Under the pieces are notes generated by a model, which was not told the origin of the DNA, made no database searches, and saw only the letters and a list, made by a program, of their open reading frames with translations. From NCBI RefSeq assembly GCF_000756715.1, contig NZ_CCSE01000001.1, positions 2,014,001 to 2,078,000 on the forward strand: 64,000 nucleotides of DNA. Direction: 5' to 3'. Positions 1 through 64,000 of the stretch are shown here, one piece after another. The position numbers and the translations under genes were made by a program. Numbering within the stretch: the first letter of the stretch is position 1; each line of letters begins with the position of its first letter. The stretch comes from Jeotgalicoccus saudimassiliensis. Its GTDB lineage: Bacteria > Bacillota > Bacilli > Staphylococcales > Salinicoccaceae.

Positions 1-1
1 A

Positions 2-1255
2 GTATCAGCAACGAATACAAAAAACGCGCCGAAATTTGACCAGTCATCACAATCATCGGCTTTTTCCCACTACAATAACCTTTCAGCACAGCTTCCAATA
101 GATCCTGCAACAGGAAAATTAGTTGAAGGCGGAATTAAAGCACAGGCTGAACAGAGCTTTAAAAATATTGAAGCGGTACTTGAGAGTGTTGGTCACGTAA
201 TGAGCGACATCGTCAGAATTTCTGTTTTTGTTAAAGATATCCAGGATGTTGACGCTGTGGATGAAGTTTACAAAACTTTCTTCCCGACGTATGTACCTGC
301 ACGCACAACAGTTGCTGCTGCAGCTTTACCGATGGATGCATTAGTACAGGTTGAAGCGCTTGTATCACACGGCGAAGGTACGATTCCAAATGCACCGCAG
401 GCCGGAGATTTAATTAAACTGTCAAACAACACTGACTCTGCACCTGTCAGCAGTTTATCATCACAGACAGTAGCATTTTCACACTACAACAACATTACAG
501 CACAACTGCCTGTTGATCCTGCAACAGGAAGAATCGTTACAGGCGGCATTAAAGCGGAAACTGCACAGAGTCTGAAAAATATTAAAGCTATTTTAGCAGG
601 CATCGATGTACCTTTTGATGACATCGTTAAAGTGAATATTTTTGTGAAAGATCTTGCAGATATGGAAGCAGTAAACGAAGTATACTCAACTTTCTTCCCG
701 GATTCTTCAATCGCAAGAACGGTTAACTATGTACCTGCGCGTACTGTAATTCAGGTGAAAGACCTGCAGATGGGCGCTTCGGTACAGATTGAAGCTGTCG
801 TATCACACGGAGACGGGACACCGCCTCAGGCAATCGAGGACAGACACGGTATTGTGATTAAAGCACACAATACTAAAGAAGCACCTGTCGACAGCTTATC
901 ATCACAGACAGTAGCATTCTCACACTACAACCACCTGTCAGCACAGCTGCCGGTTGACCCTGCGACAGGAGAACTTGTTGAAGGCGGAATTAAAGAACAG
1001 ACTAAACAGGTACTGACGAACATTAAAGCGGTTATCGAAAGCGTTGACCACGTAATGGAAGATATGGTTAAAGTGAATATCTTCGTTAAAGACCTGAATG
1101 ATATGGAAGCAGTAAACGAAGTTTACAGTGATTTTTTCCCGGAAGGCACACCAGCAAGAAGAGTAGTCGGAGTGTCAGCATTACAGGGTGATGCTTTAAT
1201 TCAGATGGACTCAATTGCAGGCAATGCTGAAGGTACGCCACCTGAAACTGAATAA
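2..1255 (+). CDS. Tandem RidA (YjgF/YER057c) domain protein, 5'-truncated by the window edge
   Basis: The reading frame is open from base 2, so the gene starts outside the window. The ATG at 200 is internal. Three RidA-like domains follow one another (about 47-400, 454-830 and 895-1240), each opening with SSQ-(S/T)-AFSHYN and containing QLP-DPATG and GGIK. RidA proteins hydrolyse reactive enamine/imine intermediates and are normally single-domain trimers. The conserved Arg of the PAR segment is present in all three domains. The acidic residue of the final QxE strand is Glu in domains 1 and 2 but Asp in domain 3 (QMDSIA). Three domains in one chain could fold as a pseudo-trimer; that is inference. 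The family call is firm; the substrate is unknown. Confidence 0.9.
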   Translation, partial: VSATNTKNAPKFDQSSQSSAFSHYNNLSAQLPIDPATGKLVEGGIKAQAEQSFKNIEAVLESVGHVMSDIVRISVFVKDIQDVDAVDEVYKTFFPTYVPARTTVAAAALPMDALVQVEALVSHGEGTIPNAPQAGDLIKLSNNTDSAPVSSLSSQTVAFSHYNNITAQLPVDPATGRIVTGGIKAETAQSLKNIKAILAGIDVPFDDIVKVNIFVKDLADMEAVNEVYSTFFPDSSIARTVNYVPARTVIQVKDLQMGASVQIEAVVSHGDGTPPQAIEDRHGIVIKAHNTKEAPVDSLSSQTVAFSHYNHLSAQLPVDPATGELVEGGIKEQTKQVLTNIKAVIESVDHVMEDMVKVNIFVKDLNDMEAVNEVYSDFFPEGTPARRVVGVSALQGDALIQMDSIAGNAEGTPPETE

Positions 1256-1274
1256 TAATTGACAGGACAAAAAT

Positions 1275-1310
1275 ACGCCTCTGCATCAATGATGCAGAGG
1301 CGTTAATTTT
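1275..1310. terminator. Bidirectional intrinsic terminator
   Basis: The 14-nt arms ACGCCTCTGCATCA (1275-1288) and its complement (1290-1303) have T-rich tracts on both strands. It serves the RidA gene on + and queT on -. Confidence 0.85.
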
Positions 1311-1758
1311 ATTCGGGCAATATTCTGTGACCGATTTTTTTAAATATAAGCGTGCCGATAAATGTCGTAATCAGCGTTGATAATCCGACAGTTGCTGCAC
1401 TGAACCAGTACGGCAGCCCGAGTACCAGATACAGCGCGAGGCCGACGAACAGTCCTGCCAGCACACTGTACTGCAGTGCGTTGACCCAGACATTTTTTAT
1501 AAAGTAGCTTAATGAATAAGCAATAACCGATATTGTTACACCGACAACGACGTCGATTAAGCCGAGGCTTGAAAAAATATTTGCGATACCGACCCCAAGA
1601 ATCATTCCGGCGATATACTTCCGGTTGAAAAATGGAATGACGCAGAGCATTTCACTGATTCTAAACTGAATTGCACCTGTGCCGATCGGGTTGATAACGG
1701 TTAAAGCCACATAAATTGCAGCGAGAACACCGTTAATCACTATGTCTCTTACATTCAT
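1309..1758 (-). CDS. queT: QueT family queuosine-precursor (preQ1) transporter
   Basis: 149 aa integral membrane protein with about five hydrophobic segments and the QueT N-terminal pattern (FRISEMLCVIPFF at about residues 32-44). QueT proteins are thought to be substrate-binding components of ECF-type importers for queuosine precursors. A preQ1-I riboswitch directly upstream supports the assignment independently of homology. The start is the ATG at 1758, 11 nt after AAGGAG. No ECF energising module lies nearby, so it would use a shared one (inference). Confidence 0.92.
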   Translation of the reverse strand: MNVRDIVINGVLAAIYVALTVINPIGTGAIQFRISEMLCVIPFFNRKYIAGMILGVGIANIFSSLGLIDVVVGVTISVIAYSLSYFIKNVWVNALQYSVLAGLFVGLALYLVLGLPYWFSAATVGLSTLITTFIGTLIFKKIGHRILPE

Positions 1759-1769
1759 ATTACGTAATT

Positions 1770-1809
1770 CTCCTTAGTTTTTTTGACAGGGAGTTTGCGA
1801 ACCTGTTTT
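1770..1809 (-). promoter_or_regulatory. preQ1-I riboswitch controlling queT
   Basis: On the minus strand a CAGG/CCTG P1 stem encloses TTCGCAAACTC and is followed by the A-rich tail CAAAAAAACTAAGGAG. This is the preQ1-I layout: small hairpin, A-rich tail, and a CTAAGGA pseudoknot partner that includes the Shine-Dalgarno sequence. Ligand binding would sequester the ribosome binding site of queT. Confidence 0.9.
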
Positions 1810-1813
1810 AAAA

Positions 1814-2587
1814 TTATTTACTGACTGCTATTGTTTCTGAAATCTCACCGGTTTCCACGCCGTTTTTAAACGTGCGTTCAATCAGTGTAATATTATTCTG
1901 ACGGTCGACGAGCACAACAGTGGAACACCGTGTACCGTAATCAAAATCCGGGATGTCGATAAAGAGAGGCGATAATTTCTTTTCGAGCTCAAAATCCACA
2001 CCGGTTTGCTGCACGATGTCATCTGCTGCTTTCGTATCAATGCGGAGCAGGGCGAACAACGCATCTATATTTATATCGTCCTCTGAAATTACTTTATCCA
2101 GCTGATCTTTTCCGATAACGACTTTCGGCCACGGTGTGTCGAGAAATTCATTCGACAGCCCGTGAGTGCCGTCAGCAACACGTGAGATATTGTTATCGTA
2201 ATTGTTCATATAGTAAAGTTCATCCGGTGTTCCTGCAAGCAGATTAAAGCCGGCATAGTCACTGCTGTGTGCTGTAAGAGCTGTTAAATAATCTTGTGGA
2301 TTATCTTCCGACAGCAGATAATTAACGACGAGTTCACCGCGTGATTTTTTAGCTTCGGCCGTCATTTCTTCAGGCGTACGAATATTTGTCAGTGCTCCTA
2401 TTTTACCTGATTTTGAAACGGCAAGCCAGGTACCGTGCGCTTTTAAATCACGGCCGCCCAAAATATTTTTATGATCATCCCAGTAGTGAAGAGATGCAGT
2501 GGGGCGCGCATAAAATTCATCGCGGTTTGCTGCAATAATCATTTTATATTTGTCATGCGAACCGATATTAAAATTAATAAGACACAT
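1814..2587 (-). CDS. NRDE family protein (TANGO2-like)
   Basis: Starting at ATG 2587 gives 257 aa beginning MCLINF. The NRDE signature AANRDEFYARPT lies near residues 19-30, followed by GGRD and GTWLAVSKSGK, all typical of the NRDE/TANGO2 family. The reading frame is open further upstream, but the family N-terminus is M-C-L-I and GGAGTG sits just before ATG 2587, so I reject the longer form. The start overlaps the end of the pseudouridine synthase gene by 14 nt, suggesting translational coupling. The biochemical role of bacterial members is not settled. Confidence 0.85.
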   Translation of the reverse strand: MCLINFNIGSHDKYKMIIAANRDEFYARPTASLHYWDDHKNILGGRDLKAHGTWLAVSKSGKIGALTNIRTPEEMTAEAKKSRGELVVNYLLSEDNPQDYLTALTAHSSDYAGFNLLAGTPDELYYMNNYDNNISRVADGTHGLSNEFLDTPWPKVVIGKDQLDKVISEDDINIDALFALLRIDTKAADDIVQQTGVDFELEKKLSPLFIDIPDFDYGTRCSTVVLVDRQNNITLIERTFKNGVETGEISETIAVSK

Positions 2588-3251
2588 TAAAATCACTCCA
2601 CGGGAATGTTTCCGGCGGGTTGCAGTGGACTTCCACGTACTCGTCTTTCGTAGGATGTTTAATGCGCAGGTAAGTAGAGTACAGCGCAATCTGCTGACCG
2701 ACTTTAGCATTCTTATTATATTTCTGATCTCCGAAAAGCGGATGGCCGAAATGAGAAAGCTGAACGCGGATCTGATGCGAGCGGCCTGTATGGAGCTTCA
2801 CTTTTACAAGTGAGAACTTATTGTTCTGATCGACAGTTTCATAGTCCAGTTTCGCCATTTTTGAGCCGCGGTGGTTTTTATGAACGACTTTTGAAATATT
2901 CTTTTTCTGGTCTTTAAATAAATGGTTCGTTAATGTACCTTTTTTCTGATCCAGGTGATTTTCAACGACAGCGTGGTACTCGCGGTCAAAGTTTTGAAGA
3001 CGGACTTCGTTTGACAGGCGTGACGCAGCTTTTGAAGTTTTTGCAAAAACAATGGCACCGCCGACAGGACGGTCGAGTCTGTGCACCAGCCCTAAATAAA
3101 CCGCACCGGGTTTATTGTATTTTTCTTTAATATATTCCTTTAACATAGTTAATAAGTCTTTATCTTCTGAACTGTCCTCCTGGACAGGGATGTTAACCGG
3201 CTTATCGACAATGAGTAAATGGTTATCTTCGTACAGTACTTTAATATTCAC
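2574..3251 (-). CDS. RluA family pseudouridine synthase
   Basis: 225 aa, a single catalytic domain without an S4 RNA-binding domain. GLVHRLDRPVGG (about 55-66) contains the catalytic Asp, near residue 60; later blocks include LHTGRSHQIRVQLSHFGHPLFGD. It isomerises uridine to pseudouridine in RNA; the target site cannot be read from sequence. The start is probably GTG 3251: the AAGGAG box at 3260-3265 overlaps an upstream in-frame GTG at 3260 but stands 8 nt from 3251. Confidence 0.88.
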   Translation of the reverse strand: MNIKVLYEDNHLLIVDKPVNIPVQEDSSEDKDLLTMLKEYIKEKYNKPGAVYLGLVHRLDRPVGGAIVFAKTSKAASRLSNEVRLQNFDREYHAVVENHLDQKKGTLTNHLFKDQKKNISKVVHKNHRGSKMAKLDYETVDQNNKFSLVKVKLHTGRSHQIRVQLSHFGHPLFGDQKYNKNAKVGQQIALYSTYLRIKHPTKDEYVEVHCNPPETFPWSDFNVSY

Positions 3252-3373
3252 ACATTTCACTCCTTAAAATTCGTAAGTTATATTATACCATCTATACTGC
3301 AAATAACTTATCACTTTCGTAATGTTTCTTTGATAGAATAGGTATAAGTGTAAATTAATACTATTAATTACAG

Positions 3374-4825
3374 ATGTGGATAATGAAAAAACGATATCTT
3401 TTCCCGATTATTTTTGCAGCAATAATACTTATACCTCTTGTTGTCTCCGGTGTGCGTTATTTTATGCCGGTGCCTTCCGGTGTGTCATACGAGTCTGAAG
3501 AGTATAAGACAGATGATGTGTCATTTTTATACGATCTTACATATACAGATAATAAAGGGACAATTACCGAAGAGCAGGAGATTTTTGAAGAAGTGTATAC
3601 GATGATTGACGAAGCGGAAGAGTTTTTAGTAATAGATATGTTTTTATTTAATGATGATTATAACCATGACACGCTTGATTTTCCGCCGCTGTCACAAAAC
3701 CTGGCAGATAAGCTGACAGCGAAAAAAGAAGAAAATCCTGAAATGGATATCATCTTTATAACAGACGGTATCAATACATTTTATGATACTTATATGCCGC
3801 AGCATATCGCTGAACTGAAAGAAGCGGGCATCGAGGTTATCTTTACAGATCTGTCGAAGCTCAGGGATTCAAACCCGCTGTACTCAGGGTATTACAGAAC
3901 ATACTTCCAGTGGCTCGGTTCATCTGAAGAACAGTGGCTGGTCAATGCGTTAAGACCGCAGGGACCGGAAGTGAACATCCGTTCATACCTGTCGATGCTG
4001 AACTTTAAAGCCAATCACAGAAAGTTGATTATTAATGAAAAGAACGGTCTCGTGATGTCGGCAAACCCGCATGATGCGAGTGTACATCACTCGAATATAG
4101 CACTGAAAGTCAGCGGAGATATGCTGCATGATTTACTCGAAAGTGAACGTGCTGTTGTAAACTTCAGCGGCGGCAATACCCGCGTCTTCAGTGACTTTGC
4201 CGATAAACTGCCGAAGAAAACAGAAGACAGTGAAGGACAGTATACAGTTAAGCTGATTACGGAGGAGAAAATTAAAGATAATATTCTCCGTATGGTCAAC
4301 GCGTCAGAAGAGGGCGATATACTAAACATTGGACTGTTTTATTTATCCGACAGAGATGTTGTTGAAGCATTTAAAGCAGCACTCGACCGCGGTGCAGAGC
4401 TGAACATGATACTTGATATTAATCAGGACGCATTCGGTAACGAGAAAAACGGTGTGCCGAACCGGCCTGTTGCCGATGAGCTGACAAAGCATGACACACC
4501 TGCGAATATCCGCTGGTATAAATCGAGCGGAGAACAATACCATTCGAAATTTATCATGATGGAAAAAGACGGTGAAGTAATATTTAACGGTGGATCCGCA
4601 AACTTTACGAGACGGAACCTTGCAGACTATAACCTGGAGACAAACATGATGGTGACGGCACCTGCTGACAGTGAATTTGCAGGGGAAGTGACAGGGTACT
4701 TCAACAGACTGTGGACGAACGAAGGTGCCGAGTATACGCTTGATTATGAAGAAGAGGCAGAAGAATCGACGCTGAAAACAATACTGTACAGAGTGCAGGA
4801 ATTTACGGGACTGTCGACATTTTAA
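3374..4825 (+). CDS. Phospholipase D family protein, membrane-anchored
   Basis: 483 aa with one N-terminal membrane segment (about 8-28) and two HKD-type motifs: H215-R-K217 within NHRKLIINE, and H390-S-K392 within YHSKFIMMEKDGEVIFNGGSANF. The family includes cardiolipin synthases and phosphodiesterases that act through a phospho-histidine. The catalytic region would lie outside the membrane. The upstream Shine-Dalgarno is weak; the ATG at 3383 (fourth codon) is an equally possible start. Substrate unknown; its length resembles cardiolipin synthase, but the N-terminus has only one membrane segment. Confidence 0.82.
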   Translation: MWIMKKRYLFPIIFAAIILIPLVVSGVRYFMPVPSGVSYESEEYKTDDVSFLYDLTYTDNKGTITEEQEIFEEVYTMIDEAEEFLVIDMFLFNDDYNHDTLDFPPLSQNLADKLTAKKEENPEMDIIFITDGINTFYDTYMPQHIAELKEAGIEVIFTDLSKLRDSNPLYSGYYRTYFQWLGSSEEQWLVNALRPQGPEVNIRSYLSMLNFKANHRKLIINEKNGLVMSANPHDASVHHSNIALKVSGDMLHDLLESERAVVNFSGGNTRVFSDFADKLPKKTEDSEGQYTVKLITEEKIKDNILRMVNASEEGDILNIGLFYLSDRDVVEAFKAALDRGAELNMILDINQDAFGNEKNGVPNRPVADELTKHDTPANIRWYKSSGEQYHSKFIMMEKDGEVIFNGGSANFTRRNLADYNLETNMMVTAPADSEFAGEVTGYFNRLWTNEGAEYTLDYEEEAEESTLKTILYRVQEFTGLSTF

Positions 4826-4835
4826 CAATAACAGG

Positions 4836-4872
4836 GCAGACACTTCGCTTGGAGTGTCTGCTTTTTATTTTT
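4836..4872 (+). terminator. Intrinsic terminator after the phospholipase D gene
   Basis: GCAGACACT (4836-4844) pairs with AGTGTCTGC (4853-4861), followed by CTTTTTATTTTT. Confidence 0.85.
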
Positions 4873-4874
4873 CA

Positions 4875-4948
4875 CCGCAATGAGGCGCTGTCATTCCCGG
4901 GGAAGCGGCGTTACTCCGCAATGAGGCGCTGTCATTCCTCCGCAACGA
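4875..4948. repeat. Short 41-bp-period tandem repeat (about 1.8 copies)
   Basis: The 23-mer that opens with CCGCAATGAGGCGCTGTC occurs at 4875-4897 and again at 4916-4938, exactly 41 bases apart. A partial third copy, CCGCAACGA, starts at 4940. The reverse complement (CCCCGGGAATGACAGCG) resembles the 41-bp unit of the larger array at 22433 (CCCCCGGATGACAACGG), suggesting one dispersed repeat family. Non-coding, between two terminators. Confidence 0.75.
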
Positions 4949-4974
4949 ACACACTTCATCACCGGACAAACATA

Positions 4975-5002
4975 CAAAAAGCCGGGACAACATGGCCCGG
5001 CT
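4975..5002 (-). terminator. Intrinsic terminator of the nicotinamidase gene
   Basis: On the minus strand AGCCGGG (5002-4996) pairs with CCCGGCT (4986-4980), followed by TTTTTG. Confidence 0.8.
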
Positions 5003-5012
5003 CCAAATAATA

Positions 5013-5558
5013 TTATATAATTTCAGTGCCAAGCGAGTTTTTGAAGTGCTGGAGCGCCATTTCGTGTGCATCAAGGTTAAAACTTGAAACGCCATTCTGA
5101 TGAATCACGATATCAAAGCCTTTGTTATATGCATCGATTGCAGTGTGAAGTATACAAATGTCGGTACAGACGCCGACCAGATGGATTTCTGTTATCCCGC
5201 GTGCCGAGAGGCGCTGTTCGATGTCAGTTCCGGCGAATGCAGAGTAACGGGTTTTATCTGTGTAATAAATATTGTCTTTGTCTTTGTTGTCCTGATAAAG
5301 AGCCTCGAGTTCGCCGTACAGATCCCGTCCGTCGGTGCCGATAATGTTATGTGGCGGAAACAGTTTTGTTTCAGGATGATACTGATCGTTTTCTTCGTGA
5401 GCATCGATTGCAAATACCGTATAATCCCCATTAACGATAAATTCGCGTGTGATATTCACGATGTAGTCGTGCAGTTTTTGTGCAGGTTCGCCTGCAGTCA
5501 GTTTGCCGTCCGGTGCAACGAAGTCATAAGTATAGTCGATGTTAAGTAATGCTTTCAT
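5013..5558 (-). CDS. pncA: Nicotinamidase (isochorismatase-fold cysteine hydrolase)
   Basis: 181 aa. The catalytic triad of the family is visible: D8 (NIDYTYDF), K102 (DKTRYSAF) and C131 (GVCTDIC). Metal ligands D52, H54 and H70 are present (IDAHEEND...FPPH). This pattern is typical of nicotinamidases, which deamidate nicotinamide to nicotinate for NAD salvage; the metal site distinguishes it from metal-free isochorismatases. A single-gene unit with its own terminator. Confidence 0.88.
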   Translation of the reverse strand: MKALLNIDYTYDFVAPDGKLTAGEPAQKLHDYIVNITREFIVNGDYTVFAIDAHEENDQYHPETKLFPPHNIIGTDGRDLYGELEALYQDNKDKDNIYYTDKTRYSAFAGTDIEQRLSARGITEIHLVGVCTDICILHTAIDAYNKGFDIVIHQNGVSSFNLDAHEMALQHFKNSLGTEII

Positions 5559-5574
5559 AAATAAATACCCCTTA

Positions 5575-5605
5575 TAAAAAAAGACAATGGCAGGCCATTG
5601 TCTTT
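5575..5605 (-). terminator. Intrinsic terminator of the aldolase gene
   Basis: AAAGACAATGG/CCATTGTCTTT hairpin (5580-5605), followed on the minus strand by TTTTTT. Confidence 0.85.
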
Positions 5606-5613
5606 AGTTTTAA

Positions 5614-6504
5614 TTATTTTTTGTTTACTGATGCGTCGTAGATAGTATCGATAGCTTCAGCTAATTTACCGTCAAACTCTTCAGCAGACTGTGCTGCGTT
5701 TAAGTCGCTTGAAAGTGCGCGTGAGAAGCTCGCGATAATACCGTCGTTTTGTTTTAATAAGTTGTTTGCTTCAACTCTCGTGTAGCCGCCTGAAAGTGCA
5801 ACAACGCGAATCACGTTAGGGTGATCAACGAGTTCTTTGTACAGGTTAGGTACAGTTGGAATTGTCAGTTTGAGCATTACAAGCTCATCTTCAGCAAGAC
5901 CGTTTAATTCTTCGAGTATTGCATCTCTTAAAATTTCTTCAATCTGCTCTTTATCTGCAGCATTGATGTTTACTTCAGGCTCGATAATCGGCACAAGTCC
6001 TGCAGCGATAATCTGTTTACCAACTTCGAACTGCTGTTCAACAACTTCAGTAATACCTTTTACGTTAGCTGAAAGAATGTTTGAACGCATTTTCGTTCCG
6101 AAGATGTGACGATCGTTTGCACGTGCTAATAAATCCTCAAGATCCGGCATTGGTTTCATAAGCTGAACACCGTTTTCCTCGTCTGCAAGTCCTTTGTCGA
6201 CTTTAAGGAATGGCACGATGCCTTTATCAGCTAAATAATCGCCAGTGTACTTGCCTTCTACTTCACGGTCCATAGTCTGTTCAAAAAGAATTGCACCGAG
6301 AACTTTGTCAGAAGTGAATGAAGGTGACGTTACGATACGTGAACGCATTTCATGTACCAGATCGAACATCTCGTCTTCATTAGTATACTGATCTTCATTA
6401 ACACCATATGCTTTTAAAGCTTTCGGTGTACTTCCGCCACTCTGGTCAAGCGCGGCAATAAAACCATTACCCTGTTTTACTTTTTCAAGTTGCTCCTGAT
6501 TCAT
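5614..6504 (-). CDS. fdaB: Class I fructose-bisphosphate aldolase
   Basis: 296 aa, full length and close to the staphylococcal FdaB type. Landmarks are [16 protein letters not shown] near residue 15, the Schiff-base lysine K212 in [12 protein letters not shown], and [13 protein letters not shown]. It cleaves fructose 1,6-bisphosphate to two triose phosphates in the cytosol without a metal. Good Shine-Dalgarno (AAGGAG) before ATG 6504. Upstream AAAGCGCTTT (6554-6563) is only a partial CcpA (cre) match. Confidence 0.93.
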
Positions 6505-6655
6505 TAAAAAACACTCCTTAAATAGTTTTCCACTCCCTTATAGTATCCTAAAAAAAGCGCTTTACTGCAAGGCTTTATATGCAAACTGTCCGGATGTTTG
6601 ACCGATTGATGAAAAGGAAAGATATTAATGTGTTTAATATCAGGAGGTATGTAAA

Positions 6656-7594
6656 ATGACAGAGTTGGTTGAACTCGGTAAATCAGGAATTATAGTACAC
6701 CCCATTGCACTCGGTGCGAACTTCGTCGGCGGATATAATATGTACGGCGACGTCAATGAAGAAGAGGGCAGGCAGACTGTAAGAGATGCAATCGATGCGG
6801 GTGTGACAATGATAGATACCGCATTTATTTACGGCCCTAAACGCTCTGAGGAATTAATCGGCGAAGTGCTGAAAGAATATAAAAGAGAAGATATTGTAAT
6901 TGCAACAAAAGCTGCGCACAGAGAGCAGGACAATGGCGAAATGGTAATCGACAACTCGCCTGAGTTTTTAAAGCAGGCAGTGGATGATGCGCTGGAAAGA
7001 CTCCAGACGAAATATATCGACCTGTTTTACATTCATAAGCCGGATGAAAATACGCCGAAAGATGAAGCAGTTGAAGCACTCTATGAAATGAAGGAACAGG
7101 GTAAAATAAAAGCAATCGGCGTATCAAATTTTAATGTTGAACAACTGGCTGAAGCGAATAAAAACAATCATGTCGATGTGATTCAGAATGAATATAACCT
7201 GTTTAACCGTGAAGCCGAAAAAGAGATGCTGGATTACACTGCGGCAAACAAAATAACATTTATTCCTTATTTCCCGCTCGCAGCAGGTATCCTTGCAGGG
7301 AAATACGATGAAAATACTAAATTTGAAGACCTGCGAACAAAACTCGCATTCTATCAGGAGGATCAGTTTAAAGAAAATCTTCAGAAGGTTGATAAGCTGA
7401 AAGAGCTGGCGAAGAAATACGATGAAGATGTCGCACAGCTGGTGCTCGCATTTTATTTAACGAGACCGTCACTCGATGTGATAATACCGGGAGCGAAAAA
7501 AGGCGGGCAGATTAAAGATAATATGCGTGCGGCAGATATTGAGCTGAAACCGGAAGACGTTGACTACATCGATGAAATATTTAAAATGGAGTAA
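6656..7594 (+). CDS. Aldo/keto reductase family oxidoreductase
   Basis: 312 aa (alpha/beta)8-barrel reductase. The catalytic tetrad can be assigned: D54 and Y59 (MIDTAFIYG), K85 (IATKAA), H127 (FYIHKPD). NADPH-binding features include GVSNF and a C-terminal [15 protein letters not shown]. It is related to Gram-positive YqkF/IolS-type AKRs; substrate unknown. ATG 6656 follows CAGGAGGTATGTAAA, a strong ribosome binding site. Confidence 0.88.
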
Positions 7595-7598
7595 AAAA

Positions 7599-7640
7599 AG
7601 ACCGGTTAAGGACAAATGAGAACGTCCTTAACCGATTTTT
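7599..7640. terminator. Bidirectional intrinsic terminator
   Basis: CGGTTAAGGAC pairs with GTCCTTAACCG, with A/T tracts on both sides. It ends the aldo/keto reductase on + and the small Cse60-like gene on -. Confidence 0.85.
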
Positions 7641-7793
7641 TTATTTATCTCTGTAAAGAATCAATACGGCAAAGACGCTGCCGACACTGAATTTTACATC
7701 GATGACCTCAATATACTGATTTTCGTAAAAGAATTCTGCAATTTTTTTGTCGAGTCCTTTTTCCGTCATGGCGGAAACTGTTTTTGTTTTCAC
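7641..7793 (-). CDS. Small Cse60-like protein (50 aa)
   Basis: A short frame with GTG start at 7793 preceded by AAAGGATGGGAGAG. It encodes VKTKTVSAMT, a lysine-rich helix, and a beta-like tail VIDVKFSVGSVFAVLILYR. The order (short strand, E/K-rich helix, IxVKFSxxx...LILY) matches the Cse60 sporulation-associated family, which also occurs in non-sporulating cocci. Function unknown. Family assignment is from the pattern only. Confidence 0.7.
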   Translation of the reverse strand: MKTKTVSAMTEKGLDKKIAEFFYENQYIEVIDVKFSVGSVFAVLILYRDK

Positions 7794-7846
7794 TGCTCTC
7801 CCATCCTTTCAGTGATAAATCTTCACAGCAAGTATATAACGTTTCA

Positions 7847-8980
7847 TTATAATTGTGTACTTTTACGCTGGTTGCTGAAAATGATGCCGATAATCAGAAA
7901 AGCGACTGTGTACAGTATGAGTATTCCGATTGGCAGTGCAGCCTGGCTCCATGTGATGTCCGGTGCTGCATATATTTGTGTAAAATGATACAGCGGTAAA
8001 AATTCCGCTATACGTTGAGCAGAATCACCGAATAGTTCAATTGGAATGAATATACCTGACAGAAATGCCAGACCCAGTGTAACGAGGTTTGCAAGTCCGT
8101 TGACGATAAAACGATTCGTCGTCAGTGCATTAATCGCATACTGGAGAGCGAGTGTAAATACCATAATCAGTATAAGTGCAACAAAGATATGGGGAAGCGG
8201 AATGCCTTCGAGACGATCGTAATACAGTCCAATCAGACCGAAGAACATAACCAGCACTGCGAATATTCCGACCAGTGATTGTGCGCCTAATACCTGTAAT
8301 GCATTTGCTGTCGATGATACCGGTGCTGAAATAATTCTTTTTTGCAATTCCGGTTTATTGTATTCAGACATCAGATTACCAATCGAGAGCATAATGAACA
8401 GCATGAGCCAGTAAGCTGCGAAGTTTGTATAAGCAGCGGCATTCTCGTAGTTTTCGCCGGAATTGACAACCGTACCGTTGTTCAGCTCAACATTCACAGT
8501 GTCGGTTAATGCTGACTGGAGAGTTTCAGTATCGAGTGATCCCGTGTCATTAAACTGGGCATTGGCAAACATCAGAAATTTGGAAATTTCAGTTTCCAGC
8601 TGAACAGCTGATGCTGCACGTTCGTCGGTGATTACTTCAACAGCGGGTTCACCGTTTTTGACCAGTTCTTCAAAATTTTCTTCTATAATAACTGCACCGT
8701 GAATTTCCATCAGAAAGACCTGTTCTTTCAAATGTTCACTATCAGAACCTGTCATTACTTCAACTTCATGTGAACTGCTTAAATATTCAAGCAGTGCATC
8801 CGATGTGTCTGAATCGGAATTATTCACGACGGTTATACTGAGCGTTTTACTTTCGAAAGTTTCTTTACCGCCGCCCGCTGTGCTGAACAGTGCTGCGATG
8901 ACAAAGAAGATGAGTGCCAGTGGAATAATCATCCATTTAAATTTCCAGAAGTGGAGGAGTATTATTTTAAATATGGTCAT
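7847..8980 (-). CDS. ABC-2 type exporter permease
   Basis: 377 aa. One N-terminal membrane segment (about 13-35), a large extracytoplasmic region (about 45-190), then five C-terminal membrane segments: the ABC-2 permease layout shared with YhgE/LnrM/LnrN proteins. It overlaps the upstream permease gene by 14 nt and is the third gene of an ATPase-permease-permease operon (10948 to 7847). Likely exports or detoxifies a membrane-active or antimicrobial compound, judged from context only. Confidence 0.82.
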   Translation of the reverse strand: MTIFKIILLHFWKFKWMIIPLALIFFVIAALFSTAGGGKETFESKTLSITVVNNSDSDTSDALLEYLSSSHEVEVMTGSDSEHLKEQVFLMEIHGAVIIEENFEELVKNGEPAVEVITDERAASAVQLETEISKFLMFANAQFNDTGSLDTETLQSALTDTVNVELNNGTVVNSGENYENAAAYTNFAAYWLMLFIMLSIGNLMSEYNKPELQKRIISAPVSSTANALQVLGAQSLVGIFAVLVMFFGLIGLYYDRLEGIPLPHIFVALILIMVFTLALQYAINALTTNRFIVNGLANLVTLGLAFLSGIFIPIELFGDSAQRIAEFLPLYHFTQIYAAPDITWSQAALPIGILILYTVAFLIIGIIFSNQRKSTQL

Positions 8981-10019
8981 ATTGTTTCCTCCTTAATACA
9001 ATTAATGTGATAAAGAAACTGACGAATGTAATGCCCAGTAAAAACAGTATTGTGGTCCAGTAGCCCTCAAAGTTATCCATTAAATTTACCCGGTAGATTG
9101 TATCCGTAATGTGTGCGAGGGGGTTTAATTCATTAATAAGCGGTATTTCCCGGTTGATTACACTTCTGACTGCCGGACCCATCAGTCCGGCAAGGAAAGC
9201 CAGACCGACGATAAAGACGACAGGTACGACTGATTTCACATTGATGTTCACTCTCGGTGTCAGTCCGATGATAAAACCAAGGCCGAGTCCTGCAATGTTT
9301 CCGGCTAATATGATGCCGAGTGTCGGTGCGAGGTGATTAAACAGCACGGATTCGTTGAATATCATTAAATATCCGATGAGCAGCGCGTTTGACAATAGTC
9401 CGAGAAATAATCCCGCAACCATAATTGCGAGTATATATTTGACTTTACTGAACGGACTGGCGGAGAATCTGGCACCCATCGTGCTTAAATTCGGACGCAT
9501 CGATGAAATCATCTCCATACTTGTAAATACCGTATATAAAGAAACCATTGCAATCGTTGAATAGTACATCACAACCTGCGGTTCTGTTTCCATACCATTG
9601 GACTTGAGAAAGTCAGTTTCAAAATTAAAATTTTCAGGAGGTACATTCAATAAAGTTGTCTGGTGAATCTGATTCATTACAGATTCTAAAACCGATGCCT
9701 GAAAACTGCTGCTCTGAACGATTAATGTGCCGTTTTCTGTAATATATCCCGTAATATTTTCTGCATCCAGTTCTGCCCGTGCTGTGCTGTCGGACATTTC
9801 ACTGACACTGATAAAATCAATCTGCTCCAGCACTTGTGTGTATTCGTTATCCTCCGTCACAGCAACCTCAATAGTTGTCATATCTGCGCCGCCGAGATTG
9901 GACGTCGTCGCCATAAAAATCGTCACAAGCATGAGTGGATAACCGATTGTCCAAAAAATATATCCAAAATCTTTAAAATTAATGACGAGTAAATAATAGG
10001 TGAGGCGTAAAAAGTTCAT
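8967..10019 (-). CDS. ABC-2 type exporter permease
   Basis: 350 aa, paralogous in layout to the next gene: an N-terminal membrane segment, an extracytoplasmic domain (about 45-160) and five or six C-terminal membrane segments. Its start shares one base with the stop of the ATPase gene and its end overlaps the second permease, so the three are translationally coupled. Two different permeases with one ATPase match the LnrLMN (linearmycin resistance) arrangement; substrate not shown. Confidence 0.82.
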   Translation of the reverse strand: MNFLRLTYYLLVINFKDFGYIFWTIGYPLMLVTIFMATTSNLGGADMTTIEVAVTEDNEYTQVLEQIDFISVSEMSDSTARAELDAENITGYITENGTLIVQSSSFQASVLESVMNQIHQTTLLNVPPENFNFETDFLKSNGMETEPQVVMYYSTIAMVSLYTVFTSMEMISSMRPNLSTMGARFSASPFSKVKYILAIMVAGLFLGLLSNALLIGYLMIFNESVLFNHLAPTLGIILAGNIAGLGLGFIIGLTPRVNINVKSVVPVVFIVGLAFLAGLMGPAVRSVINREIPLINELNPLAHITDTIYRVNLMDNFEGYWTTILFLLGITFVSFFITLIVLRRKQYDHI

Positions 10020-10948
10020 CAGTCCCTCAGCTCCTTGCCTGTCAGTTCCAGAAAAATACTGCTCAGCGATGGCTGCTCACTCGCGATTTCTGTATAAGTG
10101 AGCGAGTTGTCTTCGATAAAACGGATAAGATTCGCAAGGTTGTTATGGTGTTTATCGAATTGGATATTGTATTTATCCTGAGTTTTCGAAACCTGGTTGA
10201 CGTGCGGAATTTGTTTTAAGCGTGTTACAAGCGTATCGTCCTCAGTAATAAATTTTACCGTGACACTTTCTGTCGTTGAAATTGATTTCTGAAGTTCATC
10301 GAGTGTACCGTTTGCAACATTCCGTCCGTTATCCATAATGACGAACGAATCGCACAGGTCTTCGGCTTCTTCCAGGTAGTGTGTAGTGTAAATTACAGTT
10401 GTACCCTGTTCCTTCATCTTTTTAACACCTTCAAGAATAAAGTTTCTGCTCTGCGCATCAACAGCGACAGTGGGTTCATCAAGGAAAAGAACTTCCGGTT
10501 TATGCGCGATGCCGCAGGCGATATTGAGTCTTCTTTTAAGGCCCCCGCTCAGCTGCTTTGGTACGAACTTTCTGTATTTTTCGAGACCGACAAAAGCGAT
10601 TGCTTCGTCGACAAGCTGTTTACGCTCTGCTTTATTCGTAACGTACAGTCCGCAGTAGAAGTCGATGTTCTCCACGACATTTAACTTTTCGAAAATAGCA
10701 AGTTCCTGAGGGACGATGCCGATCCGGCGTTTTGTTCTGTTGTTATTGGGGTTAGCCGGCTCTCCGAAAATTTCAATCGTACCCTGATCGAATTTCAGTA
10801 AGGAAAGCATGCAGTTAATAGCTGTTGTTTTACCGCAGCCGTTCGGACCGAGCAGACCGATAATTTCATTCTCCCCGGCCTGGAAAGAGAAGTGGTCAAG
10901 TGCAATCACGTCTTTGTACCTCTTTACTACTTTGTCCATTGCAATCAT
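10019..10948 (-). CDS. ABC exporter ATP-binding protein (LnrL-like)
   Basis: 309 aa. Walker A GPNGCGKT (about 34-41), signature LSGGLKRRLN, Walker B VLFLDEPTVAVD, H-loop TTHYLEEAE. A roughly 90-residue C-terminal extension resembles DrrA-type exporters. First gene of the three-gene exporter operon, divergent from a two-component system; this pairing is typical of antibiotic-sensing detoxification modules such as LnrJK-LnrLMN. Confidence 0.87.
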   Translation of the reverse strand: MIAMDKVVKRYKDVIALDHFSFQAGENEIIGLLGPNGCGKTTAINCMLSLLKFDQGTIEIFGEPANPNNNRTKRRIGIVPQELAIFEKLNVVENIDFYCGLYVTNKAERKQLVDEAIAFVGLEKYRKFVPKQLSGGLKRRLNIACGIAHKPEVLFLDEPTVAVDAQSRNFILEGVKKMKEQGTTVIYTTHYLEEAEDLCDSFVIMDNGRNVANGTLDELQKSISTTESVTVKFITEDDTLVTRLKQIPHVNQVSKTQDKYNIQFDKHHNNLANLIRFIEDNSLTYTEIASEQPSLSSIFLELTGKELRD

Positions 10949-11033
10949 ATTATTGCCCCCTGTACTATATTGGTTAATTTAAGTTTATAATATAAATAAA
11001 CACGCTGTTAGTGTCCGGGGTCATGAGCTGTGG

Positions 11034-11045
11034 TGACAATTGTCA
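11034..11045. promoter_or_regulatory. 12-nt perfect palindrome between exporter and two-component genes
   Basis: TGACAATTGTCA is a perfect palindrome, 18 nt before the histidine kinase start, in the divergent promoter region (10949-11062). It is a candidate binding site for the adjacent NarL-type regulator; no binding evidence is available from sequence. Confidence 0.4.
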
Positions 11046-11062
11046 TATTGTGAGGTGAAGAA

Positions 11063-12121
11063 ATGTCAAATATATATGTAAAGATTATGATATTTACAGT
11101 GTTGTCGGTATTCTATCTGCTGACGTCAGAGGAGGCGCATATAACAGTAATACTGCTGTCTTTTATTACAGCATTCAGCACAGATGCCATCAGGAAAAAA
11201 TATATGCTGTTTACTGCTGCTGTGATTTTTGCTGTGCTTTTGTTCATGGATATAAATTATTTGTATTTCCTGCCGGTCATCTCTCATATTATATTTATGG
11301 AATATGGCATGTACGGGATTATGGTTCTAATTCCCATAGTCCTGTTTCAGGAATGGGTATTGCTGTTTTTAAGTATTTTTATTTTCTACACGACTGTATT
11401 GTCAGAGAAACTATCGGAAGCAAAACAGCTGAACAGAAAAATGCGTGATCAGCTGACTGAAGATAATATGCGTTTAAAAGCACAGCGTAATGAACTGATG
11501 AAAACTCACGAGAAAGATATTTACATGGCGGGGCTTAATGAACGGAACCGGATTGCCCGTGATATGCATGATGCACTTGGTCATTCACTGTCGAGCAGTA
11601 TTCTGCTGATCGAGTCGCTGCAGTACGTTAAAGATGAAGAGACACTGCATCACTCGTTAAAGCAGCTGCAGGACAGACTGAAAATCGGTATGGAAGACGT
11701 GCGTCACAGTATTCATAATCTGTATGACACGTCGATAGACCTTGAGGCGAGAATAGAAAGTTATCTCGTGGAAATGGAGAATTATTCAAAAGAACTTATA
11801 TATGATGTAAATATCACACTGACTCATGAAGAAAAGATAGACATGCTGTCACTGGTCAGAGAAGCACTGACGAATATCCGCAAGCATTCAAATGCATCGG
11901 CATTTACAGTAATCATTAAAGAGCATCCTAAATTTTTAGCATTGACTATTAAAGATAACGGCAATCCTGTTAAAGAATTCAACAAAGGCATGGGACTTCA
12001 GTCGATGAAAGAAACAGTACAGAAGTACGGCGGAGTACTGAATACATTTAATGATGATGGTTTTATCGTACACGCAATATTTTACATGGAGGGGCTTCGA
12101 AATGAGAATAGCAATAGTTGA
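11063..12121 (+). CDS. Sensor histidine kinase, NarL/DesK class (LnrJ-like)
   Basis: 352 aa. Four to five membrane segments in residues 1-112 with very short loops (an intramembrane-sensing type), a coiled coil (about 113-155), HisKA_3 dimerisation domain with phospho-acceptor H169 (RIARDMHDALGHSLSS), and an HATPase domain with N-box LVREALTNIRKHSNA and DNGNP. ATG 11063 follows GAGGTG. It overlaps the response regulator by 20 nt. With the divergent ABC exporter it probably senses a membrane-perturbing compound (inference). Confidence 0.87.
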   Translation: MSNIYVKIMIFTVLSVFYLLTSEEAHITVILLSFITAFSTDAIRKKYMLFTAAVIFAVLLFMDINYLYFLPVISHIIFMEYGMYGIMVLIPIVLFQEWVLLFLSIFIFYTTVLSEKLSEAKQLNRKMRDQLTEDNMRLKAQRNELMKTHEKDIYMAGLNERNRIARDMHDALGHSLSSSILLIESLQYVKDEETLHHSLKQLQDRLKIGMEDVRHSIHNLYDTSIDLEARIESYLVEMENYSKELIYDVNITLTHEEKIDMLSLVREALTNIRKHSNASAFTVIIKEHPKFLALTIKDNGNPVKEFNKGMGLQSMKETVQKYGGVLNTFNDDGFIVHAIFYMEGLRNENSNS

Positions 12122-12701
12122 TGATGATCCACTTGTAGTGTCGGCACTGTCGACAATAGTGAGGAATTCGAATTACGATGTCATAACTACCGGCACGAGT
12201 GGTTTTGATGCGGTTAATTTGTATAAAGAACATCAGCCGGATTTGTTAATGACAGATATCCGAATGCGGGAGAAATCCGGGCTTCAGGCAAGTAAGGAAA
12301 TACTGAAAGATTTTCCGGAAGCTAAAATTCTGCTGATTACGACATTTAAAGATGATGAGTATATTCATGAAGCTCTGAACATCGGCTGCAAAGGATATTT
12401 ACTGAAAGATAATCTTACGGGAATTATTCCGGCGATTGAAGCGGTGCTGTCGGGCAATATGGTGTTCGACAGCAATATCGTTAAAAGCATGTCGGCAACA
12501 GCATCGCACAAAGACTTGTCAGAGTTGTCGACGAGAGAGCGGGATATTATTGAACTGGTTGCAGAGGGATATAATAATAAAGAAATTGCCGGGCACCTGT
12601 ATTTGAGTGAAGGTACAGTCAGAAACTATATTTCTCAAATGCTGACGAAACTGGATTTAAGAGACAGGACTCAGCTGGCCGTTTATTATTATAAAAACTA
12701 A
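12102..12701 (+). CDS. NarL/LuxR-family response regulator (LnrK-like)
   Basis: 199 aa from ATG 12102, chosen because GGAGGGG lies just upstream and the protein then opens MRIAIVDDDP, the canonical receiver start; the frame is open further upstream. Phospho-acceptor D52 (LLMTDIRM). C-terminal LuxR-type helix-turn-helix LSTRERDIIELVAEG...NKEIA...SEGTVRNYIS. Expected to control the adjacent exporter operon. Confidence 0.9.
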   Translation: MRIAIVDDDPLVVSALSTIVRNSNYDVITTGTSGFDAVNLYKEHQPDLLMTDIRMREKSGLQASKEILKDFPEAKILLITTFKDDEYIHEALNIGCKGYLLKDNLTGIIPAIEAVLSGNMVFDSNIVKSMSATASHKDLSELSTRERDIIELVAEGYNNKEIAGHLYLSEGTVRNYISQMLTKLDLRDRTQLAVYYYKN

Positions 12702-12715
12702 AGAGAGGTATCCGG

Positions 12716-13210
12716 ATGACACTCGTAATAAGAAAGCCCGATGTCACTGACGCAGAACGAATTGCAGAAATCTGCAGTACGGGATGGCGGCAGACAGTTG
12801 AAGGAAAATTGAGCAGCACGCTTCAGCAGCAGACGGTCAATTACTGGTACAACGCGAAAAAGGTGACGCAGGATATTAAGAAAGGCAGTTACACTTACGT
12901 TGCTGAAGTTGACGGCACTGTTACCGGTGTCATCGGCGGCGGAATGAACGGTAAGAAACGCGCTGAAGTGTATGTGTTTTATATTGATGAAAAATACAGG
13001 TATCATGGAATTGGTAAGTCATTGTTACATAAATTAACCGGCCATCAGCAGCGTAAAGGTGCTGTGGAACAGTGGGTATCCGTGCAGGAGAATAACAGAC
13101 TTGGCTTGCCGTTTTATAAAGCGCGCGGTTTTATTCAGCAGTCGGTTAAAGAAACGAAAAGTGCATCAGGTGAAGTGCAGGTGTCTTTAAGAATGAGGAG
13201 AGAGATTTGA
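12716..13210 (+). CDS. GNAT family N-acetyltransferase
   Basis: 164 aa with the GNAT core: acetyl-CoA pyrophosphate loop YRYHGIGKSLL (about 100-110) and the C-terminal NNRLGLPFYKARGF strand-helix. It starts 15 nt after the response regulator behind AGAGAGG, so it may share that transcript. Acceptor substrate unknown. Confidence 0.82.
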   Translation: MTLVIRKPDVTDAERIAEICSTGWRQTVEGKLSSTLQQQTVNYWYNAKKVTQDIKKGSYTYVAEVDGTVTGVIGGGMNGKKRAEVYVFYIDEKYRYHGIGKSLLHKLTGHQQRKGAVEQWVSVQENNRLGLPFYKARGFIQQSVKETKSASGEVQVSLRMRREI

Positions 13211-13285
13211 TAGTTGGTCTGTCTGTAAAATTGAAAAGGCTCATGAGATAATTATTTTAAGAACGATGAATGGAGTGTTTTACTG

Positions 13286-14221
13286 ATGAGAAATGTTATT
13301 TTAGATTGTGATCCGGGGCATGATGATGCGATATCGATAATTATTGCGGCTTCAGGTGTCAGCGATTTAAATATTTTAGGAATTACGACTGTTGCAGGCA
13401 ACGTTGAAGTTGAGAAAAATACGATTAATACATTAAAAATATGTGAACTGCTCGGGCTGGATGTTCCGGTAGTTCAGGGTGCGAGACGCCCGCTCGTAAA
13501 AGAGAGCGAAATTGCGCCTGAAATTCACGGTGAAACAGGGATGGACGGCCCGGTGCTTCCGGAGCCGCAAATCGGGGTGACTGAAGGACATGCTGTTGAC
13601 TTTATTATCGAGCAGGTTATGAGCTCCGGCGAACCGGTTACACTTGTACCGACAGGACCGTTGACGAACATTGCGATGGCCTTAATTAAAGAACCGAGAA
13701 TTATAGAAAACATCGATGAAATTGTCTTAATGGGCGGCGGAACGTTCGGTAACTGGACGCCGGCAGCAGAGTTCAATATTTTTGTCGATGCTGAAGCGGC
13801 GAGAGTTGTATACGAAAGCAGCGTACCGGTGACGATGTTCGGTCTTGATGTGACTCATCAGGTGATTGCAACTGACGACATTATTGAACGTGTCAGTAAA
13901 ATCGATAACAAGATTGCAGTATTCGTTAAGGAGCTGTTAATTTTCTTCGGTGAAACGTACAAAAACCATTTCGGCTTTAACGGCGGACCGATTCACGATG
14001 CATGTACAACGATGTATCTGTTGAAACCGGAATTGTTCGAGACGGAGTATTTAAACGTTACTGTGGAAACAAAAGGTGAGTACTCATACGGTATGACTGT
14101 AATCGATACGCTGAGTGTAACGGGCAGAGAGCCGAATACGAATGTAGCACTCGGTGTGGATCAGGAAGCATTCTGGACACTGTTTGAAGAAGTTCTGAAG
14201 TCATTTGACGGAGGTCGGTAA
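13286..14221 (+). CDS. Nucleoside hydrolase (inosine/uridine-preferring type)
   Basis: 311 aa. The N-terminal DCDPGHDDA motif (residues 7-15) is the calcium-binding, catalytic signature of the nucleoside hydrolases; VPTGPLTNIA and VLMGGGTFGNWTPAAEFNI are the other family blocks. It hydrolyses ribonucleosides to base plus ribose. First gene of a three-gene operon with a paralogous hydrolase (3-nt gap) and ribokinase, i.e. nucleoside salvage. Confidence 0.9.
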   Translation: MRNVILDCDPGHDDAISIIIAASGVSDLNILGITTVAGNVEVEKNTINTLKICELLGLDVPVVQGARRPLVKESEIAPEIHGETGMDGPVLPEPQIGVTEGHAVDFIIEQVMSSGEPVTLVPTGPLTNIAMALIKEPRIIENIDEIVLMGGGTFGNWTPAAEFNIFVDAEAARVVYESSVPVTMFGLDVTHQVIATDDIIERVSKIDNKIAVFVKELLIFFGETYKNHFGFNGGPIHDACTTMYLLKPELFETEYLNVTVETKGEYSYGMTVIDTLSVTGREPNTNVALGVDQEAFWTLFEEVLKSFDGGR

Positions 14222-14223
14222 TT

Positions 14224-15162
14224 ATGACAGCAAAAAATATATGGATTGACTGCGATCCCGGTATTGATGATGCGATTGCACTTGCAGCAGCTGCGGCGAG
14301 CAGAGATGTATTGAATATCCGCGGTATTTCCACAGTGGCGGGTAATCAGACGATAGAACGTGTGACCGGTAACGCACTCGCACTGAGCGATTTTCTAAAA
14401 ATGGATGTGCCGGTCGTTAAAGGTGCAGAAGGACCGTTAACGCGAGCGAAAGAAGATGCGGGCCACGTACATGGTGAGACAGGACTCGGTAATACAGTGC
14501 TGCCGAAAACGGCGAAGCAGACAGAACCCGGCAACCCGTTTCAGGTAATGCGGGACCATATTATGAACCTGTCTGCAGATGAAAAGATGACACTCGTGCC
14601 TGTCGGTCCGCTGACAAATATTGCACTATTGTTAAAAGTGTTCCCCGAAGTGTCGGAACGTATCGATGAAATTGTTCTGATGGGCGGCGGCACATTCGGA
14701 AACAGAACACCGACAGCGGAGTTTAACATCTGGGGAGATCCCGAAGCGGCAAAAATTGTCTTTGACTCGGGTCTCCCGATTGTCATGTGCGGTCTTGATG
14801 TAACCCATAAGAGCGGACTTGACCGTGCACAGGTTGATGCACTGATTAACAATGAAGGTGAAGTGCAGAAAGCATTCGGTGAAATGCTGAAGTTCTACTT
14901 TGACTCACCGGCGTATATTAACAGTGAACTGGTGCATATACACGACGCTGTCGCAGTAATTTACCTGACAAATCCTGAAATATTTAAAGGTATACAGGTG
15001 AGCGTGGATGTCGACTGCACAGATGATATTAACCGCGGCATGACGGTATGCGATGTACGTAAAACAGCACCTGAAGCGGGACGTAACGTCAATCTGCTTA
15101 AAGATATTGATTTAACAGCATTTCAAAATATACTGCTTGAAAAACTCGGCAGTCTACAGTAA
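14224..15162 (+). CDS. Nucleoside hydrolase, second paralogue
   Basis: 312 aa, with DCDPGIDDA near residues 9-17, VPVGPLTNIALL and VLMGGGTFGNRTPTAEFNI. It differs from its neighbour throughout, so the pair probably covers different nucleosides (inference). It starts 3 nt after the upstream stop behind GGAGG and is followed 18 nt later by ribokinase. Confidence 0.9.
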   Translation: MTAKNIWIDCDPGIDDAIALAAAAASRDVLNIRGISTVAGNQTIERVTGNALALSDFLKMDVPVVKGAEGPLTRAKEDAGHVHGETGLGNTVLPKTAKQTEPGNPFQVMRDHIMNLSADEKMTLVPVGPLTNIALLLKVFPEVSERIDEIVLMGGGTFGNRTPTAEFNIWGDPEAAKIVFDSGLPIVMCGLDVTHKSGLDRAQVDALINNEGEVQKAFGEMLKFYFDSPAYINSELVHIHDAVAVIYLTNPEIFKGIQVSVDVDCTDDINRGMTVCDVRKTAPEAGRNVNLLKDIDLTAFQNILLEKLGSLQ

Positions 15163-15180
15163 TTCCTGGAGGTATAACAA

Positions 15181-16065
15181 ATGAGTAAGCCTAAAGTAAC
15201 AATCGTTGGAAGTTTAAATATGGATTTAGTCGTGACTGCAGAACGTCATCCTAAAATCGGTGAGACGCTGACAGGAGAAAAATTCACGACACTCTGCGGC
15301 GGTAAAGGTGCAAACCAGGCAGTCGCAGCTGCAAGACTCGGCTGTGATGTGACGTTTATCGGCAGAGTGGGGAATGATGCATTTGGTACTGAGATGATCG
15401 AAAGCTTAAAAAGTGAAGGTGTGAATGTCGACCATATCGAAGTTCTTGATGAAGTGGAAAGCGGTATTGCGATGATTACGGTGAATCCGCTGGATAACAC
15501 GATTATCGTTGTGCCGGGAGCGAACGCTCATGTAACGAAAGATGTAATCGATAAACACCGTGAAGCACTGCTCGAAAGCGACGTTGTTGTGACGCAGCTT
15601 GAAATCCCGATGGAGACGGTGGATTACGTGGCTGAAGTATGCGGTGACAATAATATTGAACTGGTCGTTAATCCGGCACCGGCACAAAAGCTGACAGATA
15701 ATATTATTAATAACAGTACATACATTACGCCGAATCAGATTGAACTGACTCAGCTGGCGGAAGCACACCCTGAGCTGTTAAAAGACCACATCGATAAATT
15801 TGTTGTGACGAGCGGCAGCAAAGGCTGTTACTACACAGTGGATGCCTACCGTGTGGATGTGCCGACAATGAAAGCGGAAGTGGTCGACACGACAGGGGCA
15901 GGAGACTGTTTCAACGGTGCATTTGTCAGCTACATTGCACAGGGCAGAAGTCTGGAAGAAAGCTGTCACTTTGCGAACGCTGCAGCATCGCTAAGCGTTG
16001 AGAAATTCGGTGCACAGAATGCGATGCCGACAACTGAACAGGTACTTGAGAGAATGAATCGGTAA
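15181..16065 (+). CDS. rbsK: Ribokinase
   Basis: 294 aa PfkB-family kinase. GGKGANQAVAAARLG near residue 40 binds the sugar; DTTGAGDCFNGAF near 240 carries the catalytic Asp and anion hole. It phosphorylates ribose to ribose 5-phosphate, matching the ribose released by the two upstream hydrolases. ATG follows TGGAGGTATAACAA. Confidence 0.9.
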   Translation: MSKPKVTIVGSLNMDLVVTAERHPKIGETLTGEKFTTLCGGKGANQAVAAARLGCDVTFIGRVGNDAFGTEMIESLKSEGVNVDHIEVLDEVESGIAMITVNPLDNTIIVVPGANAHVTKDVIDKHREALLESDVVVTQLEIPMETVDYVAEVCGDNNIELVVNPAPAQKLTDNIINNSTYITPNQIELTQLAEAHPELLKDHIDKFVVTSGSKGCYYTVDAYRVDVPTMKAEVVDTTGAGDCFNGAFVSYIAQGRSLEESCHFANAAASLSVEKFGAQNAMPTTEQVLERMNR

Positions 16066-16077
16066 TATTAAACAGAT

Positions 16078-16107
16078 AAACCCGGGAATCATATGATTTC
16101 CGGGTTT
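16078..16107 (+). terminator. Intrinsic terminator after rbsK
   Basis: AAACCCGGAAATC-type arms around CATATG (16078-16107) form a strong hairpin with a weak T tract (TTTGATTTGG). Confidence 0.7.
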
Positions 16108-16223
16108 GATTTGGTTATGGATAGATGCGTATCCTATAACTTATTCATAATCGTCAATCCTTAAATAATTCCCCGGTTAGTGTAGTATTGGTAAAGTAAA
16201 TTATTTTTATGAGGTGACAACTA

Positions 16224-18224
16224 ATGGGAGTATTCGATGTAGATTACAACAAGGTGAACGAAATAGAAGACCTGCCATATGAAGTCGGAATTACGAATCA
16301 TACATGGATCGAAATGAGCGACGGTACAAAACTGTCTGCGAAAATCTGGCAGCCGAAAGGACTCGAAGTAACGAAAGGTACAGTACTTGAGTTTTTACCG
16401 TACAGAAAAGATGATTTTACAGCGTTAAGAGATGAAATCAGACATAAATATTTCGCGGGTAACGGCTTTACTTCGATGCGCGTTGATATTAGAGGTACCG
16501 GTGATTCAGAAGGAATTATCGAAGATGAATATCACATTTCCGAGCAGGATGATGCAATCGATATTATCAGCTGGATTGAAAATCAGAGCTGGTCGAACGG
16601 CTCTGTCGGCATGATTGGAAAATCATGGGGCGGCTTTAACGGCCTGCAGGTTGCCGCACGTCAGCCGAAAGCGCTAAAAACAATTATTTCATTGTGCTCA
16701 ACTGATGACCGTTACGCGGATGACGTTCATTACCGGGGCGGTGTAATGATGGCATCGGACATGCTGTGGTGGGCTTCGACAATGTTTGCTTATAATGCAC
16801 GGCCGCCGTTCCCGCAGTTTGTCGGTGACAGCTGGTACGATATGTGGCTGAACCGAATGGAAAACACACCGCCGTTCGTAGAAGAATGGGTGAGCCACCA
16901 GCGCCGTGATGAGTTTTGGAAACACGGCTCAATTAACGAAAATTATGAAGATATTAAAATACCTGTCCTCACGATGAGCGGCTGGGCTGACGGTTATACC
17001 GATGCAGTTTATCGCTTAATGGATAATTTAAATGTCCCTAAGAAAGGAATTATCGGCCCGTGGGCGCATGAATTTCCTGACCTTGCAATACCGGGACCGC
17101 AGATTGGTTATCTGCAGGAGTGTGTGGACTGGTTCTCGAAATGGTTCGTGGAAGACCAGAGTCAGGTTGAGCACGAAGATGAGTTTCATATTTATATTCA
17201 GGACAGCATAGAGCCGTCGACGAGCTACGAGTACAGGGAAGGCCAGTGGATTGATGTCTATACTGAACAATTTGAATCCGTCGATATTCTGAGCCATTTC
17301 CATGATGAAGTGACACTTCAGAACAATCAGCATCACGGCCTCTATTCAGGCGTGTTCTGTCCGTTCGGACAGGAAGGGGATCTCGCAGCAGACCAGACAA
17401 TCGAAAATGCACTCGCAACGACGATTTCGGTGGACGCAGCAGAATCACTGAGCATTGCAGGACAGGCGAAGCTGAACGTCAAAGTGAAATCATCACACGA
17501 TGAAGCAAATCTGCATGTACGTCTGACGGACGTTCATCCGGACGGCAAACGTACTTTGATTACGAAAGGGCAGCTGAATTTAAACCATGCGGGCAGTCAT
17601 GAAAACCCGGAAGCCCTGCCAGTTGATGAATACATCTATGCGGAAATACTGTTCGATGTGATTGGTTATACAGTGCCTGAAGGCCACAGCATTGAAATCT
17701 CATTTGCACCAAGCTATTGGCCGCTGATGTGGGCGTCGAAAGACAAAGTCGGGCTGACAGTGGATTTAAACCGCAGTTCACTGCATTTGCCGTACGTTGA
17801 AAATTACACGCCGGTTGAGATGAAGTACAACTCTGCAGAAATGGCGACACCGCTTGAAAAGGAAGTACTTGAAGAAGGTTACCGTACGAGAAATGTCATC
17901 AATGATCTGACGACAAACGACTGGATATTAGATGATTATTCAAATGAGGGCAAACGTTACCTGCCGCACCTCGGTATCACTTACGGTACTGAAAACCATA
18001 ATATTTACACGATAAACAACGATGACCCGTTGTCAGCAGCTGTTCAGTGTGACTGGACTGTGATTGTTGAAGATGCAGACATCAAAACAGAAATGAAAAC
18101 TGAAAGTCTGATGACATGTGATTATGAGAACTTTTATCTTGTTAACCGTCTGATTGGTTATAACAACGGTGAAGAAGTTTTCAGTAAAGAATGGAAAAAG
18201 ACTGTGAAGAGAGATTTTAACTAA
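16224..18224 (+). CDS. CocE/NonD family alpha/beta hydrolase (X-Pro dipeptidyl-peptidase-like)
   Basis: 666 aa. N-terminal alpha/beta hydrolase with nucleophile S134 (GMIGKSWGGFNGL), acid in SGWADGYTDAV and His in IGPWAHEFPD, then a C-terminal jelly-roll domain (about 400-660), as in CocE esterases and PepX. No signal peptide. ATG 16224 follows GAGGTGACAACTA. Could be an esterase, acylase or peptidase; substrate not predictable. Confidence 0.85.
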   Translation: MGVFDVDYNKVNEIEDLPYEVGITNHTWIEMSDGTKLSAKIWQPKGLEVTKGTVLEFLPYRKDDFTALRDEIRHKYFAGNGFTSMRVDIRGTGDSEGIIEDEYHISEQDDAIDIISWIENQSWSNGSVGMIGKSWGGFNGLQVAARQPKALKTIISLCSTDDRYADDVHYRGGVMMASDMLWWASTMFAYNARPPFPQFVGDSWYDMWLNRMENTPPFVEEWVSHQRRDEFWKHGSINENYEDIKIPVLTMSGWADGYTDAVYRLMDNLNVPKKGIIGPWAHEFPDLAIPGPQIGYLQECVDWFSKWFVEDQSQVEHEDEFHIYIQDSIEPSTSYEYREGQWIDVYTEQFESVDILSHFHDEVTLQNNQHHGLYSGVFCPFGQEGDLAADQTIENALATTISVDAAESLSIAGQAKLNVKVKSSHDEANLHVRLTDVHPDGKRTLITKGQLNLNHAGSHENPEALPVDEYIYAEILFDVIGYTVPEGHSIEISFAPSYWPLMWASKDKVGLTVDLNRSSLHLPYVENYTPVEMKYNSAEMATPLEKEVLEEGYRTRNVINDLTTNDWILDDYSNEGKRYLPHLGITYGTENHNIYTINNDDPLSAAVQCDWTVIVEDADIKTEMKTESLMTCDYENFYLVNRLIGYNNGEEVFSKEWKKTVKRDFN

Positions 18225-18233
18225 AAATATTTA

Positions 18234-18270
18234 AAAAGGTTCCCCGGATAATTTTCCGGGGAACCTTTTT
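18234..18270. terminator. Bidirectional intrinsic terminator
   Basis: AAAAAGGTTCCCCGG pairs with CCGGGGAACCTTTTT across ATAATTTT, between two convergent genes. Confidence 0.9.
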
Positions 18271-18273
18271 ATG

Positions 18274-18798
18274 TTAAATAATTGATGAGAATAATGAAGT
18301 CGGAATCATAATAATCCACGGAGCCATTAATAATGTCGAGATAATGCTTGATCTTGTTACCTGTTTGGCATTCAGACCGAACTTCGCGTAAATTTTCTGA
18401 GTCAGTTTAAACTGGACTAAAATAATGACAACAAAAACGATAAGGACGAAAATCATACTGTAAATACTGTCGAACGGGTTCGCGATTACTCCTTCAAAGA
18501 ATGCAACAATCCAGTCGGGTGTTGCATTGCTGATTTCCTTAACATCGTCAAATGATGTCGGGTTCCCTCTGAACAGCGGATCGATGTACAGTGATGCGTA
18601 CATAATTCCAACAGCTGCGAGATGCAGACCGATATCCGTCAGCCAGATTTTCCACGACGCTTTAACGGTAATTTCCTTACGGTTATATTTTTTATCGAGC
18701 GGCAGGTAAATCGCAAACCAGTCGATTAGCATTTTTAACGGTATTATCATAAAAACAACAGGTGGAATTAACCACATCAGCCATACCGGCATAATCAT
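18274..18798 (-). CDS. Uncharacterised membrane protein (174 aa)
   Basis: Three to four predicted membrane segments (about 3-20, 52-70, 108-128, 150-172), with a charged stretch between the first two. A GAGG box lies about 10 nt before ATG 18798. No family recognised. Monocistronic, convergent with the CocE gene. Confidence 0.7.
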   Translation of the reverse strand: MIMPVWLMWLIPPVVFMIIPLKMLIDWFAIYLPLDKKYNRKEITVKASWKIWLTDIGLHLAAVGIMYASLYIDPLFRGNPTSFDDVKEISNATPDWIVAFFEGVIANPFDSIYSMIFVLIVFVVIILVQFKLTQKIYAKFGLNAKQVTRSSIISTLLMAPWIIMIPTSLFSSII

Positions 18799-18895
18799 TA
18801 CGGAAAACCTCTTTCTTATTTGTGTGTATTATCCTGTATATTTTACGCCTAACGGGAAGTGATGTAAATTGAAATGAAATATCTTTCGGCGGCAT

Positions 18896-18921
18896 AAAAA
18901 AGACCACTCACAGGAGTGGCC
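18896..18921 (-). terminator. Intrinsic terminator of luxS
   Basis: On the minus strand CCACTC-CTGT-GAGTGG is followed by TCTTTTTT. Confidence 0.8.
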
Positions 18922-18934
18922 CGGATTTAAATTA

Positions 18935-19399
18935 TTATTCTGCGAACACAGTACTCCAGCTGCTGCGTCCTTCGAGCATCTTGCGGGCAATCTCCTTAGC
19001 CCCTTCAAGACTGTGGCTTGCTGCCCATCCGCACTGTACTTCGTTGCATGCAGGTACTTCTGTCGCTTTAAGTACATCGTTTAATGTTTTTTCCATAACA
19101 TCTTCAATTCCAGCTTTATCGTCATCATTTAATACGGACAGATAAAAACCGGTCTGACATCCCATCGGGCTTAAATCGACAACACGGTCGTGGTGGTTGC
19201 GGATGTTTTCCGCCATTAAGTGTTCGATTGAGTGAAGTGCAGGCATATCCATATGCTCTTTGTTCGGCTGGCAGAATCGGATATCAAATTTATAAATCTT
19301 GTCACCGTGCTCGCCTTCGTTTGTCCCTGCAAGTCTGATATAAGGTGCAGCAACTTTTGTGTGATCCAGGTTAAAACTTTCAACGTTCATCTCTTTCAT
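18935..19399 (-). CDS. luxS: S-ribosylhomocysteine lyase (LuxS)
   Basis: 154 aa from ATG 19399, chosen because GGGAGTG precedes it; a longer open frame adds 30 low-complexity residues with no family counterpart. Zn ligands H56 and H60 (HSIEHLMAE) and C123 (CNEVQCGWA), catalytic C81 (MGCQTGFY). It splits S-ribosylhomocysteine into homocysteine and DPD, the AI-2 precursor, recycling SAM methylation by-product. Monocistronic. Confidence 0.95.
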
Positions 19400-19491
19400 A
19401 TACGATACACTCCCTAATTGTTTATTCTTATTAATCTTATTACAGTTTGAAGTTGAATGGCAACTGTAGAGGGCTGGAGAGTGCAGCATAT

Positions 19492-19524
19492 AAAAAAGCG
19501 CGCACCGGACATTCCGGTGCGTGT
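19492..19524 (-). terminator. Intrinsic terminator of xpt-pbuX
   Basis: CGCACCGG-AATGT-CCGGTGCG followed by CGCTTTTTT on the minus strand. Confidence 0.85.
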
Positions 19525-19528
19525 CTCC

Positions 19529-20820
19529 TTATATATTCCGCGGATCAATAATCGATTTAAAGTTAAATACCGCGTTCATCACGATTGCAGTCAGACTTCC
19601 CATCACAATACCGCTTGAAGTTATCACCGACATATTTTCAGGGAGTGCACTGAAGAGATCCGGTACGACTGTAACACCAAGCCCCATCGCTACTGAGATT
19701 GCCACAACAACCATGTTTTCCTGCTTGTTTAAATCAACACGTGAGAGCATTTTAATTCCTGCACTGATGACCATACCGAACATCGCAAGCATCGCACCGC
19801 CGAGTACAGGTCCCGGGATTGCTAATGTTGCAGCGCCGATTTTCGGTACCAGTCCAAGTATAATCAGCATGCCGCCCGCAATATAAATAATTTTATTTCT
19901 GCGGACACCTGATATTTGAATCAGTCCGACGTTTTGTGAAAACGTCGTATAAGGGAAGGCATTCACGAGACCGCCTAAAAATATTGCGATACCTTCAGCA
20001 CGGTAACCGCGCTTTAAATCTTCGCCTTTAATTTTCTTATCAGTAATGTCTCCCAGTGCAAAATATACACCGGTCGACTCAACGAGACTGACTACCGCTA
20101 CGAGTGTCATCGTTAAAATCGGAATGAAATGAAACTCAGGAGTGCCGAAGTAAAATACCTGAGGCAGGTGCAGCCACGATGCTTCAGCAACAGGAGTAAA
20201 GTCCACCTGTCCGAAAAATGCACCGATAACCGTTCCGAAAATGATTCCCGTTAAAATCGCAATCGAGCCCAGGAATCCTTTAGCAAATTTTAAAATGATT
20301 AAAATAATAATTAACGTTGAAAAACCTAAAAACAAATTAACAGGTGAACCGAAATCTTCGGCACCCTGACCGCCGGCAAGGTCGTTTATCGCCACAGGTA
20401 TCAGAGTGATACCAATAACAGTAACGACCGTACCTGTAACCACAGGCGGGAAGAAGCGGATTAATTTACTGAAAAACGAAGCGATCAGTACGACGATTAG
20501 CCCCGACACTAAAATTGAACCGTATACGGATTCGATGCTGTATGTATTCGCAATGTTGATGATCGGTCCGACGGCGGTGAACGTACATCCGAGAACAACC
20601 GGAAGTCCGATACCGGAGAACTTATTCTTCCAAACCTGGAGAATCGTTGCGACACCGCACATCATAATATCGATAGCGATTAAGTACGTCAGCTGGGCCG
20701 GTGTCAGGCCGATTGCGTTACCTACGATAAGCGGTACGATTACCGCACCGGCGTACATTGCAAGGACGTGCTGCAGCCCGAGGGAAAAGTCTTTTGTATT
20801 GGACGGATTATGTTCCTGCA

Positions 20821-20821
<1 letters not shown>
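19529..20821 (-). CDS. pbuX: Xanthine permease (NCS2 / nucleobase:cation symporter-2)
   Basis: 430 aa, about 12-14 membrane segments. The NCS2 motif region FSQNVGLIQISGVRRN lies in the second half. Its first base is shared with the last base of xpt (tight coupling), the classical xpt-pbuX pair: PbuX imports xanthine, Xpt converts it to XMP. Confidence 0.92.
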
Positions 20822-21441
<620 letters not shown>

Positions 21442-21454
21442 TTATATTAACAGA

Positions 21455-21467
21455 AATAACGAACTTA
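21455..21467 (-). promoter_or_regulatory. Degenerate PurBox-like site
   Basis: AATAACGAACTTA matches the PurBox consensus AWWWCCGAACWWT at 11 of 13 positions, 53 nt upstream of xpt and in inverted orientation to the better site at 21527. Weak on its own. Confidence 0.3.
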
Positions 21468-21493
21468 TCAACAATATTTTTTCAAAAAGTTCC

Positions 21494-21525
21494 TGAAAAG
21501 CGTTTTCAAAGAATGAAAATGTTTC
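21494..21525. promoter_or_regulatory. Two related dyads upstream of phnF and xpt
   Basis: TGAAAAGCGTTTTCA (21494-21508) and TGAAAATGTTTCA (21513-21525) are two TGAAA-N-TTTCA dyads with centres 18 nt apart, in the divergent region between xpt and the GntR gene. Candidate operators for the GntR regulator; the first also resembles a CcpA site with one extra base. Confidence 0.4.
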
Positions 21526-21526
21526 A

Positions 21527-21539
21527 AACGTTCGGTTAT
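21527..21539. promoter_or_regulatory. PurBox (PurR binding site candidate)
   Basis: AACGTTCGGTTAT is the reverse complement of a PurBox with 12 of 13 consensus positions. It would place xpt-pbuX under PurR, as in Bacillus subtilis. It also lies 69 nt upstream of phnF. Confidence 0.5.
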
Positions 21540-21607
21540 CGATATGATTAGTATGGATTTAGCCTTGAGTGTATAATGAATTTATCGTGTAATAAGGAGA
21601 ATTAACT

Positions 21608-22348
21608 ATGTCCCTGGATAGTAATGTAATTTCAAAAGAAACTTTAATCAGAAGTAAAGTACATGAAATGATTCTAAACGGTGAACTGGTCCCCGGAGAT
21701 AAATTGCCGAGCGAAAATGAACTGGCGGAAAATTATGGTGCGAAGCGTATCGATGCGCGAAACGCACTTGTCCAGCTTGAAAAGATGGGTATTGTGTACG
21801 GCAGACAGGGCGTCGGACGTTTTGTAAATGAGCCGCTGCCGGCGGTGGAGTTTTTAATTACGGGAACGACCAGCTTTTCGGAAAAAATGAAAGAACAGGG
21901 CATTCCGTACGAAAGCCGTGTAATTTACGCCGATTACGCAGACGATAAAGAGCAGGTGCAATACCGAAAGGTGCTTGAACTTAATGAAGATGTGAAAATT
22001 TTTAAAGTATCGAGGCTGAGAATTGTGAACGGGGTACCATGCGCGATTCATATTTCATATATTCGTGAAGACATGTTTCCGCATATATATGAAGAGAAGG
22101 ATAATCTGACATCGGTGTATACTTATTTTAAAACTTCGGGGTATGAACAGTTAAGAAGCAGAGACCGCATTTTATCAGCACAATTTCCGACACTGGAAGA
22201 AATGAAGCTACTGACCTGCAGTGAACTTGTGCCGCTGCTCGTTTTTGAAACGGATACTTACGATAAGGAAACGAATGACTGTCTCGAGAGAGTGAAAATA
22301 TTATATAGAAGTGATCTGTTTAAACACCAGCTGTCAGATGAAGACTAG
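21608..22348 (+). CDS. phnF: GntR/HutC family regulator, PhnF-like
   Basis: 246 aa. N-terminal winged helix-turn-helix (about 12-78: LVPGDKLPSENELAENY...RIDARNALVQLEKMGIVYGRQGVGRFV) and a C-terminal UTRA ligand-binding domain (about 90-235). HutC regulators of this kind next to C-P lyase genes are called PhnF and repress phosphonate uptake/breakdown genes. TATAAT (21572-21577) and AAGGAG precede ATG 21608. A strong terminator follows, so it is transcribed apart from phnG. The name rests on context. Confidence 0.78.
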   Translation: MSLDSNVISKETLIRSKVHEMILNGELVPGDKLPSENELAENYGAKRIDARNALVQLEKMGIVYGRQGVGRFVNEPLPAVEFLITGTTSFSEKMKEQGIPYESRVIYADYADDKEQVQYRKVLELNEDVKIFKVSRLRIVNGVPCAIHISYIREDMFPHIYEEKDNLTSVYTYFKTSGYEQLRSRDRILSAQFPTLEEMKLLTCSELVPLLVFETDTYDKETNDCLERVKILYRSDLFKHQLSDED

Positions 22349-22369
22349 ATGGATGTTATTCTATTATGG

Positions 22370-22400
22370 AAGACCGGAACTTTGCGTTCCGGTCTTTTTT
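22370..22400 (+). terminator. Intrinsic terminator after phnF
   Basis: AAGACCGGAAC-TTTGC-GTTCCGGTCTTTTTT, followed by a second T run (GTTTTTT). Confidence 0.9.
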
Positions 22401-22420
22401 GTTTTTTGGGGGGTGTTGAG

Positions 22421-22757
22421 GCGCGCGGTTTCGGATGACAACGGTGAAGTGGTGTTGTGAACCGCGCGGTTTCGGATGACAACGGTGAAGCGGTGTTGTG
22501 AACCGCGCGCCCCCGGATGACAACGGTGAAGTGGTGTTGTGAACCGCGCGCCCCCGGATGACAACGGTGAAGCGGTGTTGTGAACCGCGCGCCCCTGGAT
22601 GACAACGGTGAAGCGGTGTTGTGAACCGCGCGCCCCCGGATGACAACGGTGAAGCGGTGTTGTGAACCGCGCGCCCCCGGATGACAACGGTGAAGCGGTG
22701 TTGTGAACCGCGTGCCCCCGGATGACAACGGGCAGCCGCCGTTGTAAATCGCACACC
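22421..22757. repeat. 41-bp tandem repeat array (7 full units plus one decayed unit)
   Basis: GGATGACAAC recurs at 22433, 22474, 22515, 22556, 22597, 22638, 22679 and 22720, exactly 41 bases apart each time. The unit is GGATGACAACGGTGAAG-(C/T)-GGTGTTGTGAAC-CGCGCG plus CCCCC or GTTTC. Variation is limited to a few positions; the eighth unit diverges after GGATGACAACGG. GC content is far above the flanks. Because 41 is not a multiple of 3, all minus-strand frames stay open and cycle through the same peptides, so I do not treat it as coding. There are no unique spacers, so it is not CRISPR. Confidence 0.92.
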
Positions 22758-22842
22758 CCCGCCCACAACCACACCCCAACAATCCACCGCCTTAACCAAT
22801 CCCAAACATATTTCAACCCAACATTTACATACCTTTACCAAC
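22745..22842 (+). other. G-depleted, C/A-rich tract upstream of phnG
   Basis: Between the repeat array and the phnG leader hairpin the + strand is dominated by C, A and T with only three or four G in about 98 bases (e.g. CACACCCCCGCCC, CAACCCAACATTTAC). No convincing promoter: TTTACA near 22833 has only a weak partner. An RNA from this strand would be nearly unstructured. Confidence 0.6.
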
Positions 22843-22882
22843 ACTTAATCATAATGAACTTGGCAACAAGTTAGGATTAAGT
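22843..22882 (+). promoter_or_regulatory. Nested inverted repeat with GCAA loop before phnG
   Basis: ACTTAATC (22843-22850) pairs with GATTAAGT (22875-22882); nested inside, AACTTG-GCAA-CAAGTT (22857-22872) would form a stem with a GNRA tetraloop in RNA. The element ends 3 nt before the AAGGAGG of phnG. It may be an operator for the PhnF-like regulator or an mRNA structure controlling phnG translation. Confidence 0.5.
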
Positions 22883-22899
22883 CATAAGGAGGTTGTGAC

Positions 22900-23319
22900 A
22901 TGCACAGAAAACAATGGACACGCATTTTCGCAAAGTACGGCAGATTCGAAGCACTCGAATTTTACAACAGATTCAAAGATTCTCTAGAATTCGACATTAT
23001 CAGTGAACCTGAAGAAGGGCTCGTAATGGTGAAAACGAGGGAGCATGCCAGAAATACTTTATTTTACATGGGTGAGGTGCTGGTGACCGAATCTAAAATA
23101 AGACATGGCTCAACTGTAGGGCTCGGACTCGTTAAAGGTACCGACCCCGAATTGTCGGAGGCAATGGCTTTTATCGACTTAAGTTTTAAACTGGAGAAAT
23201 TTACAGCGGAATTGAATGACATTTTAAATTCGCTTAAAGATATTGAAGCAAAATCAATTGCAGAACGCACAGAGAAAATATTACAGACTAAAGTCAGTTT
23301 CGAAATGATGAACGACTAG
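22900..23319 (+). CDS. phnG: C-P lyase core subunit PhnG
   Basis: 139 aa, the expected PhnG size, with LVMVKTREHARNTLFYMGEVLVTE and GHG-like segment RHGSTVGLGLVKG as family blocks. PhnG belongs to the PhnGHIJ core and, with PhnI, H and L, is needed to attach the phosphonate to the ribose of ATP. ATG 22900 follows AAGGAGG. First gene of an operon running through at least the PHP gene. Confidence 0.9.
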   Translation: MHRKQWTRIFAKYGRFEALEFYNRFKDSLEFDIISEPEEGLVMVKTREHARNTLFYMGEVLVTESKIRHGSTVGLGLVKGTDPELSEAMAFIDLSFKLEKFTAELNDILNSLKDIEAKSIAERTEKILQTKVSFEMMND

Positions 23320-23329
23320 GAGGATTCCG

Positions 23330-23890
23330 GTGAAAACAATCGTACATACAACACAGCAGGTATACCGTCAGCTCGTGAACGCATCGAGCCGCCCGGGACA
23401 TATTGAAAACATTGCTGAAGATGTGAAAAACTATTCGGATTTCAGCGACGCTGCACTGCTCACAGCGATGACGCTGTTCGATAATGAAATTTCATTTTTC
23501 TCGAAAGATAAAACGATGAGAAAAGAGCTGAAAGTTTTAACAGGGGCCATCCCGAATAAAGATCACACAACTGCAGATTTTATCGTGACAAAAGAAGCGG
23601 ACTTAAAGGATGAGTACTTTACGGAAGTAATGAAAGGGATTTTAATTTCTCCAGAAAAATCAGCGACACTAATCATCGATGTTGAAACGGTTGGTGAAGG
23701 AACGCTTTACAGTTTGAGAGGTCCCGGCATCAAAACGGAAACGAAGGTCAGTCTGTCGCTCGACAGTCACTGGATAAAACTGCGCAATGACATTTGTAAA
23801 GAGTTCCCGCTCGGCATTGATCTGATTCTGACGGATAAACATAACAACACGGTAATTATTCCGAGAACGACGAAAGTGGAGGTGCGGTAA
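23330..23890 (+). CDS. phnH: C-P lyase core subunit PhnH
   Basis: 186 aa, the usual PhnH length, with the N-terminal Q-x-V-YRQLVNASSRPG signature (about 9-23) and LYSLRGPGIK in the middle. PhnH dimerises at the centre of the PhnGHIJ complex. The start is GTG 23330, 6 nt after AGGAGG; the gap from phnG is 10 nt. Confidence 0.9.
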   Translation: MKTIVHTTQQVYRQLVNASSRPGHIENIAEDVKNYSDFSDAALLTAMTLFDNEISFFSKDKTMRKELKVLTGAIPNKDHTTADFIVTKEADLKDEYFTEVMKGILISPEKSATLIIDVETVGEGTLYSLRGPGIKTETKVSLSLDSHWIKLRNDICKEFPLGIDLILTDKHNNTVIIPRTTKVEVR

Positions 23891-24970
23891 ATGGGTTACG
23901 TTGCGGTAAAAGGCGGCGCGCATGCGATTAACAACTCTGTCATTCTGTATAAAAACAGAAGGCTCGAAGACGGCAGAGATATTGAAGTGGAAAATATTAA
24001 GACGAATATGCGCCAGCTGATCAACCAGGTAATGAGTGAAGCGAGCTTTTACGACAGAGACACCGCGGCACTCGCGGTTAAACAGGCGGAAGGCAACATG
24101 GAGGAAGCGGTATTTTTGATGCGTGCCCACCGTTCGACGCTGCCGAGGCTGTATTATTCAACGGTGACTGATACGCGTGAAATGTTTGTGGAACGGAGAG
24201 TATCGGCGAGCTTTAAAGATATTCCGGGCGGCCAGATTTTAGGGGCGTCACCGGATTTCACACACCGTCTCCTGGACGACCAGCTGAAAACTCTCGCATA
24301 TGGACCCAGCGAAACGATTGAGTACAAGGAAGTGCCGTTCAATTACGAACTCGATAAACTGCCGAAAGTTATCGACTATCTGGAAGATGAAGGGTTGTTC
24401 GTGAGAGAAGAAGAAAACAATGATGAACCGGATGATATTACGAAAAAAGCAATCGAATACCCGAGTACGAGAAGTCAGCGTCTGCAGGCATTAACGCGCG
24501 GTCAGACAGGTGCTGTAACGTCACTTGGCTACGCTGAAATCCGGGGTTACGGTATTTCGGCCCACCCGAATATCGGAGAATGCCGCGTCGGTCAACAGCC
24601 GGTTCATATTGATCCGGACGATGATTACGGTGAATATTTTATCGGTGACTTTGAAGTGACGGAAATCGATGCATTTATGCCGGACCTCGAGGAAGATGAG
24701 TCGGACGCAGGCGACAAAGATCTCATGATTAAAATCGGCTACGGTCTCGTCTTCGGACAAAACGAAACGAAAGCAATCGCCATGAGTGTGCTGGACTACA
24801 GTCTGGAGCATCCGGTGCCGGGTGTAGCGACAAGCGATGATGAATTCGTACTTTATCATATTGATTCGGTTGAATCGACAGGATTCATTTCGCACCTGAA
24901 ACTGCCGCACTATGTAACATTCCAGTCGAAACTTGACCGTATGCGTCAAAGTAAGGAGGAACAGCAGTGA
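23891..24970 (+). CDS. phnI: C-P lyase core subunit PhnI (purine ribosyltransferase component)
   Basis: 359 aa, collinear with E. coli PhnI as I recall it: MGYVAVKGGAHAI at the start, YPSTRSQRLQALTRG in the middle, and near the C-terminus FISHLKLPHYV, whose two histidines bind zinc in the E. coli complex. PhnI with G, H and L displaces adenine from MgATP with the phosphonate. It starts immediately after the phnH stop behind GGAGGTG and overlaps phnJ by 4 nt. Confidence 0.93.
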   Translation: MGYVAVKGGAHAINNSVILYKNRRLEDGRDIEVENIKTNMRQLINQVMSEASFYDRDTAALAVKQAEGNMEEAVFLMRAHRSTLPRLYYSTVTDTREMFVERRVSASFKDIPGGQILGASPDFTHRLLDDQLKTLAYGPSETIEYKEVPFNYELDKLPKVIDYLEDEGLFVREEENNDEPDDITKKAIEYPSTRSQRLQALTRGQTGAVTSLGYAEIRGYGISAHPNIGECRVGQQPVHIDPDDDYGEYFIGDFEVTEIDAFMPDLEEDESDAGDKDLMIKIGYGLVFGQNETKAIAMSVLDYSLEHPVPGVATSDDEFVLYHIDSVESTGFISHLKLPHYVTFQSKLDRMRQSKEEQQ

Positions 24971-25818
24971 GCCAGAACTTTGCATTTTTAGATGAACACT
25001 CGAAAAAGGAAATCCGCAGAAAAACGTTAAAAGCAATCGCCATTCCGGGTTATCAGGTACCGTTCGCGTCACGTGAACTGCCGATTGCACGGGGCTGGGG
25101 AACCGGCGGTCTGCAGCTGACACTGTCGCTCGTCGGCCGGGAAGATACGCTGAAAGTTATCGACCAGGGTTCTGATGAGTCGGTCAACGCGGTAAACATC
25201 AGAAATCTCGTACAGAATACGACCGGTGTGAAAGACACGATTCATACAGCAGAAGCGACGCTGATTCAGTCGCGCCACCGTATTCCGGAAGTACCGCTAA
25301 AGCCGTTTCAGGTTTTAGTGCTGCAGGTACCGCAGCCGGAACCGTTGAGAGCTGTTGAGCACAGTGAAAGAAAAACGAAGATGCTGCACGGTGACAAAGA
25401 ATACAGCGGGGCGTTTATAAAACTGTTCGAGCAGATTATGAAGTTCGGACATATTACGGATGATGCGGACTATCCGGTTATGGTGAACGACCGCTACGTC
25501 ATGGCACCCAGTCCGATACCGAGATTTGATAACCCGAAAATGAACTTTAATGAAGGACTGATTCTTTTAGGTGCAGGCCGCGAGAAGAAAATTCACGCTG
25601 TACCGCCGTACACGAAAGTGGAGTCACTGGCATTTGAAGATTATCCGTTTGAAGTGGAAGACTTCAGCGATAAAGTATGCCGTGAATCAGGACTGACAGG
25701 CGTCTATATGGATGAACTGCAGGACGAGGCAACAGGAGAAACATATTATGTAACAAATGATACAAGCTACATGCTTGAGAAGCTGAACGAGGAGGCTGTA
25801 CAACATGCCGGCAATTGA
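24967..25818 (+). CDS. phnJ: PhnJ homologue lacking three of the four C-terminal cysteines
   Basis: 283 aa, GTG start overlapping phnI (GTGA). PhnJ is the radical-SAM/glycyl-radical enzyme that cleaves the C-P bond. Strong similarity runs end to end: IPGYQVPF with the radical-bearing glycine (G28, E. coli G32), RGWGTGG, VIDQG, SRHRIPE, PSPIPRFDNPKM, GAGREKKIHAVPPYTKVESL. E. coli PhnJ has C241-x2-C244-x21-C266 (cluster) and C272. In a gapless alignment these positions here are C238, S241, T263 and M269. I re-read the codons (TGC, TCA, ACA, ATG) directly from 25678-25773. There is no frameshift or truncation. By known chemistry this protein could not bind the [4Fe-4S] cluster normally. Confidence 0.93.
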   Translation: MSQNFAFLDEHSKKEIRRKTLKAIAIPGYQVPFASRELPIARGWGTGGLQLTLSLVGREDTLKVIDQGSDESVNAVNIRNLVQNTTGVKDTIHTAEATLIQSRHRIPEVPLKPFQVLVLQVPQPEPLRAVEHSERKTKMLHGDKEYSGAFIKLFEQIMKFGHITDDADYPVMVNDRYVMAPSPIPRFDNPKMNFNEGLILLGAGREKKIHAVPPYTKVESLAFEDYPFEVEDFSDKVCRESGLTGVYMDELQDEATGETYYVTNDTSYMLEKLNEEAVQHAGN

Positions 25819-26647
25819 TGATGTAGTGCTGTCGATCAGAGATTTATCGAAACAATTCGGCAGCGGCTGTGAATACTGCAAGGATGAAAATTTTAAACTG
25901 CAGAAAAATATGTGTCCGCACTGTCATACCGTTTATGCGGTCAGAAATACTTCATTTGATTTATACAAAGGTGAAATTCTCGGCATCGTCGGAGAAAGCG
26001 GCAGCGGGAAAAGTACGTTGATGAAGATGCTGTACTTTGACCAGGATGCAACGTCCGGTAATTATATACTGCCGGAAGACGGTACGGTGGAAGGTAATGT
26101 TTTTAACGTCTCGAGCCAGAAAAAAAGACAGATTAGAAATGAACAGCTCGGGATGGTATACCAGAATCCGATACTTGGCCTGAAGATGGATTTTTCATCG
26201 GTAACGAACATTGCTGAAAAACTGATTGCGAGCGGCAACCGTAATGTCGGAGAAATGACGGACCGCGGGGATCACTTCCTCGGGAAAGTAAAAATTGCAC
26301 TGAGCCGTAAATACGAGGCACCGAAAAACTTTTCGGGCGGGATGCAGCAGCGTGTGCAAATTGCAAAAGCACTGTCGAACTATCCTCCGATTTTACTGCT
26401 TGATGAAGTCACAACAGGACTGGATTTATCAGTTCAGGCCGATGTGCTGGAACTGATTAAGGAAATTCAGCGCGACATGGGTGTCAGCATGATTGTCGTC
26501 TCACACGACCTTGCGATTATCCGCATGCTCTGCGACCGCACGATGGTTATGCTCGATGGGGAAGTGATTGAGCATGGCATTACCGATCAGATACTGGAAG
26601 ACCCGCAGCATAAATACACACAGCAGCTTGTGTACTCAATTCTTTAA
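25805..26647 (+). CDS. phnK: C-P lyase ABC protein PhnK with a Cys4 insertion
   Basis: 280 aa. ABC ATPase with Walker A GESGSGKS (63-70), signature FSGGMQQRVQIA, Walker B LLLDEVTTGLD, H-loop VSHDLAI. PhnK docks on PhnJ in the E. coli complex. Unusual here: before Walker A there is an insertion (about 19-45) with C22-x2-C25-x11-C37-x2-C40 (GCEYC...MCPHC), a zinc-ribbon-like or metal-binding pattern that E. coli PhnK, as I recall it, lacks. The gene overlaps phnJ by 14 nt. Confidence 0.9.
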   Translation: MPAIDDVVLSIRDLSKQFGSGCEYCKDENFKLQKNMCPHCHTVYAVRNTSFDLYKGEILGIVGESGSGKSTLMKMLYFDQDATSGNYILPEDGTVEGNVFNVSSQKKRQIRNEQLGMVYQNPILGLKMDFSSVTNIAEKLIASGNRNVGEMTDRGDHFLGKVKIALSRKYEAPKNFSGGMQQRVQIAKALSNYPPILLLDEVTTGLDLSVQADVLELIKEIQRDMGVSMIVVSHDLAIIRMLCDRTMVMLDGEVIEHGITDQILEDPQHKYTQQLVYSIL

Positions 26648-26660
26648 GAGGTGACTTATT

Positions 26661-27836
26661 TTGATAATTATAAACAGCAGCGTTATTACGGCAACGGAAA
26701 TACTTAATGATTTCGCAGTCGTTATCGACGGCGAAAGAATAGAAAAACTAATCCCGATGAGCGAAGTGAATACAGGAGATTACGAGAAAGTCATCGATGC
26801 CAAAGGCGGCTACGTGACAGCTGGATTTATCGATATTCATTCTGACTATATAGAAGGTATTATTGCGCCGCGTCCGACGACTATTATGGACTTTAATATC
26901 GGCATTAAAGAATCGGAAAGAATTTTAAGCTCACACGGAATTACAACGATGTTCCATTCACTGTCGATTTATAAAGAAGATTTATTCGGCCATAAACCTG
27001 TCAGGCAGCCCGAGAATGTCGATAAGCTGATTCATGCAATTCACCGTACACATACTGAAAAGCATTTAATCAGGCACCGTATGCATGCGCGTTTTGAACT
27101 GGATGCTGTGGAAATGCTGCCGGCGATTAAAGAGCACATTCAGCAGGACCGGATTCATCTGCTCAGTTTTATGGATCACACACCGGGGCAGGGGCAGTAT
27201 CGCGATATTGAAAACTACCGTCATACGATGAAAGGTTACCGGGATCTGTCGGACGATGAAATTAATGCACAGATTGCAGTGAAGAAAAAAATGTCGAGAC
27301 TGTCAGTTGAAGAAATGGAAGAACTCTCTGAACTGGCGAGAGCAAAAGGTGTTGCGGTCGCTTCACACGACGATGATGCGACGGAGAAAATTGATTTCAA
27401 TGAAACGCTGAAGACGACTATCAGCGAGTTCCCCATCACGATGGAAGTTGCCAAATATGCGGATGGTAAAGGCATGTCGACGCTTGCTGGTGCACCGAAT
27501 ATTATGCTCGGCGGCTCGCATTCCGGCAACTTAAATGCAAAAGATGCAATTATGGAGGGCTGCATTTCAATCTTATGCAGTGATTACTACCCGGCGGCAA
27601 TGCTGCACTCGGTATTTAAGCTTCACAGAGAAGCGGAGTACCCGCTCGTTGACGGTTTTAATCTGATTACATTAAACCCTGCCAGGGCGGTAAATATGGA
27701 TGACGAAATCGGTTCGATTGAACCGGGCAAGAAAGCGGACTTAAACATTATCAGACTGTTTGACGATTATCCGACGATTACAGAATGCATTGTTAACGGA
27801 AAAGTAGTCAGCCGGTATCATTACAGAATCGATTAG
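26661..27836 (+). CDS. phnM: RPnTP diphosphatase PhnM
   Basis: 391 aa amidohydrolase-fold enzyme with the PhnM version of the metal motif, H60-S-D62 (FIDIHSDYIEG) rather than HxH, followed by the PhnM-typical RHRMHARFEL and SFMDHTPGQGQ. It removes pyrophosphate from alpha-D-ribose 1-methylphosphonate 5-triphosphate, the step before PhnJ. Start TTG 26661, 6 nt after GAGGTGA; no in-frame ATG fits better. Confidence 0.93.
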   Translation: MIIINSSVITATEILNDFAVVIDGERIEKLIPMSEVNTGDYEKVIDAKGGYVTAGFIDIHSDYIEGIIAPRPTTIMDFNIGIKESERILSSHGITTMFHSLSIYKEDLFGHKPVRQPENVDKLIHAIHRTHTEKHLIRHRMHARFELDAVEMLPAIKEHIQQDRIHLLSFMDHTPGQGQYRDIENYRHTMKGYRDLSDDEINAQIAVKKKMSRLSVEEMEELSELARAKGVAVASHDDDATEKIDFNETLKTTISEFPITMEVAKYADGKGMSTLAGAPNIMLGGSHSGNLNAKDAIMEGCISILCSDYYPAAMLHSVFKLHREAEYPLVDGFNLITLNPARAVNMDDEIGSIEPGKKADLNIIRLFDDYPTITECIVNGKVVSRYHYRID

Positions 27837-27846
27837 GAGGAACCTC

Positions 27847-28545
27847 ATGATTACTATTAATGATTTCAGTAAATCATTTACGATTCATCATCTGGATCAG
27901 ACGAGAGAAGCGGTACAGGGCATCTCATTCAATGTGGCAAAAGGTGAATTTCTCGGCATTGTCGGTGAGAGCGGCAGCGGCAAGTCAACGATTTTAAAAA
28001 GTATTTACGGCACTTATAAGCCGACGACAGGCAGTGTACACTACGACTCTGACAGATACGGCGATGTCGATCTTCACAAAATATCAGATCGTTCACTGAT
28101 CAGTCTCCGTACACGAGAAATCGGTTATGTATCGCAGTTTTTAAAAGTGATGCCGCGTACGACTACACTCGAACTTGTCATCAATTCAATGCTTGAAATG
28201 GGCATCGATAAAGACACTGCAGCAAAAACAGCAGAAGAAACACTTGAACATTTCGACATACCAAAAGCACTGTGGCACAACTATCCGAATACGTTCAGCG
28301 GCGGTGAAAAACTGCGTTTAAATATCGCCTGTGCGGTCGTAAAAAATCCGCGTCTGCTGCTGCTCGATGAACCGACAGCATCACTTGACGAACAGTCAAA
28401 ACTGAAAGTCAGGGAAACAATCTCAAAGCTTATCGATAACGGTACGACATTAATCGGCATCTTTCATGACCTTGAATTTATGGACGGACTCTGTAATAAA
28501 GTGTACGACATGAATACGAAAACTTTGGAGGAACGGGCAATATGA
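27847..28545 (+). CDS. phnL: C-P lyase ABC protein PhnL
   Basis: 232 aa. Walker A GESGSGKS (about 40-47), signature FSGGEKLRLNIA, Walker B LLLLDEPTASLD. PhnL works with PhnG, H and I in the nucleosidase-like first step. ATG 27847 follows TAGGAGGAACCTC. The order phnK-phnM-phnL places phnM between the two ABC genes. The last 4 nt overlap the PHP gene. Confidence 0.9.
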   Translation: MITINDFSKSFTIHHLDQTREAVQGISFNVAKGEFLGIVGESGSGKSTILKSIYGTYKPTTGSVHYDSDRYGDVDLHKISDRSLISLRTREIGYVSQFLKVMPRTTTLELVINSMLEMGIDKDTAAKTAEETLEHFDIPKALWHNYPNTFSGGEKLRLNIACAVVKNPRLLLLDEPTASLDEQSKLKVRETISKLIDNGTTLIGIFHDLEFMDGLCNKVYDMNTKTLEERAI

Positions 28546-29360
28546 ACAGCAAAATAGATCTGCATGTGCACAGTAACTTTTCCGATGGTAAAGATAATGT
28601 AAATAAAGTGCTGGATCTGGCAAAAAAACGCAGCATTGAAATGTTAAGCTTCGTCGACCATGACACAAATATGACATATATTGAAGCGCTGCCTTACGCA
28701 AAAAAACTTGGAATTCAGCTGATTCCCGGCATAGAGATTTCTGCTTATGACTTTAAAAGGAACCGAAAAGTTCATGTACTCGGCTACAACTATGACCCGG
28801 ATGCACCGAATATTAAAAAATTAACGGAGCCGCTCCTCGAAAAACGACATAAACATTCACTGGAACAGATAAGAAAGATAGAAGCGTACGGTATTGATGT
28901 TGATATTGAAGAAGTGAAGAAGACTGCGGGGCCGCTCGGTGTCATTTACAAGCAGCATATAATGCATGCGATATGCGATGACCATTATACGTGTCCGAAG
29001 TATACGACGAAGTATCGCACACTGTTTAAAAACAGCGGTCCGGCGGCAGGGGATATTGAGTATATCGACTATGCGGATGCACTTAAAGCGATTAAACAGG
29101 ACGGCGGATTGACTGTTATTGCACATCCCGGCCAGCTGAACAGTTATGAACTGATTGACGACAGCTATCAGCTGATTGACGGTCTGGAGAAGTATCATCC
29201 GGATCACAGTGAGGCAGATTTAGAAAGAATAGATGCACTGACTGAAAAGTATGGATTTTTTATTACGGGAGGTTCGGACTTTCACGGTGATTTTGGCAAT
29301 ACTGTTGAAATTGGTATAGACAGTGAATTGTTAAAAGAGACAGCCGGTTTATTTAGATAG
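28542..29360 (+). CDS. PHP-domain phosphoesterase, likely cyclic ribose phosphate hydrolase (PhnPP type)
   Basis: 272 aa PHP-family hydrolase: HVHSNFSDG (8-16), SFVDHD (about 36-41), GIEIS, VIAHPG and GGSDFHG give the usual His/Asp metal set. The operon has no phnP (cyclic phosphodiesterase) or phnN. A PHP-family enzyme of this class from Eggerthella lenta was shown to open 5-phosphoribosyl 1,2-cyclic phosphate and remove the phosphate. I infer the same role here from the position directly after phnL with a 4-nt overlap. Confidence 0.8.
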   Translation: MNSKIDLHVHSNFSDGKDNVNKVLDLAKKRSIEMLSFVDHDTNMTYIEALPYAKKLGIQLIPGIEISAYDFKRNRKVHVLGYNYDPDAPNIKKLTEPLLEKRHKHSLEQIRKIEAYGIDVDIEEVKKTAGPLGVIYKQHIMHAICDDHYTCPKYTTKYRTLFKNSGPAAGDIEYIDYADALKAIKQDGGLTVIAHPGQLNSYELIDDSYQLIDGLEKYHPDHSEADLERIDALTEKYGFFITGGSDFHGDFGNTVEIGIDSELLKETAGLFR

Positions 29361-29454
29361 CATAAACATGTGTTAAGTAGTTGTAAATCGCATTTACTAT
29401 AGCCCTGGAATGATTTTAAATTAGTCTTGTAAATAAAATTTAAGGAGTTTGAAA

Positions 29455-30516
29455 ATGAAAAAGTTATTCAATGTTTTTCTTGGTTCAGCTTTTGTACTGG
29501 CACTTGCAGCATGCGGCGGAGAAGAAGACCCACAGGCAGAGAGCGGATCAGCTGATGCAGCTGAAAACAGCGACGAGCCTCTGAGTGTTGTCTGGTACCC
29601 TAACGAATCAGGCAGTGAGCTTGCTGATGCACGTGAGGAAATCGGTGCAATTTTAGAAGAAACTACAGGCAGAGAAGTGGAGCATGAATTGACTACTGAC
29701 TATGCAATCGCAATAGAGAGCATTGTTAATGATAACGCTGACCTGGCATTTACAGGTGCAGAAGGATACATACAGGCGAAAAACCGCAACGATAATATTG
29801 TTCCGTTAGTAGTGCCGTCAGGGCCGTCAGGAACTGAAGAAGACGCATTGTACTACAGCTGGTTTGCTACACAGGTGGATAACATGGAGAAGTTTGAAAC
29901 AGGCGACGGTGAATATTCAATCGATAAATTCCCCGGCACGAATTTCTCATTCGTTTCAACTTCATCGACATCAGGTTTCAGAGTTCCAACTGCAACGATT
30001 CTGAGTCACTTCACTGAAACAGAAGAGTATGCTGACTTAACTGAGGAAGACCTTGCAGAAAGCGGCCGTTTCTTTGAACAGGTTATGTTCGGAAATACGC
30101 ACCAGGGCTCTGCAGTGAACTTAATTAATGAAAGAGCTGAGCTTGCAGCTTTCTGTGACACATGTCTTGAGAACTACGTTGAACTGGCAGAAGGTGAAGA
30201 AAACACACCTGGAGCGATTTACGAAGTGTCTGAAGGTGCAGCGGATCCATTCTCGAACCTTGCAGGAGAGCAGTTTGGAATCATTTCAGCAACACCGGTA
30301 CTGAATGCACCGTTTATCGCTAACGAAAGTACTCTTGGTGCTGACACTGTTAAGGAAATCCAGGAAGTATTTTCATCGGACGAAGTGGCGAACAATGAAA
30401 AAATCTTCGTACCTGAAGATGCTGAAGAAGGCGGCTTATTCACTAAATCAGCAGATGAGCGCTTCGTAGTTGTTGAAGATGAGTGGTTCGATCCAATCAG
30501 AGAACTGAGCAATTAA
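29455..30516 (+). CDS. phnD: Phosphonate/phosphate ABC transporter substrate-binding lipoprotein PhnD
   Basis: 353 aa. Signal peptide with lipobox LALAAC (Cys about residue 20), then an acidic linker and a PhnD/phosphonate-binding periplasmic fold (SVVWYPNESG, STSSTSGFRVPTA, FGNTHQGSAV). The start is ATG 29455, 7 nt after AAGGAG; a TTG at 29449 lies too close to that box. It stands 94 nt after the PHP gene and may have its own promoter. It delivers substrate to PhnC/PhnE. Confidence 0.9.
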   Translation: MKKLFNVFLGSAFVLALAACGGEEDPQAESGSADAAENSDEPLSVVWYPNESGSELADAREEIGAILEETTGREVEHELTTDYAIAIESIVNDNADLAFTGAEGYIQAKNRNDNIVPLVVPSGPSGTEEDALYYSWFATQVDNMEKFETGDGEYSIDKFPGTNFSFVSTSSTSGFRVPTATILSHFTETEEYADLTEEDLAESGRFFEQVMFGNTHQGSAVNLINERAELAAFCDTCLENYVELAEGEENTPGAIYEVSEGAADPFSNLAGEQFGIISATPVLNAPFIANESTLGADTVKEIQEVFSSDEVANNEKIFVPEDAEEGGLFTKSADERFVVVEDEWFDPIRELSN

Positions 30517-30600
30517 TCAGCTGTAGAAATAACTTTACAGCATTAAATATTTTTAAACGAAGAGGGGATTCCCCTCTTTTTAATATAGGAGGCAATATCC

Positions 30601-31518
30601 ATGGTGGTGGACAACAAAGTAAAGGAAGTTAAGGAAACAAGGACGGACTTTTATCAAAAGGAAGCAGAAGAGGTACTCATTTCATTCGATGAAGATATTG
30701 AAATTACAGGCGGGGAAGTAGAGACTGCGACTAAAGAAGAAGTCAGAGAAATGCCTGTCATTATGTCGATTGAAAATCTGAATAAGGAATATTCAAAAGG
30801 TAAATCAGTGCTGAAAGATGTCAATTTCGAAATAAAACAGGGTGAGCTGCTGTCGATTATCGGACCGTCCGGAGCCGGTAAATCAACACTTCTTCGTTCC
30901 ATCAACCGCATGATAGAGCCGACTTCCGGAAAAATCACATTTAATAATGAAGACATTACCAGTGTTAAAGGACGCGAACTGCGCCGTATGAGAACAAATA
31001 TCGGCATGATTTTCCAGCATTATAATCTGGTGGACCGGTTGTCTGTATATGAAAACGTACTGCACGGTACACTGGGATATAAAAACAGTCTGCAGGGGAT
31101 TTTCTCGTTGTATACCGAATCGGAAAAAGAAGAAGCACTGGATATAATTACCGAGCTCGGTATCGAAGATCACATTTACAAACGCTGTGACGAGCTGTCC
31201 GGGGGACAGAAGCAGCGTGTCGGTATTGCGCGTGCGTTAGTCCAGAAGCCGAAAATTATTTTATGCGATGAACCGATTGCATCACTTGACCCGGGTTCAT
31301 CGAGGGTTATTATGGAGCATCTGAGAAAAATCTGCAGCGAAAAAGGTATCACTGTTATCGTTAACCTGCACCAGGTGGATGTAGCGAAAAATTATTCAGA
31401 CAGAATTATCGGCTTAAACAGCGGTGAAGTAGTCTTTAACGGTCATCCGACAGAGATTGACAGGGAAGTCATTCAGTCAGTTTACGGTACAGACTTTGAT
31501 GATTTAATTATGGAGTAG
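30601..31518 (+). CDS. phnC: Phosphonate ABC transporter ATP-binding protein PhnC with N-terminal extension
   Basis: 305 aa. Walker A GPSGAGKS (about 92-99), signature LSGGQKQRVGIA, Walker B ILCDEPIASLD, H-loop NLHQVDVA. The usual PhnC begins at a segment equivalent to MSIENLNKEY (about residue 55); here about 54 acidic, lysine-rich residues precede it. The GTG-rich start is preceded by AGGAGG at the right distance from ATG 30601, supporting the long form; translation from the internal ATG near 30763 cannot be excluded. Confidence 0.88.
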   Translation: MVVDNKVKEVKETRTDFYQKEAEEVLISFDEDIEITGGEVETATKEEVREMPVIMSIENLNKEYSKGKSVLKDVNFEIKQGELLSIIGPSGAGKSTLLRSINRMIEPTSGKITFNNEDITSVKGRELRRMRTNIGMIFQHYNLVDRLSVYENVLHGTLGYKNSLQGIFSLYTESEKEEALDIITELGIEDHIYKRCDELSGGQKQRVGIARALVQKPKIILCDEPIASLDPGSSRVIMEHLRKICSEKGITVIVNLHQVDVAKNYSDRIIGLNSGEVVFNGHPTEIDREVIQSVYGTDFDDLIME

Positions 31519-31525
31519 GTGAGTA

Positions 31526-32341
31526 ATGATGAATAAAACAAGTACAGTTCATCCAAACGAAATTACAATTATTCAAAAGAAAAATTTATACCTGCTGCTG
31601 ACAGTCGTCATTATTGTCGGGTTGATTATGCTTGCAGGCTACATAACTGAATACAGTCATATTGAAGGAATTATGTCGATTCCTGCTGCGATGTCATGGA
31701 TGGCGAGCAATATGTGGTTTTCGGCATCAACTTTATCAAACCTCGGCAGTGTTCTCAGACTCTTATGGGAAACGATTTTAATTTCAATCGTGTCGACGAC
31801 AACTGCTGCGGTATTCGCAGTGGTCTTTGCGTTGTTCGGTTCAAAACTGACTTATATTAATAAGCCGCTGATGTACGCAGCTAAAATCATCGCCTCAATT
31901 TCCCGTAACATTCCCGTTGTGGCGTGGGCGCTGATTTTAGTCATCAGTTTCGGAACGAACTCCATGACCGGATTCCTTGCGTTATTCTTCGGATCATTCG
32001 GATTTTTAGTCAGAGCATTTCTTGAAACAATCGATGAGGGCAGTGAGGATTCTGTTGAAGCATTACAAGCGACAGGTGCCACCTACTGGCACACGATTTT
32101 TAAAGCTGTGCTGCCGGACAGCATGCCGCAGATGTTCAGCTGGATACTCTTTATGATTGAAACGAATATCCGCAGTGCAACGCTTGTCGGACTGCTGACA
32201 GGTACAGGTATCGGTTACTTATTCGACCTGTATTATAAACAGCTGAACTATGAAATGGTGACGCTGATTACACTGGCTATTGTCATTGCGGTGCTTGTAA
32301 TTGAAGCATTATCGAATATTATCAGAAGGGAGATTTTATAA
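31526..32341 (+). CDS. phnE: Phosphonate ABC transporter permease PhnE (first copy)
   Basis: 271 aa with about six membrane segments and the permease EAA-type loop EALQATGATYWHTIFKAVLPDSMPQ (about residues 180-204, described by position) that contacts the ATPase. It starts 7 nt after phnC and its stop shares a base with the next ATG. Confidence 0.9.
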   Translation: MMNKTSTVHPNEITIIQKKNLYLLLTVVIIVGLIMLAGYITEYSHIEGIMSIPAAMSWMASNMWFSASTLSNLGSVLRLLWETILISIVSTTTAAVFAVVFALFGSKLTYINKPLMYAAKIIASISRNIPVVAWALILVISFGTNSMTGFLALFFGSFGFLVRAFLETIDEGSEDSVEALQATGATYWHTIFKAVLPDSMPQMFSWILFMIETNIRSATLVGLLTGTGIGYLFDLYYKQLNYEMVTLITLAIVIAVLVIEALSNIIRREIL

Positions 32342-33162
32342 TGAGTACAGTCGTTGAATATAATAAAAATGGCGGTATTAAGGTCTCCAAACCGAACAGA
32401 GGACAGAGGGTACTGAAAGGTCTGCTAATCGGTTCTTTAATATTTACGGTAATCGGTTTTTTCCTGATGGATTACACAGGTCTCGATCTCGCACATGCGA
32501 TTCCAATGACGATCGATAACCTCGGACAGATGTTTTTATCTCCCAGTTTAAACAACACGACGTGGACGAGTGCTTTATGGCAGGTGACAGTCACGCTGTC
32601 ACTCGCATTTTTAGCGACAATTCTAGGTGCGGTGATATCGCTGTTTCTTGCTTTTGGTACTGCAGTGAACTTATCGAAACCGTGGATCAGTAACACGATA
32701 AAAGGATTTATAACAGTCGTACGTGCTGTTCCGACAGTGCTGTGGGTATTAATTTTTGCGATTGCAGCAGGACTTGGTGCAGTGGCTGCGGTTATCGGGA
32801 TGATTTTCCATTCGATTGCGTATCTCGTTAAGGCGTATTCGGAAGCTTTTGAAGAAGTGGATGAGGGGAAAATTGAAGCTCTACGTGCGACGGGATCGAG
32901 TTATTCACATATTCTGTTCCAGGTTGTTGTGCCGCAGACGAAAAGCTTTTTAATCTCATGGACATTTTTGAGATTTGAAATCAATTTCGGGGTCGCTGTG
33001 GCGATGGGTGCAGCAGCAGGAGCAGGCGGTATCGGATATGAACTGTTCATGGCGAGCTCGTTCTATTACGATATGCAGGAAGTAGGAGCAATTACACTGA
33101 TTATTCTTGTTGTGGCAATTATTCTTGAACTGATTGCAAACAAATTAAAAGCTAATGCATAA
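32341..33162 (+). CDS. phnE: Phosphonate ABC transporter permease PhnE (second copy)
   Basis: 273 aa, about six membrane segments, EAA-type loop IEALRATGSSYSHILFQVV (about 179-197). Diverged from the first copy, so the translocation pore is probably a heterodimer. Last gene of the phnDCEE unit, followed by a strong terminator. Confidence 0.9.
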   Translation: MSTVVEYNKNGGIKVSKPNRGQRVLKGLLIGSLIFTVIGFFLMDYTGLDLAHAIPMTIDNLGQMFLSPSLNNTTWTSALWQVTVTLSLAFLATILGAVISLFLAFGTAVNLSKPWISNTIKGFITVVRAVPTVLWVLIFAIAAGLGAVAAVIGMIFHSIAYLVKAYSEAFEEVDEGKIEALRATGSSYSHILFQVVVPQTKSFLISWTFLRFEINFGVAVAMGAAAGAGGIGYELFMASSFYYDMQEVGAITLIILVVAIILELIANKLKANA

Positions 33163-33186
33163 AGTAATGATGTACAGCTGTATAAA

Positions 33187-33224
33187 AAAACGTCCTTTTC
33201 CCGATTGGGAAAAGGACGTTTTTT
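33187..33224. terminator. Bidirectional intrinsic terminator closing the phn region
   Basis: ACGTCCTTTTCCC-GATT-GGGAAAAGGACGT with A and T runs on the two sides. Confidence 0.92.
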
Positions 33225-33244
33225 GCTCTCGGAAATGCTTGAAA

Positions 33245-33511
33245 TTAAATAAAGAAAATCATATGTATCAGCGTCGGAACAACGAAGCTGCCGATAAAAA
33301 TCATATAATATAAATCAGGACGGTCGCCTTCTTTTGCAAATTTATTTGCCAGTGTTCTGAACAGTACTGAAGCAACGAACGCAAAAATGACAAAAGCGAA
33401 GAATCCCGTCGTATAGTAAATAAAATTAAAGTAGATTAATGCGACGAACATAATGAGGTATAAAAGGAACCCGCATATGAACGAGAGAATGTATTTTTTC
33501 TGATTGGTCAT
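33245..33511 (-). CDS. Small uncharacterised membrane protein (88 aa)
   Basis: Start ATG 33511 (MTNQKKYILS), preceded by AAAGGTG; the frame is open upstream but lacks a ribosome binding site there. Three hydrophobic segments (about 8-28, 32-55, 68-87). No family recognised. Confidence 0.72.
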   Translation of the reverse strand: MTNQKKYILSFICGFLLYLIMFVALIYFNFIYYTTGFFAFVIFAFVASVLFRTLANKFAKEGDRPDLYYMIFIGSFVVPTLIHMIFFI

Positions 33512-33624
33512 AATAGCACCTTTATAAATTAGTATTTTTCTCAATGATATATTAACCCTTTAAGATATGCAATTTCATGAAGGAAAGGTTATAATTTCAA
33601 GTAACAGAGATTGGAGTGATGATT

Positions 33625-34467
33625 ATGTCATTTGTAAAATACATTGAGTCGAAAGACAGTACACTGCTTTATACGAAAGTACAGACGACAGAAGTACCTG
33701 AAGAAGCAAAAGCGACAATCATTATTGTCCACGGACTTGCAGAGCATCTTGGACGATACGACGATATCGCTGGTACACTGCTCAGAAACGGTTTTAACGT
33801 AATCCGTTACGATCAGCGGGGTCACGGTCATTCTTCCGGAGAGAATACATTTTACTCTAATATGGACGAGATTACAGATGATCTCGGAGCAATCGTACTT
33901 TATACGAAAAAACATCTCCCGAACCAGCAGTTATTTGTAATCGGTCACAGCATGGGCGGTTATGCAGCTGCGTTATACGGAACAAAATATCCGCGTAAAA
34001 TTGACGGCTATATTACGTCAGGGGCACTGACGCGCTACAATCACGAACTCTTTGCCGGAGTGCCTGTCGGTCTCGACAGCAACGATTATATTAAAAATGA
34101 ACTTGGCGAAGGGCTGTGCAGCACGAAAATCGTCCTGAAACACTATGTTGAGGATGCACTGAACAAAAAGGAAATCTCAATCGGACTGATCAGAACGGTT
34201 GAAAAAGGGATTGAGTATCTGAAGCTTGAAGCGGGAGACTTTAAAGATCCGGTGCTGATTCTGCACGGTGAAAATGACGGTCTCGTGGCAAGTCTCGATT
34301 CCGAACAGTTCCATGAGGAAATTTCTTCAGAGGATAAGCAACTGATTATTTATCCTGAACTGGAACATGAAATATTTAACGAATTTACGATGAAGGAAGA
34401 GATCTTCAGGACTATTATCAGCTGGATAGAAGACAGGCTGAAAAATACGGAGGAAGAAATTAAATGA
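33625..34467 (+). CDS. Alpha/beta hydrolase (monoacylglycerol lipase-like)
   Basis: 280 aa from ATG 33625, 8 nt after GGAG. Oxyanion region IIVHGLAEHLGRY, DQRGHGHSSG, nucleophile elbow GHSMGGYAAA, then HGENDG (acid) and ELEHEIFNE (His): a complete Ser-Asp-His triad of the Hydrolase_4 family. Probably a cytosolic esterase/lysophospholipase. It overlaps the nitroreductase gene by 4 nt. Confidence 0.87.
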   Translation: MSFVKYIESKDSTLLYTKVQTTEVPEEAKATIIIVHGLAEHLGRYDDIAGTLLRNGFNVIRYDQRGHGHSSGENTFYSNMDEITDDLGAIVLYTKKHLPNQQLFVIGHSMGGYAAALYGTKYPRKIDGYITSGALTRYNHELFAGVPVGLDSNDYIKNELGEGLCSTKIVLKHYVEDALNKKEISIGLIRTVEKGIEYLKLEAGDFKDPVLILHGENDGLVASLDSEQFHEEISSEDKQLIIYPELEHEIFNEFTMKEEIFRTIISWIEDRLKNTEEEIK

Positions 34468-35054
34468 ACATAAGTGAAGCAATACAAACAAGGCGCAGTG
34501 TAAAAATATTTAAAGATATAGAACCTGTAAGTAAAGAAACGGTTGAACAGCTGCTGCAGGCAGCAATTATGGCACCGAACCATCACCATACTGAACCGTG
34601 GAAGTTCTTCGTACTGCAGGGGGATGGACGTCTGCCATTATCACGTGTTCTCGCCGGATGGGCGAAAACACGTGTCGATGATCCGGACAGTGAAGCCGGT
34701 CAAAAACGTATTAAAAAGCTCAGCTCAAAACCGTTAATCGCACCGACAGCAATTGTTGTGGCACTCAGCCCTCAGGAAGGCAATGAAAAAGCAATTTATA
34801 TTGAAGATGTTTCAGCGGTTTCCGCTGCAGTTCAGAATATACTTCTCGAAGCGCACGGCATGGGTCTTGGCGCAATTTGGAAGAGCGGTCCGGCATATTA
34901 TGCCGAGCCTGTTAAACAGTACTTTAATCTGACTGAAGAAGAGGAAATACTCGGTGTCATCTTTGTCGGGGAATCGGATATGAAGAAAAATCCGGAACCG
35001 AAACGTATTCCGTTCGAAGATAAGACGGTGTGGATAACTGAGGATAACGAATAG
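34464..35054 (+). CDS. Nitroreductase family FMN oxidoreductase
   Basis: 196 aa, with the FMN-binding RRSVKIF near residue 11, APNHHHTEPWKFFV and GLGAIWKSGPAYY: the small YdjA/TdsD-like branch. NAD(P)H-dependent reduction of an unknown substrate. Translationally coupled to the hydrolase (ATGA overlap). Confidence 0.85.
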   Translation: MNISEAIQTRRSVKIFKDIEPVSKETVEQLLQAAIMAPNHHHTEPWKFFVLQGDGRLPLSRVLAGWAKTRVDDPDSEAGQKRIKKLSSKPLIAPTAIVVALSPQEGNEKAIYIEDVSAVSAAVQNILLEAHGMGLGAIWKSGPAYYAEPVKQYFNLTEEEEILGVIFVGESDMKKNPEPKRIPFEDKTVWITEDNE

Positions 35055-35219
35055 ATGAAAAAGGCTGCAATCTTTCTATTCCTGACAGCGACACTGCTTA
35101 TGTTCAGTGTAGGCTGGATTATTCCGGCAGAGTATAACTTTATTGTATATCCTGCTGTTTTTATAATATTCATTGCAGGGGTTTACTGCAGTCTCAGCAT
35201 TGAATCGGATACCAAATGA
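35055..35219 (+). CDS. Small membrane protein (54 aa)
   Basis: ATG 35055 follows the nitroreductase stop codon directly. It reads MKKAAIFLFLTATLLMFSVG, then two hydrophobic segments separated by IIPAEYNF, ending CSLSIESDTK. It has no separate Shine-Dalgarno, so it relies on coupling. No family recognised; it could be a chance frame, but its position and hydrophobicity favour a real gene. Confidence 0.55.
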   Translation: MKKAAIFLFLTATLLMFSVGWIIPAEYNFIVYPAVFIIFIAGVYCSLSIESDTK

Positions 35220-35334
35220 AAAAATGTAAAATATGCATTATTTACGGCTGACAGGGTAACTTCATTATATGGAGTTGCCCTTTTTTTGATGGATATATAT
35301 TTTAATACATGAAATTTGGATTGGGGTGTTAACG

Positions 35335-36672
35335 ATGAAGAGATACATAATATCAGCGCTGTTTATTGCGGCAGTGTTTGCACTTGGTGCATGCGGGAGC
35401 CCGGAAGGTAAAGTATTATCGAATATTGAAACATTTGAAGAGGATACTGCACCTGCACTGACAGAAGCTATTCAGAGTATTATTGATCGTGAAGCTGAAA
35501 TGACCGTCCTGTTCAATGAGGCGGTAACGGATGAAGAACTGGCAGATTTTAAAGATAGTAAATCGCCGCTGTATGAGAACTTGAAAGAACGTAAAGATCT
35601 GGCGGCCGGTCTGTCGGAAACTGAAGAAGAGCTTACAGGAATGTCTGAGGAATTTGTTTCTGCCGATGTCAGTGAAAGTGAAGAATTGACAAAAGAGCAG
35701 ACTCAGAAACTGGCGGACAGTGCGGAGCAGCTTGAAAAGAGCATAAAGAGTATCCGCGAAGGTTACGCCGATATCAGCAGTGCAGAAACATCTTTTTTTG
35801 AAGCACTTGGCGGCGGGGATGCCGACTATAATACTATGCGTGACGGCATGGATGAAATTAATACACTTCATGATGAAGTTAAGGGGCATTACGGCGCGGT
35901 AAATGAACAGCTGCAGGCATTTGAGAGTGCAGGCAATGAAGTGAAATATGCACTGGGCGAAGAGACGCAGGGTGAAGGAGCGGTGCAGTCGGATTCTGAT
36001 GCAGCAGCGGAGGGTGAAACTGAACTGCTGTATACGGTTGACCCCGGCACGTCTCAAATTGTACCGTCATCAGATAATGCCGATCCGGCAGCGGTACTGA
36101 TTACGATAGATGATGCGCCGGATGAAAGTGCCGTTGAAATGGCCCATACTTTAAAAGAACTCGATGCCCCTGCCATATTTTTCGTTAACGGTATGTTAAT
36201 CGAATCGGGAGAAGGACAGGAGAAGCTGAAAGAAATATATGAACTTGGTTTTGAGATTGGCAATCATACTTATAATCACTTTAATCTGCAGCAGCTGACA
36301 CCGGAAGATACAGCACTTGAAATTGTGGACACGAACGATCTGATAGAGGAAGTCACAGGGGAGCGGCCGGTGTTTTTCCGTGCACCGTTCGGGGTCAACA
36401 GTGAAGCATCGATAGAGATTGCTGAAGAAGAAGGTATGACCGTTATGAACTGAACATACGGCTTTGACTGGGAACCGGAATATCAGGAGTCGGCAGCACT
36501 GGCTGAAATTATGGTCAATACTGAAATGCTTGGAAACGGAGCCAATCTGTTAATGCACGACCGTACGTGGACGAGCAGCGCACTGGCGGATATAGTCAAT
36601 GGATTGAGAGACAAGGATTACACGCTTATTGATCCGGCGTCAATCGACCGGGAAGGCGGGGTGGCTGAATGA
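35335..36672 (+). pseudogene. YkyA-like / NodB polysaccharide deacetylase lipoprotein, interrupted by an in-frame TGA
   Basis: ATG 35335 (after GGGGTG) opens a lipoprotein signal with lipobox LGAC. Residues about 25-205 form an acidic coiled-coil region like YkyA cell-wall lipoproteins. From about 255 there is a NodB deacetylase domain: TIDDAP, NHTYNH and FFRAPFG are the metal/catalytic motifs. At 36451-36453 the frame meets TGA after VMN, but continues in frame for 72 more codons (TYGFDWEPEYQ...LLMHDRTWTS) to a stop at 36672 that overlaps the next ATG. Family members have Trp (TGG) at this position, so this is a one-base nonsense change, a sequencing error, or readthrough. The truncated product would lack the last conserved block (LLMHD). 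Confidence 0.85.
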
Positions 36673-37940
36673 GTACAAAAAATTTTTTAATTATGGTAGG
36701 CGGCATACTGGCTGTGTTATTTTTCCTTCTTGCACTGGCAATCAGAGCGGAGATGGGCGGAGATGACACCGGTACGGCTGGAAAGACCGCCGGAGACACT
36801 GAAGAACAGCAGACAGAAACCGAAAGTCAGGAAACAGCACTAAATTTAAATGACAGTCCGCTGTATGCTGTTCATGAAGACACTGCACCTGTCTTTCAGT
36901 ACCAGTCCGGTGTGGATATTCCGTACCCGGAAGAAGGGGTGAAAGGCATTTATGTCACAGCCTATTCAGCAGGTGGAGAACGGATGCCGGAGTTGATTGA
37001 CCTTGTTAACAATACAGGTTTAAATTCAATGGTAATCGACGTTAAGGAAGATATCGGTGATATTATGATGCCGCTCGATGTGGATAATGATATTGTACGT
37101 AATCATATGTATGATTACGTCGATCCAAAGGCGCTCATGACGACGATGGAGGAGAATGAAATTTACCCGATTGCACGAATCGTTGTTTTCAAAGATTCAA
37201 GACTTGCAATGGAAAGGCCGGATTTATCGTACCTGAATCCTGACGGTTCGGTCTGGCAGAATGGCAGCGGGGAAAGTTTCGTCAATCCGTTTCTAAAGGA
37301 AGTCTGGGACTATAATGTGGATGTGGCAATTGAAGCGGCAAAACTCGGATTCAAGGAAATTCAGTTTGACTACGTGAGATTTCCGGAATCATTTGATACG
37401 CTCTCGTCCGGTCTGACATATGATTTTGGGGAATATGCCAATACTGAAGCAGATGAAGTTCAGCAGAGAGTGAATGCTGTAACTGATTTTGTAGCGTATG
37501 CCAGTGAGCAGCTGAAGCCGTATGATGTGGACGTCTCCGTCGATGTGTTCGGCTATGCCGCAACGCAGCGTGAAGCACCGGGCATCGGGCAGAATTTCTC
37601 ACAGATTGCAGATAATGTGGATATTATCTCATCGATGATTTATCCGTCTCACTGGGGTGCCTATTCATTTGATATCGCAGCACCTGATACAGAACCGTAT
37701 GCAGTGGTGGATCAGTATATGAAAGTGGAAAACGAAGTGCTCGGTGTGCTCGAGGAACCGCCCGAATCAAGGCCGTGGATTCAGGACTTTACGGCAGGTG
37801 ATCTCGGACCGGGTAATTATATCGAGTATAATGCACCGGAAGTGGAAGCTCAAATTCAGGCATTAAAAGATAACGGTATAGATGAGTATTTACTGTGGAA
37901 TGCACAAAATGAATACTCTGAAGGTACGGAATATCAATAA
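36669..37940 (+). CDS. Putative glycoside hydrolase, DUF4015 family
   Basis: 423 aa. N-terminal membrane anchor (about 6-26), low-complexity acidic linker (about 30-75), then a TIM-barrel-like domain (about 90-420) with GIYVTAYSAGG, MVIDVKEDIGD, FDYVRFPE and MIYPSHWG, the DUF4015 putative glycosidase pattern. Extracytoplasmic. It overlaps the deacetylase gene by 4 nt, suggesting joint action on a wall or capsule glycan. Confidence 0.82.
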   Translation: MSTKNFLIMVGGILAVLFFLLALAIRAEMGGDDTGTAGKTAGDTEEQQTETESQETALNLNDSPLYAVHEDTAPVFQYQSGVDIPYPEEGVKGIYVTAYSAGGERMPELIDLVNNTGLNSMVIDVKEDIGDIMMPLDVDNDIVRNHMYDYVDPKALMTTMEENEIYPIARIVVFKDSRLAMERPDLSYLNPDGSVWQNGSGESFVNPFLKEVWDYNVDVAIEAAKLGFKEIQFDYVRFPESFDTLSSGLTYDFGEYANTEADEVQQRVNAVTDFVAYASEQLKPYDVDVSVDVFGYAATQREAPGIGQNFSQIADNVDIISSMIYPSHWGAYSFDIAAPDTEPYAVVDQYMKVENEVLGVLEEPPESRPWIQDFTAGDLGPGNYIEYNAPEVEAQIQALKDNGIDEYLLWNAQNEYSEGTEYQ

Positions 37941-37950
37941 ATTTCATTGG

Positions 37951-37993
37951 AACCCTTTGTTATCAAAAACGAATGATGACAAGGGTTTCTTTA
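37951..37993 (+). terminator. Intrinsic terminator after the DUF4015 gene
   Basis: AACCCTTTGTTATCA pairs imperfectly with TGATGACAAGGGTT, followed by TCTTT. Confidence 0.65.
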
Positions 37994-38014
37994 CGTTTGT
38001 ACAGATTTAAAACA

Positions 38015-38060
38015 AGTGATAAATTTCACTAAAACTTCTATATTTGAAATTAAATTTCAA
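38015..38060. promoter_or_regulatory. Two AT-rich dyads upstream of the NCS1 permease
   Basis: AGTGA-TAAATT-TCACT (38015-38030) and the perfect TTGAAATT-A-AATTTCAA (38044-38060). Both contain AAATTTCA and their centres are about 30 nt apart. Candidate operator pair, 90-135 nt upstream of the predicted promoter. Confidence 0.4.
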
Positions 38061-38149
38061 TTTAGATATATAAAGTATACTTTCATTTTTATTGTTAATC
38101 TACATGTTATGTCGACTATAAAGTGTAATAAGATACAGTTGGGATTGAT

Positions 38150-38178
38150 TTGACGGTGAAAACAGTGTATAGTGTAAA
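38150..38178 (+). promoter_or_regulatory. Predicted sigma-A promoter of the NCS1 permease
   Basis: TTGACG, 17-nt spacer, TGTAAA; 44 nt before ATG 38222. Confidence 0.5.
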
Positions 38179-38221
38179 AGTCGTCTTAATATAAAGTTTC
38201 ATAAGATTGGAGAGGATAATT

Positions 38222-39628
38222 ATGAGGTCTGAGGAAACAGCAGATCATCAGATTGAAACGACCGAGAGTGACCACTCATTATCTAAAGTTCCATATAACG
38301 AACGTAAAATGGGATGGCTCAGTATAACAAATATTACTTTTGGTATTGCTACAGCAATATTCTACTTCCAGATAGGAAGTGTGATGGCACTGCAGTTCGG
38401 TGCAATTAACGCTCTGATTTCAGCGGCATATGCAATTGTCGTTGCCGGTGTAATGGGTACAGTTATTGTTTACCTTTCAGCGAGATCAGGCATGAACGTC
38501 AACTTAATGTCGCGGGGCGGAGGCTTCGGATACATAGGTGCGTCATTAACGTCTTTAATATATGCTTCCAACTTTATTATGTACTGTGCACTTGAAGGTA
38601 TGATCCTCGTCTTTGCAGTACACGAATTCTTCCCTGTTATTCCGGTATGGCTGCTCATAGTCGTATTTGGAACTCTTGTTATTCCGCTTAACTGGTTTGG
38701 AATTAAACAGCTCGATAAATTACAAAAATGGTCATTGCCGATATTCTTTATATTCCTTTTTGCAGCAATAACCGTGTCATTTATGACACCGTCACAATAC
38801 GATGCTCCGTTCTGGACTTACATGCCTGAAGGTATGCAGATTGGCGGAACAGCACTGTTACTGTGTATTGGAATGCAGCATGGAATTGTCGGATTAACTG
38901 CACTGATTGCATCAGATTATGCGCGTTTCTTAAAACCCGAACACATTAAAGGCGGTTCATTTGCGATTGGATTTATTCCACAGATTTTCTGTTACGGTGT
39001 AATGGGCGGACTTGGAATCTGGTTTGGTGTGCGCTTAAACGAGCCGAACCCCGGTGTATATATCGTTCATTTACTCGGTATCGGCGGTGCATTGTTCACT
39101 ATGCTTACGCAGGTGCGCATAAATGTTACAAACATTTACAGCAGCTCTTTATCGTTATCAAACTTCTTTGAGAACGTTGTAAAATTCACTCCGGGACGCA
39201 GATTCTGGGTAGTTGTTGCCGGTGTCATCGCGATGATTCTAATGCTCGGCGGCATTACGGATCACTTAGATGCTGCATTAACATTCCAGGGCGTATTCCT
39301 GATGTCATGGGCAGCTATTTTAGTGACTGATTTTGTCGTAGTTAAACGCATGATGAAAATCGGGCCGGGACACTATGAAGAACGTCAGGAATATTTGTAT
39401 AAATGGAACCCCGTTGGTGTCTGGTCGCTGATTATTTCAAGTTTACTTGGAACAATTGCGGCACTTGGCTATATGGGTACATTCCTGCAAAGTACAGCGG
39501 CATTTTTTGCAGCACTGCTGGCAGCGGTACTGACGATTGTCATTGCATCAATGACGAAAGGCAGATACTATCTGAAAACGGAAGTTAAAGATGTCGATGA
39601 AAGAGATATTCTCGTTAAAACGAAATAA
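38222..39628 (+). CDS. NCS1-type purine/cytosine permease family transporter
   Basis: 468 aa from ATG 38222 behind GGAGAGG; a TTG at 38207 overlaps that box and is rejected. About 12 membrane segments, with the CodB/NCS1-like start GWLSITNITFGIATAIFYFQ and SRGGGFGYIGAS. It imports a nucleobase or related compound by cation symport; substrate not assignable. Monocistronic with a strong terminator. Confidence 0.82.
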   Translation: MRSEETADHQIETTESDHSLSKVPYNERKMGWLSITNITFGIATAIFYFQIGSVMALQFGAINALISAAYAIVVAGVMGTVIVYLSARSGMNVNLMSRGGGFGYIGASLTSLIYASNFIMYCALEGMILVFAVHEFFPVIPVWLLIVVFGTLVIPLNWFGIKQLDKLQKWSLPIFFIFLFAAITVSFMTPSQYDAPFWTYMPEGMQIGGTALLLCIGMQHGIVGLTALIASDYARFLKPEHIKGGSFAIGFIPQIFCYGVMGGLGIWFGVRLNEPNPGVYIVHLLGIGGALFTMLTQVRINVTNIYSSSLSLSNFFENVVKFTPGRRFWVVVAGVIAMILMLGGITDHLDAALTFQGVFLMSWAAILVTDFVVVKRMMKIGPGHYEERQEYLYKWNPVGVWSLIISSLLGTIAALGYMGTFLQSTAAFFAALLAAVLTIVIASMTKGRYYLKTEVKDVDERDILVKTK

Positions 39629-39642
39629 ATCAGCTATGTTAT

Positions 39643-39680
39643 AAATGGCCGGAACAGCGACGTTCCGGCCATTTTGTTTT
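39643..39680 (+). terminator. Intrinsic terminator after the NCS1 permease
   Basis: AAATGGCCGGAAC-AGCGAC-GTTCCGGCCATTT followed by TGTTTT. Confidence 0.9.
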
Positions 39681-39748
39681 AATAAAACGGGCAGGGGTAT
39701 TTCTAAAAGAGTATAGAAGTTAATACTTATTAGAAGTGAGGGAATAAA

Positions 39749-40432
39749 ATGGAAGATCTGATGATGTATGCACTGAAATTAACCGCCGGGTTAATCGGTG
39801 TGTTAATTGTTCTCAGGCTGATGGGGCGAAAAGAGCTGGCACAGATTACGCCGCTTGATTTCGTCTATGCATTGATACTCGGCGGGATTATTGAAGAAGC
39901 GATGTACGATGCAACGGTGCCTGTGTACGAAATGGTGTTTGCATTGTTCTTCTGGGCGCTGCTGATTTATGTGCTTGAAAAAATTGCGCTGAAAAACCGA
40001 AAATTCAAAAGTGCTGCGCAGGGGGATCCGGAAATTCTAATAAAAGACGGCCGTCTCGATGCGAAACTTATGGAGAAAAACAATATGGACGTCGATGAAG
40101 TCCGTATGCTGCTCAGAATGAAAGATGTGTTTTCGTTAAGCGAAGTGAAGTATGCAATACTTGAAGAGAGCGGGGAACTCTCCGTGATGCAGTATGCGGG
40201 AGGAGAACCGCCGACACGAAGCGAACTAGAGACAGATTATACTGAGAATGAATTATCATATCTGTTTGTCGATGCAGGAAAAGTTGAACACGAAAGATTG
40301 AAAAACAGAGGGAAAGATGAAACGTGGCTCCGCGATAAGCTGAGAGAAGAAGAAAATGCAGATCTCGATGATGTTTTCTACGCAGAGTGGAGTGAAAAGA
40401 AGGGATTTTTTTTACAGGAATATCAGAAATAA
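39749..40432 (+). CDS. DUF421 (YetF/YdfS-like) membrane protein
   Basis: 227 aa. Three N-terminal membrane segments (about 8-80) with the DUF421 motif VLRLMGRKELAQITPLDFVYALILGG, then a cytosolic domain with PEILIKDGRLD and MKDVFSLSEVKYAILEESG. Homologues occur in spore-formers and cocci; function not established. Confidence 0.87.
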   Translation: MEDLMMYALKLTAGLIGVLIVLRLMGRKELAQITPLDFVYALILGGIIEEAMYDATVPVYEMVFALFFWALLIYVLEKIALKNRKFKSAAQGDPEILIKDGRLDAKLMEKNNMDVDEVRMLLRMKDVFSLSEVKYAILEESGELSVMQYAGGEPPTRSELETDYTENELSYLFVDAGKVEHERLKNRGKDETWLRDKLREEENADLDDVFYAEWSEKKGFFLQEYQK

Positions 40433-40438
40433 AATAAA

Positions 40439-40469
40439 ACCATCCGGCAACAAACCGTTGCCGGATGGT
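40439..40469. terminator. Bidirectional intrinsic terminator
   Basis: ACCATCCGGCAAC-AAACC-GTTGCCGGATGGT, between the convergent DUF421 and symporter genes; T runs on both strands (TTTTATTTTATTTC on the minus strand). Confidence 0.88.
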
Positions 40470-40510
40470 CTTTAATGCATCTCTGCTGTTTGTGAACGGG
40501 TATAGTCAAT

Positions 40511-41743
40511 TTACGCTTCTGCCATCACGCGGGTCTTCTTATTTCTCCGTTTTTCCGACTCATCAATTAAAATTGCGGCAGCGGCATCTCCGGTAATGTT
40601 CATCGTCGTATATGCCATATCAAGAATTCTGTAAATAGCTGCTATAGGACCCATTAATTCAATCGGCAGTCCGAGTAATGTCAGGAATGAAGCTCCAAGC
40701 ACGATACCGCCGCCGGGAATTCCCGGTGCAGCCATATTTATAACAGTGGCAATGACTACCAGGTAGATAATCTGGCCGACGCCGAGCGGGAGGTTGTAGA
40801 AATCTGAGACGAATACAGCCAGAAGGCTGAACGATATCGCGCCTCCGGCCATGTTTATAGTTGTACCGAGAGGAACTACGAAGCTGGTGATTGAGTTGCT
40901 GACCTTAAAGTCATTTTTAGTCACCCTGATTGTCGTCGGCATTGTAACTGCTGAGCTTGTAGTGGCAAGTGACACGAGCCAGACTTTATATATTCCTTTC
41001 ATGAACTGAACTGGTGACATTCCTGTATACAGCCAGACCGGAATCAGCATCACAGCTATAAATGCGATAATACAAGCTGCATAAGCAGTCACAATATAAA
41101 GTCCGAGTGCCGAGAATATTCCTGCACCGTATTCTGCAACAGCGAAGGCCATCAGCGAAATAATACCGATTGGTGTTAATTCCATAATGTAATCCAATAC
41201 TTTAAATATAACTTTTGACAGACTGTTTATGAAGCTTTTAACAGGTTCAGCTTCTTTGCCGACAGCAACAATTGCAATGGAAAATACAACAGTAAAAATG
41301 ATTGTTGCAAGTATGTCGCCTTCAGAAAGTGCCATAAACAGATTGTCCGGAATAATGTTCATAAAGAATTCGTCAACAGACGGGGAAGTGACTTCACCGT
41401 CGTAACCTGATTCGGCAATGTTAATACGGTTTCCAGGTCTGACGAGGTACGAGATTAATAAGCCGATTCCCGCAGTGGCAACGAACATCAGTACAAATAC
41501 AAATATGCTTTTAAAGCCGATCCTGCCGAGGTCTCTGCCGCTTGCGATATTAATAATGCCGGTTGAAACGGCGACAAAAATAATCGGTATAATCATTGCT
41601 TTAATAATATTTAAATAAATATCTCCGATAAACTTTATGCTGAGGGAGAATTCAGGCAGTAATATCCCAAATAGAATCCCGATGACAAACCCGATTGCAA
41701 TCCGGGTAAATAAATGTTTTTTACCTGTCAGTATATTTTTCAT
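40511..41743 (-). CDS. Dicarboxylate/amino acid:cation symporter (DAACS family)
   Basis: 410 aa. Eight-helix-type DAACS/GltP protein with the re-entrant loop VSLATTSSAVTMPTT, GTTINMAGGA (variant of the NMDGT motif) and GIPGGG. It imports an anionic or neutral amino acid with Na+ or H+. The start lies inside the 3' end of pheA (23-nt overlap), so it is co-transcribed and would share the pheA leader control. Confidence 0.87.
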   Translation of the reverse strand: MKNILTGKKHLFTRIAIGFVIGILFGILLPEFSLSIKFIGDIYLNIIKAMIIPIIFVAVSTGIINIASGRDLGRIGFKSIFVFVLMFVATAGIGLLISYLVRPGNRINIAESGYDGEVTSPSVDEFFMNIIPDNLFMALSEGDILATIIFTVVFSIAIVAVGKEAEPVKSFINSLSKVIFKVLDYIMELTPIGIISLMAFAVAEYGAGIFSALGLYIVTAYAACIIAFIAVMLIPVWLYTGMSPVQFMKGIYKVWLVSLATTSSAVTMPTTIRVTKNDFKVSNSITSFVVPLGTTINMAGGAISFSLLAVFVSDFYNLPLGVGQIIYLVVIATVINMAAPGIPGGGIVLGASFLTLLGLPIELMGPIAAIYRILDMAYTTMNITGDAAAAILIDESEKRRNKKTRVMAEA

Positions 41744-42587
41744 TCTGAATCACTCCTTCATACTCCGGAATCTGACCTTTTTCATAGCTGCCGAGTATAT
41801 TGATATAGGATGTTTCTTTTTTGAGCACTGACAGTGCCGCATCAAAGTTCGCCCGGTCCACATCATTTTCGATATCGATAAAGAACCCGTATGAGAATGG
41901 TTTATTTTGTATCGGGCGGCTCATGAGATAGAGCAGGTTAATATTGTGGCTTTTGAAAATATCCAGAATATCACTTAAAGAACCGGTGCTGTGGTCGGAT
42001 TCAATGTACAATGATGTTTTTTCGTGCAGTGTTTTTTCGCTCAGTTCTTTCGTGAATATTAAGAAGCGTGTTGTGTTCAGTGGATTGTCGCTGATGTTTT
42101 CACGGATGACATTCATGCCGTACAGTTCGGCTGCGTGACTGCCGGCAATACTTGCTATTGTGTCATCTTCCGATTCTTTAACCATATGTACTGCGCCTGC
42201 TGTGTCGCTGTATTCTTTTACTTCAATATTCGGATACTGGCTTAAATACGTATAGCACTGTTCGAGTGCTTCCGGATGTGAATAAACTTCTGTAACCTGA
42301 TCGAGTGCAATCGTTTTTTTTGATATCAGCGCGTGGTCGATTTTTACGTACACTTCCCTGACTGCTTTAACATCCAAATACTTCATCAGATCGATAGTTC
42401 TTGTAATCGGACCGCTCGTCGAATTTTCAACGGGCAGTGCAATATAATCCACGTCGTCGTTCAGAAGTGCTTCAACGAGCAGTTTAAACGTCATATAACC
42501 TTCCGTCGTATATTTTTCGCTGCCGGCAAATGCCGCACAGGCAAGCGTACTGTAACTGCCTTCTACACCCTGATAACCAATTTTCAT
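41721..42587 (-). CDS. pheA: Prephenate dehydratase with ACT domain
   Basis: 288 aa from ATG 42587 behind AGGAG; a GTG at 42596 overlaps that box. Catalytic domain 1-180: GYQGVEGSYS, VENSTSGPI, and NTTRFLIF with the essential TRF. ACT domain about 195-275. It converts prephenate to phenylpyruvate in Phe synthesis. The two ACT motifs that bind Phe are altered: GALV-type motif reads TGSLSD and ESRP reads MSRP, so feedback inhibition may be changed (inference). Confidence 0.92.
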   Translation of the reverse strand: MKIGYQGVEGSYSTLACAAFAGSEKYTTEGYMTFKLLVEALLNDDVDYIALPVENSTSGPITRTIDLMKYLDVKAVREVYVKIDHALISKKTIALDQVTEVYSHPEALEQCYTYLSQYPNIEVKEYSDTAGAVHMVKESEDDTIASIAGSHAAELYGMNVIRENISDNPLNTTRFLIFTKELSEKTLHEKTSLYIESDHSTGSLSDILDIFKSHNINLLYLMSRPIQNKPFSYGFFIDIENDVDRANFDAALSVLKKETSYINILGSYEKGQIPEYEGVIQNEKYTDR

Positions 42588-42777
42588 TTGAAACACTCCT
42601 TATTTTTTATATTAAAAAAGACCAAATTGACTTCTGCCTGCAGAAATCCAATTGGTCCGGTTAAAGTATATATAAAAATACCAGCCAATTAGATTCTGCT
42701 AATGGCTGGTTGATGCATCATTAATTCAGCCATCATAGATTTAGGTCACGCCTATATCCACGATGGAATACAGACGC
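42588..42777 (-). promoter_or_regulatory. Attenuator of the pheA operon
   Basis: Three hairpins follow each other on the minus strand. P1: CCATCGTGGAT with ATCTATGATGG (42766-42730). P2: CCAGCC-ATTAG with CTAATTGGCTGG (42709-42681). Terminator: GACCAATTG with CAATTTGGTC (42657-42620) followed by TTTTTT (42619-42614). The 3' arm of P2 (AATTGGCTGGT) can instead pair with ACCGGACCAATT at the terminator 5' arm, a mutually exclusive antiterminator. The 3' end of P1 (ATGGCTG) can also pair with the 5' side of P2 (CAGCCAT). No T-box sequence was found. Confidence 0.72.
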
Positions 42778-42836
42778 TATCTAAAATAGCTGAAAAAGAA
42801 AGTATTTAATTGTGATATTTTTGTCTGCTGTAACAT
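42777..42836 (-). CDS. Candidate pheA leader peptide (19 aa, Phe-rich)
   Basis: The frame MLQQTKISQLNTFFFSYFR ends at TAG 42777, 10 nt before hairpin P1. Phe codons are TTC TTT TTC ... TTT. The ATG at 42836 is preceded by GAGAGTGAT; an in-frame ATG at 42851 would add five residues. Four Phe plus one Tyr near the end of a short frame directly upstream of an attenuator for pheA is the pattern of ribosome-mediated attenuation (E. coli pheL is the known case). Phe-rich runs also arise in T-rich DNA, so this is a candidate. Confidence 0.55.
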   Translation of the reverse strand: MLQQTKISQLNTFFFSYFR

Positions 42837-42877
42837 AAAAATCACTCTCATCAATTAAAGTTTTAATAATGTTAATT

Positions 42878-42906
42878 AGTCTAACAATTAAGAATTCTTT
42901 TGTCAA
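42878..42906 (-). promoter_or_regulatory. Sigma-A promoter of the pheA leader
   Basis: On the minus strand TTGACA (42906-42901), 17-nt spacer, TAGACT (42883-42878). The expected transcript start near 42871 gives a leader of about 285 nt. Confidence 0.7.
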
Positions 42907-42907
42907 T

Positions 42908-44626
42908 TTAAATTTGGCTGAACTGTGCCTGATGAAGTTCTTTATATACTCCGTTATCGAGCGACAGCAGTTCTTCATGAGTACCGCTCTCGGCAATACC
43001 GTCTTTTGTAACCACCATAATACGGTCTGCATTTTTGATCGTCGCAAGTCGGTGGGCGATAACCAGTGTCGTGCGGCCTTCAGCGAGGCGGTTCAGTGCA
43101 TCCTGAATATACATTTCTGTTGCAGTATCCAGTGCACTCGTCGCTTCATCCAGTACTAAAATCGGTGGATTCTTTAAGAACATGCGGGCAATTGCGATAC
43201 GCTGTTTCTGTCCTCCGGACAATTTAACACCGCGTTCCCCGACGATAGTCTGAAGTCCGTCTCTGTAACTGTCAACCAGTTCTTTCAGCTGTGCTTTTTC
43301 AAGAGCGTCATAAACATCCTCATCTGTTGCATGCGGTTTACCGTAAGCAACGTTTTCTTTCAATGTGCCTGCGAAAAGAAATACATCCTGCTGCACGGTT
43401 CCGATATTTTCCCGGAGTGAAGATAATGTCAGATCCCTGATATCTGTACCATCGATGGAAATGTTGCCTTTTGAAACATCGTAAAAGCGGGGGAGGAGTG
43501 AACATAGTGTTGTTTTTCCTGCACCTGATGGTCCGACAAAAGCAATCGTTTCACCCGGTTTAATGTTAAATGAAATATCTGTCAGCACATTTTTCTCTTC
43601 GTATTTGAAAGAAACATTGCTGTAGCGTATGTTCCCGCTGACGCCGGTTAATTCAACCGCATCTTCTTTTTCCTTTATGTCCGGCTGAACAGCCATCGTA
43701 TCCAGGAAGTGTTTAAATCCTGCAATACCGTTCGGGTAAAGCTCAATAACCGCATTAATTTTTTCAAGCGGCTTGAACAGTACGTTGGAAATTAATATGA
43801 ATGCGGCGAATTCTCCATATGTCAGTTCTCCCTGCATTACGTAATATGCACCTGCAATGAGAATGAACACTGTAACGAGACGCATCAGCATGTATGTGCT
43901 GGACGTATTAAAAGACATAATTTTATATGCTTTTAATTTGGTTGCCCTGAAGCTGTCATTAATTTTTTTAAACGCTTCAAATTCTTCTTTTTCATTAGCG
44001 AAAGCCTGTACTAAACGGATACCTCCGATTTTATCCCCGATTAAATGGTTAAATTCGGAAACGCGGCCGAATAACTCGCGGAAAGCGACAGTCATCTTCT
44101 TGTTAAAGTAAATGGCGATAACAAGAATCAGCGGAACGACGATAAATGCAATAATAGCCAGTTCCGGGTGGATGTAATACATAATTCCAAATGCCCCGAG
44201 CAGTGTCATCACTGCGATAAACAGATCCTCAGGTCCGTGGTGTGCCATTTCCCCGATATTCATCAGATCATTCGTTAAGCGAGTTAACAGTTTTCCTGTC
44301 TTCGTATTATCGAAGAACCGGAATGATAATTTCTGAATATGTCCGTATAGATCATTTCTGATGTCCCGTTCGATGTTTGTTCCGAGCATATGCCCCCAGT
44401 ATGTAACGACGAATTGCAGAAACGTATTGAATAAATACACAAGTACCAATCCCAGAGCAGCAATCAAAATCCATTGCCAGTTGCCGGTAGGCAGCAGTTC
44501 ATCTATAAACATGCTGACAATTATCGGGAACGCAAGTTCCAGAATGCCGACGATAACTGCAGACAGAAAATCGACTGTGAATAAGACTTTATAAGGTGCG
44601 TAATAAGATAAAAATTTCTTCACCAT
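42908..44626 (-). CDS. ABC transporter, fused membrane and ATPase domains (Sav1866/MsbA-like exporter)
   Basis: 572 aa half-transporter: six membrane segments (about 10-310), then ATPase with Walker A GPSGAGKTT, Q-loop TVQQDVFLF, signature LSGGQKQRIAIA, Walker B ILVLDEATSALD. Works as a homodimer exporting lipids or drugs. The start is ATG 44626 because AAAGGA lies 6 nt upstream; the ATG at 44644 has no ribosome binding site. Confidence 0.88.
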   Translation of the reverse strand: MVKKFLSYYAPYKVLFTVDFLSAVIVGILELAFPIIVSMFIDELLPTGNWQWILIAALGLVLVYLFNTFLQFVVTYWGHMLGTNIERDIRNDLYGHIQKLSFRFFDNTKTGKLLTRLTNDLMNIGEMAHHGPEDLFIAVMTLLGAFGIMYYIHPELAIIAFIVVPLILVIAIYFNKKMTVAFRELFGRVSEFNHLIGDKIGGIRLVQAFANEKEEFEAFKKINDSFRATKLKAYKIMSFNTSSTYMLMRLVTVFILIAGAYYVMQGELTYGEFAAFILISNVLFKPLEKINAVIELYPNGIAGFKHFLDTMAVQPDIKEKEDAVELTGVSGNIRYSNVSFKYEEKNVLTDISFNIKPGETIAFVGPSGAGKTTLCSLLPRFYDVSKGNISIDGTDIRDLTLSSLRENIGTVQQDVFLFAGTLKENVAYGKPHATDEDVYDALEKAQLKELVDSYRDGLQTIVGERGVKLSGGQKQRIAIARMFLKNPPILVLDEATSALDTATEMYIQDALNRLAEGRTTLVIAHRLATIKNADRIMVVTKDGIAESGTHEELLSLDNGVYKELHQAQFSQI

Positions 44627-44721
44627 GCCCCATCCTTTTTTCATATATTATAAGCATATAGATTATACCACTATTAAATTTTTACAGGTTGAAATTATTT
44701 CGGGTTCCGCATGATAAAAAA

Positions 44722-44750
44722 TTAACTTATACGGTTAATTGGTGTAAAAT
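44722..44750 (+). promoter_or_regulatory. Predicted promoter of ddl
   Basis: TTAACT, 17-nt spacer, TAAAAT; 37 nt before the ddl ATG. The -35 lies in a small dyad TTAAC-TTATACG-GTTAA. Confidence 0.5.
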
Positions 44751-44787
44751 CAACATTACAGAATAAACAGATTTGAGGGCTTATATT

Positions 44788-45846
44788 ATGAGTAAAATAA
44801 ACGTTGGTATTATATACGGCGGTAAATCGACAGAACACGAAGTTTCAATTCGTTCTGCGAAAAGCGTATTTGAAGCATTAAATAAAGAAAAATACAATGT
44901 CAGACTCATTCATATTACAAAACAGGGTGAATGGCTGCTTGCAGCTGACAATGACAGCGTTAAGACGCTTGACAGTACCAACAGTACGAAGCTTACAGTC
45001 GCTCCCTCACAAGGACTTGTAGCCGACAGCAGCCCGGTTCAGCTGGATTCGGTGCTGCCGATTCTTCACGGTACTGCAGGGGAAGACGGAACGATACAGG
45101 GGCTTCTTGAACTGGCAGACATCCCTTATGCCGGATGCGGCGTAAGAAGCTCAGCTGTGTGTATGGACAAGGATATGACGAAAAGACTTCTTGAGCTGAA
45201 AAGTATTAAAGTCGCACCGTCGATCGTTCTTAATTACTACGAAAAAGACGGACAGACATTCGAGCATGCCGAAGACAAACTCGGCTTGCCGATGTTTATC
45301 AAACCGGTAAATCAGGGGTCATCTGTCGGAGTCTCAAAAGTATCCGATGAAAAAACGTTCTATGAAGCGCTTGATGCAGCCTTTTCTTTTGATACGAAAG
45401 TGATGATTGAAACTGGCATTGACGGTCGTGAGATTGAAGTGTCTGTACTTGGCAACGAAGAGCTGCACGTATCAATGCCGGGGGAAATCGTCTCGCAGAC
45501 AGATTTTTACTCATACAGTTCAAAATATCTGGATGAGAACGGCGCACTGCTGAATATTCCGGCCGAGATGGACCGGGACACGATGGAGAAAATCCAGCAG
45601 ACAGCACGTGAAACTTTCAGAGCGCTTGACTGTGAGGGCATGGCAAGAGTTGACGTATTTCTGACACCGGACGGGGAAGTGATTGTAAATGAAGTCAATA
45701 CACTCCCCGGCTTTACGAGCATCAGTATGTATCCGAAACTGCTGGAAGCTTCAGGTGTACCGTACAGTGAAACACTCGACAGGCTGATTGAATTAAGTCT
45801 CGAGAGATATGAACGTTCTGAAAGATTAAAAACAGATATTTCTTAA
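44788..45846 (+). CDS. ddl: D-alanine--D-alanine ligase
   Basis: 352 aa from ATG 44788 behind GAGGG. ATP-grasp enzyme: GGKSTEHEVSIRSA (3-20 region), PVNQGSSVGVSKV, the omega-loop YSYSSKYLDE whose Tyr favours D-Ala over D-lactate, and VNEVNTLPGFTSISMYPK. It makes the D-Ala-D-Ala dipeptide for peptidoglycan. No murF directly downstream. Confidence 0.94.
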   Translation: MSKINVGIIYGGKSTEHEVSIRSAKSVFEALNKEKYNVRLIHITKQGEWLLAADNDSVKTLDSTNSTKLTVAPSQGLVADSSPVQLDSVLPILHGTAGEDGTIQGLLELADIPYAGCGVRSSAVCMDKDMTKRLLELKSIKVAPSIVLNYYEKDGQTFEHAEDKLGLPMFIKPVNQGSSVGVSKVSDEKTFYEALDAAFSFDTKVMIETGIDGREIEVSVLGNEELHVSMPGEIVSQTDFYSYSSKYLDENGALLNIPAEMDRDTMEKIQQTARETFRALDCEGMARVDVFLTPDGEVIVNEVNTLPGFTSISMYPKLLEASGVPYSETLDRLIELSLERYERSERLKTDIS

Positions 45847-45863
45847 GTAAAGGGGATCTATGT

Positions 45864-46370
45864 ATGACAATCCGATTGGCTGTGTCTGAAGATGCTGCAG
45901 GTATAGCGAGAGTTCAAGTTGAAAGCTGGCGCACTACTTATCCCGGCATCGTGCCGAAAAGTTATCTCGACAGTCTGGATGTTAAAAAGCGGGAAAAAAT
46001 CTGGAAGCAGGCAGCGAAGAACCAGCCGCTTTATGTTGCGGAAGCAGAAGGAGAAATCGTCGGCTTTGCAATCGGCGGTGAAAACAGGGATAAAGGTACG
46101 TATCCGGAATTTGACGGGGAACTGTATGCGATATATTCCTATCAGCATGTGCATGGAAATGGGACAGGCCGTGCATTGTTTGAACATGCGGCGCGCAACC
46201 TGGCAGAGCGGGGCTATAAGAAAATGATTGTCTCTGTACTGTCACAGAACCCGGCCGTGAACTTTTATCAGCATATGGGCGGCCGCTATCTCGGTGAAGA
46301 AACGATTACGATTGACGGTGTGGATATACAGGAATCATTTTACGGTTACGATGATATTAATAATATATAA
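45864..46370 (+). CDS. GNAT family N-acetyltransferase
   Basis: 168 aa. GNAT core with acetyl-CoA loop region YQHVHGNGTGRALFEHA (a variant R/QxxGxG/A) and C-terminal NPAVNFYQHMGGRYLGEE. Typical of a YuaI/PaiA-like branch. 17 nt after ddl, with GGGGATC before ATG, so likely in the same transcript. Acceptor unknown. Confidence 0.82.
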   Translation: MTIRLAVSEDAAGIARVQVESWRTTYPGIVPKSYLDSLDVKKREKIWKQAAKNQPLYVAEAEGEIVGFAIGGENRDKGTYPEFDGELYAIYSYQHVHGNGTGRALFEHAARNLAERGYKKMIVSVLSQNPAVNFYQHMGGRYLGEETITIDGVDIQESFYGYDDINNI

Positions 46371-46388
46371 CAACGGGGGATGAACTGA

Positions 46389-47609
46389 ATGAGAGAAGAA
46401 TTAATTGAACGTTTATCTAGGTATGCAAAAATTGACACCCAGTCCGACGCATCAAGTGAAACGGTACCGTCGACTGACAAACAGTGGAATCTGTTAAAAG
46501 AACTTGAAACAGAACTGAATGCCATCGGTATGAGCGACGTTAATCTCGACGATAAGGGATATCTGTATGCGACCCTGCCGGCAAATACGGAAGGTAAAAA
46601 GACCATCGGGTTTCTGGCACATGTGGATACAGCGACAGATTTTACAGGAACAAATGTTAAACCGCAGCTCGTTAAGTATGAAAGCGGGGATATTGTACTG
46701 AATGAAGCACTGAATATCGTGCTGACGCCGGAACAGTTCCCAAATTTAAATAATTATCAAGGCCATACGCTGATGACGACCGACGGTACGACACTGCTCG
46801 GTGCGGATAACAAAGCCGGCATTGCGGAAATTATCACTGCTGTCGAATACCTGCTTAAACATCCCGAGATTAAACACGGTACAGTTAAAGTAGGCTTTAC
46901 ACCTGATGAGGAGATCGGACGGGGGCCGCATGACTTTGACGTTGAACGATTCGATGCAGACTTTGCATATACAGTCGACGGCGGACCGCTTGGTGAACTG
47001 CAGTATGAAAGTTTTAACGCTGCGGGCGCTGCTGTGAAAGTTACAGGAAACAGTGTGCACCCCGGGACGGCGAAAAACAAAATGGTTAATGCTGTACGCA
47101 TCGCGGCTGATATTGTTACAGGATTTGATGCGGATGACACACCCGAAAAGACGGAAGGCTACGAAGGTTTTAACCACGTGCTGAACTTATCGGGTGACGT
47201 TGAAACAGCGGAATTCAGTATGATTATCCGTGATTTTGATTCAGAGTCATTTAAAGCGCGTAAAGAAGCTGTTGAACAGAAGATAGAAGCATTCCGGGGC
47301 AAATATCCTGAAGCGGTCATCGAACTGGAGATGAACGACCAGTATTACAACATGAAAGAAGTTATTGAGAAGGATATGTCAATTGTGACACTGGCTGAAG
47401 AAGCGATGAAGTCACTGGAGATTGAACCGGTCATCGAACCGATACGCGGCGGAACAGATGGCTCTCAGCTGTCGTATAAAGGACTGCCTGCACCGAACAT
47501 TTTCACCGGAGGAGAAAACTTCCACGGTAAATTTGAATTCGCTTCGATTGACGATATGGAGAAATCAGCGGAAACAATCGTTAAAATAATTGAACTGAAC
47601 GCAAGATAA
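46389..47609 (+). CDS. pepT: Peptidase T (tripeptide aminopeptidase)
   Basis: 406 aa M20-family dizinc peptidase: [45 protein letters not shown] and near the end [30 protein letters not shown]. It releases N-terminal residues from tripeptides. Third gene of the ddl-GNAT-pepT series. Confidence 0.94.
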
Positions 47610-47647
47610 AAAAACTCAGCAGAGATTAATCTCTGCTGAGTTTTTTT
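47608..47647. terminator. Bidirectional intrinsic terminator
   Basis: ACTCAGCAGAGATTA / TAATCTCTGCTGAGT with A7 and T7 on the two sides. The stop codon of the MFS gene (47626-47628) lies inside the stem loop. Confidence 0.92.
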
Positions 47648-49107
47648 GATTCATCGCTTATAGGGCGTGCTTTGGCAAGGCCTTTGCCAATCGTTTCACC
47701 CGAACTTGATTGTTTCAGGAAGAATGCTGCTGCGAGTGCGAGACCGAGGAAGCAAGTACCGACAAGGAATGACAGGTTAATGCCTTCAAGCGTTGCCTGG
47801 TTAATCATTGCTTCTGTCGGATTATCCATTTTGCTGACAGTAATGTTTGTATATGTCTGCATTACTGTAATCAGGAGTGCAATTCCGATTGATCCGCTGA
47901 CCTGATTAAGCATGCTGTTCAGTGATGAACCGTGCGGCGTTAAATGTGCCGGCAGGGAGTTCATCCCGTTCGTCATAACAGGGGTGTTTACCATGGTCAT
48001 CCCAAGCGCGCGTATCATATAAATTGTTAATAAGTACGTAAATGAAGTATCGACTTCAAGACGGCTCAGGAAGAATGTTGTCACTACTGCGAGTGTCAGA
48101 CCCGTAATTGCCATTACTTTCGGACCGTAAATATCAAACAGCTTACCTGATACGGGACTCATCAGCCCCATAATCAGTGCACCCGGCAGCATCAGCAGTC
48201 CTGTATCCAGCGGGCTTAAGCCCTGGATGTCCTGCATGAAAATCGGGATTAAAATCATTCCCGCGAATAAAGCCATATTGGCCGCACCGATAATCAGTGA
48301 AGCAATTGTATACATCGAATATTTGTAAACTCTGAAGTCGAGCATCGGGTGTTCCAATTTGAATTGTCGCATAACATAAAGTGTTACAGCTGCAAGTCCT
48401 AAAAACAGCGGAATTAATACGCTTGAACTTGCGAGACCGTATTCTCCTGCTGAGCTCAGTCCGTAAAGTACACCGCCGAAACCGATTGTCGACAGCACAA
48501 TAGAGTAAATATCAATGTGGGCTTCCCGATGCTGCTGAACATCCGGCAACTGCCAGAACCCGACGGCAAGAACGATTACAAGTACCGGCACCATCATGTA
48601 GAACAGCATGTGCCAGGAATAATTTTCGACAACGATACCGGACAGTGTCGGTCCGATAGCAGGTGCAAAGAACATTACAAGGCTGAACAGACCCATTGCT
48701 GTTCCGCGTTTGTCTGGCGGAAAGCTGGTGATCATAATATTCATTAAAAGCGGCATCAGCATTGCGGAACCTGTCGCCTGAATCATACGGCCTAATATAA
48801 GTACGATAAAAGTCGGTGAAAACCCGGCAACGAGTGTACCGGCGAGAAACAGTGACATAGCTGCCAGAAAAAGTGTTTTGGCACTGAATTTCTGCATCAG
48901 GTATGCCGTGGTCGGTATAATAATACCCGAAACCAGCATATAGGATGTTGAAACCCATTGAACAGCTGATGTGGATATTCCGAAATCATTTTTGATGGCG
49001 GGAAGCGCGACATTTAAAAAAGTGTTGGATAAGAACGAGATGAAAGCTCCGGATAATAATATAATAATTAATCTGTAATCCGGTTTTTTCTGAGTTATTT
49101 CAGACAT
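47626..49107 (-). CDS. MFS multidrug exporter, DHA2 (EmrB/QacA) family
   Basis: 493 aa, about 14 membrane segments. Motifs: LPAIKNDFGISTSAVQW near the N-terminus, GRMIQATGSAMLMPL, RGTAMGLF (motif A-like) and GPTLSGIVVENYSWHMLFY (motif C region). Close to LmrB/MdeA-type exporters; drug range not predictable. Monocistronic. Confidence 0.88.
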   Translation of the reverse strand: MSEITQKKPDYRLIIILLSGAFISFLSNTFLNVALPAIKNDFGISTSAVQWVSTSYMLVSGIIIPTTAYLMQKFSAKTLFLAAMSLFLAGTLVAGFSPTFIVLILGRMIQATGSAMLMPLLMNIMITSFPPDKRGTAMGLFSLVMFFAPAIGPTLSGIVVENYSWHMLFYMMVPVLVIVLAVGFWQLPDVQQHREAHIDIYSIVLSTIGFGGVLYGLSSAGEYGLASSSVLIPLFLGLAAVTLYVMRQFKLEHPMLDFRVYKYSMYTIASLIIGAANMALFAGMILIPIFMQDIQGLSPLDTGLLMLPGALIMGLMSPVSGKLFDIYGPKVMAITGLTLAVVTTFFLSRLEVDTSFTYLLTIYMIRALGMTMVNTPVMTNGMNSLPAHLTPHGSSLNSMLNQVSGSIGIALLITVMQTYTNITVSKMDNPTEAMINQATLEGINLSFLVGTCFLGLALAAAFFLKQSSSGETIGKGLAKARPISDESKKLSRD

Positions 49108-49180
49108 TTATTTTCCCCTTTTAGCTTAAAATCAATTTAGCTATTATACCCCATATTAAATTAAATTTCACTAAAAACAT

Positions 49181-49357
49181 TTATCCGATACGATTATCAA
49201 TCTGAATATAAATAAAGAAACCGACAGTTATCCCAAGAAGCAGCGAAATCGGTAACGCATATGTGTCACTTATTGATGGTAAGAAAGTTTCAATAACCCA
49301 GTGGAAACCCAGGAAGCACAGTGCCATCAGCACGATAGATATTAAAGTTCGTGTCAT
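49181..49357 (-). CDS. Small membrane protein (58 aa)
   Basis: ATG 49357 is preceded by the strong site AAGGAGGAATTTT. The protein starts MTRTLISIVLMALCFLGFHW, has a second hydrophobic segment (about 38-52) and ends YIQIDNRIG. Upstream of and co-oriented with the MFS exporter gene (73 nt away), so possibly on the same transcript. No family recognised. Confidence 0.7.
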   Translation of the reverse strand: MTRTLISIVLMALCFLGFHWVIETFLPSISDTYALPISLLLGITVGFFIYIQIDNRIG

Positions 49358-49477
49358 AAAATTCCTCCTTCAAGGTAAAATGCTGTATCTCTAAATCTTA
49401 TCAAACCTTGGGCTAGACATGTGAGTGAAATACCTTGATAATATAAGGTAATCAGTATTAGTGGAGGGAAACTTATT

Positions 49478-50251
49478 ATGAAGACGAAATTTCATAATTA
49501 TGCCAAGGAGTATTTTAAACACAGAAACGATATTCCAAGTGCATTTTTTGAAGAGCTGACTAAACGAGGTATTGAACTGTCCGGGAGTAAAGTTGCAGAT
49601 ATCGGAGCCGGCCCGGGATTTTTAAGTAAATCATTAAGTGACCACGGTGCAATTGTCGATGCAGTGGAACCTTCGGAAGATTTTATTGAAATAGCAAAAG
49701 AGTATATCGGTAATGATGACCGCATCAGTTTCACTAAAGGTACAGCAGAAAAAACTGATCTTGCGGACAGCACATATGACATTGTAATCGTTATGAGATC
49801 GTGGCAGTGGTTCGACAGTGATAAGGCAGCTAAGGAAATGAAGCGCATACTTAAGCCGGACGGTATTTTAATCGTTGCTGATATTGGATTTAAAGCGTCG
49901 AACAAGATGGTTAAAGAATCCATGAAAATCGTTAAGAAAAACTCAAAGCACAATGAATTGAAAAAAGCCGGTTCAAAAGAAGATTCGATTCAGACAATTA
50001 ATGGTTTCCCTGTTGAATGGTTCGGCGACTGGCGACATGCAAGACTTGATCTTGAAGATTTCTTTAAATATGAATACACAGTTAAATTTACTGATCAGGA
50101 ATGGCTTGGCAGACTCGGAACATCATCATGGCTTGTTGCTTTTAAAAAGAAACAGATGGACAAAGCAATGGAAAAAATTGCAGACATCCTCGAGTCAATG
50201 GATGAGGAAAAAAACATAAAGTTACGCACGCACTTAACGTGGCAATATTAA
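49478..50251 (+). CDS. Class I SAM-dependent methyltransferase
   Basis: 257 aa. SAM-binding motif I VADIGAGPGFLSKSL (about 39-53), acidic motif VDAVEPSEDF, and VMRSWQWFD in place of the usual post-II segment, as in ubiquinone/menaquinone-type methyltransferase relatives. Substrate unknown. GGAGGGAAAC precedes ATG. Own terminator downstream. Confidence 0.85.
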   Translation: MKTKFHNYAKEYFKHRNDIPSAFFEELTKRGIELSGSKVADIGAGPGFLSKSLSDHGAIVDAVEPSEDFIEIAKEYIGNDDRISFTKGTAEKTDLADSTYDIVIVMRSWQWFDSDKAAKEMKRILKPDGILIVADIGFKASNKMVKESMKIVKKNSKHNELKKAGSKEDSIQTINGFPVEWFGDWRHARLDLEDFFKYEYTVKFTDQEWLGRLGTSSWLVAFKKKQMDKAMEKIADILESMDEEKNIKLRTHLTWQY

Positions 50252-50281
50252 GAAACAAAAAGAAATAACAGTATGAGAAAG

Positions 50282-50310
50282 AGGGCGATTATTTCGTCCT
50301 TTTTTATTTT
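50282..50310 (+). terminator. Intrinsic terminator after the methyltransferase
   Basis: AGGGCGA-TTATT-TCGTCCT (one G-T pair) followed by TTTTTT. Confidence 0.7.
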
Positions 50311-50352
50311 GGACAGATTTTTATGAAAACGTTTCAATACATAATTAATTAA

Positions 50353-50366
50353 TGAAAGCGATAACA
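50353..50366 (+). promoter_or_regulatory. Candidate CcpA binding site (cre)
   Basis: TGAAAGCGATAACA fits all fixed positions of TGWAANCGNTNWCA. It lies in the 349-nt gap before the 47-aa gene, 142 nt upstream of that gene's -35 box, with a weaker TGAAAACGTTTCA just before it. Otherwise the gap holds AT-rich DNA in which I see nothing more. Confidence 0.4.
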
Positions 50367-50507
50367 ATGCATCTAATTATGCATATAAATGAATAATATG
50401 TATGTGGTGTAACTCTACATAAAATTTAACTACATTACTTATTATTCAAACTTGAATTAACTAAAAATTTTCAATAGAGTTACTTTGGTAAAAACATCAC
50501 ATAATCT

Positions 50508-50536
50508 TTGAAAACCCTTGGTATATATAGTATTAT
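50508..50536 (+). promoter_or_regulatory. Predicted sigma-A promoter of the 47-aa gene
   Basis: TTGAAA, 17-nt spacer, TATTAT; 64 nt before ATG 50601. Confidence 0.65.
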
Positions 50537-50600
50537 AAAGATACATAAAAGAGGTACAGAGAAATACTCTAATATAAAAATTTCAAAAGGAGGAGCTAAA

Positions 50601-50744
50601 ATGTTTGTATCTGATAAACTTACAGCAGAGGTTCGTATGCAGGAATATAAAGAGGTTGCGTATAATAATTCAATTCTTACAGATAAAAAAGAAAAGATTA
50701 AGCGCCCGTTTCTTAACAAATTAATCAGCGCACTGACTTTCTAA
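50601..50744 (+). CDS. Small basic protein of unknown function (47 aa)
   Basis: ATG 50601 follows AAAAGGAGGAGCTAAA, an excellent ribosome binding site. Sequence features: MFVSDKLTAEVRMQEYKEVA, then NSILTDKKEKIKRPFLNK and LISALTF. Soluble, lysine-rich. Own promoter and terminator make it a genuine monocistronic gene. The frame is open to 50508 but the upstream part is promoter DNA. No family recognised. Confidence 0.75.
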   Translation: MFVSDKLTAEVRMQEYKEVAYNNSILTDKKEKIKRPFLNKLISALTF

Positions 50745-50763
50745 AAAATATATAAATAGAGAT

Positions 50764-50796
50764 GCCATTCCTGAAGAGAGAGGAATGGCTTTTTTG
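50764..50796 (+). terminator. Intrinsic terminator after the 47-aa gene
   Basis: GCCATTCCT pairs with AGGAATGGC, followed by TTTTTT. Confidence 0.88.
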
Positions 50797-50799
50797 TGT

Positions 50800-51177
50800 T
50801 TAAAGTAAGTTTAACTGCCAGGATACACCGAACTGATCCTGAATCCACGCGTAGCGTTTACTCATATTATAATCATCCAGCGGTATGTGGATGGCTCCGT
50901 TCTTCTTCAGCTTTCTGTACAGCATTTCAATTTCATTTATATCTGTACATTCAATATAAACAGACATACTTGGTGTAAACGTAAATTCTGACGGTACATC
51001 AGAGTCACGCAGCATCAGATGCATATCACCGATGCGTATTACTGCCTGCTGGATTTTATTTGATCCTGTATAGTTCACCAATTGAATAATATCGAAGTGA
51101 TGGAACACCTCTTTATAATATTCCAGCGCTTCAAAAGCACGTCCTTCAAACGTCAGAAAGGGCATTGCCGCTCTCAT
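50800..51177 (-). CDS. VOC family protein (PhnB/3-demethylubiquinone-like fold)
   Basis: 125 aa from ATG 51177 behind GGGGGA; an upstream in-frame ATG lacks a site. MRAAMPFLTFEGRAFEALEYYKEVF, LMLRDSDV and AWIQDQFGVSWQLN are characteristic of the PhnB-like VOC proteins. Despite the PhnB name the family is not known to act in C-P lyase chemistry, and the gene lies 18 kb from phnE. Confidence 0.82.
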   Translation of the reverse strand: MRAAMPFLTFEGRAFEALEYYKEVFHHFDIIQLVNYTGSNKIQQAVIRIGDMHLMLRDSDVPSEFTFTPSMSVYIECTDINEIEMLYRKLKKNGAIHIPLDDYNMSKRYAWIQDQFGVSWQLNLL

Positions 51178-51238
51178 TTTATTTTCCCCCTTTACAACTG
51201 ATATAGTATTGTTTATCATTTTATGAGAACAGACTGAT

Positions 51239-51253
51239 ACAGTTTGTAACTGT
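51239..51253. promoter_or_regulatory. Inverted repeat between VOC and metN genes
   Basis: ACAGTT-TGT-AACTGT, a perfect 6-bp dyad in the 136-nt divergent region. Candidate operator. No SAM riboswitch (S-box) features are present upstream of metN. Confidence 0.35.
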
Positions 51254-51313
51254 TACATATCTGAGTTTATTATAACAGTTTCCCGTATTTTAATTTTTTT
51301 AAGGGGGCATTAA

Positions 51314-52048
51314 ATGATTGCACTAGATGGTGTTGTTAAACAGTATCAGGGCCAAAATGGACCTTTCAGTGCCCTGGACAATATATCTGTTCACATAAAG
51401 GAAAGTGAAAAATTCGGCATTATCGGTGAGAGTGGATCGGGTAAATCGACACTTCTCCGTATGATTAATGCTTTAGAAACCCCTGATAATGGAACAGTTA
51501 CGGTAGACGGCGAAGATGTTGTGAACCTGTCGCCGAAACAGCTGAGACAGTACCGTAAAAAAATCGGCATGATTTTCCAGCAGTTTAATCTGCTGAATAA
51601 CAAGACAGTGCTTGAAAATGTCACACTGCCGTTAAAACTGCATAAATTTGAATCCGCTTTAGATGTGGATGAAGTACTCAGTTTTGTCGGACTCAGTGAC
51701 AAGAAAAACAGTTATCCGGGACAGTTGTCAGGCGGACAAAAACAACGGGTAGGTATTGCACGGGCATTAATAACAAATCCCAAAATACTGCTTTGTGATG
51801 AACCGACGAGTGCACTCGATGAAAAGACAACAGACGAAATTGTCGGTGTTCTGAGACGGGCACATGAAGTGTATGGGATGACAATCGTTGTCGTAACGCA
51901 TGAACTGAACGTGATTAAACATTTATGCGACCGGACGCTGGTGCTGGAAGCAGGTAATATCATCGATACGATTGATATTAAGCCGTCATCGCATGTGATA
52001 TCGGAAGCCTCTTATTATGAACGGGTAGTAGAGGTGCTTAAAAAATGA
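51314..52048 (+). CDS. metN: Methionine-type ABC transporter ATP-binding protein, short form
   Basis: 244 aa. Walker A GESGSGKS (about 38-45), Q-loop MIFQQFNLL, signature LSGGQKQRVGIA, Walker B ILLCDEPTSALD. Typical MetN proteins are about 340 aa with a C-terminal NIL/ACT-like domain that senses intracellular methionine; that domain is absent. It overlaps the permease gene by 4 nt. Methionine as substrate is inferred from the MetI/MetQ partners. Confidence 0.85.
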   Translation: MIALDGVVKQYQGQNGPFSALDNISVHIKESEKFGIIGESGSGKSTLLRMINALETPDNGTVTVDGEDVVNLSPKQLRQYRKKIGMIFQQFNLLNNKTVLENVTLPLKLHKFESALDVDEVLSFVGLSDKKNSYPGQLSGGQKQRVGIARALITNPKILLCDEPTSALDEKTTDEIVGVLRRAHEVYGMTIVVVTHELNVIKHLCDRTLVLEAGNIIDTIDIKPSSHVISEASYYERVVEVLKK

Positions 52049-52731
52049 TTGAGATGATATCTATTTATTTTGAACGCGTTATTGAATACTGGCCGAATCT
52101 CCTGAAAAGTTTAAACGAAACAGGAATTATGATGGGATTTGCCATGGCTGCGGCAATAGTACTCGGGCTGCCGCTCGGCACACTGCTTTACTTAACGGAT
52201 GAAGATAAGCCGCTAGAGAACAAATTTATATATCATACAGCAAACGTCGTCGTTAATATTGTCCGTTCATTTCCGTTTCTGCTGCTTGTTATAGCGATGC
52301 AGCCGCTGATCCGTGAAGTGTACGGCAGAGCAACAGGTGATCCAGTCGCCGCATCATTTCCGCTGATGGTCATTGCGATTGCACTGTATGCACGGTTTGT
52401 GCAGCAGTCGCTGCTCGATGTGCCAAAAGGAGTTCTGGAAACCGCACAGGCAATGGGGGCTTCAATACCGCAGCTCGTGTACCGTTTCCTGTTTGTTGAA
52501 GCGAGAAGTTCATTAATAATCGGCTTCTCGACAGCGTTTGTAAGTTTCATCTCATATTCGACGATTATGGGGGTTGTCGGCGGGGGCGGTATCGGTGACT
52601 TTGCAATCCGATACGGTTACCAGCGTTATGAAACAGACATTATGTATACAGCAATCGTCGTGATTATAATATTTGTACAAATTGCACAGTGGTTTGGTCT
52701 GTGGCTTGCAAGAAAAATTGATAAAAGATAA
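52045..52731 (+). CDS. metI: Methionine-type ABC transporter permease
   Basis: 228 aa, five membrane segments, EAA loop LETAQAMGASIPQLVYRFLF (about residues 131-150) for contact with MetN, and VVGGGGIGDFAIRYGYQRYE near the C-terminus. Both are MetI features. Confidence 0.9.
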   Translation: MIEMISIYFERVIEYWPNLLKSLNETGIMMGFAMAAAIVLGLPLGTLLYLTDEDKPLENKFIYHTANVVVNIVRSFPFLLLVIAMQPLIREVYGRATGDPVAASFPLMVIAIALYARFVQQSLLDVPKGVLETAQAMGASIPQLVYRFLFVEARSSLIIGFSTAFVSFISYSTIMGVVGGGGIGDFAIRYGYQRYETDIMYTAIVVIIIFVQIAQWFGLWLARKIDKR

Positions 52732-52743
52732 GAGGAGATTAGT

Positions 52744-53571
52744 ATGATGGGTAAAAAAATTTGGATGGGAACTTTTGTAAGTGCCTGTGTATTAATGCTT
52801 GCTGCATGCGGCGGGGAAGAAACTGCGGAGGAGAACAATGAAATTACAGTAGTTGCCCAGACGACACCGATGACGGATATCGTCGAAATCGCGGGAGAAG
52901 CAATCGAGGAACCTTACACAGTTAAACTGGTTGAAGTGGCGGATAACATCCAGTATAACGAAGCTGTGTTTAACGACGAGGCGGATGCGAGCTTCGCACA
53001 GCATGAACCGTTTATGGAACAGTTTAATAAAGAAAGTGACGCAGATCTCGTTGCGATGTCGGAAATATACAATGCAATTGTCGGCTTCTACTCACCGGTA
53101 TATGATTCAATCGATGAACTTGAAAACGGAGCAGAAGTGGCAATTCCAAGCGATCCGACCAACGAAGCGCGTGCACTGATGATTCTGGATGACGCGGGTA
53201 TTATTACATTGGCTGATGATGTGTCATTTGAAGCGACGGTCGATGATATTGAAGACAATCCGAAAAACCTTAAGTTTACACACGTTGACCTGTTGAATTT
53301 AAGTGCCTCTTATGAAGATGGAATTCCGCTTGTTTTCAACTATCCGACGTATATTGAACCGATTGGTCTGACACCGGAAGATGCAGTACTGCTTGAAGAT
53401 GATGATAACAACACATTTGCACTCCGCGTTGTTGCACGTGAGGGCAATGAAGATTCAGAAAAAATCGAAGCGCTGAACAAGGCATTTACATCTCAGGAAG
53501 TTTATGATTTCCTCGATGAACTGGCTGATAAAGGCCACCTTGAGCCTTCATTTGAACCGGGTGAAGAATAA
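52744..53571 (+). CDS. metQ: MetQ/NlpA family substrate-binding lipoprotein (first copy)
   Basis: 275 aa. Lipobox LMLAAC (Cys about residue 22). Family blocks: DNIQYNEAVF, AQHEPFMEQFN, IPSDPTNEARAL. 50-80% of positions look shared with the next gene by eye. GAGGAGA precedes ATG. Binds methionine or a related amino acid outside the membrane. Confidence 0.9.
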   Translation: MMGKKIWMGTFVSACVLMLAACGGEETAEENNEITVVAQTTPMTDIVEIAGEAIEEPYTVKLVEVADNIQYNEAVFNDEADASFAQHEPFMEQFNKESDADLVAMSEIYNAIVGFYSPVYDSIDELENGAEVAIPSDPTNEARALMILDDAGIITLADDVSFEATVDDIEDNPKNLKFTHVDLLNLSASYEDGIPLVFNYPTYIEPIGLTPEDAVLLEDDDNNTFALRVVAREGNEDSEKIEALNKAFTSQEVYDFLDELADKGHLEPSFEPGEE

Positions 53572-54401
53572 TGAAGAAACTATATCCTTTATTTTTTGTA
53601 ATGGCACTGTTTCTTGCAGCGTGCGGAAATGATGACAAGACAACATCTTCTGAGGATGATACGCATATCGTCATCGCATCCCAGTCGGAGCCGCTGACTA
53701 CAATGGTCGAAGTGGCAGCTGAAGTGATTGAGGAACCATATACGATGGAGCTGCTGCCGGTGAACGATAACATTCAGTATAATGAAGCGACGTTTAATGA
53801 TGAAGTCGACGGCAGTCTGGCCCAGCACGAACTGTATATGGAGGGTTTTAATGAAGAAGCGGGAGCAGATCTGGTAGCAATACAGCCGGCTTATATTTCG
53901 AATGTCGGCTTCTATTCACCTGTCTACGAGTCAATTGATGAAATAGAATCGGGTGCGGAAGTGGCAATTCCAAGCGATCCGCCGAACGAAGCGCGTGCGC
54001 TGTTAATACTGGACAGTGCAGGACTGATTACGCTGGCTGAAGACACGGGAATCGATGCGGCAGTATCCGATATTGTCGAGAACCCTAAAAATCTGCAGTT
54101 TACACCTGTCGATTTGTTCAACTTAACAGCGGCATATGAAGATGGTGTTGAACTCGTGTTTGAACACCCGAACTTAATAGCGAATATCGGTCTTTATCCG
54201 AAAGATGCAATTTTACTTGAAGATGAAGATGAGAAAAGATTTGCCTTCCAGCTGGTAACCCGTGAAGGCAAAGCAGACAGTCCTAAAATGCAGGCGGCAA
54301 AACGCGCACTGGCATCTCAGGAAGTATACGACCTTCTGATGGAAGAGGCGGAACATGAGATGTTTACACCGGCGTTTGAACCTGGTCAGCCTGCAGAATA
54401 A
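53571..54401 (+). CDS. metQ: MetQ/NlpA family substrate-binding lipoprotein (second copy)
   Basis: 276 aa. Lipobox LFLAAC. Same blocks as the preceding gene (DNIQYNEATF, AQHELYMEGFN, IPSDPPNEARAL). The ATG shares a base with the upstream stop (TAATG), so both are made from one mRNA. Tandem duplication with divergence suggests different ligands. Confidence 0.9.
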   Translation: MKKLYPLFFVMALFLAACGNDDKTTSSEDDTHIVIASQSEPLTTMVEVAAEVIEEPYTMELLPVNDNIQYNEATFNDEVDGSLAQHELYMEGFNEEAGADLVAIQPAYISNVGFYSPVYESIDEIESGAEVAIPSDPPNEARALLILDSAGLITLAEDTGIDAAVSDIVENPKNLQFTPVDLFNLTAAYEDGVELVFEHPNLIANIGLYPKDAILLEDEDEKRFAFQLVTREGKADSPKMQAAKRALASQEVYDLLMEEAEHEMFTPAFEPGQPAE

Positions 54402-54409
54402 TTTTATGA

Positions 54410-54447
54410 AAGTACCGAGTTTGACCTCCCTTACTCGGTGCTTTTTT
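54410..54447 (+). terminator. Intrinsic terminator of the metNIQQ operon
   Basis: AAGTACCGAGT and ACTCGGTGCTT pair, followed by TTTTT. Confidence 0.85.
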
Positions 54448-54503
54448 ATTTTGTTCAAATATTGCTATAATTAGGAAAACGCATACAAATGAGGGGATAT
54501 TGA

Positions 54504-55460
54504 ATGACAGCAGCAGAGAAACTAAAGCAATTTAAAGAAGAAATAGGAAAAGTAATTATCGGGCAGGAGAAAGTCATCGAACTTGTGTTTATCAGTCTGA
54601 TTCAGGAAGGGCACATACTGTTTGACAGTGTACCGGGAACGGGGAAAACGGTCCTGTCAAAAGCTGTGGCAAGTACAGTGGACGGTGATTTTGCACGTAT
54701 TCAGTTTACACCGGATGTGCTGCCGGCTGATGTTACGGGAATGAATATGTATAATCCGAAAACGCAGAGTTTTGAGCTTAGAATGGGTCCGGTTAAAACG
54801 AATATACTGCTCGCTGATGAAATTAACCGGGCGACACCGAGAACGCAGTCGGCACTTCTTGAAGTAATGGAGGAGCGGCAGGTGACGATTGACGGTACGG
54901 GAGTGAAGCTCGATGACTTGTTTATCGTACTGGCAACGCAGAACCCGATTGAATCCAGACAGGGGACGTTTGAGCTGCCTGAAGCACAGATGGACCGCTT
55001 TTTAATGAAAATTACACTGGGCTATCCGAAACGGGAAGAAGAGCTGACAATGCTTGATATGCATAGAGGAAAAAATATCATTGATGTGAAACCCGTATTT
55101 ACACGGATGGATATTATGGCGCTGAGAGCAGAGGCAGCGGAGATTCGTATTAATGACACTGTTAAAGAATACATAATTGATCTTGTTCATAAGACGAGGG
55201 AGCACAGGCACACAGCACTTGGGGTGTCACCGCGCGGGGCACTCGGGTTAATGCGTGCGGCGATGGGGAAGGCCCTGATTAACAACCGTAATTACGTGAC
55301 TCCGGAAGACGTGAAATATATTGCACCGTACGTACTGGCCCACCGCATTGTACTTAATATAGAAGGGATGACACTGACGACGGAACAGGCACTGATACAG
55401 GACATTCTAAATGACACAGAAGTGCCTGTTGAATTTGGAGTGAGCCGGAATGAAGTATAA
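54504..55460 (+). CDS. MoxR-family AAA+ ATPase
   Basis: 318 aa. Walker A GTGKT within DSVPGTGKTVLSKA (about 40-53), Walker B ILLADEINRATPRTQSALLEVMEERQ region, sensor 1 FIVLATQNPIE, arginine region DRFLMKI, lid SPRGALGLMRAA. MoxR ATPases act as chaperones, usually with the DUF58 protein encoded next. GAGGGGATATTGA precedes ATG. Confidence 0.9.
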   Translation: MTAAEKLKQFKEEIGKVIIGQEKVIELVFISLIQEGHILFDSVPGTGKTVLSKAVASTVDGDFARIQFTPDVLPADVTGMNMYNPKTQSFELRMGPVKTNILLADEINRATPRTQSALLEVMEERQVTIDGTGVKLDDLFIVLATQNPIESRQGTFELPEAQMDRFLMKITLGYPKREEELTMLDMHRGKNIIDVKPVFTRMDIMALRAEAAEIRINDTVKEYIIDLVHKTREHRHTALGVSPRGALGLMRAAMGKALINNRNYVTPEDVKYIAPYVLAHRIVLNIEGMTLTTEQALIQDILNDTEVPVEFGVSRNEV

Positions 55461-56658
55461 ATATGATTTCAGTGAAACACAGACGGCTTCACTGTTTACT
55501 GTCATTGTGTCAGTGCTGATTATTCTTGATGTTTTTTATGCGGCAACATTAAATATATACATCGTCTTTATAATCGGAATACTGATTTCAGCAATGATAC
55601 TGAACAGATACTATGAAAAAAATGTAATGAAGCATCTGCGTGTGGAAATTATTAACGATGAAGTCAGGCATTATAAAGGTGAGACAGGGGTGCTTAAAAT
55701 CCGTATTGCACAAAATGGTATTATGCCGGTGCTTAGTGCGGAAATGACCGTAACCGCAGGAAATGATATTAAGTTTAACAATGATCAAGCGCTTAAGATC
55801 CGTCAGCAGACAGAAACAACTGCAGTTTTTACTGTGCTGCCGAAAAGAGAAACGGTAATAGAAATACCTTATAAAGCGTCAAGGCGCGGAGTCAGTTATA
55901 TCGTTGACAGCCGCATCAGCGTGCCGAGAATTTTCGGTTTCGGCAGTATGGATTTAAGGCAGACCGGACCGGCAAAGCATGAAATTATGATTTACCCGGA
56001 CAAGTTTGCCGTTCATAATGAGCCGATTAAATTTAAAATTGCTCAGGGTGTTTTTAAAAATAATGAATCGCTGTACAACGATCCACTGCTGACACTCGGA
56101 AACCGGGAGTATATGGAAATTGATTCATTTCGGGACATTAACTGGAAACAGTCGGCTCGTATGGGGGAGCTGCAGTCAAAGATATACGAGAAAACGACGT
56201 ATACAGAATGGCTGATACTCATCAATCTGCGCTCTGAATCAGTATTTGCACCGCCTGAAAACATTGAGAGAATTTTTGAGAAACTGAGCTTTTTAACTGG
56301 GGAAATTGCAAAAGAAGATATAACCTACAGCATGATTGCGAACATGAAAACTTTTGACGAAGGCAGTTACTTCAGAATCGATGAGCTGAATGGACTTAGA
56401 AGTTACAGACCGGTACTTGAAGCGCTCGCGAAAATTAAAACTGTGACTTTTACGATTGCATTTGAACGATTTTTGAATCATGTGAGGCTGTATGAAAAAG
56501 TGCCGTCGCACATTATTTTCACCGGAGAAACTGATGCGCTGATTGACAGGGAGCTTGAATACTTTCTGCGCAAAGGTATTACGATTTATCAGCTGAATGA
56601 TAACGGGCTTGAACGATATGGCGGCAATTCAGGAAAGCTTAAGGCGGTGGGCGGATGA
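55450..56658 (+). CDS. DUF58 domain protein
   Basis: 402 aa. Two N-terminal membrane segments (about 12-52), then a beta-rich region and the DUF58 block around REYMEIDSFRDINWKQSARMGELQSKIYEK (residues about 217-246, described by position). A von Willebrand A-like fold usually follows. Overlaps moxR by 11 nt and the next gene by 4 nt. Confidence 0.88.
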   Translation: MKYKYDFSETQTASLFTVIVSVLIILDVFYAATLNIYIVFIIGILISAMILNRYYEKNVMKHLRVEIINDEVRHYKGETGVLKIRIAQNGIMPVLSAEMTVTAGNDIKFNNDQALKIRQQTETTAVFTVLPKRETVIEIPYKASRRGVSYIVDSRISVPRIFGFGSMDLRQTGPAKHEIMIYPDKFAVHNEPIKFKIAQGVFKNNESLYNDPLLTLGNREYMEIDSFRDINWKQSARMGELQSKIYEKTTYTEWLILINLRSESVFAPPENIERIFEKLSFLTGEIAKEDITYSMIANMKTFDEGSYFRIDELNGLRSYRPVLEALAKIKTVTFTIAFERFLNHVRLYEKVPSHIIFTGETDALIDRELEYFLRKGITIYQLNDNGLERYGGNSGKLKAVGG

Positions 56659-57842
56659 GCAGGGTAAATTACTATGCAAAATTTGTGTTTTATTTTGCAG
56701 TCGACATGTTTGTACCCGGACTGACGGCCGTACTGATAAACATTCACAACACCGCACCCGGGGACAGTTATCTGCTGCCGCTCGGAGCAGTAATTTTTAT
56801 ACTGCTTGTATTAAGTCATGTCATCGCAGAGAGATTCAGTCTGCAGGCAGTATATTTCCTCGTTCCGCTGGGAATTATATTGTTAGTGCTGACAGGATCA
56901 TACTGGCTTACAGCACTTTTAATTGCGGGCTTTTCAGTGTGGACGCTTGAGCAGCTGCACGATAATATTGACAATCATTATAACGAGAAGATGATGATTA
57001 TTATGCTGCTGTTCGTTATTATTTTAAACCTGATTAATACCCCGGAAATTGATGCACACCAGCTGCAGCTTCATCTGATTGCAGCGGGCATGTTTGTCTT
57101 TTACTTTTTAGGCAGAATTTTTATGCTGATGACAGGAAGCGGATGGGATTTCACTTCACGTGCATGGGTATTTGCTGTTTCATCAGCTTTTCTGATTACA
57201 GCGGCCGCATTATTTACAGGACTGTATAAGTACGCGGAGTTTGCAGTGCAGACGGTAATCATCTTTCTGATAAACGGTTTTATAATGCTGCTTCGGCCAT
57301 TCTTTTCATTTCTGGAAACAGTAGAATTTAAATTTCCCGATATGGAGCAGGAACAGATGGAAGTGAATGAGGACGGTAATGCGGTAAATGAAACGTTTGA
57401 AGGAACAACTGCGGTAAGTGAAGTGCCGGTAATGACGATTTTAATCGTTCTGACTGTGATTGGGATTGGAGTGTTCCTCTTGATGTACTTCAGAAAACGC
57501 AGCCGTCCGGTGAAAAGTACTGCTGAGAGTAAAAGTTATACTACATCTGTTCGAACAAGTACAACGAAAGAAAAACTGACACCGGCGGTCTCTGTTCCGG
57601 AAGGGGAAGTCAGAAAACAGTATTATGCATTTGAGAAGTGGCTGGCCGGCAGGAACCTCGGCCGTTATCACGGTGAGACGATAGATGAATGGGCAGAACG
57701 GATGAATATCGGGAATACGGAACTGCTTGAACGATACAAGCAATACCGGTATGACAGCAGGGAGATGACAGCTGAGGAGTTTTATGAATTTAAGGAAATG
57801 ATTAAAAATATTAAGCCGTTACTTGGGGATAAAAGTAGTTAA
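56655..57842 (+). CDS. Membrane protein with C-terminal DUF4129 domain (TgpA-like without transglutaminase)
   Basis: 395 aa. About seven membrane segments in residues 8-215, one more at about 258-278, and a C-terminal DUF4129-like cytosolic domain (YYAFEKWLAGRNLGRYHGET, EWAERM, MTAEEFYEFKEMI). In most MoxR-DUF58 operons the third protein carries an external transglutaminase core with Cys-His-Asp between membrane segments; only about 45 residues lie there here, so that core is missing. Confidence 0.8.
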   Translation: MSRVNYYAKFVFYFAVDMFVPGLTAVLINIHNTAPGDSYLLPLGAVIFILLVLSHVIAERFSLQAVYFLVPLGIILLVLTGSYWLTALLIAGFSVWTLEQLHDNIDNHYNEKMMIIMLLFVIILNLINTPEIDAHQLQLHLIAAGMFVFYFLGRIFMLMTGSGWDFTSRAWVFAVSSAFLITAAALFTGLYKYAEFAVQTVIIFLINGFIMLLRPFFSFLETVEFKFPDMEQEQMEVNEDGNAVNETFEGTTAVSEVPVMTILIVLTVIGIGVFLLMYFRKRSRPVKSTAESKSYTTSVRTSTTKEKLTPAVSVPEGEVRKQYYAFEKWLAGRNLGRYHGETIDEWAERMNIGNTELLERYKQYRYDSREMTAEEFYEFKEMIKNIKPLLGDKSS

Positions 57843-57881
57843 TTCAGAAAATTTCAACTATGGAAGCGTAATCATATTTAA

Positions 57882-57916
57882 GTAATGTTTGAATTATCGT
57901 ATAATTCAAACATTAC
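57882..57916. promoter_or_regulatory. 35-nt perfect inverted repeat upstream of the permease-amidohydrolase operon
   Basis: GTAATGTTTGAATTAT (57882-57897), CGT, then its exact complement (57901-57916). TATAAT (57900-57905) is embedded in it. It is only weakly terminator-like (AT-rich stem, CTTTTG tail), so an operator over a promoter -10 box is more likely. It stands 20 nt before ATG 57936. Confidence 0.6.
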
Positions 57917-57935
57917 CTTTTGAGGGGGAATTATT

Positions 57936-59087
57936 ATGATTGAACAGCCAATAGTTGCAACGGTCATGCTGTTTTCCTTACTGGCACTCGGAGAAGTAAT
58001 CTCAATTTATACGAGAGCACGTATTCCGATGCTGATGACAGCGATGATCGGCTTCTTATTATTAACATGGACAGGGGTATTCCCTGAGAATATTTTAGAA
58101 TTATCCACGCTGCCTGCACTGGGTGCAATACTGATCGGGCCGATTATTATACATATGGGAACACTGATGCCTCTAAGTATATTAAAGAAACAGTGGCGTG
58201 CAGTCGTAATTTCACTCAGTGGGTTGCTCGGGGCACTTCTGCTTGTATTATTAATAGTTCCTGCAGTATTTGATTTTGAAACTGCGGCGAGCGGTGTCGG
58301 ACCTATTTCCGGCGGGGTTGTTGCGCTGCTGATTACGACTGAGAAATTAACTGAACTAGGGATGACAGGAATCATTGTGATACCTGTATTAATTGCAGCA
58401 TTCCAGACACCAATCGGTATGCCGTTAATTTCGTTCTTCTTAAAACGCTATGCTTCTCATTTTGTCGGGACGACAGAGGCAACGGCAGAAGAAATAGATG
58501 CACAGAACGAGGAAGAAAAAACCGTAAGATTCAATTTATTGAAAAACAATATCATTTTACTGTTCGCATTATTTGTACTGGCGGCTGCCGCTACAGTGTT
58601 AAGCGAATGGACAGGTATTCACTATACGCTGTTCTGTCTGCTGTTTGGTATTTTAATGCTGAACGGAAGACTGTTTCCGCAAGGTGTGCTCGAGAAATCA
58701 AACTCATTCAGCTTTATGATGGTTGCACTGATCTTCGTAATCATCGGTACGATGGGCGGTATTACACCGCAGGATGTTATCAATAACATACCCGCAGTAC
58801 TGCTTATCCTGCTGTGCGGTATAAGCGGGCTTGGTATCGGCGGATTAATCGCGTCGAAACTGGTCGGCTGGCATCCGTTCAAAGGAATGCCGATCGCATT
58901 TACTGCGCTGGTCGGCTTCCCGGGAGATTATATTATTTGTGAAGAAGTATCGCGCAGTACGACTGACAACCAGGTGGATGAAAAACGTGTCTTTAACGAA
59001 ATAGTGATACCGATGCTGATCGGCGGATTCGTTACGGTAACGGTTGCTTCAATAGTTGTTGCATCATTTGTTATGGGAATGCTTTAA
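57936..59087 (+). CDS. Uncharacterised multi-pass permease
   Basis: 383 aa, about 10-11 membrane segments, with a cytosolic loop (about 178-200, AEEIDAQNEEEKT). Two GVGPISGGVVAL / GFPGDYIICEEV segments may be re-entrant. Followed 17 nt later by an amidohydrolase, which suggests it imports that enzyme's substrate, perhaps a dipeptide or amide. I do not recognise the family with certainty. Confidence 0.7.
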   Translation: MIEQPIVATVMLFSLLALGEVISIYTRARIPMLMTAMIGFLLLTWTGVFPENILELSTLPALGAILIGPIIIHMGTLMPLSILKKQWRAVVISLSGLLGALLLVLLIVPAVFDFETAASGVGPISGGVVALLITTEKLTELGMTGIIVIPVLIAAFQTPIGMPLISFFLKRYASHFVGTTEATAEEIDAQNEEEKTVRFNLLKNNIILLFALFVLAAAATVLSEWTGIHYTLFCLLFGILMLNGRLFPQGVLEKSNSFSFMMVALIFVIIGTMGGITPQDVINNIPAVLLILLCGISGLGIGGLIASKLVGWHPFKGMPIAFTALVGFPGDYIICEEVSRSTTDNQVDEKRVFNEIVIPMLIGGFVTVTVASIVVASFVMGML

Positions 59088-59104
59088 AAAAGGAGATAGT
59101 TATA

Positions 59105-60331
59105 ATGAGTAAACTGATTGTAAAGAATATAAACTTAATCGACGGCAGCGGTGCTGACGTCGAGGGAAATGTAACGGTTGTAATCGAAGACGGCCGATTT
59201 ACTAAAATCGGCAGTACAGCAGATATTGAAGACGGGGAAGTTATCGACGGGCAGGGCAAATATATGCTCCCGGGTATGATCGATACCCATGTTCATTTAT
59301 CAACGGAGTTCAAACCGCTGGCAGACCGTGTGGCAACACCGTTTTCTTATCATTTCTATGAAGCGGTTCAATATGCGGAACGCACAATTAATGCAGGTGT
59401 GACGACTGTCCGTGATGCGCTCGGCAGTTCACTGGGCTTTAAGCAGGCAATTAATGACGGCATTATTAAAGGACCCCGGATGCAGGTTTCGATTAATGCA
59501 CTGTCTATTACAGGCGGCCATGGTGACGGCTATAATTATTCGGGGATTGACCTTGGACTTGTGCGTCCGTATGAAGGTATGCCGGACGGTATTGCCGACG
59601 GTGTGGAGGAAGTACGAAAGAAAACGCGTGAATTGCTGAGAGCCGGGGCGGATGTCATTAAAGTAATGGCGACGGGCGGCGTGTCGAGTCCGACCGACCA
59701 TCCTCAGTTTACGCAGTATTCAATGGATGAGTTAAAAGTAATCGTTGAAGAGGCACAGTTCAGAAACGGTGTGAAAGTGATGGCGCACGCACAGGGACTT
59801 GAAGGCATTAAAAACTGTGTGGAAGCGGGTATTCATTCGATTGAACATGGTATTTATCTGGATGATGAAGTGATTGAACAGATGATAGAAAAAGGAACTT
59901 ACCTCGTTCCGACACTGCTTGCACCGGTTTCGGTTATTGAATTTGCCGACGAACTTGGAATTTCTGCAGTCGGTCTCAAGAAATCGCAGGAAGTCATGGA
60001 AGAACATAAAGCGAGCTTTAAAAAAGCGTATGACGCAGGCGTGAAAATTGCGATGGGTACGGATGCCGGCGTGTTTAAACACGGTACGAACTTAAGAGAA
60101 CTTGAACTGATGGTGGAATCGGGAGCGACACCGATGGATGCCATCGTCATTTCCACGAAAAATGCAGCCGAATGCATGGAGATAGAAGACCTTGGTCTTG
60201 TTAAGGAAAATTATATTGCAGACTTTATTTTAACGGATAAAAATCCGCTGGAAGATATCGGGATTCTTAAAAATAATGATGAAATTAAAGTCGTTGCCAA
60301 AGACGGAAAGATATTAAAAAATCTTCTGTAA
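59105..60331 (+). CDS. Metal-dependent amidohydrolase (imidazolonepropionase/prolidase-like)
   Basis: 408 aa. Complete binuclear metal set: HVHL (about 62-65), carbamylated-Lys candidate in DVIKVMATGG, H in MAHAQG and SIEHG, D in MGTDAG. Closest in feel to the Xaa-Pro/Xaa-Arg carboxypeptidase-type amidohydrolases that hydrolyse dipeptides. Substrate unproven. AAGGAG precedes ATG. Confidence 0.85.
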   Translation: MSKLIVKNINLIDGSGADVEGNVTVVIEDGRFTKIGSTADIEDGEVIDGQGKYMLPGMIDTHVHLSTEFKPLADRVATPFSYHFYEAVQYAERTINAGVTTVRDALGSSLGFKQAINDGIIKGPRMQVSINALSITGGHGDGYNYSGIDLGLVRPYEGMPDGIADGVEEVRKKTRELLRAGADVIKVMATGGVSSPTDHPQFTQYSMDELKVIVEEAQFRNGVKVMAHAQGLEGIKNCVEAGIHSIEHGIYLDDEVIEQMIEKGTYLVPTLLAPVSVIEFADELGISAVGLKKSQEVMEEHKASFKKAYDAGVKIAMGTDAGVFKHGTNLRELELMVESGATPMDAIVISTKNAAECMEIEDLGLVKENYIADFILTDKNPLEDIGILKNNDEIKVVAKDGKILKNLL

Positions 60332-60336
60332 AAAAT

Positions 60337-60362
60337 AAGCTGTCCTTCGGGACGGCTTTTTT
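60337..60362 (+). terminator. Intrinsic terminator after the amidohydrolase
   Basis: AAGCTGTCC-TTCG-GGACGGCTT with a UUCG-type loop, followed by TTTT. Confidence 0.88.
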
Positions 60363-60430
60363 CATGCGTTGAAAGATGTGTTAAAGTAATATAACATAGA
60401 AAAAGTACAAGCACTCAGAGGGGGATATGC

Positions 60431-61324
60431 ATGAAAATCAGAAAAGCTTTAAAGAATACCCGGTTCGAAAAGATAAAGCTCTCATTTAACTCTCAATTTA
60501 CAGTGCAGACGTTAATTAACGTTCTGACCATCATCGTAGGATCATTTCTCTTCGCTATCGGTGTAAACAGCTTTATGATTGCAGGAAACCTCGGTGAGGG
60601 CGGATTCATCGGTATATCCATCATTTTATTCTATGCATTCGGAATACCGACAGCGCTGTCCAATCTGATTATGAACTTTGTCATACTTATTGTCGGTTTT
60701 AAATTTTTAGGCAAACGGGCAATGATTTATACTATATTTACGATTCCAATGACGTCACTTGCATTATGGATAACGGAATCGTGGCAGATACAGACGGATG
60801 AAATTTTAATTAATACAGTGTTCGGAGGCCTGTTTATCGGAATGGGTATCGGATTGATTATCCGAATCGGTTCAACGACAGCAGGAACGACGCTGCTTGC
60901 CAAAATGGCGAATAAATTTCTGGATGTCAACGTATCATATGCACTGCTGTTCTTTGACCTGATTGTTATAACAATTGGACTGACTGTAATGTCGCTGGAG
61001 CAGGTGCTTCTGACAGTAATCGCATTATACATCGCTACAAAAGTAATGGACTTCATTATAGAAGGTATGAATCCGAAAAAGGCAGTGACGATTATTTCAA
61101 AAGATCCGGACCTGCTTGCCAACCTGATCAATACGAAAATACACCGGGGTGTAACGATATTGGACGGGCACGGGTACTATTCAAAAGAAGAAAAAGATAT
61201 TCTGTTTGTAGTCATAAACAAATCACAGCTTAATCGTCTGAAACGACTTATTAAAGCGAATGACGATCAGGCGTTTGTCGTAGTACACGATGTAAACAGT
61301 GTACTCGGGAACTACTTGATTTAA
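60431..61324 (+). CDS. YitT family membrane protein (DUF161 + DUF2179)
   Basis: 297 aa. Five to six membrane segments (about 28-205) with VNSFMIAGNLGEGGFIGISI, GSTTAGTTLLAKM, then a cytosolic DUF2179 domain (KAVTIISKDPDLLANLI, HRGVTILDGHGYYSKEEKDILFV). Widespread in Firmicutes; function not established. Its stop codon lies 7 nt before the left end of the insertion sequence. Confidence 0.88.
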   Translation: MKIRKALKNTRFEKIKLSFNSQFTVQTLINVLTIIVGSFLFAIGVNSFMIAGNLGEGGFIGISIILFYAFGIPTALSNLIMNFVILIVGFKFLGKRAMIYTIFTIPMTSLALWITESWQIQTDEILINTVFGGLFIGMGIGLIIRIGSTTAGTTLLAKMANKFLDVNVSYALLFFDLIVITIGLTVMSLEQVLLTVIALYIATKVMDFIIEGMNPKKAVTIISKDPDLLANLINTKIHRGVTILDGHGYYSKEEKDILFVVINKSQLNRLKRLIKANDDQAFVVVHDVNSVLGNYLI

Positions 61325-61367
61325 TCAGTTTAAAAAGGGGCTGGGACAAAAGTCTAGTCTCTAAATC

Positions 61368-61454
61368 AAAAAGCGCACTTGCTTTCCAGGGGCGTCGCGT
61401 GAGCCTGTAGTCTCACGCAGACGCTACTCCCCTAGGAGTCAAGTGCGCTTTTTT
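61368..61454 (+). terminator. Long multi-segment hairpin at the IS left end
   Basis: Outer stem AAAAAGCGCACTTG / CAAGTGCGCTTTTTT, inner stems AGGGG/CCCCT, GCGTC/GACGC and CGTGAG/CTCACG. It ends in TTTTTT 88 nt before the transposase ATG and should stop read-through transcription into the transposase. Confidence 0.75.
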
Positions 61455-61541
61455 ATATGGAAATATACGATATATCTACAAAAAAATAAGACCCTCATAT
61501 ACAATGTAGTTACCACAACACACAAAGGAAAGAGGAATCTT

Positions 61542-63185
61542 ATGTATAAAAATTATAACATGAACCAAATCACACTGCCACTCGAAACAGAAATCCTGAT
61601 CCCAGATAGCGATATATCAAAAGCGGTGCATACGCTGGTCGAAAGCATGCCGGAAGATGTGTTTGATGGCTTTAGACCCTCCCAGGGCGCGTCGTCCTAT
61701 CATCCCAAAATGATGCTGAAAATCTTACTCTGTGCCTACAGCCAGTCTGCATTTTCCGGTCGTAAAATCGAAGCATTACTGCAGGACAGTATCCGAATGA
61801 TGTGGCTGGCCCAAAATCAAACCCCATCGTATCGAACGATTAACCGATTCCGCGCGCATCCGAAGATGGCTGCGCTGCTTCAATCTGCATTCATCCAGTT
61901 TAGAACTCAGCTGGAATCCAATGGCTTAATTGAGTCGGATGCGATTTTTATAGACGGTACAAAAATTGAAGCGAATGCCAATAAGTATACGTTTGTCTTT
62001 AGAAAGAATATCGACCGGCACGAAGCTGCGTTGCTGGAAAAATCCAAAGCAAAATATGAAGCCCTGGTTGAATCAGAAGTGATTCCGGAAATGATTCGGG
62101 AATCGGAGGGGCCATTAACGGCATCAGAATTGGCGCATATCCATACGCAACTGATAGAAAGCGAAACCGGTTTAACTGAACAGATTAACGGTACGGAAGA
62201 TATGCCGACCCGTAAAGCCATTCGGTCGGAACGCTCAGAGATTCGCAAATCCAAGAAAGCGATGAAGGATTACTTGGACCGACGGCTCAACTACCAGAGA
62301 CAACGCTCACTGATGGGCGATCGCAACAGTTATTCCAAAACCGATACGGATGCGACATTCATGAGAATGAAAGATGATCACATGCAGAACGGTCAGTTGA
62401 AATCCGGATATAACTTACAGATTGCGACCAACAATCAGTTTGTACTGGGATACGATATTTATTGGAATCCCACCGATACCCGCACGCTCGATCCATTTCT
62501 TCATACGATGCAGCACACGTTCCAACACCTGCCGGAATATATTGTCGCCGATGGAGGGTATGGCAGTGAATTCAATTATGAGTGCGTGGCCGACAAATAT
62601 GAACGTGAGGCATTGATTCCCTACAATACGTACTATAAAGAACAAAAGAAACGGTATAAAACAGATGCGATACATCCGAATCATTGGGAATATAACGAAA
62701 TCGATGATTACTATGTCTGTCCGAACAATCACCGACTACCTTTGAAACGTCATACCACTCGAACGGACACATATGGTTATCAGCGAGTATTTAAAATATA
62801 TGAATGCGAGGACTGTCGGGATTGTCCGTTGATGGCGTTGTGTAAAACATCTGCACCGGACCAGCCGAAACGGATTCAAAAAAATATGAACCTGGAGTAT
62901 TTCAAAGCCCAGGTGACGCAGACGCTTTCAAGCCCAGAAGGTCGACGTCGATATGCCCAACGCAAAATCGATGTCGAAACGACTTTTGGGAATTTGAAGG
63001 CGAATTTAGGGTTCACTCGGATGTCTGTACGAGGGAAAGATCCGGTGCGTAACGAGCTGGGCATCGCTTTAATGGCGGTGAACCTGAGAAAACTCGTCCG
63101 GCAACCTGTACTTTCTATACTCAAACAATCACAAAACGGCTTGGACATCTTAAAATCAAGATGTCCAAGCCGTTTCTCTTATTGA
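61542..63185 (+). CDS. IS1182-family transposase
   Basis: 547 aa from ATG 61542 (GGAAAGAGG upstream); a GTG at 61443 lies in the hairpin and is rejected. N-terminal DUF772 domain (about 45-125: SYHPKMMLKILLCAYSQSAF, RTINRFR), then a DDE domain with D138 (IFIDGTKIEANANK), D in IVADGGYGSEF and E in VETTFGNLK, plus a Cys-rich ECEDCRDCPLMALC insert. Full length without stops, so potentially active. The C-terminal codons run into a terminator hairpin. Confidence 0.93.
   Translation: MYKNYNMNQITLPLETEILIPDSDISKAVHTLVESMPEDVFDGFRPSQGASSYHPKMMLKILLCAYSQSAFSGRKIEALLQDSIRMMWLAQNQTPSYRTINRFRAHPKMAALLQSAFIQFRTQLESNGLIESDAIFIDGTKIEANANKYTFVFRKNIDRHEAALLEKSKAKYEALVESEVIPEMIRESEGPLTASELAHIHTQLIESETGLTEQINGTEDMPTRKAIRSERSEIRKSKKAMKDYLDRRLNYQRQRSLMGDRNSYSKTDTDATFMRMKDDHMQNGQLKSGYNLQIATNNQFVLGYDIYWNPTDTRTLDPFLHTMQHTFQHLPEYIVADGGYGSEFNYECVADKYEREALIPYNTYYKEQKKRYKTDAIHPNHWEYNEIDDYYVCPNNHRLPLKRHTTRTDTYGYQRVFKIYECEDCRDCPLMALCKTSAPDQPKRIQKNMNLEYFKAQVTQTLSSPEGRRRYAQRKIDVETTFGNLKANLGFTRMSVRGKDPVRNELGIALMAVNLRKLVRQPVLSILKQSQNGLDILKSRCPSRFSY
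63135..63180 (+). terminator. Intrinsic terminator of the transposase gene
   Basis: AACGGCTTGGACATCTT and AAGATGTCCAAGCCGTT pair across AAAATC, followed by TCTCTTATT; it overlaps the last codons of the transposase. Confidence 0.75.
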
Positions 63186-63211
63186 TTCAGGGCTTTTGTC
63201 CCAGCCCCTTT

Positions 63212-63982
63212 TTATCGTTTTACAGCATTCAGCAGCATTGCTTCGCCCTGGAATGTTTCAACTTTGCCGTCAAATTCCTTTATGCGGAATTTCTGTTTTA
63301 TATCCTCTTCTGTGTGAATCATAATATGATTCAGGTTCTCTGTCTCTTCGTGTGTCAGCTGCATGCGGGCGCACCAGTCTTCAAAATCAAATGTCTTTTC
63401 AAAACGGTGCATATCAAAAATTTCAAAGTCTGCCATTTCCAGCATCCGGAACCATTCTGTTTTCTTCCATGCGCGGAAATGGCTGTAGTCTCTCAGCTTT
63501 TCAATTTTATTATAAAAATGATCGAATTCGTCTTTTTCAGGTACTGTATTATCATTTAGCAGAAAACGCCCTCCCGGTTTTAATACCCGGGAAACTTCGC
63601 TTATAAATGATTTAATATCAGGGAAATGATGAGGGGCAATACGGCATGTGACGATATCGAATGTGTCATTGTCAAAAGGCATTTTCTCTGCATCTCCTTC
63701 AATGAAATCCACATTGGTATGCCCGCTGCCGGTTATGAATTTTTCAGCGGCATCCAGCATTTCCGGAGTCAGGTCGAAAGCTGTCACATGATGTACAAGC
63801 AGTGCCAGTGCGTTTGCGGTGTGACCGCCGCCTGTTGCGACATCTAATGCAACGTCTTTTTTATCGGCGTTCGCCATTTCAATTAATGTATGTAAATCTC
63901 CGCCGAGCCGGTGTATTTTACTGCTGACGTATGAACCTGCACTTTTGCTGAACTGCTTTTTAACATCCTGTTTATTATCCAT
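63212..63982 (-). CDS. Class I SAM-dependent methyltransferase (YcgJ-like)
   Basis: 256 aa from ATG 63982, chosen because AAAGGA (63991-63996) overlaps the upstream ATG 63991. Motif I ALDVATGGGHTANAL (about 45-59), FDLTPEML, EGDAEKMPFDNDTFDIVTCR, then VLKPGGRFLLND: a UbiE/YcgJ-type methyltransferase. Substrate unknown. Its stop codon TAA is the outermost triplet of the IS right inverted repeat, so the original C-terminus may have been changed by the insertion. Confidence 0.87.
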   Translation of the reverse strand: MDNKQDVKKQFSKSAGSYVSSKIHRLGGDLHTLIEMANADKKDVALDVATGGGHTANALALLVHHVTAFDLTPEMLDAAEKFITGSGHTNVDFIEGDAEKMPFDNDTFDIVTCRIAPHHFPDIKSFISEVSRVLKPGGRFLLNDNTVPEKDEFDHFYNKIEKLRDYSHFRAWKKTEWFRMLEMADFEIFDMHRFEKTFDFEDWCARMQLTHEETENLNHIMIHTEEDIKQKFRIKEFDGKVETFQGEAMLLNAVKR

Positions 63983-64000
63983 TGTTTTCATCCTTTATAC

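Follow-up and report, generated by a model that had tools for sequence, protein, structure and literature searches.

Otherwise Intact C–P Lyase Operons Whose PhnJ Lacks Two or Three of Four C-Terminal Cysteines in Jeotgalicoccus saudimassiliensis and Other Bacteria

The DNA analyzed here, referred to as the window, is a stretch of 64,000 nucleotides from Jeotgalicoccus saudimassiliensis (contig NZ_CCSE01000001.1, positions 2,014,001 to 2,078,000). It contains the genes phnG, phnH, phnI, phnJ, phnK, phnL, and phnM, all present and intact, as in a C–P lyase operon. C–P lyase forms methane from methylphosphonate and takes part in phosphorus recycling. The genes, together with the codons and the insert discussed below, are as follows.

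21608..22348, + strand: GntR/UTRA regulator, phnF-like (Pfam GntR and UTRA; best NCBIfam match PhnF, below cut-off)
22900..23319, + strand: phnG (PF06754; TIGR03293 over cut-off)
23330..23890, + strand: phnH (PF05845; TIGR03292 over cut-off)
23891..24970, + strand: phnI (PF05861), zinc-site His219, His328, and His333 (E. coli numbers) kept according to residue mapping
24967..25818, + strand: phnJ (PF06007, 439.6 bits), without three of the four C-terminal cysteines
25048..25050, + strand: PhnJ Gly28 codon (E. coli Gly32, the proposed radical glycine), kept according to residue mapping
25678..25680, + strand: PhnJ Cys238 codon TGC (E. coli C241), the sole cysteine of the four kept, found in 185/185 distinct PhnJ
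25687..25689, + strand: PhnJ Ser241 codon TCA (E. coli C244), from alignment
25753..25755, + strand: PhnJ Thr263 codon ACA (E. coli C266), from alignment
25759..25761, + strand: PhnJ Asp265 codon, the other invariant residue of the C-terminal domain (185/185)
25771..25773, + strand: PhnJ Met269 codon ATG (E. coli C272, the proposed thiyl radical), from alignment
25805..26647, + strand: phnK (best NCBIfam match TIGR02323 PhnK, below cut-off)
25859..25930, + strand: PhnK insert CxxC-x11-CPxC (residues 19–42), lying between strands one and two; E. coli PhnK has no such insert
26661..27836, + strand: phnM (TIGR02318 over cut-off)
27847..28545, + strand: phnL (best NCBIfam match TIGR02324 PhnL, just below cut-off)
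28542..29360, + strand: PHP phosphoesterase, probably a phosphoribosyl 1,2-cyclic phosphate (PRcP) diphosphodiesterase (NF041661, 2yb1)
29449..30516, + strand: phosphonate-binding protein, phnD-type (PF12974)
30601-31518, + strand: ABC-transporter ATPase ORF, phnC type by position and sequence reading
31526-32341 and 32341-33162, + strand: permease-like ORFs, phnE type by position and sequence reading

The window had previously been interpreted from its letters alone, and that sequence-only reading described the genes around phnJ as intact. This was borne out: phnG, phnH, phnI, phnK, phnM, phnL, and the phnD-type gene are open and match their families, with the scores of K, L, and D under the NCBIfam equivalog cut-offs. 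The best family for the PHP protein is NF041661, at 256 bits under an equivalog cut-off of 500, and the nearest PDB chain is 2yb1. Between the GntR regulator and phnG, at positions 22432-22731 of the window, a unit of 41 bp is repeated in tandem (7.3 copies, 96% match).

The phnJ gene is a 283-aa open reading frame with a GTG start, and its profile score, compared with the PF06007 cut-off of 25 bits, places the product in the PhnJ family. Alignment with phmmer against 7z15_D and 4xb6_D put C238, S241, T263, and M269 of the window at C241, C244, C266, and C272 of the E. coli protein, and G28 at G32. These are the substitutions that had been claimed earlier, with C238 as the only cysteine left. 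The description of that alignment as gapless needs amendment: residues 3–271 are aligned, with one single-residue gap just before the first cysteine. Two to three bases separate each of TCA, ACA, and ATG from TGT or TGC, and thus single miscalls cannot explain the loss.

In the available text of a review, C241, C244, and C266 are the ligands of the cluster and C272 is the attacking residue, and the use of zinc in place of an intact cluster is mentioned (PMC7916636). C241 is the only one of these four that the PhnJ of the window retains. The available text of a structural study places the proposed cluster site 30 Å from the proposed radical glycine Gly32, and in 2023 the structural biologists of the enzyme called its mechanism an unresolved conundrum (PMC9947105). 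All four PhnJ cysteines are treated as conserved in the accessible part of a further paper (PMC11978286).

The four cysteines were mapped in relatives of the window, as the sequence-only reading had proposed. Cysteine states are written in the order C1-C2-C3-C4, with CCCC for a complete protein, and a PhnJ without some of C2–C4 is called a loser. PhnJ was found in 20 of 157 genomes of the window's order, and cysteines were missing in all 20: 19 are C-S-T-M and one is C-S-A-M, with Macrococcoides caseolyticum (L051) belonging to this order. A sample of the phylum (398 genomes) contained 21 genomes with PhnJ including that of the window, and the 20 others, readable at the four positions, were CCCC; an additional match (L041) is truncated where its contig stops. 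A sample of the class (398 genomes) contained 25 with PhnJ, and the 23 loci beyond those already sampled comprised 20 CCCC, two losers (C-T-C-L and C-T-C-M), and one unreadable locus (L134) with an in-frame TAG. Such a TAG interrupts the phnJ matches of two Bacilli genomes, L134 (G594) and G1017:C2:180998-181812, which may be decaying.

The family of one of the class-sample losers, designated the second Bacilli family, was then counted separately. PhnJ is encoded in 47 of its 200 genomes: 25 are CCCC, 21 are losers, and one gene is broken. These losers are C-T-C-M, C-T-C-L, or C-T-T-M, and Cys3 is mostly retained; in the C-T-C-M genomes, Cys2 and Cys4 are absent while Cys3 stays. Five losers were found among 80 named loci taken from at least 591 confirmed matches: L051, Solibacillus palustris (L054), a Ureibacillus MAG (L057), and MAGs labeled Anaerolineaceae (L058) and Erysipelotrichaceae (L069). 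Plasmids provided seven losers among 14 loci examined of 215 records, a share that is uninformative since the last five loci were chosen for closeness to Thermus. The PhnJ proteins of Thermus thermophilus HB8 plasmid pVV8 and of Thermus SNM7-6 are C-T-V-M and C-T-I-M, respectively, and five alphaproteobacterial plasmid proteins are C-S-[LV]-[GA]. Plasmid pVV8 is reportedly the subject of a 2012 paper in Extremophiles. The available text of another article describes this plasmid as enriched in phosphonate metabolism genes (PMC5529391).

After removal of duplicates, 189 distinct PhnJ sequences remained, of which 137 are CCCC, 50 are losers, and two are unreadable. Cys1 is present in 188/188 of the proteins readable at that position. 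Each of 41 loser genomes has a single phnJ match.

A tree was built from PhnI and the PhnJ core, excluding the C-terminal domain, for 77 chosen rows, and two changes of state are needed on it. One clade (SH-aLRT 98) unites the Bacilli-type losers, and a second (SH-aLRT 100) those from Thermus and Alphaproteobacteria. A single origin of all losers was rejected (AU test, 42 rows, p-AU 4.5e-5). The losses of PhnJ cysteines thus fall in two separate clades and represent at least two events. A tree of PhnJ alone (125 rows) gives four changes, on poorly supported forks, and the count of losses was taken from the combined tree.

Selection on phnJ was estimated after dropping pairs with saturated dS or dS under 0.05, which were many; with dS near saturation, the ratios are rough. 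In the genus of the window, phnJ has a median dN/dS of 0.033 (22/36 pairs usable), and its C-terminal domain one of 0.057 (16/36 pairs usable). The corresponding values for 18 losers of the second family are 0.049 (67/153 pairs) and 0.098 (50/153), and those for 23 Cys-complete members are 0.054 (84/253 pairs) and 0.149 (83/253). Compared with Cys-complete relatives, the dN/dS values give no sign of relaxed selection on the C-terminal domain of the losers.

These values bear on the possibility that the loss is a sequencing error, a pseudogene, or decay confined to this strain, for which no support was found in the phnJ of the window. The multibase codon differences, the recurrence throughout the order, and the low dN/dS oppose this explanation, which is hardly credible. 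The earlier remark that simple decay is not obvious was therefore sound, as cysteines are missing from all PhnJ of the order at a dN/dS of about 0.03. The dN/dS test that it proposed indicates strong purifying selection on phnJ in this genus. The case that would have favored decay, in which close relatives are intact and selection is relaxed in this strain only, was not encountered in the order, where 20/20 have lost cysteines and no relaxation is seen. A recently inactivated lyase, one of three options offered earlier, is not supported, given the loss in every PhnJ found in the order and in a second clade, the same dN/dS, and the lack of relaxation.

The comparison of residue conservation covered distinct PhnJ proteins only, namely 49 losers and 136 that are Cys-complete. 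Within the C-terminal domain (residues 231–278 of the window protein), C238 and D265 are the only invariants, in 185/185 PhnJ. At C2, 25 losers have Ser and 24 have Thr. At C3, 22 have Thr, 19 retain Cys, and the rest carry another residue; C4 has given way to Met in 41, Gly in four, Leu in three, and Ala in one. At C4, Gly or Ala is found in the alphaproteobacterial losers and Met in those of Thermus. A further scan, over PhnG, H, I, J, K, and L, looked for alignment columns where both loser clades carry letters that occur in at most 10% of complete operons. Four columns were obtained: PhnJ C2, PhnJ C4, a weak one in PhnI, and a weak one in PhnL. The natural variation in these alignments speaks for C272 and C244 being dispensable together and for C241 being indispensable.

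The residues G32, loop 47-50, R107, H108, and Q124 of PhnJ and H219, H328, and H333 of PhnI are identical in 36/36 losers tested; the sequence-only reading had stated that the glycyl-radical Gly28 and all other PhnJ blocks are kept. The accessible text on the E. coli structures links the PhnJ loop, R107, H108, Q124, and all three of these PhnI histidines with the site that holds substrate and zinc (PMC9947105). The losers share with E. coli PhnJ the family, the fold (as predicted for the window's protein), Gly32, R107/H108/Q124, the PhnI zinc-site histidines, and the PhnK-binding Asp229. They differ from it at C244 (S/T), C266 (T/V/L/I/A), and C272 (M/L/G/A), with C241 always kept and C266 retained in most losers of the second family.

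An AF2 model of the window's PhnJ has a mean pLDDT of 87, with blocks 231–270 at 92–94. It superimposes on E. coli PhnJ (7z19_D) with Z 35.4 and an rmsd of 1.9 Å over 273 residues, the C-terminal domain included, and on this basis that domain should be able to fold in the absence of its metal. The PhnK model matches E. coli PhnK (7z19_I) with Z 30.4 and an rmsd of 1.6 Å over 230 residues, a match tied with those to other ABC ATPases. Among the structure matches of the PhnJ model, those to chains other than PhnJ and PhnH were treated as common folds. Cys2–Cys4 have been replaced, and strong selection has maintained the protein, its predicted fold, the operon, and those substrate-site residues of PhnI and PhnJ that were tested.

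A comparable case is that of the zinc-free (C-minus) zinc-ribbon ribosomal proteins, in which a Cys4 metal site was dismantled and the fold kept. Unlike those proteins, the PhnJ losers retain one invariant Cys and one invariant Asp, and this pair suggests a catalytic role. The invariance of Cys1 could also be structural rather than catalytic.

The possibility that the cluster resides elsewhere was considered first for PhnK, whose four-cysteine insert in the window was not mentioned in the sequence-only reading. PhnK was counted as readable only with a Walker A motif. The insert is present in 43/43 distinct losers of the Bacilli clade and in 106/132 Cys-complete PhnJ operons with a readable PhnK; 26 lack it, and five more are not determinable. 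It occurs in 0/6 readable losers from Thermus and Alphaproteobacteria. The seventh, L155 (Nitratireductor sp. OM-1), has no insert by eye; its phnK is frame-shifted in the record at about 5376-6200, the neighboring phn genes being annotated, and its PhnK row was a fragment in the scans for parallel changes and shared cysteines. More generally, a CxxC...CxxC insert characterizes most sampled Bacillota and several other operons that are not of the E. coli type.

The insert, with or without C238 of PhnJ, might hold a [4Fe-4S] cluster replacing the PhnJ site; in favor of this, it accompanies the loss in the Bacilli clade, including the 20/20 genomes of the order that combine loss and insert. The structure model positions the insert between strands one and two with good confidence, and PhnK of E. 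coli binds PhnJ according to the available text of PMC9947105. Its frequency in Cys-complete operons, its absence from the readable Thermus and alphaproteobacterial losers, and a motif that resembles a zinc ribbon make such a relocation rather improbable. As a general answer it was dropped, and with it the earlier option of a relocated cluster, given that Cys-complete Bacillota possess the insert and the second loser clade does not. The insert is common in operons with complete PhnJ and hence probably predates the loss; it is possibly a zinc knuckle that contacts PhnJ.

The plasmid L042 of Mesobacillus foraminis illustrates this relationship: its gene order is G-H-I-J-K-M-L and its PhnK has the four-cysteine insert, as in the window, whereas on this plasmid and in other complete Bacillota operons all four PhnJ cysteines are present. 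The operons of pVV8 and of the alphaproteobacterial plasmids resemble that of the window in having lost Cys2–4 and kept Cys1. They differ in belonging to a separate clade and in having no PhnK insert.

Cysteines were also counted over the entire PhnGHIJKLM complex. The operon of Thermus HB8 (L043) encodes three and that of Thermus SNM7-6 (L049) two, and the only one common to both is PhnJ Cys1. With so few residues, a cluster held by cysteines of this complex is excluded in Thermus as judged from the encoded proteins, unless it is brought by another protein. The alphaproteobacterial losers have one conserved cysteine each in PhnH, PhnI, and PhnJ (Cys1); a common cluster site formed by these is unlikely, and because of those in PhnH and PhnI the exclusion is strict for Thermus only. 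Beyond PhnJ, the conserved cysteines of the Bacilli losers are the four of PhnK, which most Cys-complete relatives also have.

Glycyl-radical enzymes require a radical glycine and one cysteine. A separate radical-SAM activase could accordingly generate a radical on Gly28 of PhnJ, as in pyruvate formate-lyase (PFL), with one cysteine sufficing. Gly28 and one cysteine are in place in the window, and G32 is invariant in the losers tested. In the genome of the window, however, the radical-SAM profile PF04055 matches moaA and hemW only, and the PFL-activase model TIGR02493, the one activase model used, gave no match there at E 0.001. In those Thermus and alphaproteobacterial stretches that carry annotation, none of the genes is named as an activase, and such an arrangement is very improbable.

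The neighboring genes of the losers were examined with respect to the reaction. The genes phnG, phnH, phnM, and phnL and the PHP gene occur together in 40/41 Bacilli-type loser loci, a set that counts some genomes more than once; the sole exception is L166, near a contig end, where phnM and the PHP gene were not found. Among the Cys-complete Bacillota operons, the PHP gene is present in 6/10 loci looked at. It was not found in the stretches examined around the Thermus and alphaproteobacterial operons. PhnP was not found in the loci scanned, an absence of little weight because the E. coli PhnP query was incomplete. The adjoining PHP gene suggests that the canonical product, PRcP, may still be made by the Bacilli losers.

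The explanation favored, by a modest measure, is that these operons encode a working C–P lyase complex in which the metal site of the PhnJ C-terminal domain has been dismantled and which relies on one conserved cysteine. Such a complex would still convert ribosyl-phosphonate to PRcP and alkane at the site formed by the PhnI zinc and PhnJ. The PhnJ of the losers would bind no [4Fe-4S] cluster, and its C-terminal domain would pack through Ser/Thr and Met/Leu (or Gly/Ala) in place of the metal. Cys1 rather than Cys4 would supply the essential thiol or thiyl, Gly28 might serve as a radical reservoir, and a non-SAM or nonradical route is possible. Against this stands the biochemistry of the E. coli enzyme, which in the available text of the review puts the cluster on C241/C244/C266 and the radical attack on C272 (PMC7916636). 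Also counting against it are the PHP score under its equivalog cut-off, the failure to find a PHP gene in the Thermus and alphaproteobacterial stretches examined, and the frame-shifted phnK of L155. Another protein may also bring the cluster.

The same absence of the residues proposed for the cluster and the thiyl, which the published mechanism as presented in the accessible review text requires (PMC7916636), could instead mean that C–P cleavage has been lost. The complex would then have another job, for example the PhnI nucleosidase step only or a nonradical cleavage of other phosphorus compounds, with PhnJ as a scaffold. This alternative has to contend with the tested substrate-site residues and Gly28 kept in 36/36 losers, with the PRcP-enzyme-like gene beside phnG, H, M, and L in nearly all Bacilli-type loser loci, and with an invariant C1 in a domain under purifying selection, and it is judged unlikely. 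The different reaction suggested earlier is thus possible, but the retained substrate-site residues and, in Bacilli, the adjoining PRcP-phosphodiesterase-like gene fit better with the same net reaction and a changed cofactor need.

A working lyase with a dismantled metal site leads to a broader and more speculative proposal. The CxxC-x21-C-x5-C motif of PhnJ might in general be a dispensable structural metal site and not a catalytic radical-SAM cluster. Cys241 would then carry the reaction in every C–P lyase, along with Asp268, Gly32, and the zinc site of PhnI, so that the mechanism published so far, based on the cluster and Cys272, would have to be revised. This is offered as a conjecture with somewhat poor prospects. 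Natural complexes with neither the cluster ligands nor the proposed thiyl cysteine, but with one universal cysteine and every other tested feature retained, make the disputed mechanism directly testable. The losers, if active, are candidates for simpler and perhaps less oxygen-sensitive C–P lyases.

No report of a Cys-lacking PhnJ was found in the literature, a weak negative since most subscription papers lay outside the reach of the search. Surveys demanding four PhnJ cysteines would miss such genes. The accessible text of a marine survey states that sequences were kept or removed according to residues deemed essential, and if the PhnJ cysteines are among these, Cys-poor PhnJ would drop out (PMC9381506).

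Two observations concern Cys-complete operons. In the genus coded g301, where L222 (G760) was compared with the other genomes, one genome has a Cys-complete PhnJ (L131) positioned elsewhere in the tree, and the other PhnJ proteins are Cys-poor; horizontal exchange of operons may account for this. Divergent Cys-complete Phn operons are carried by Proteus and Martelella plasmids (L045 and L048), on long branches and with 41–47% identity to the PhnJ of the window.
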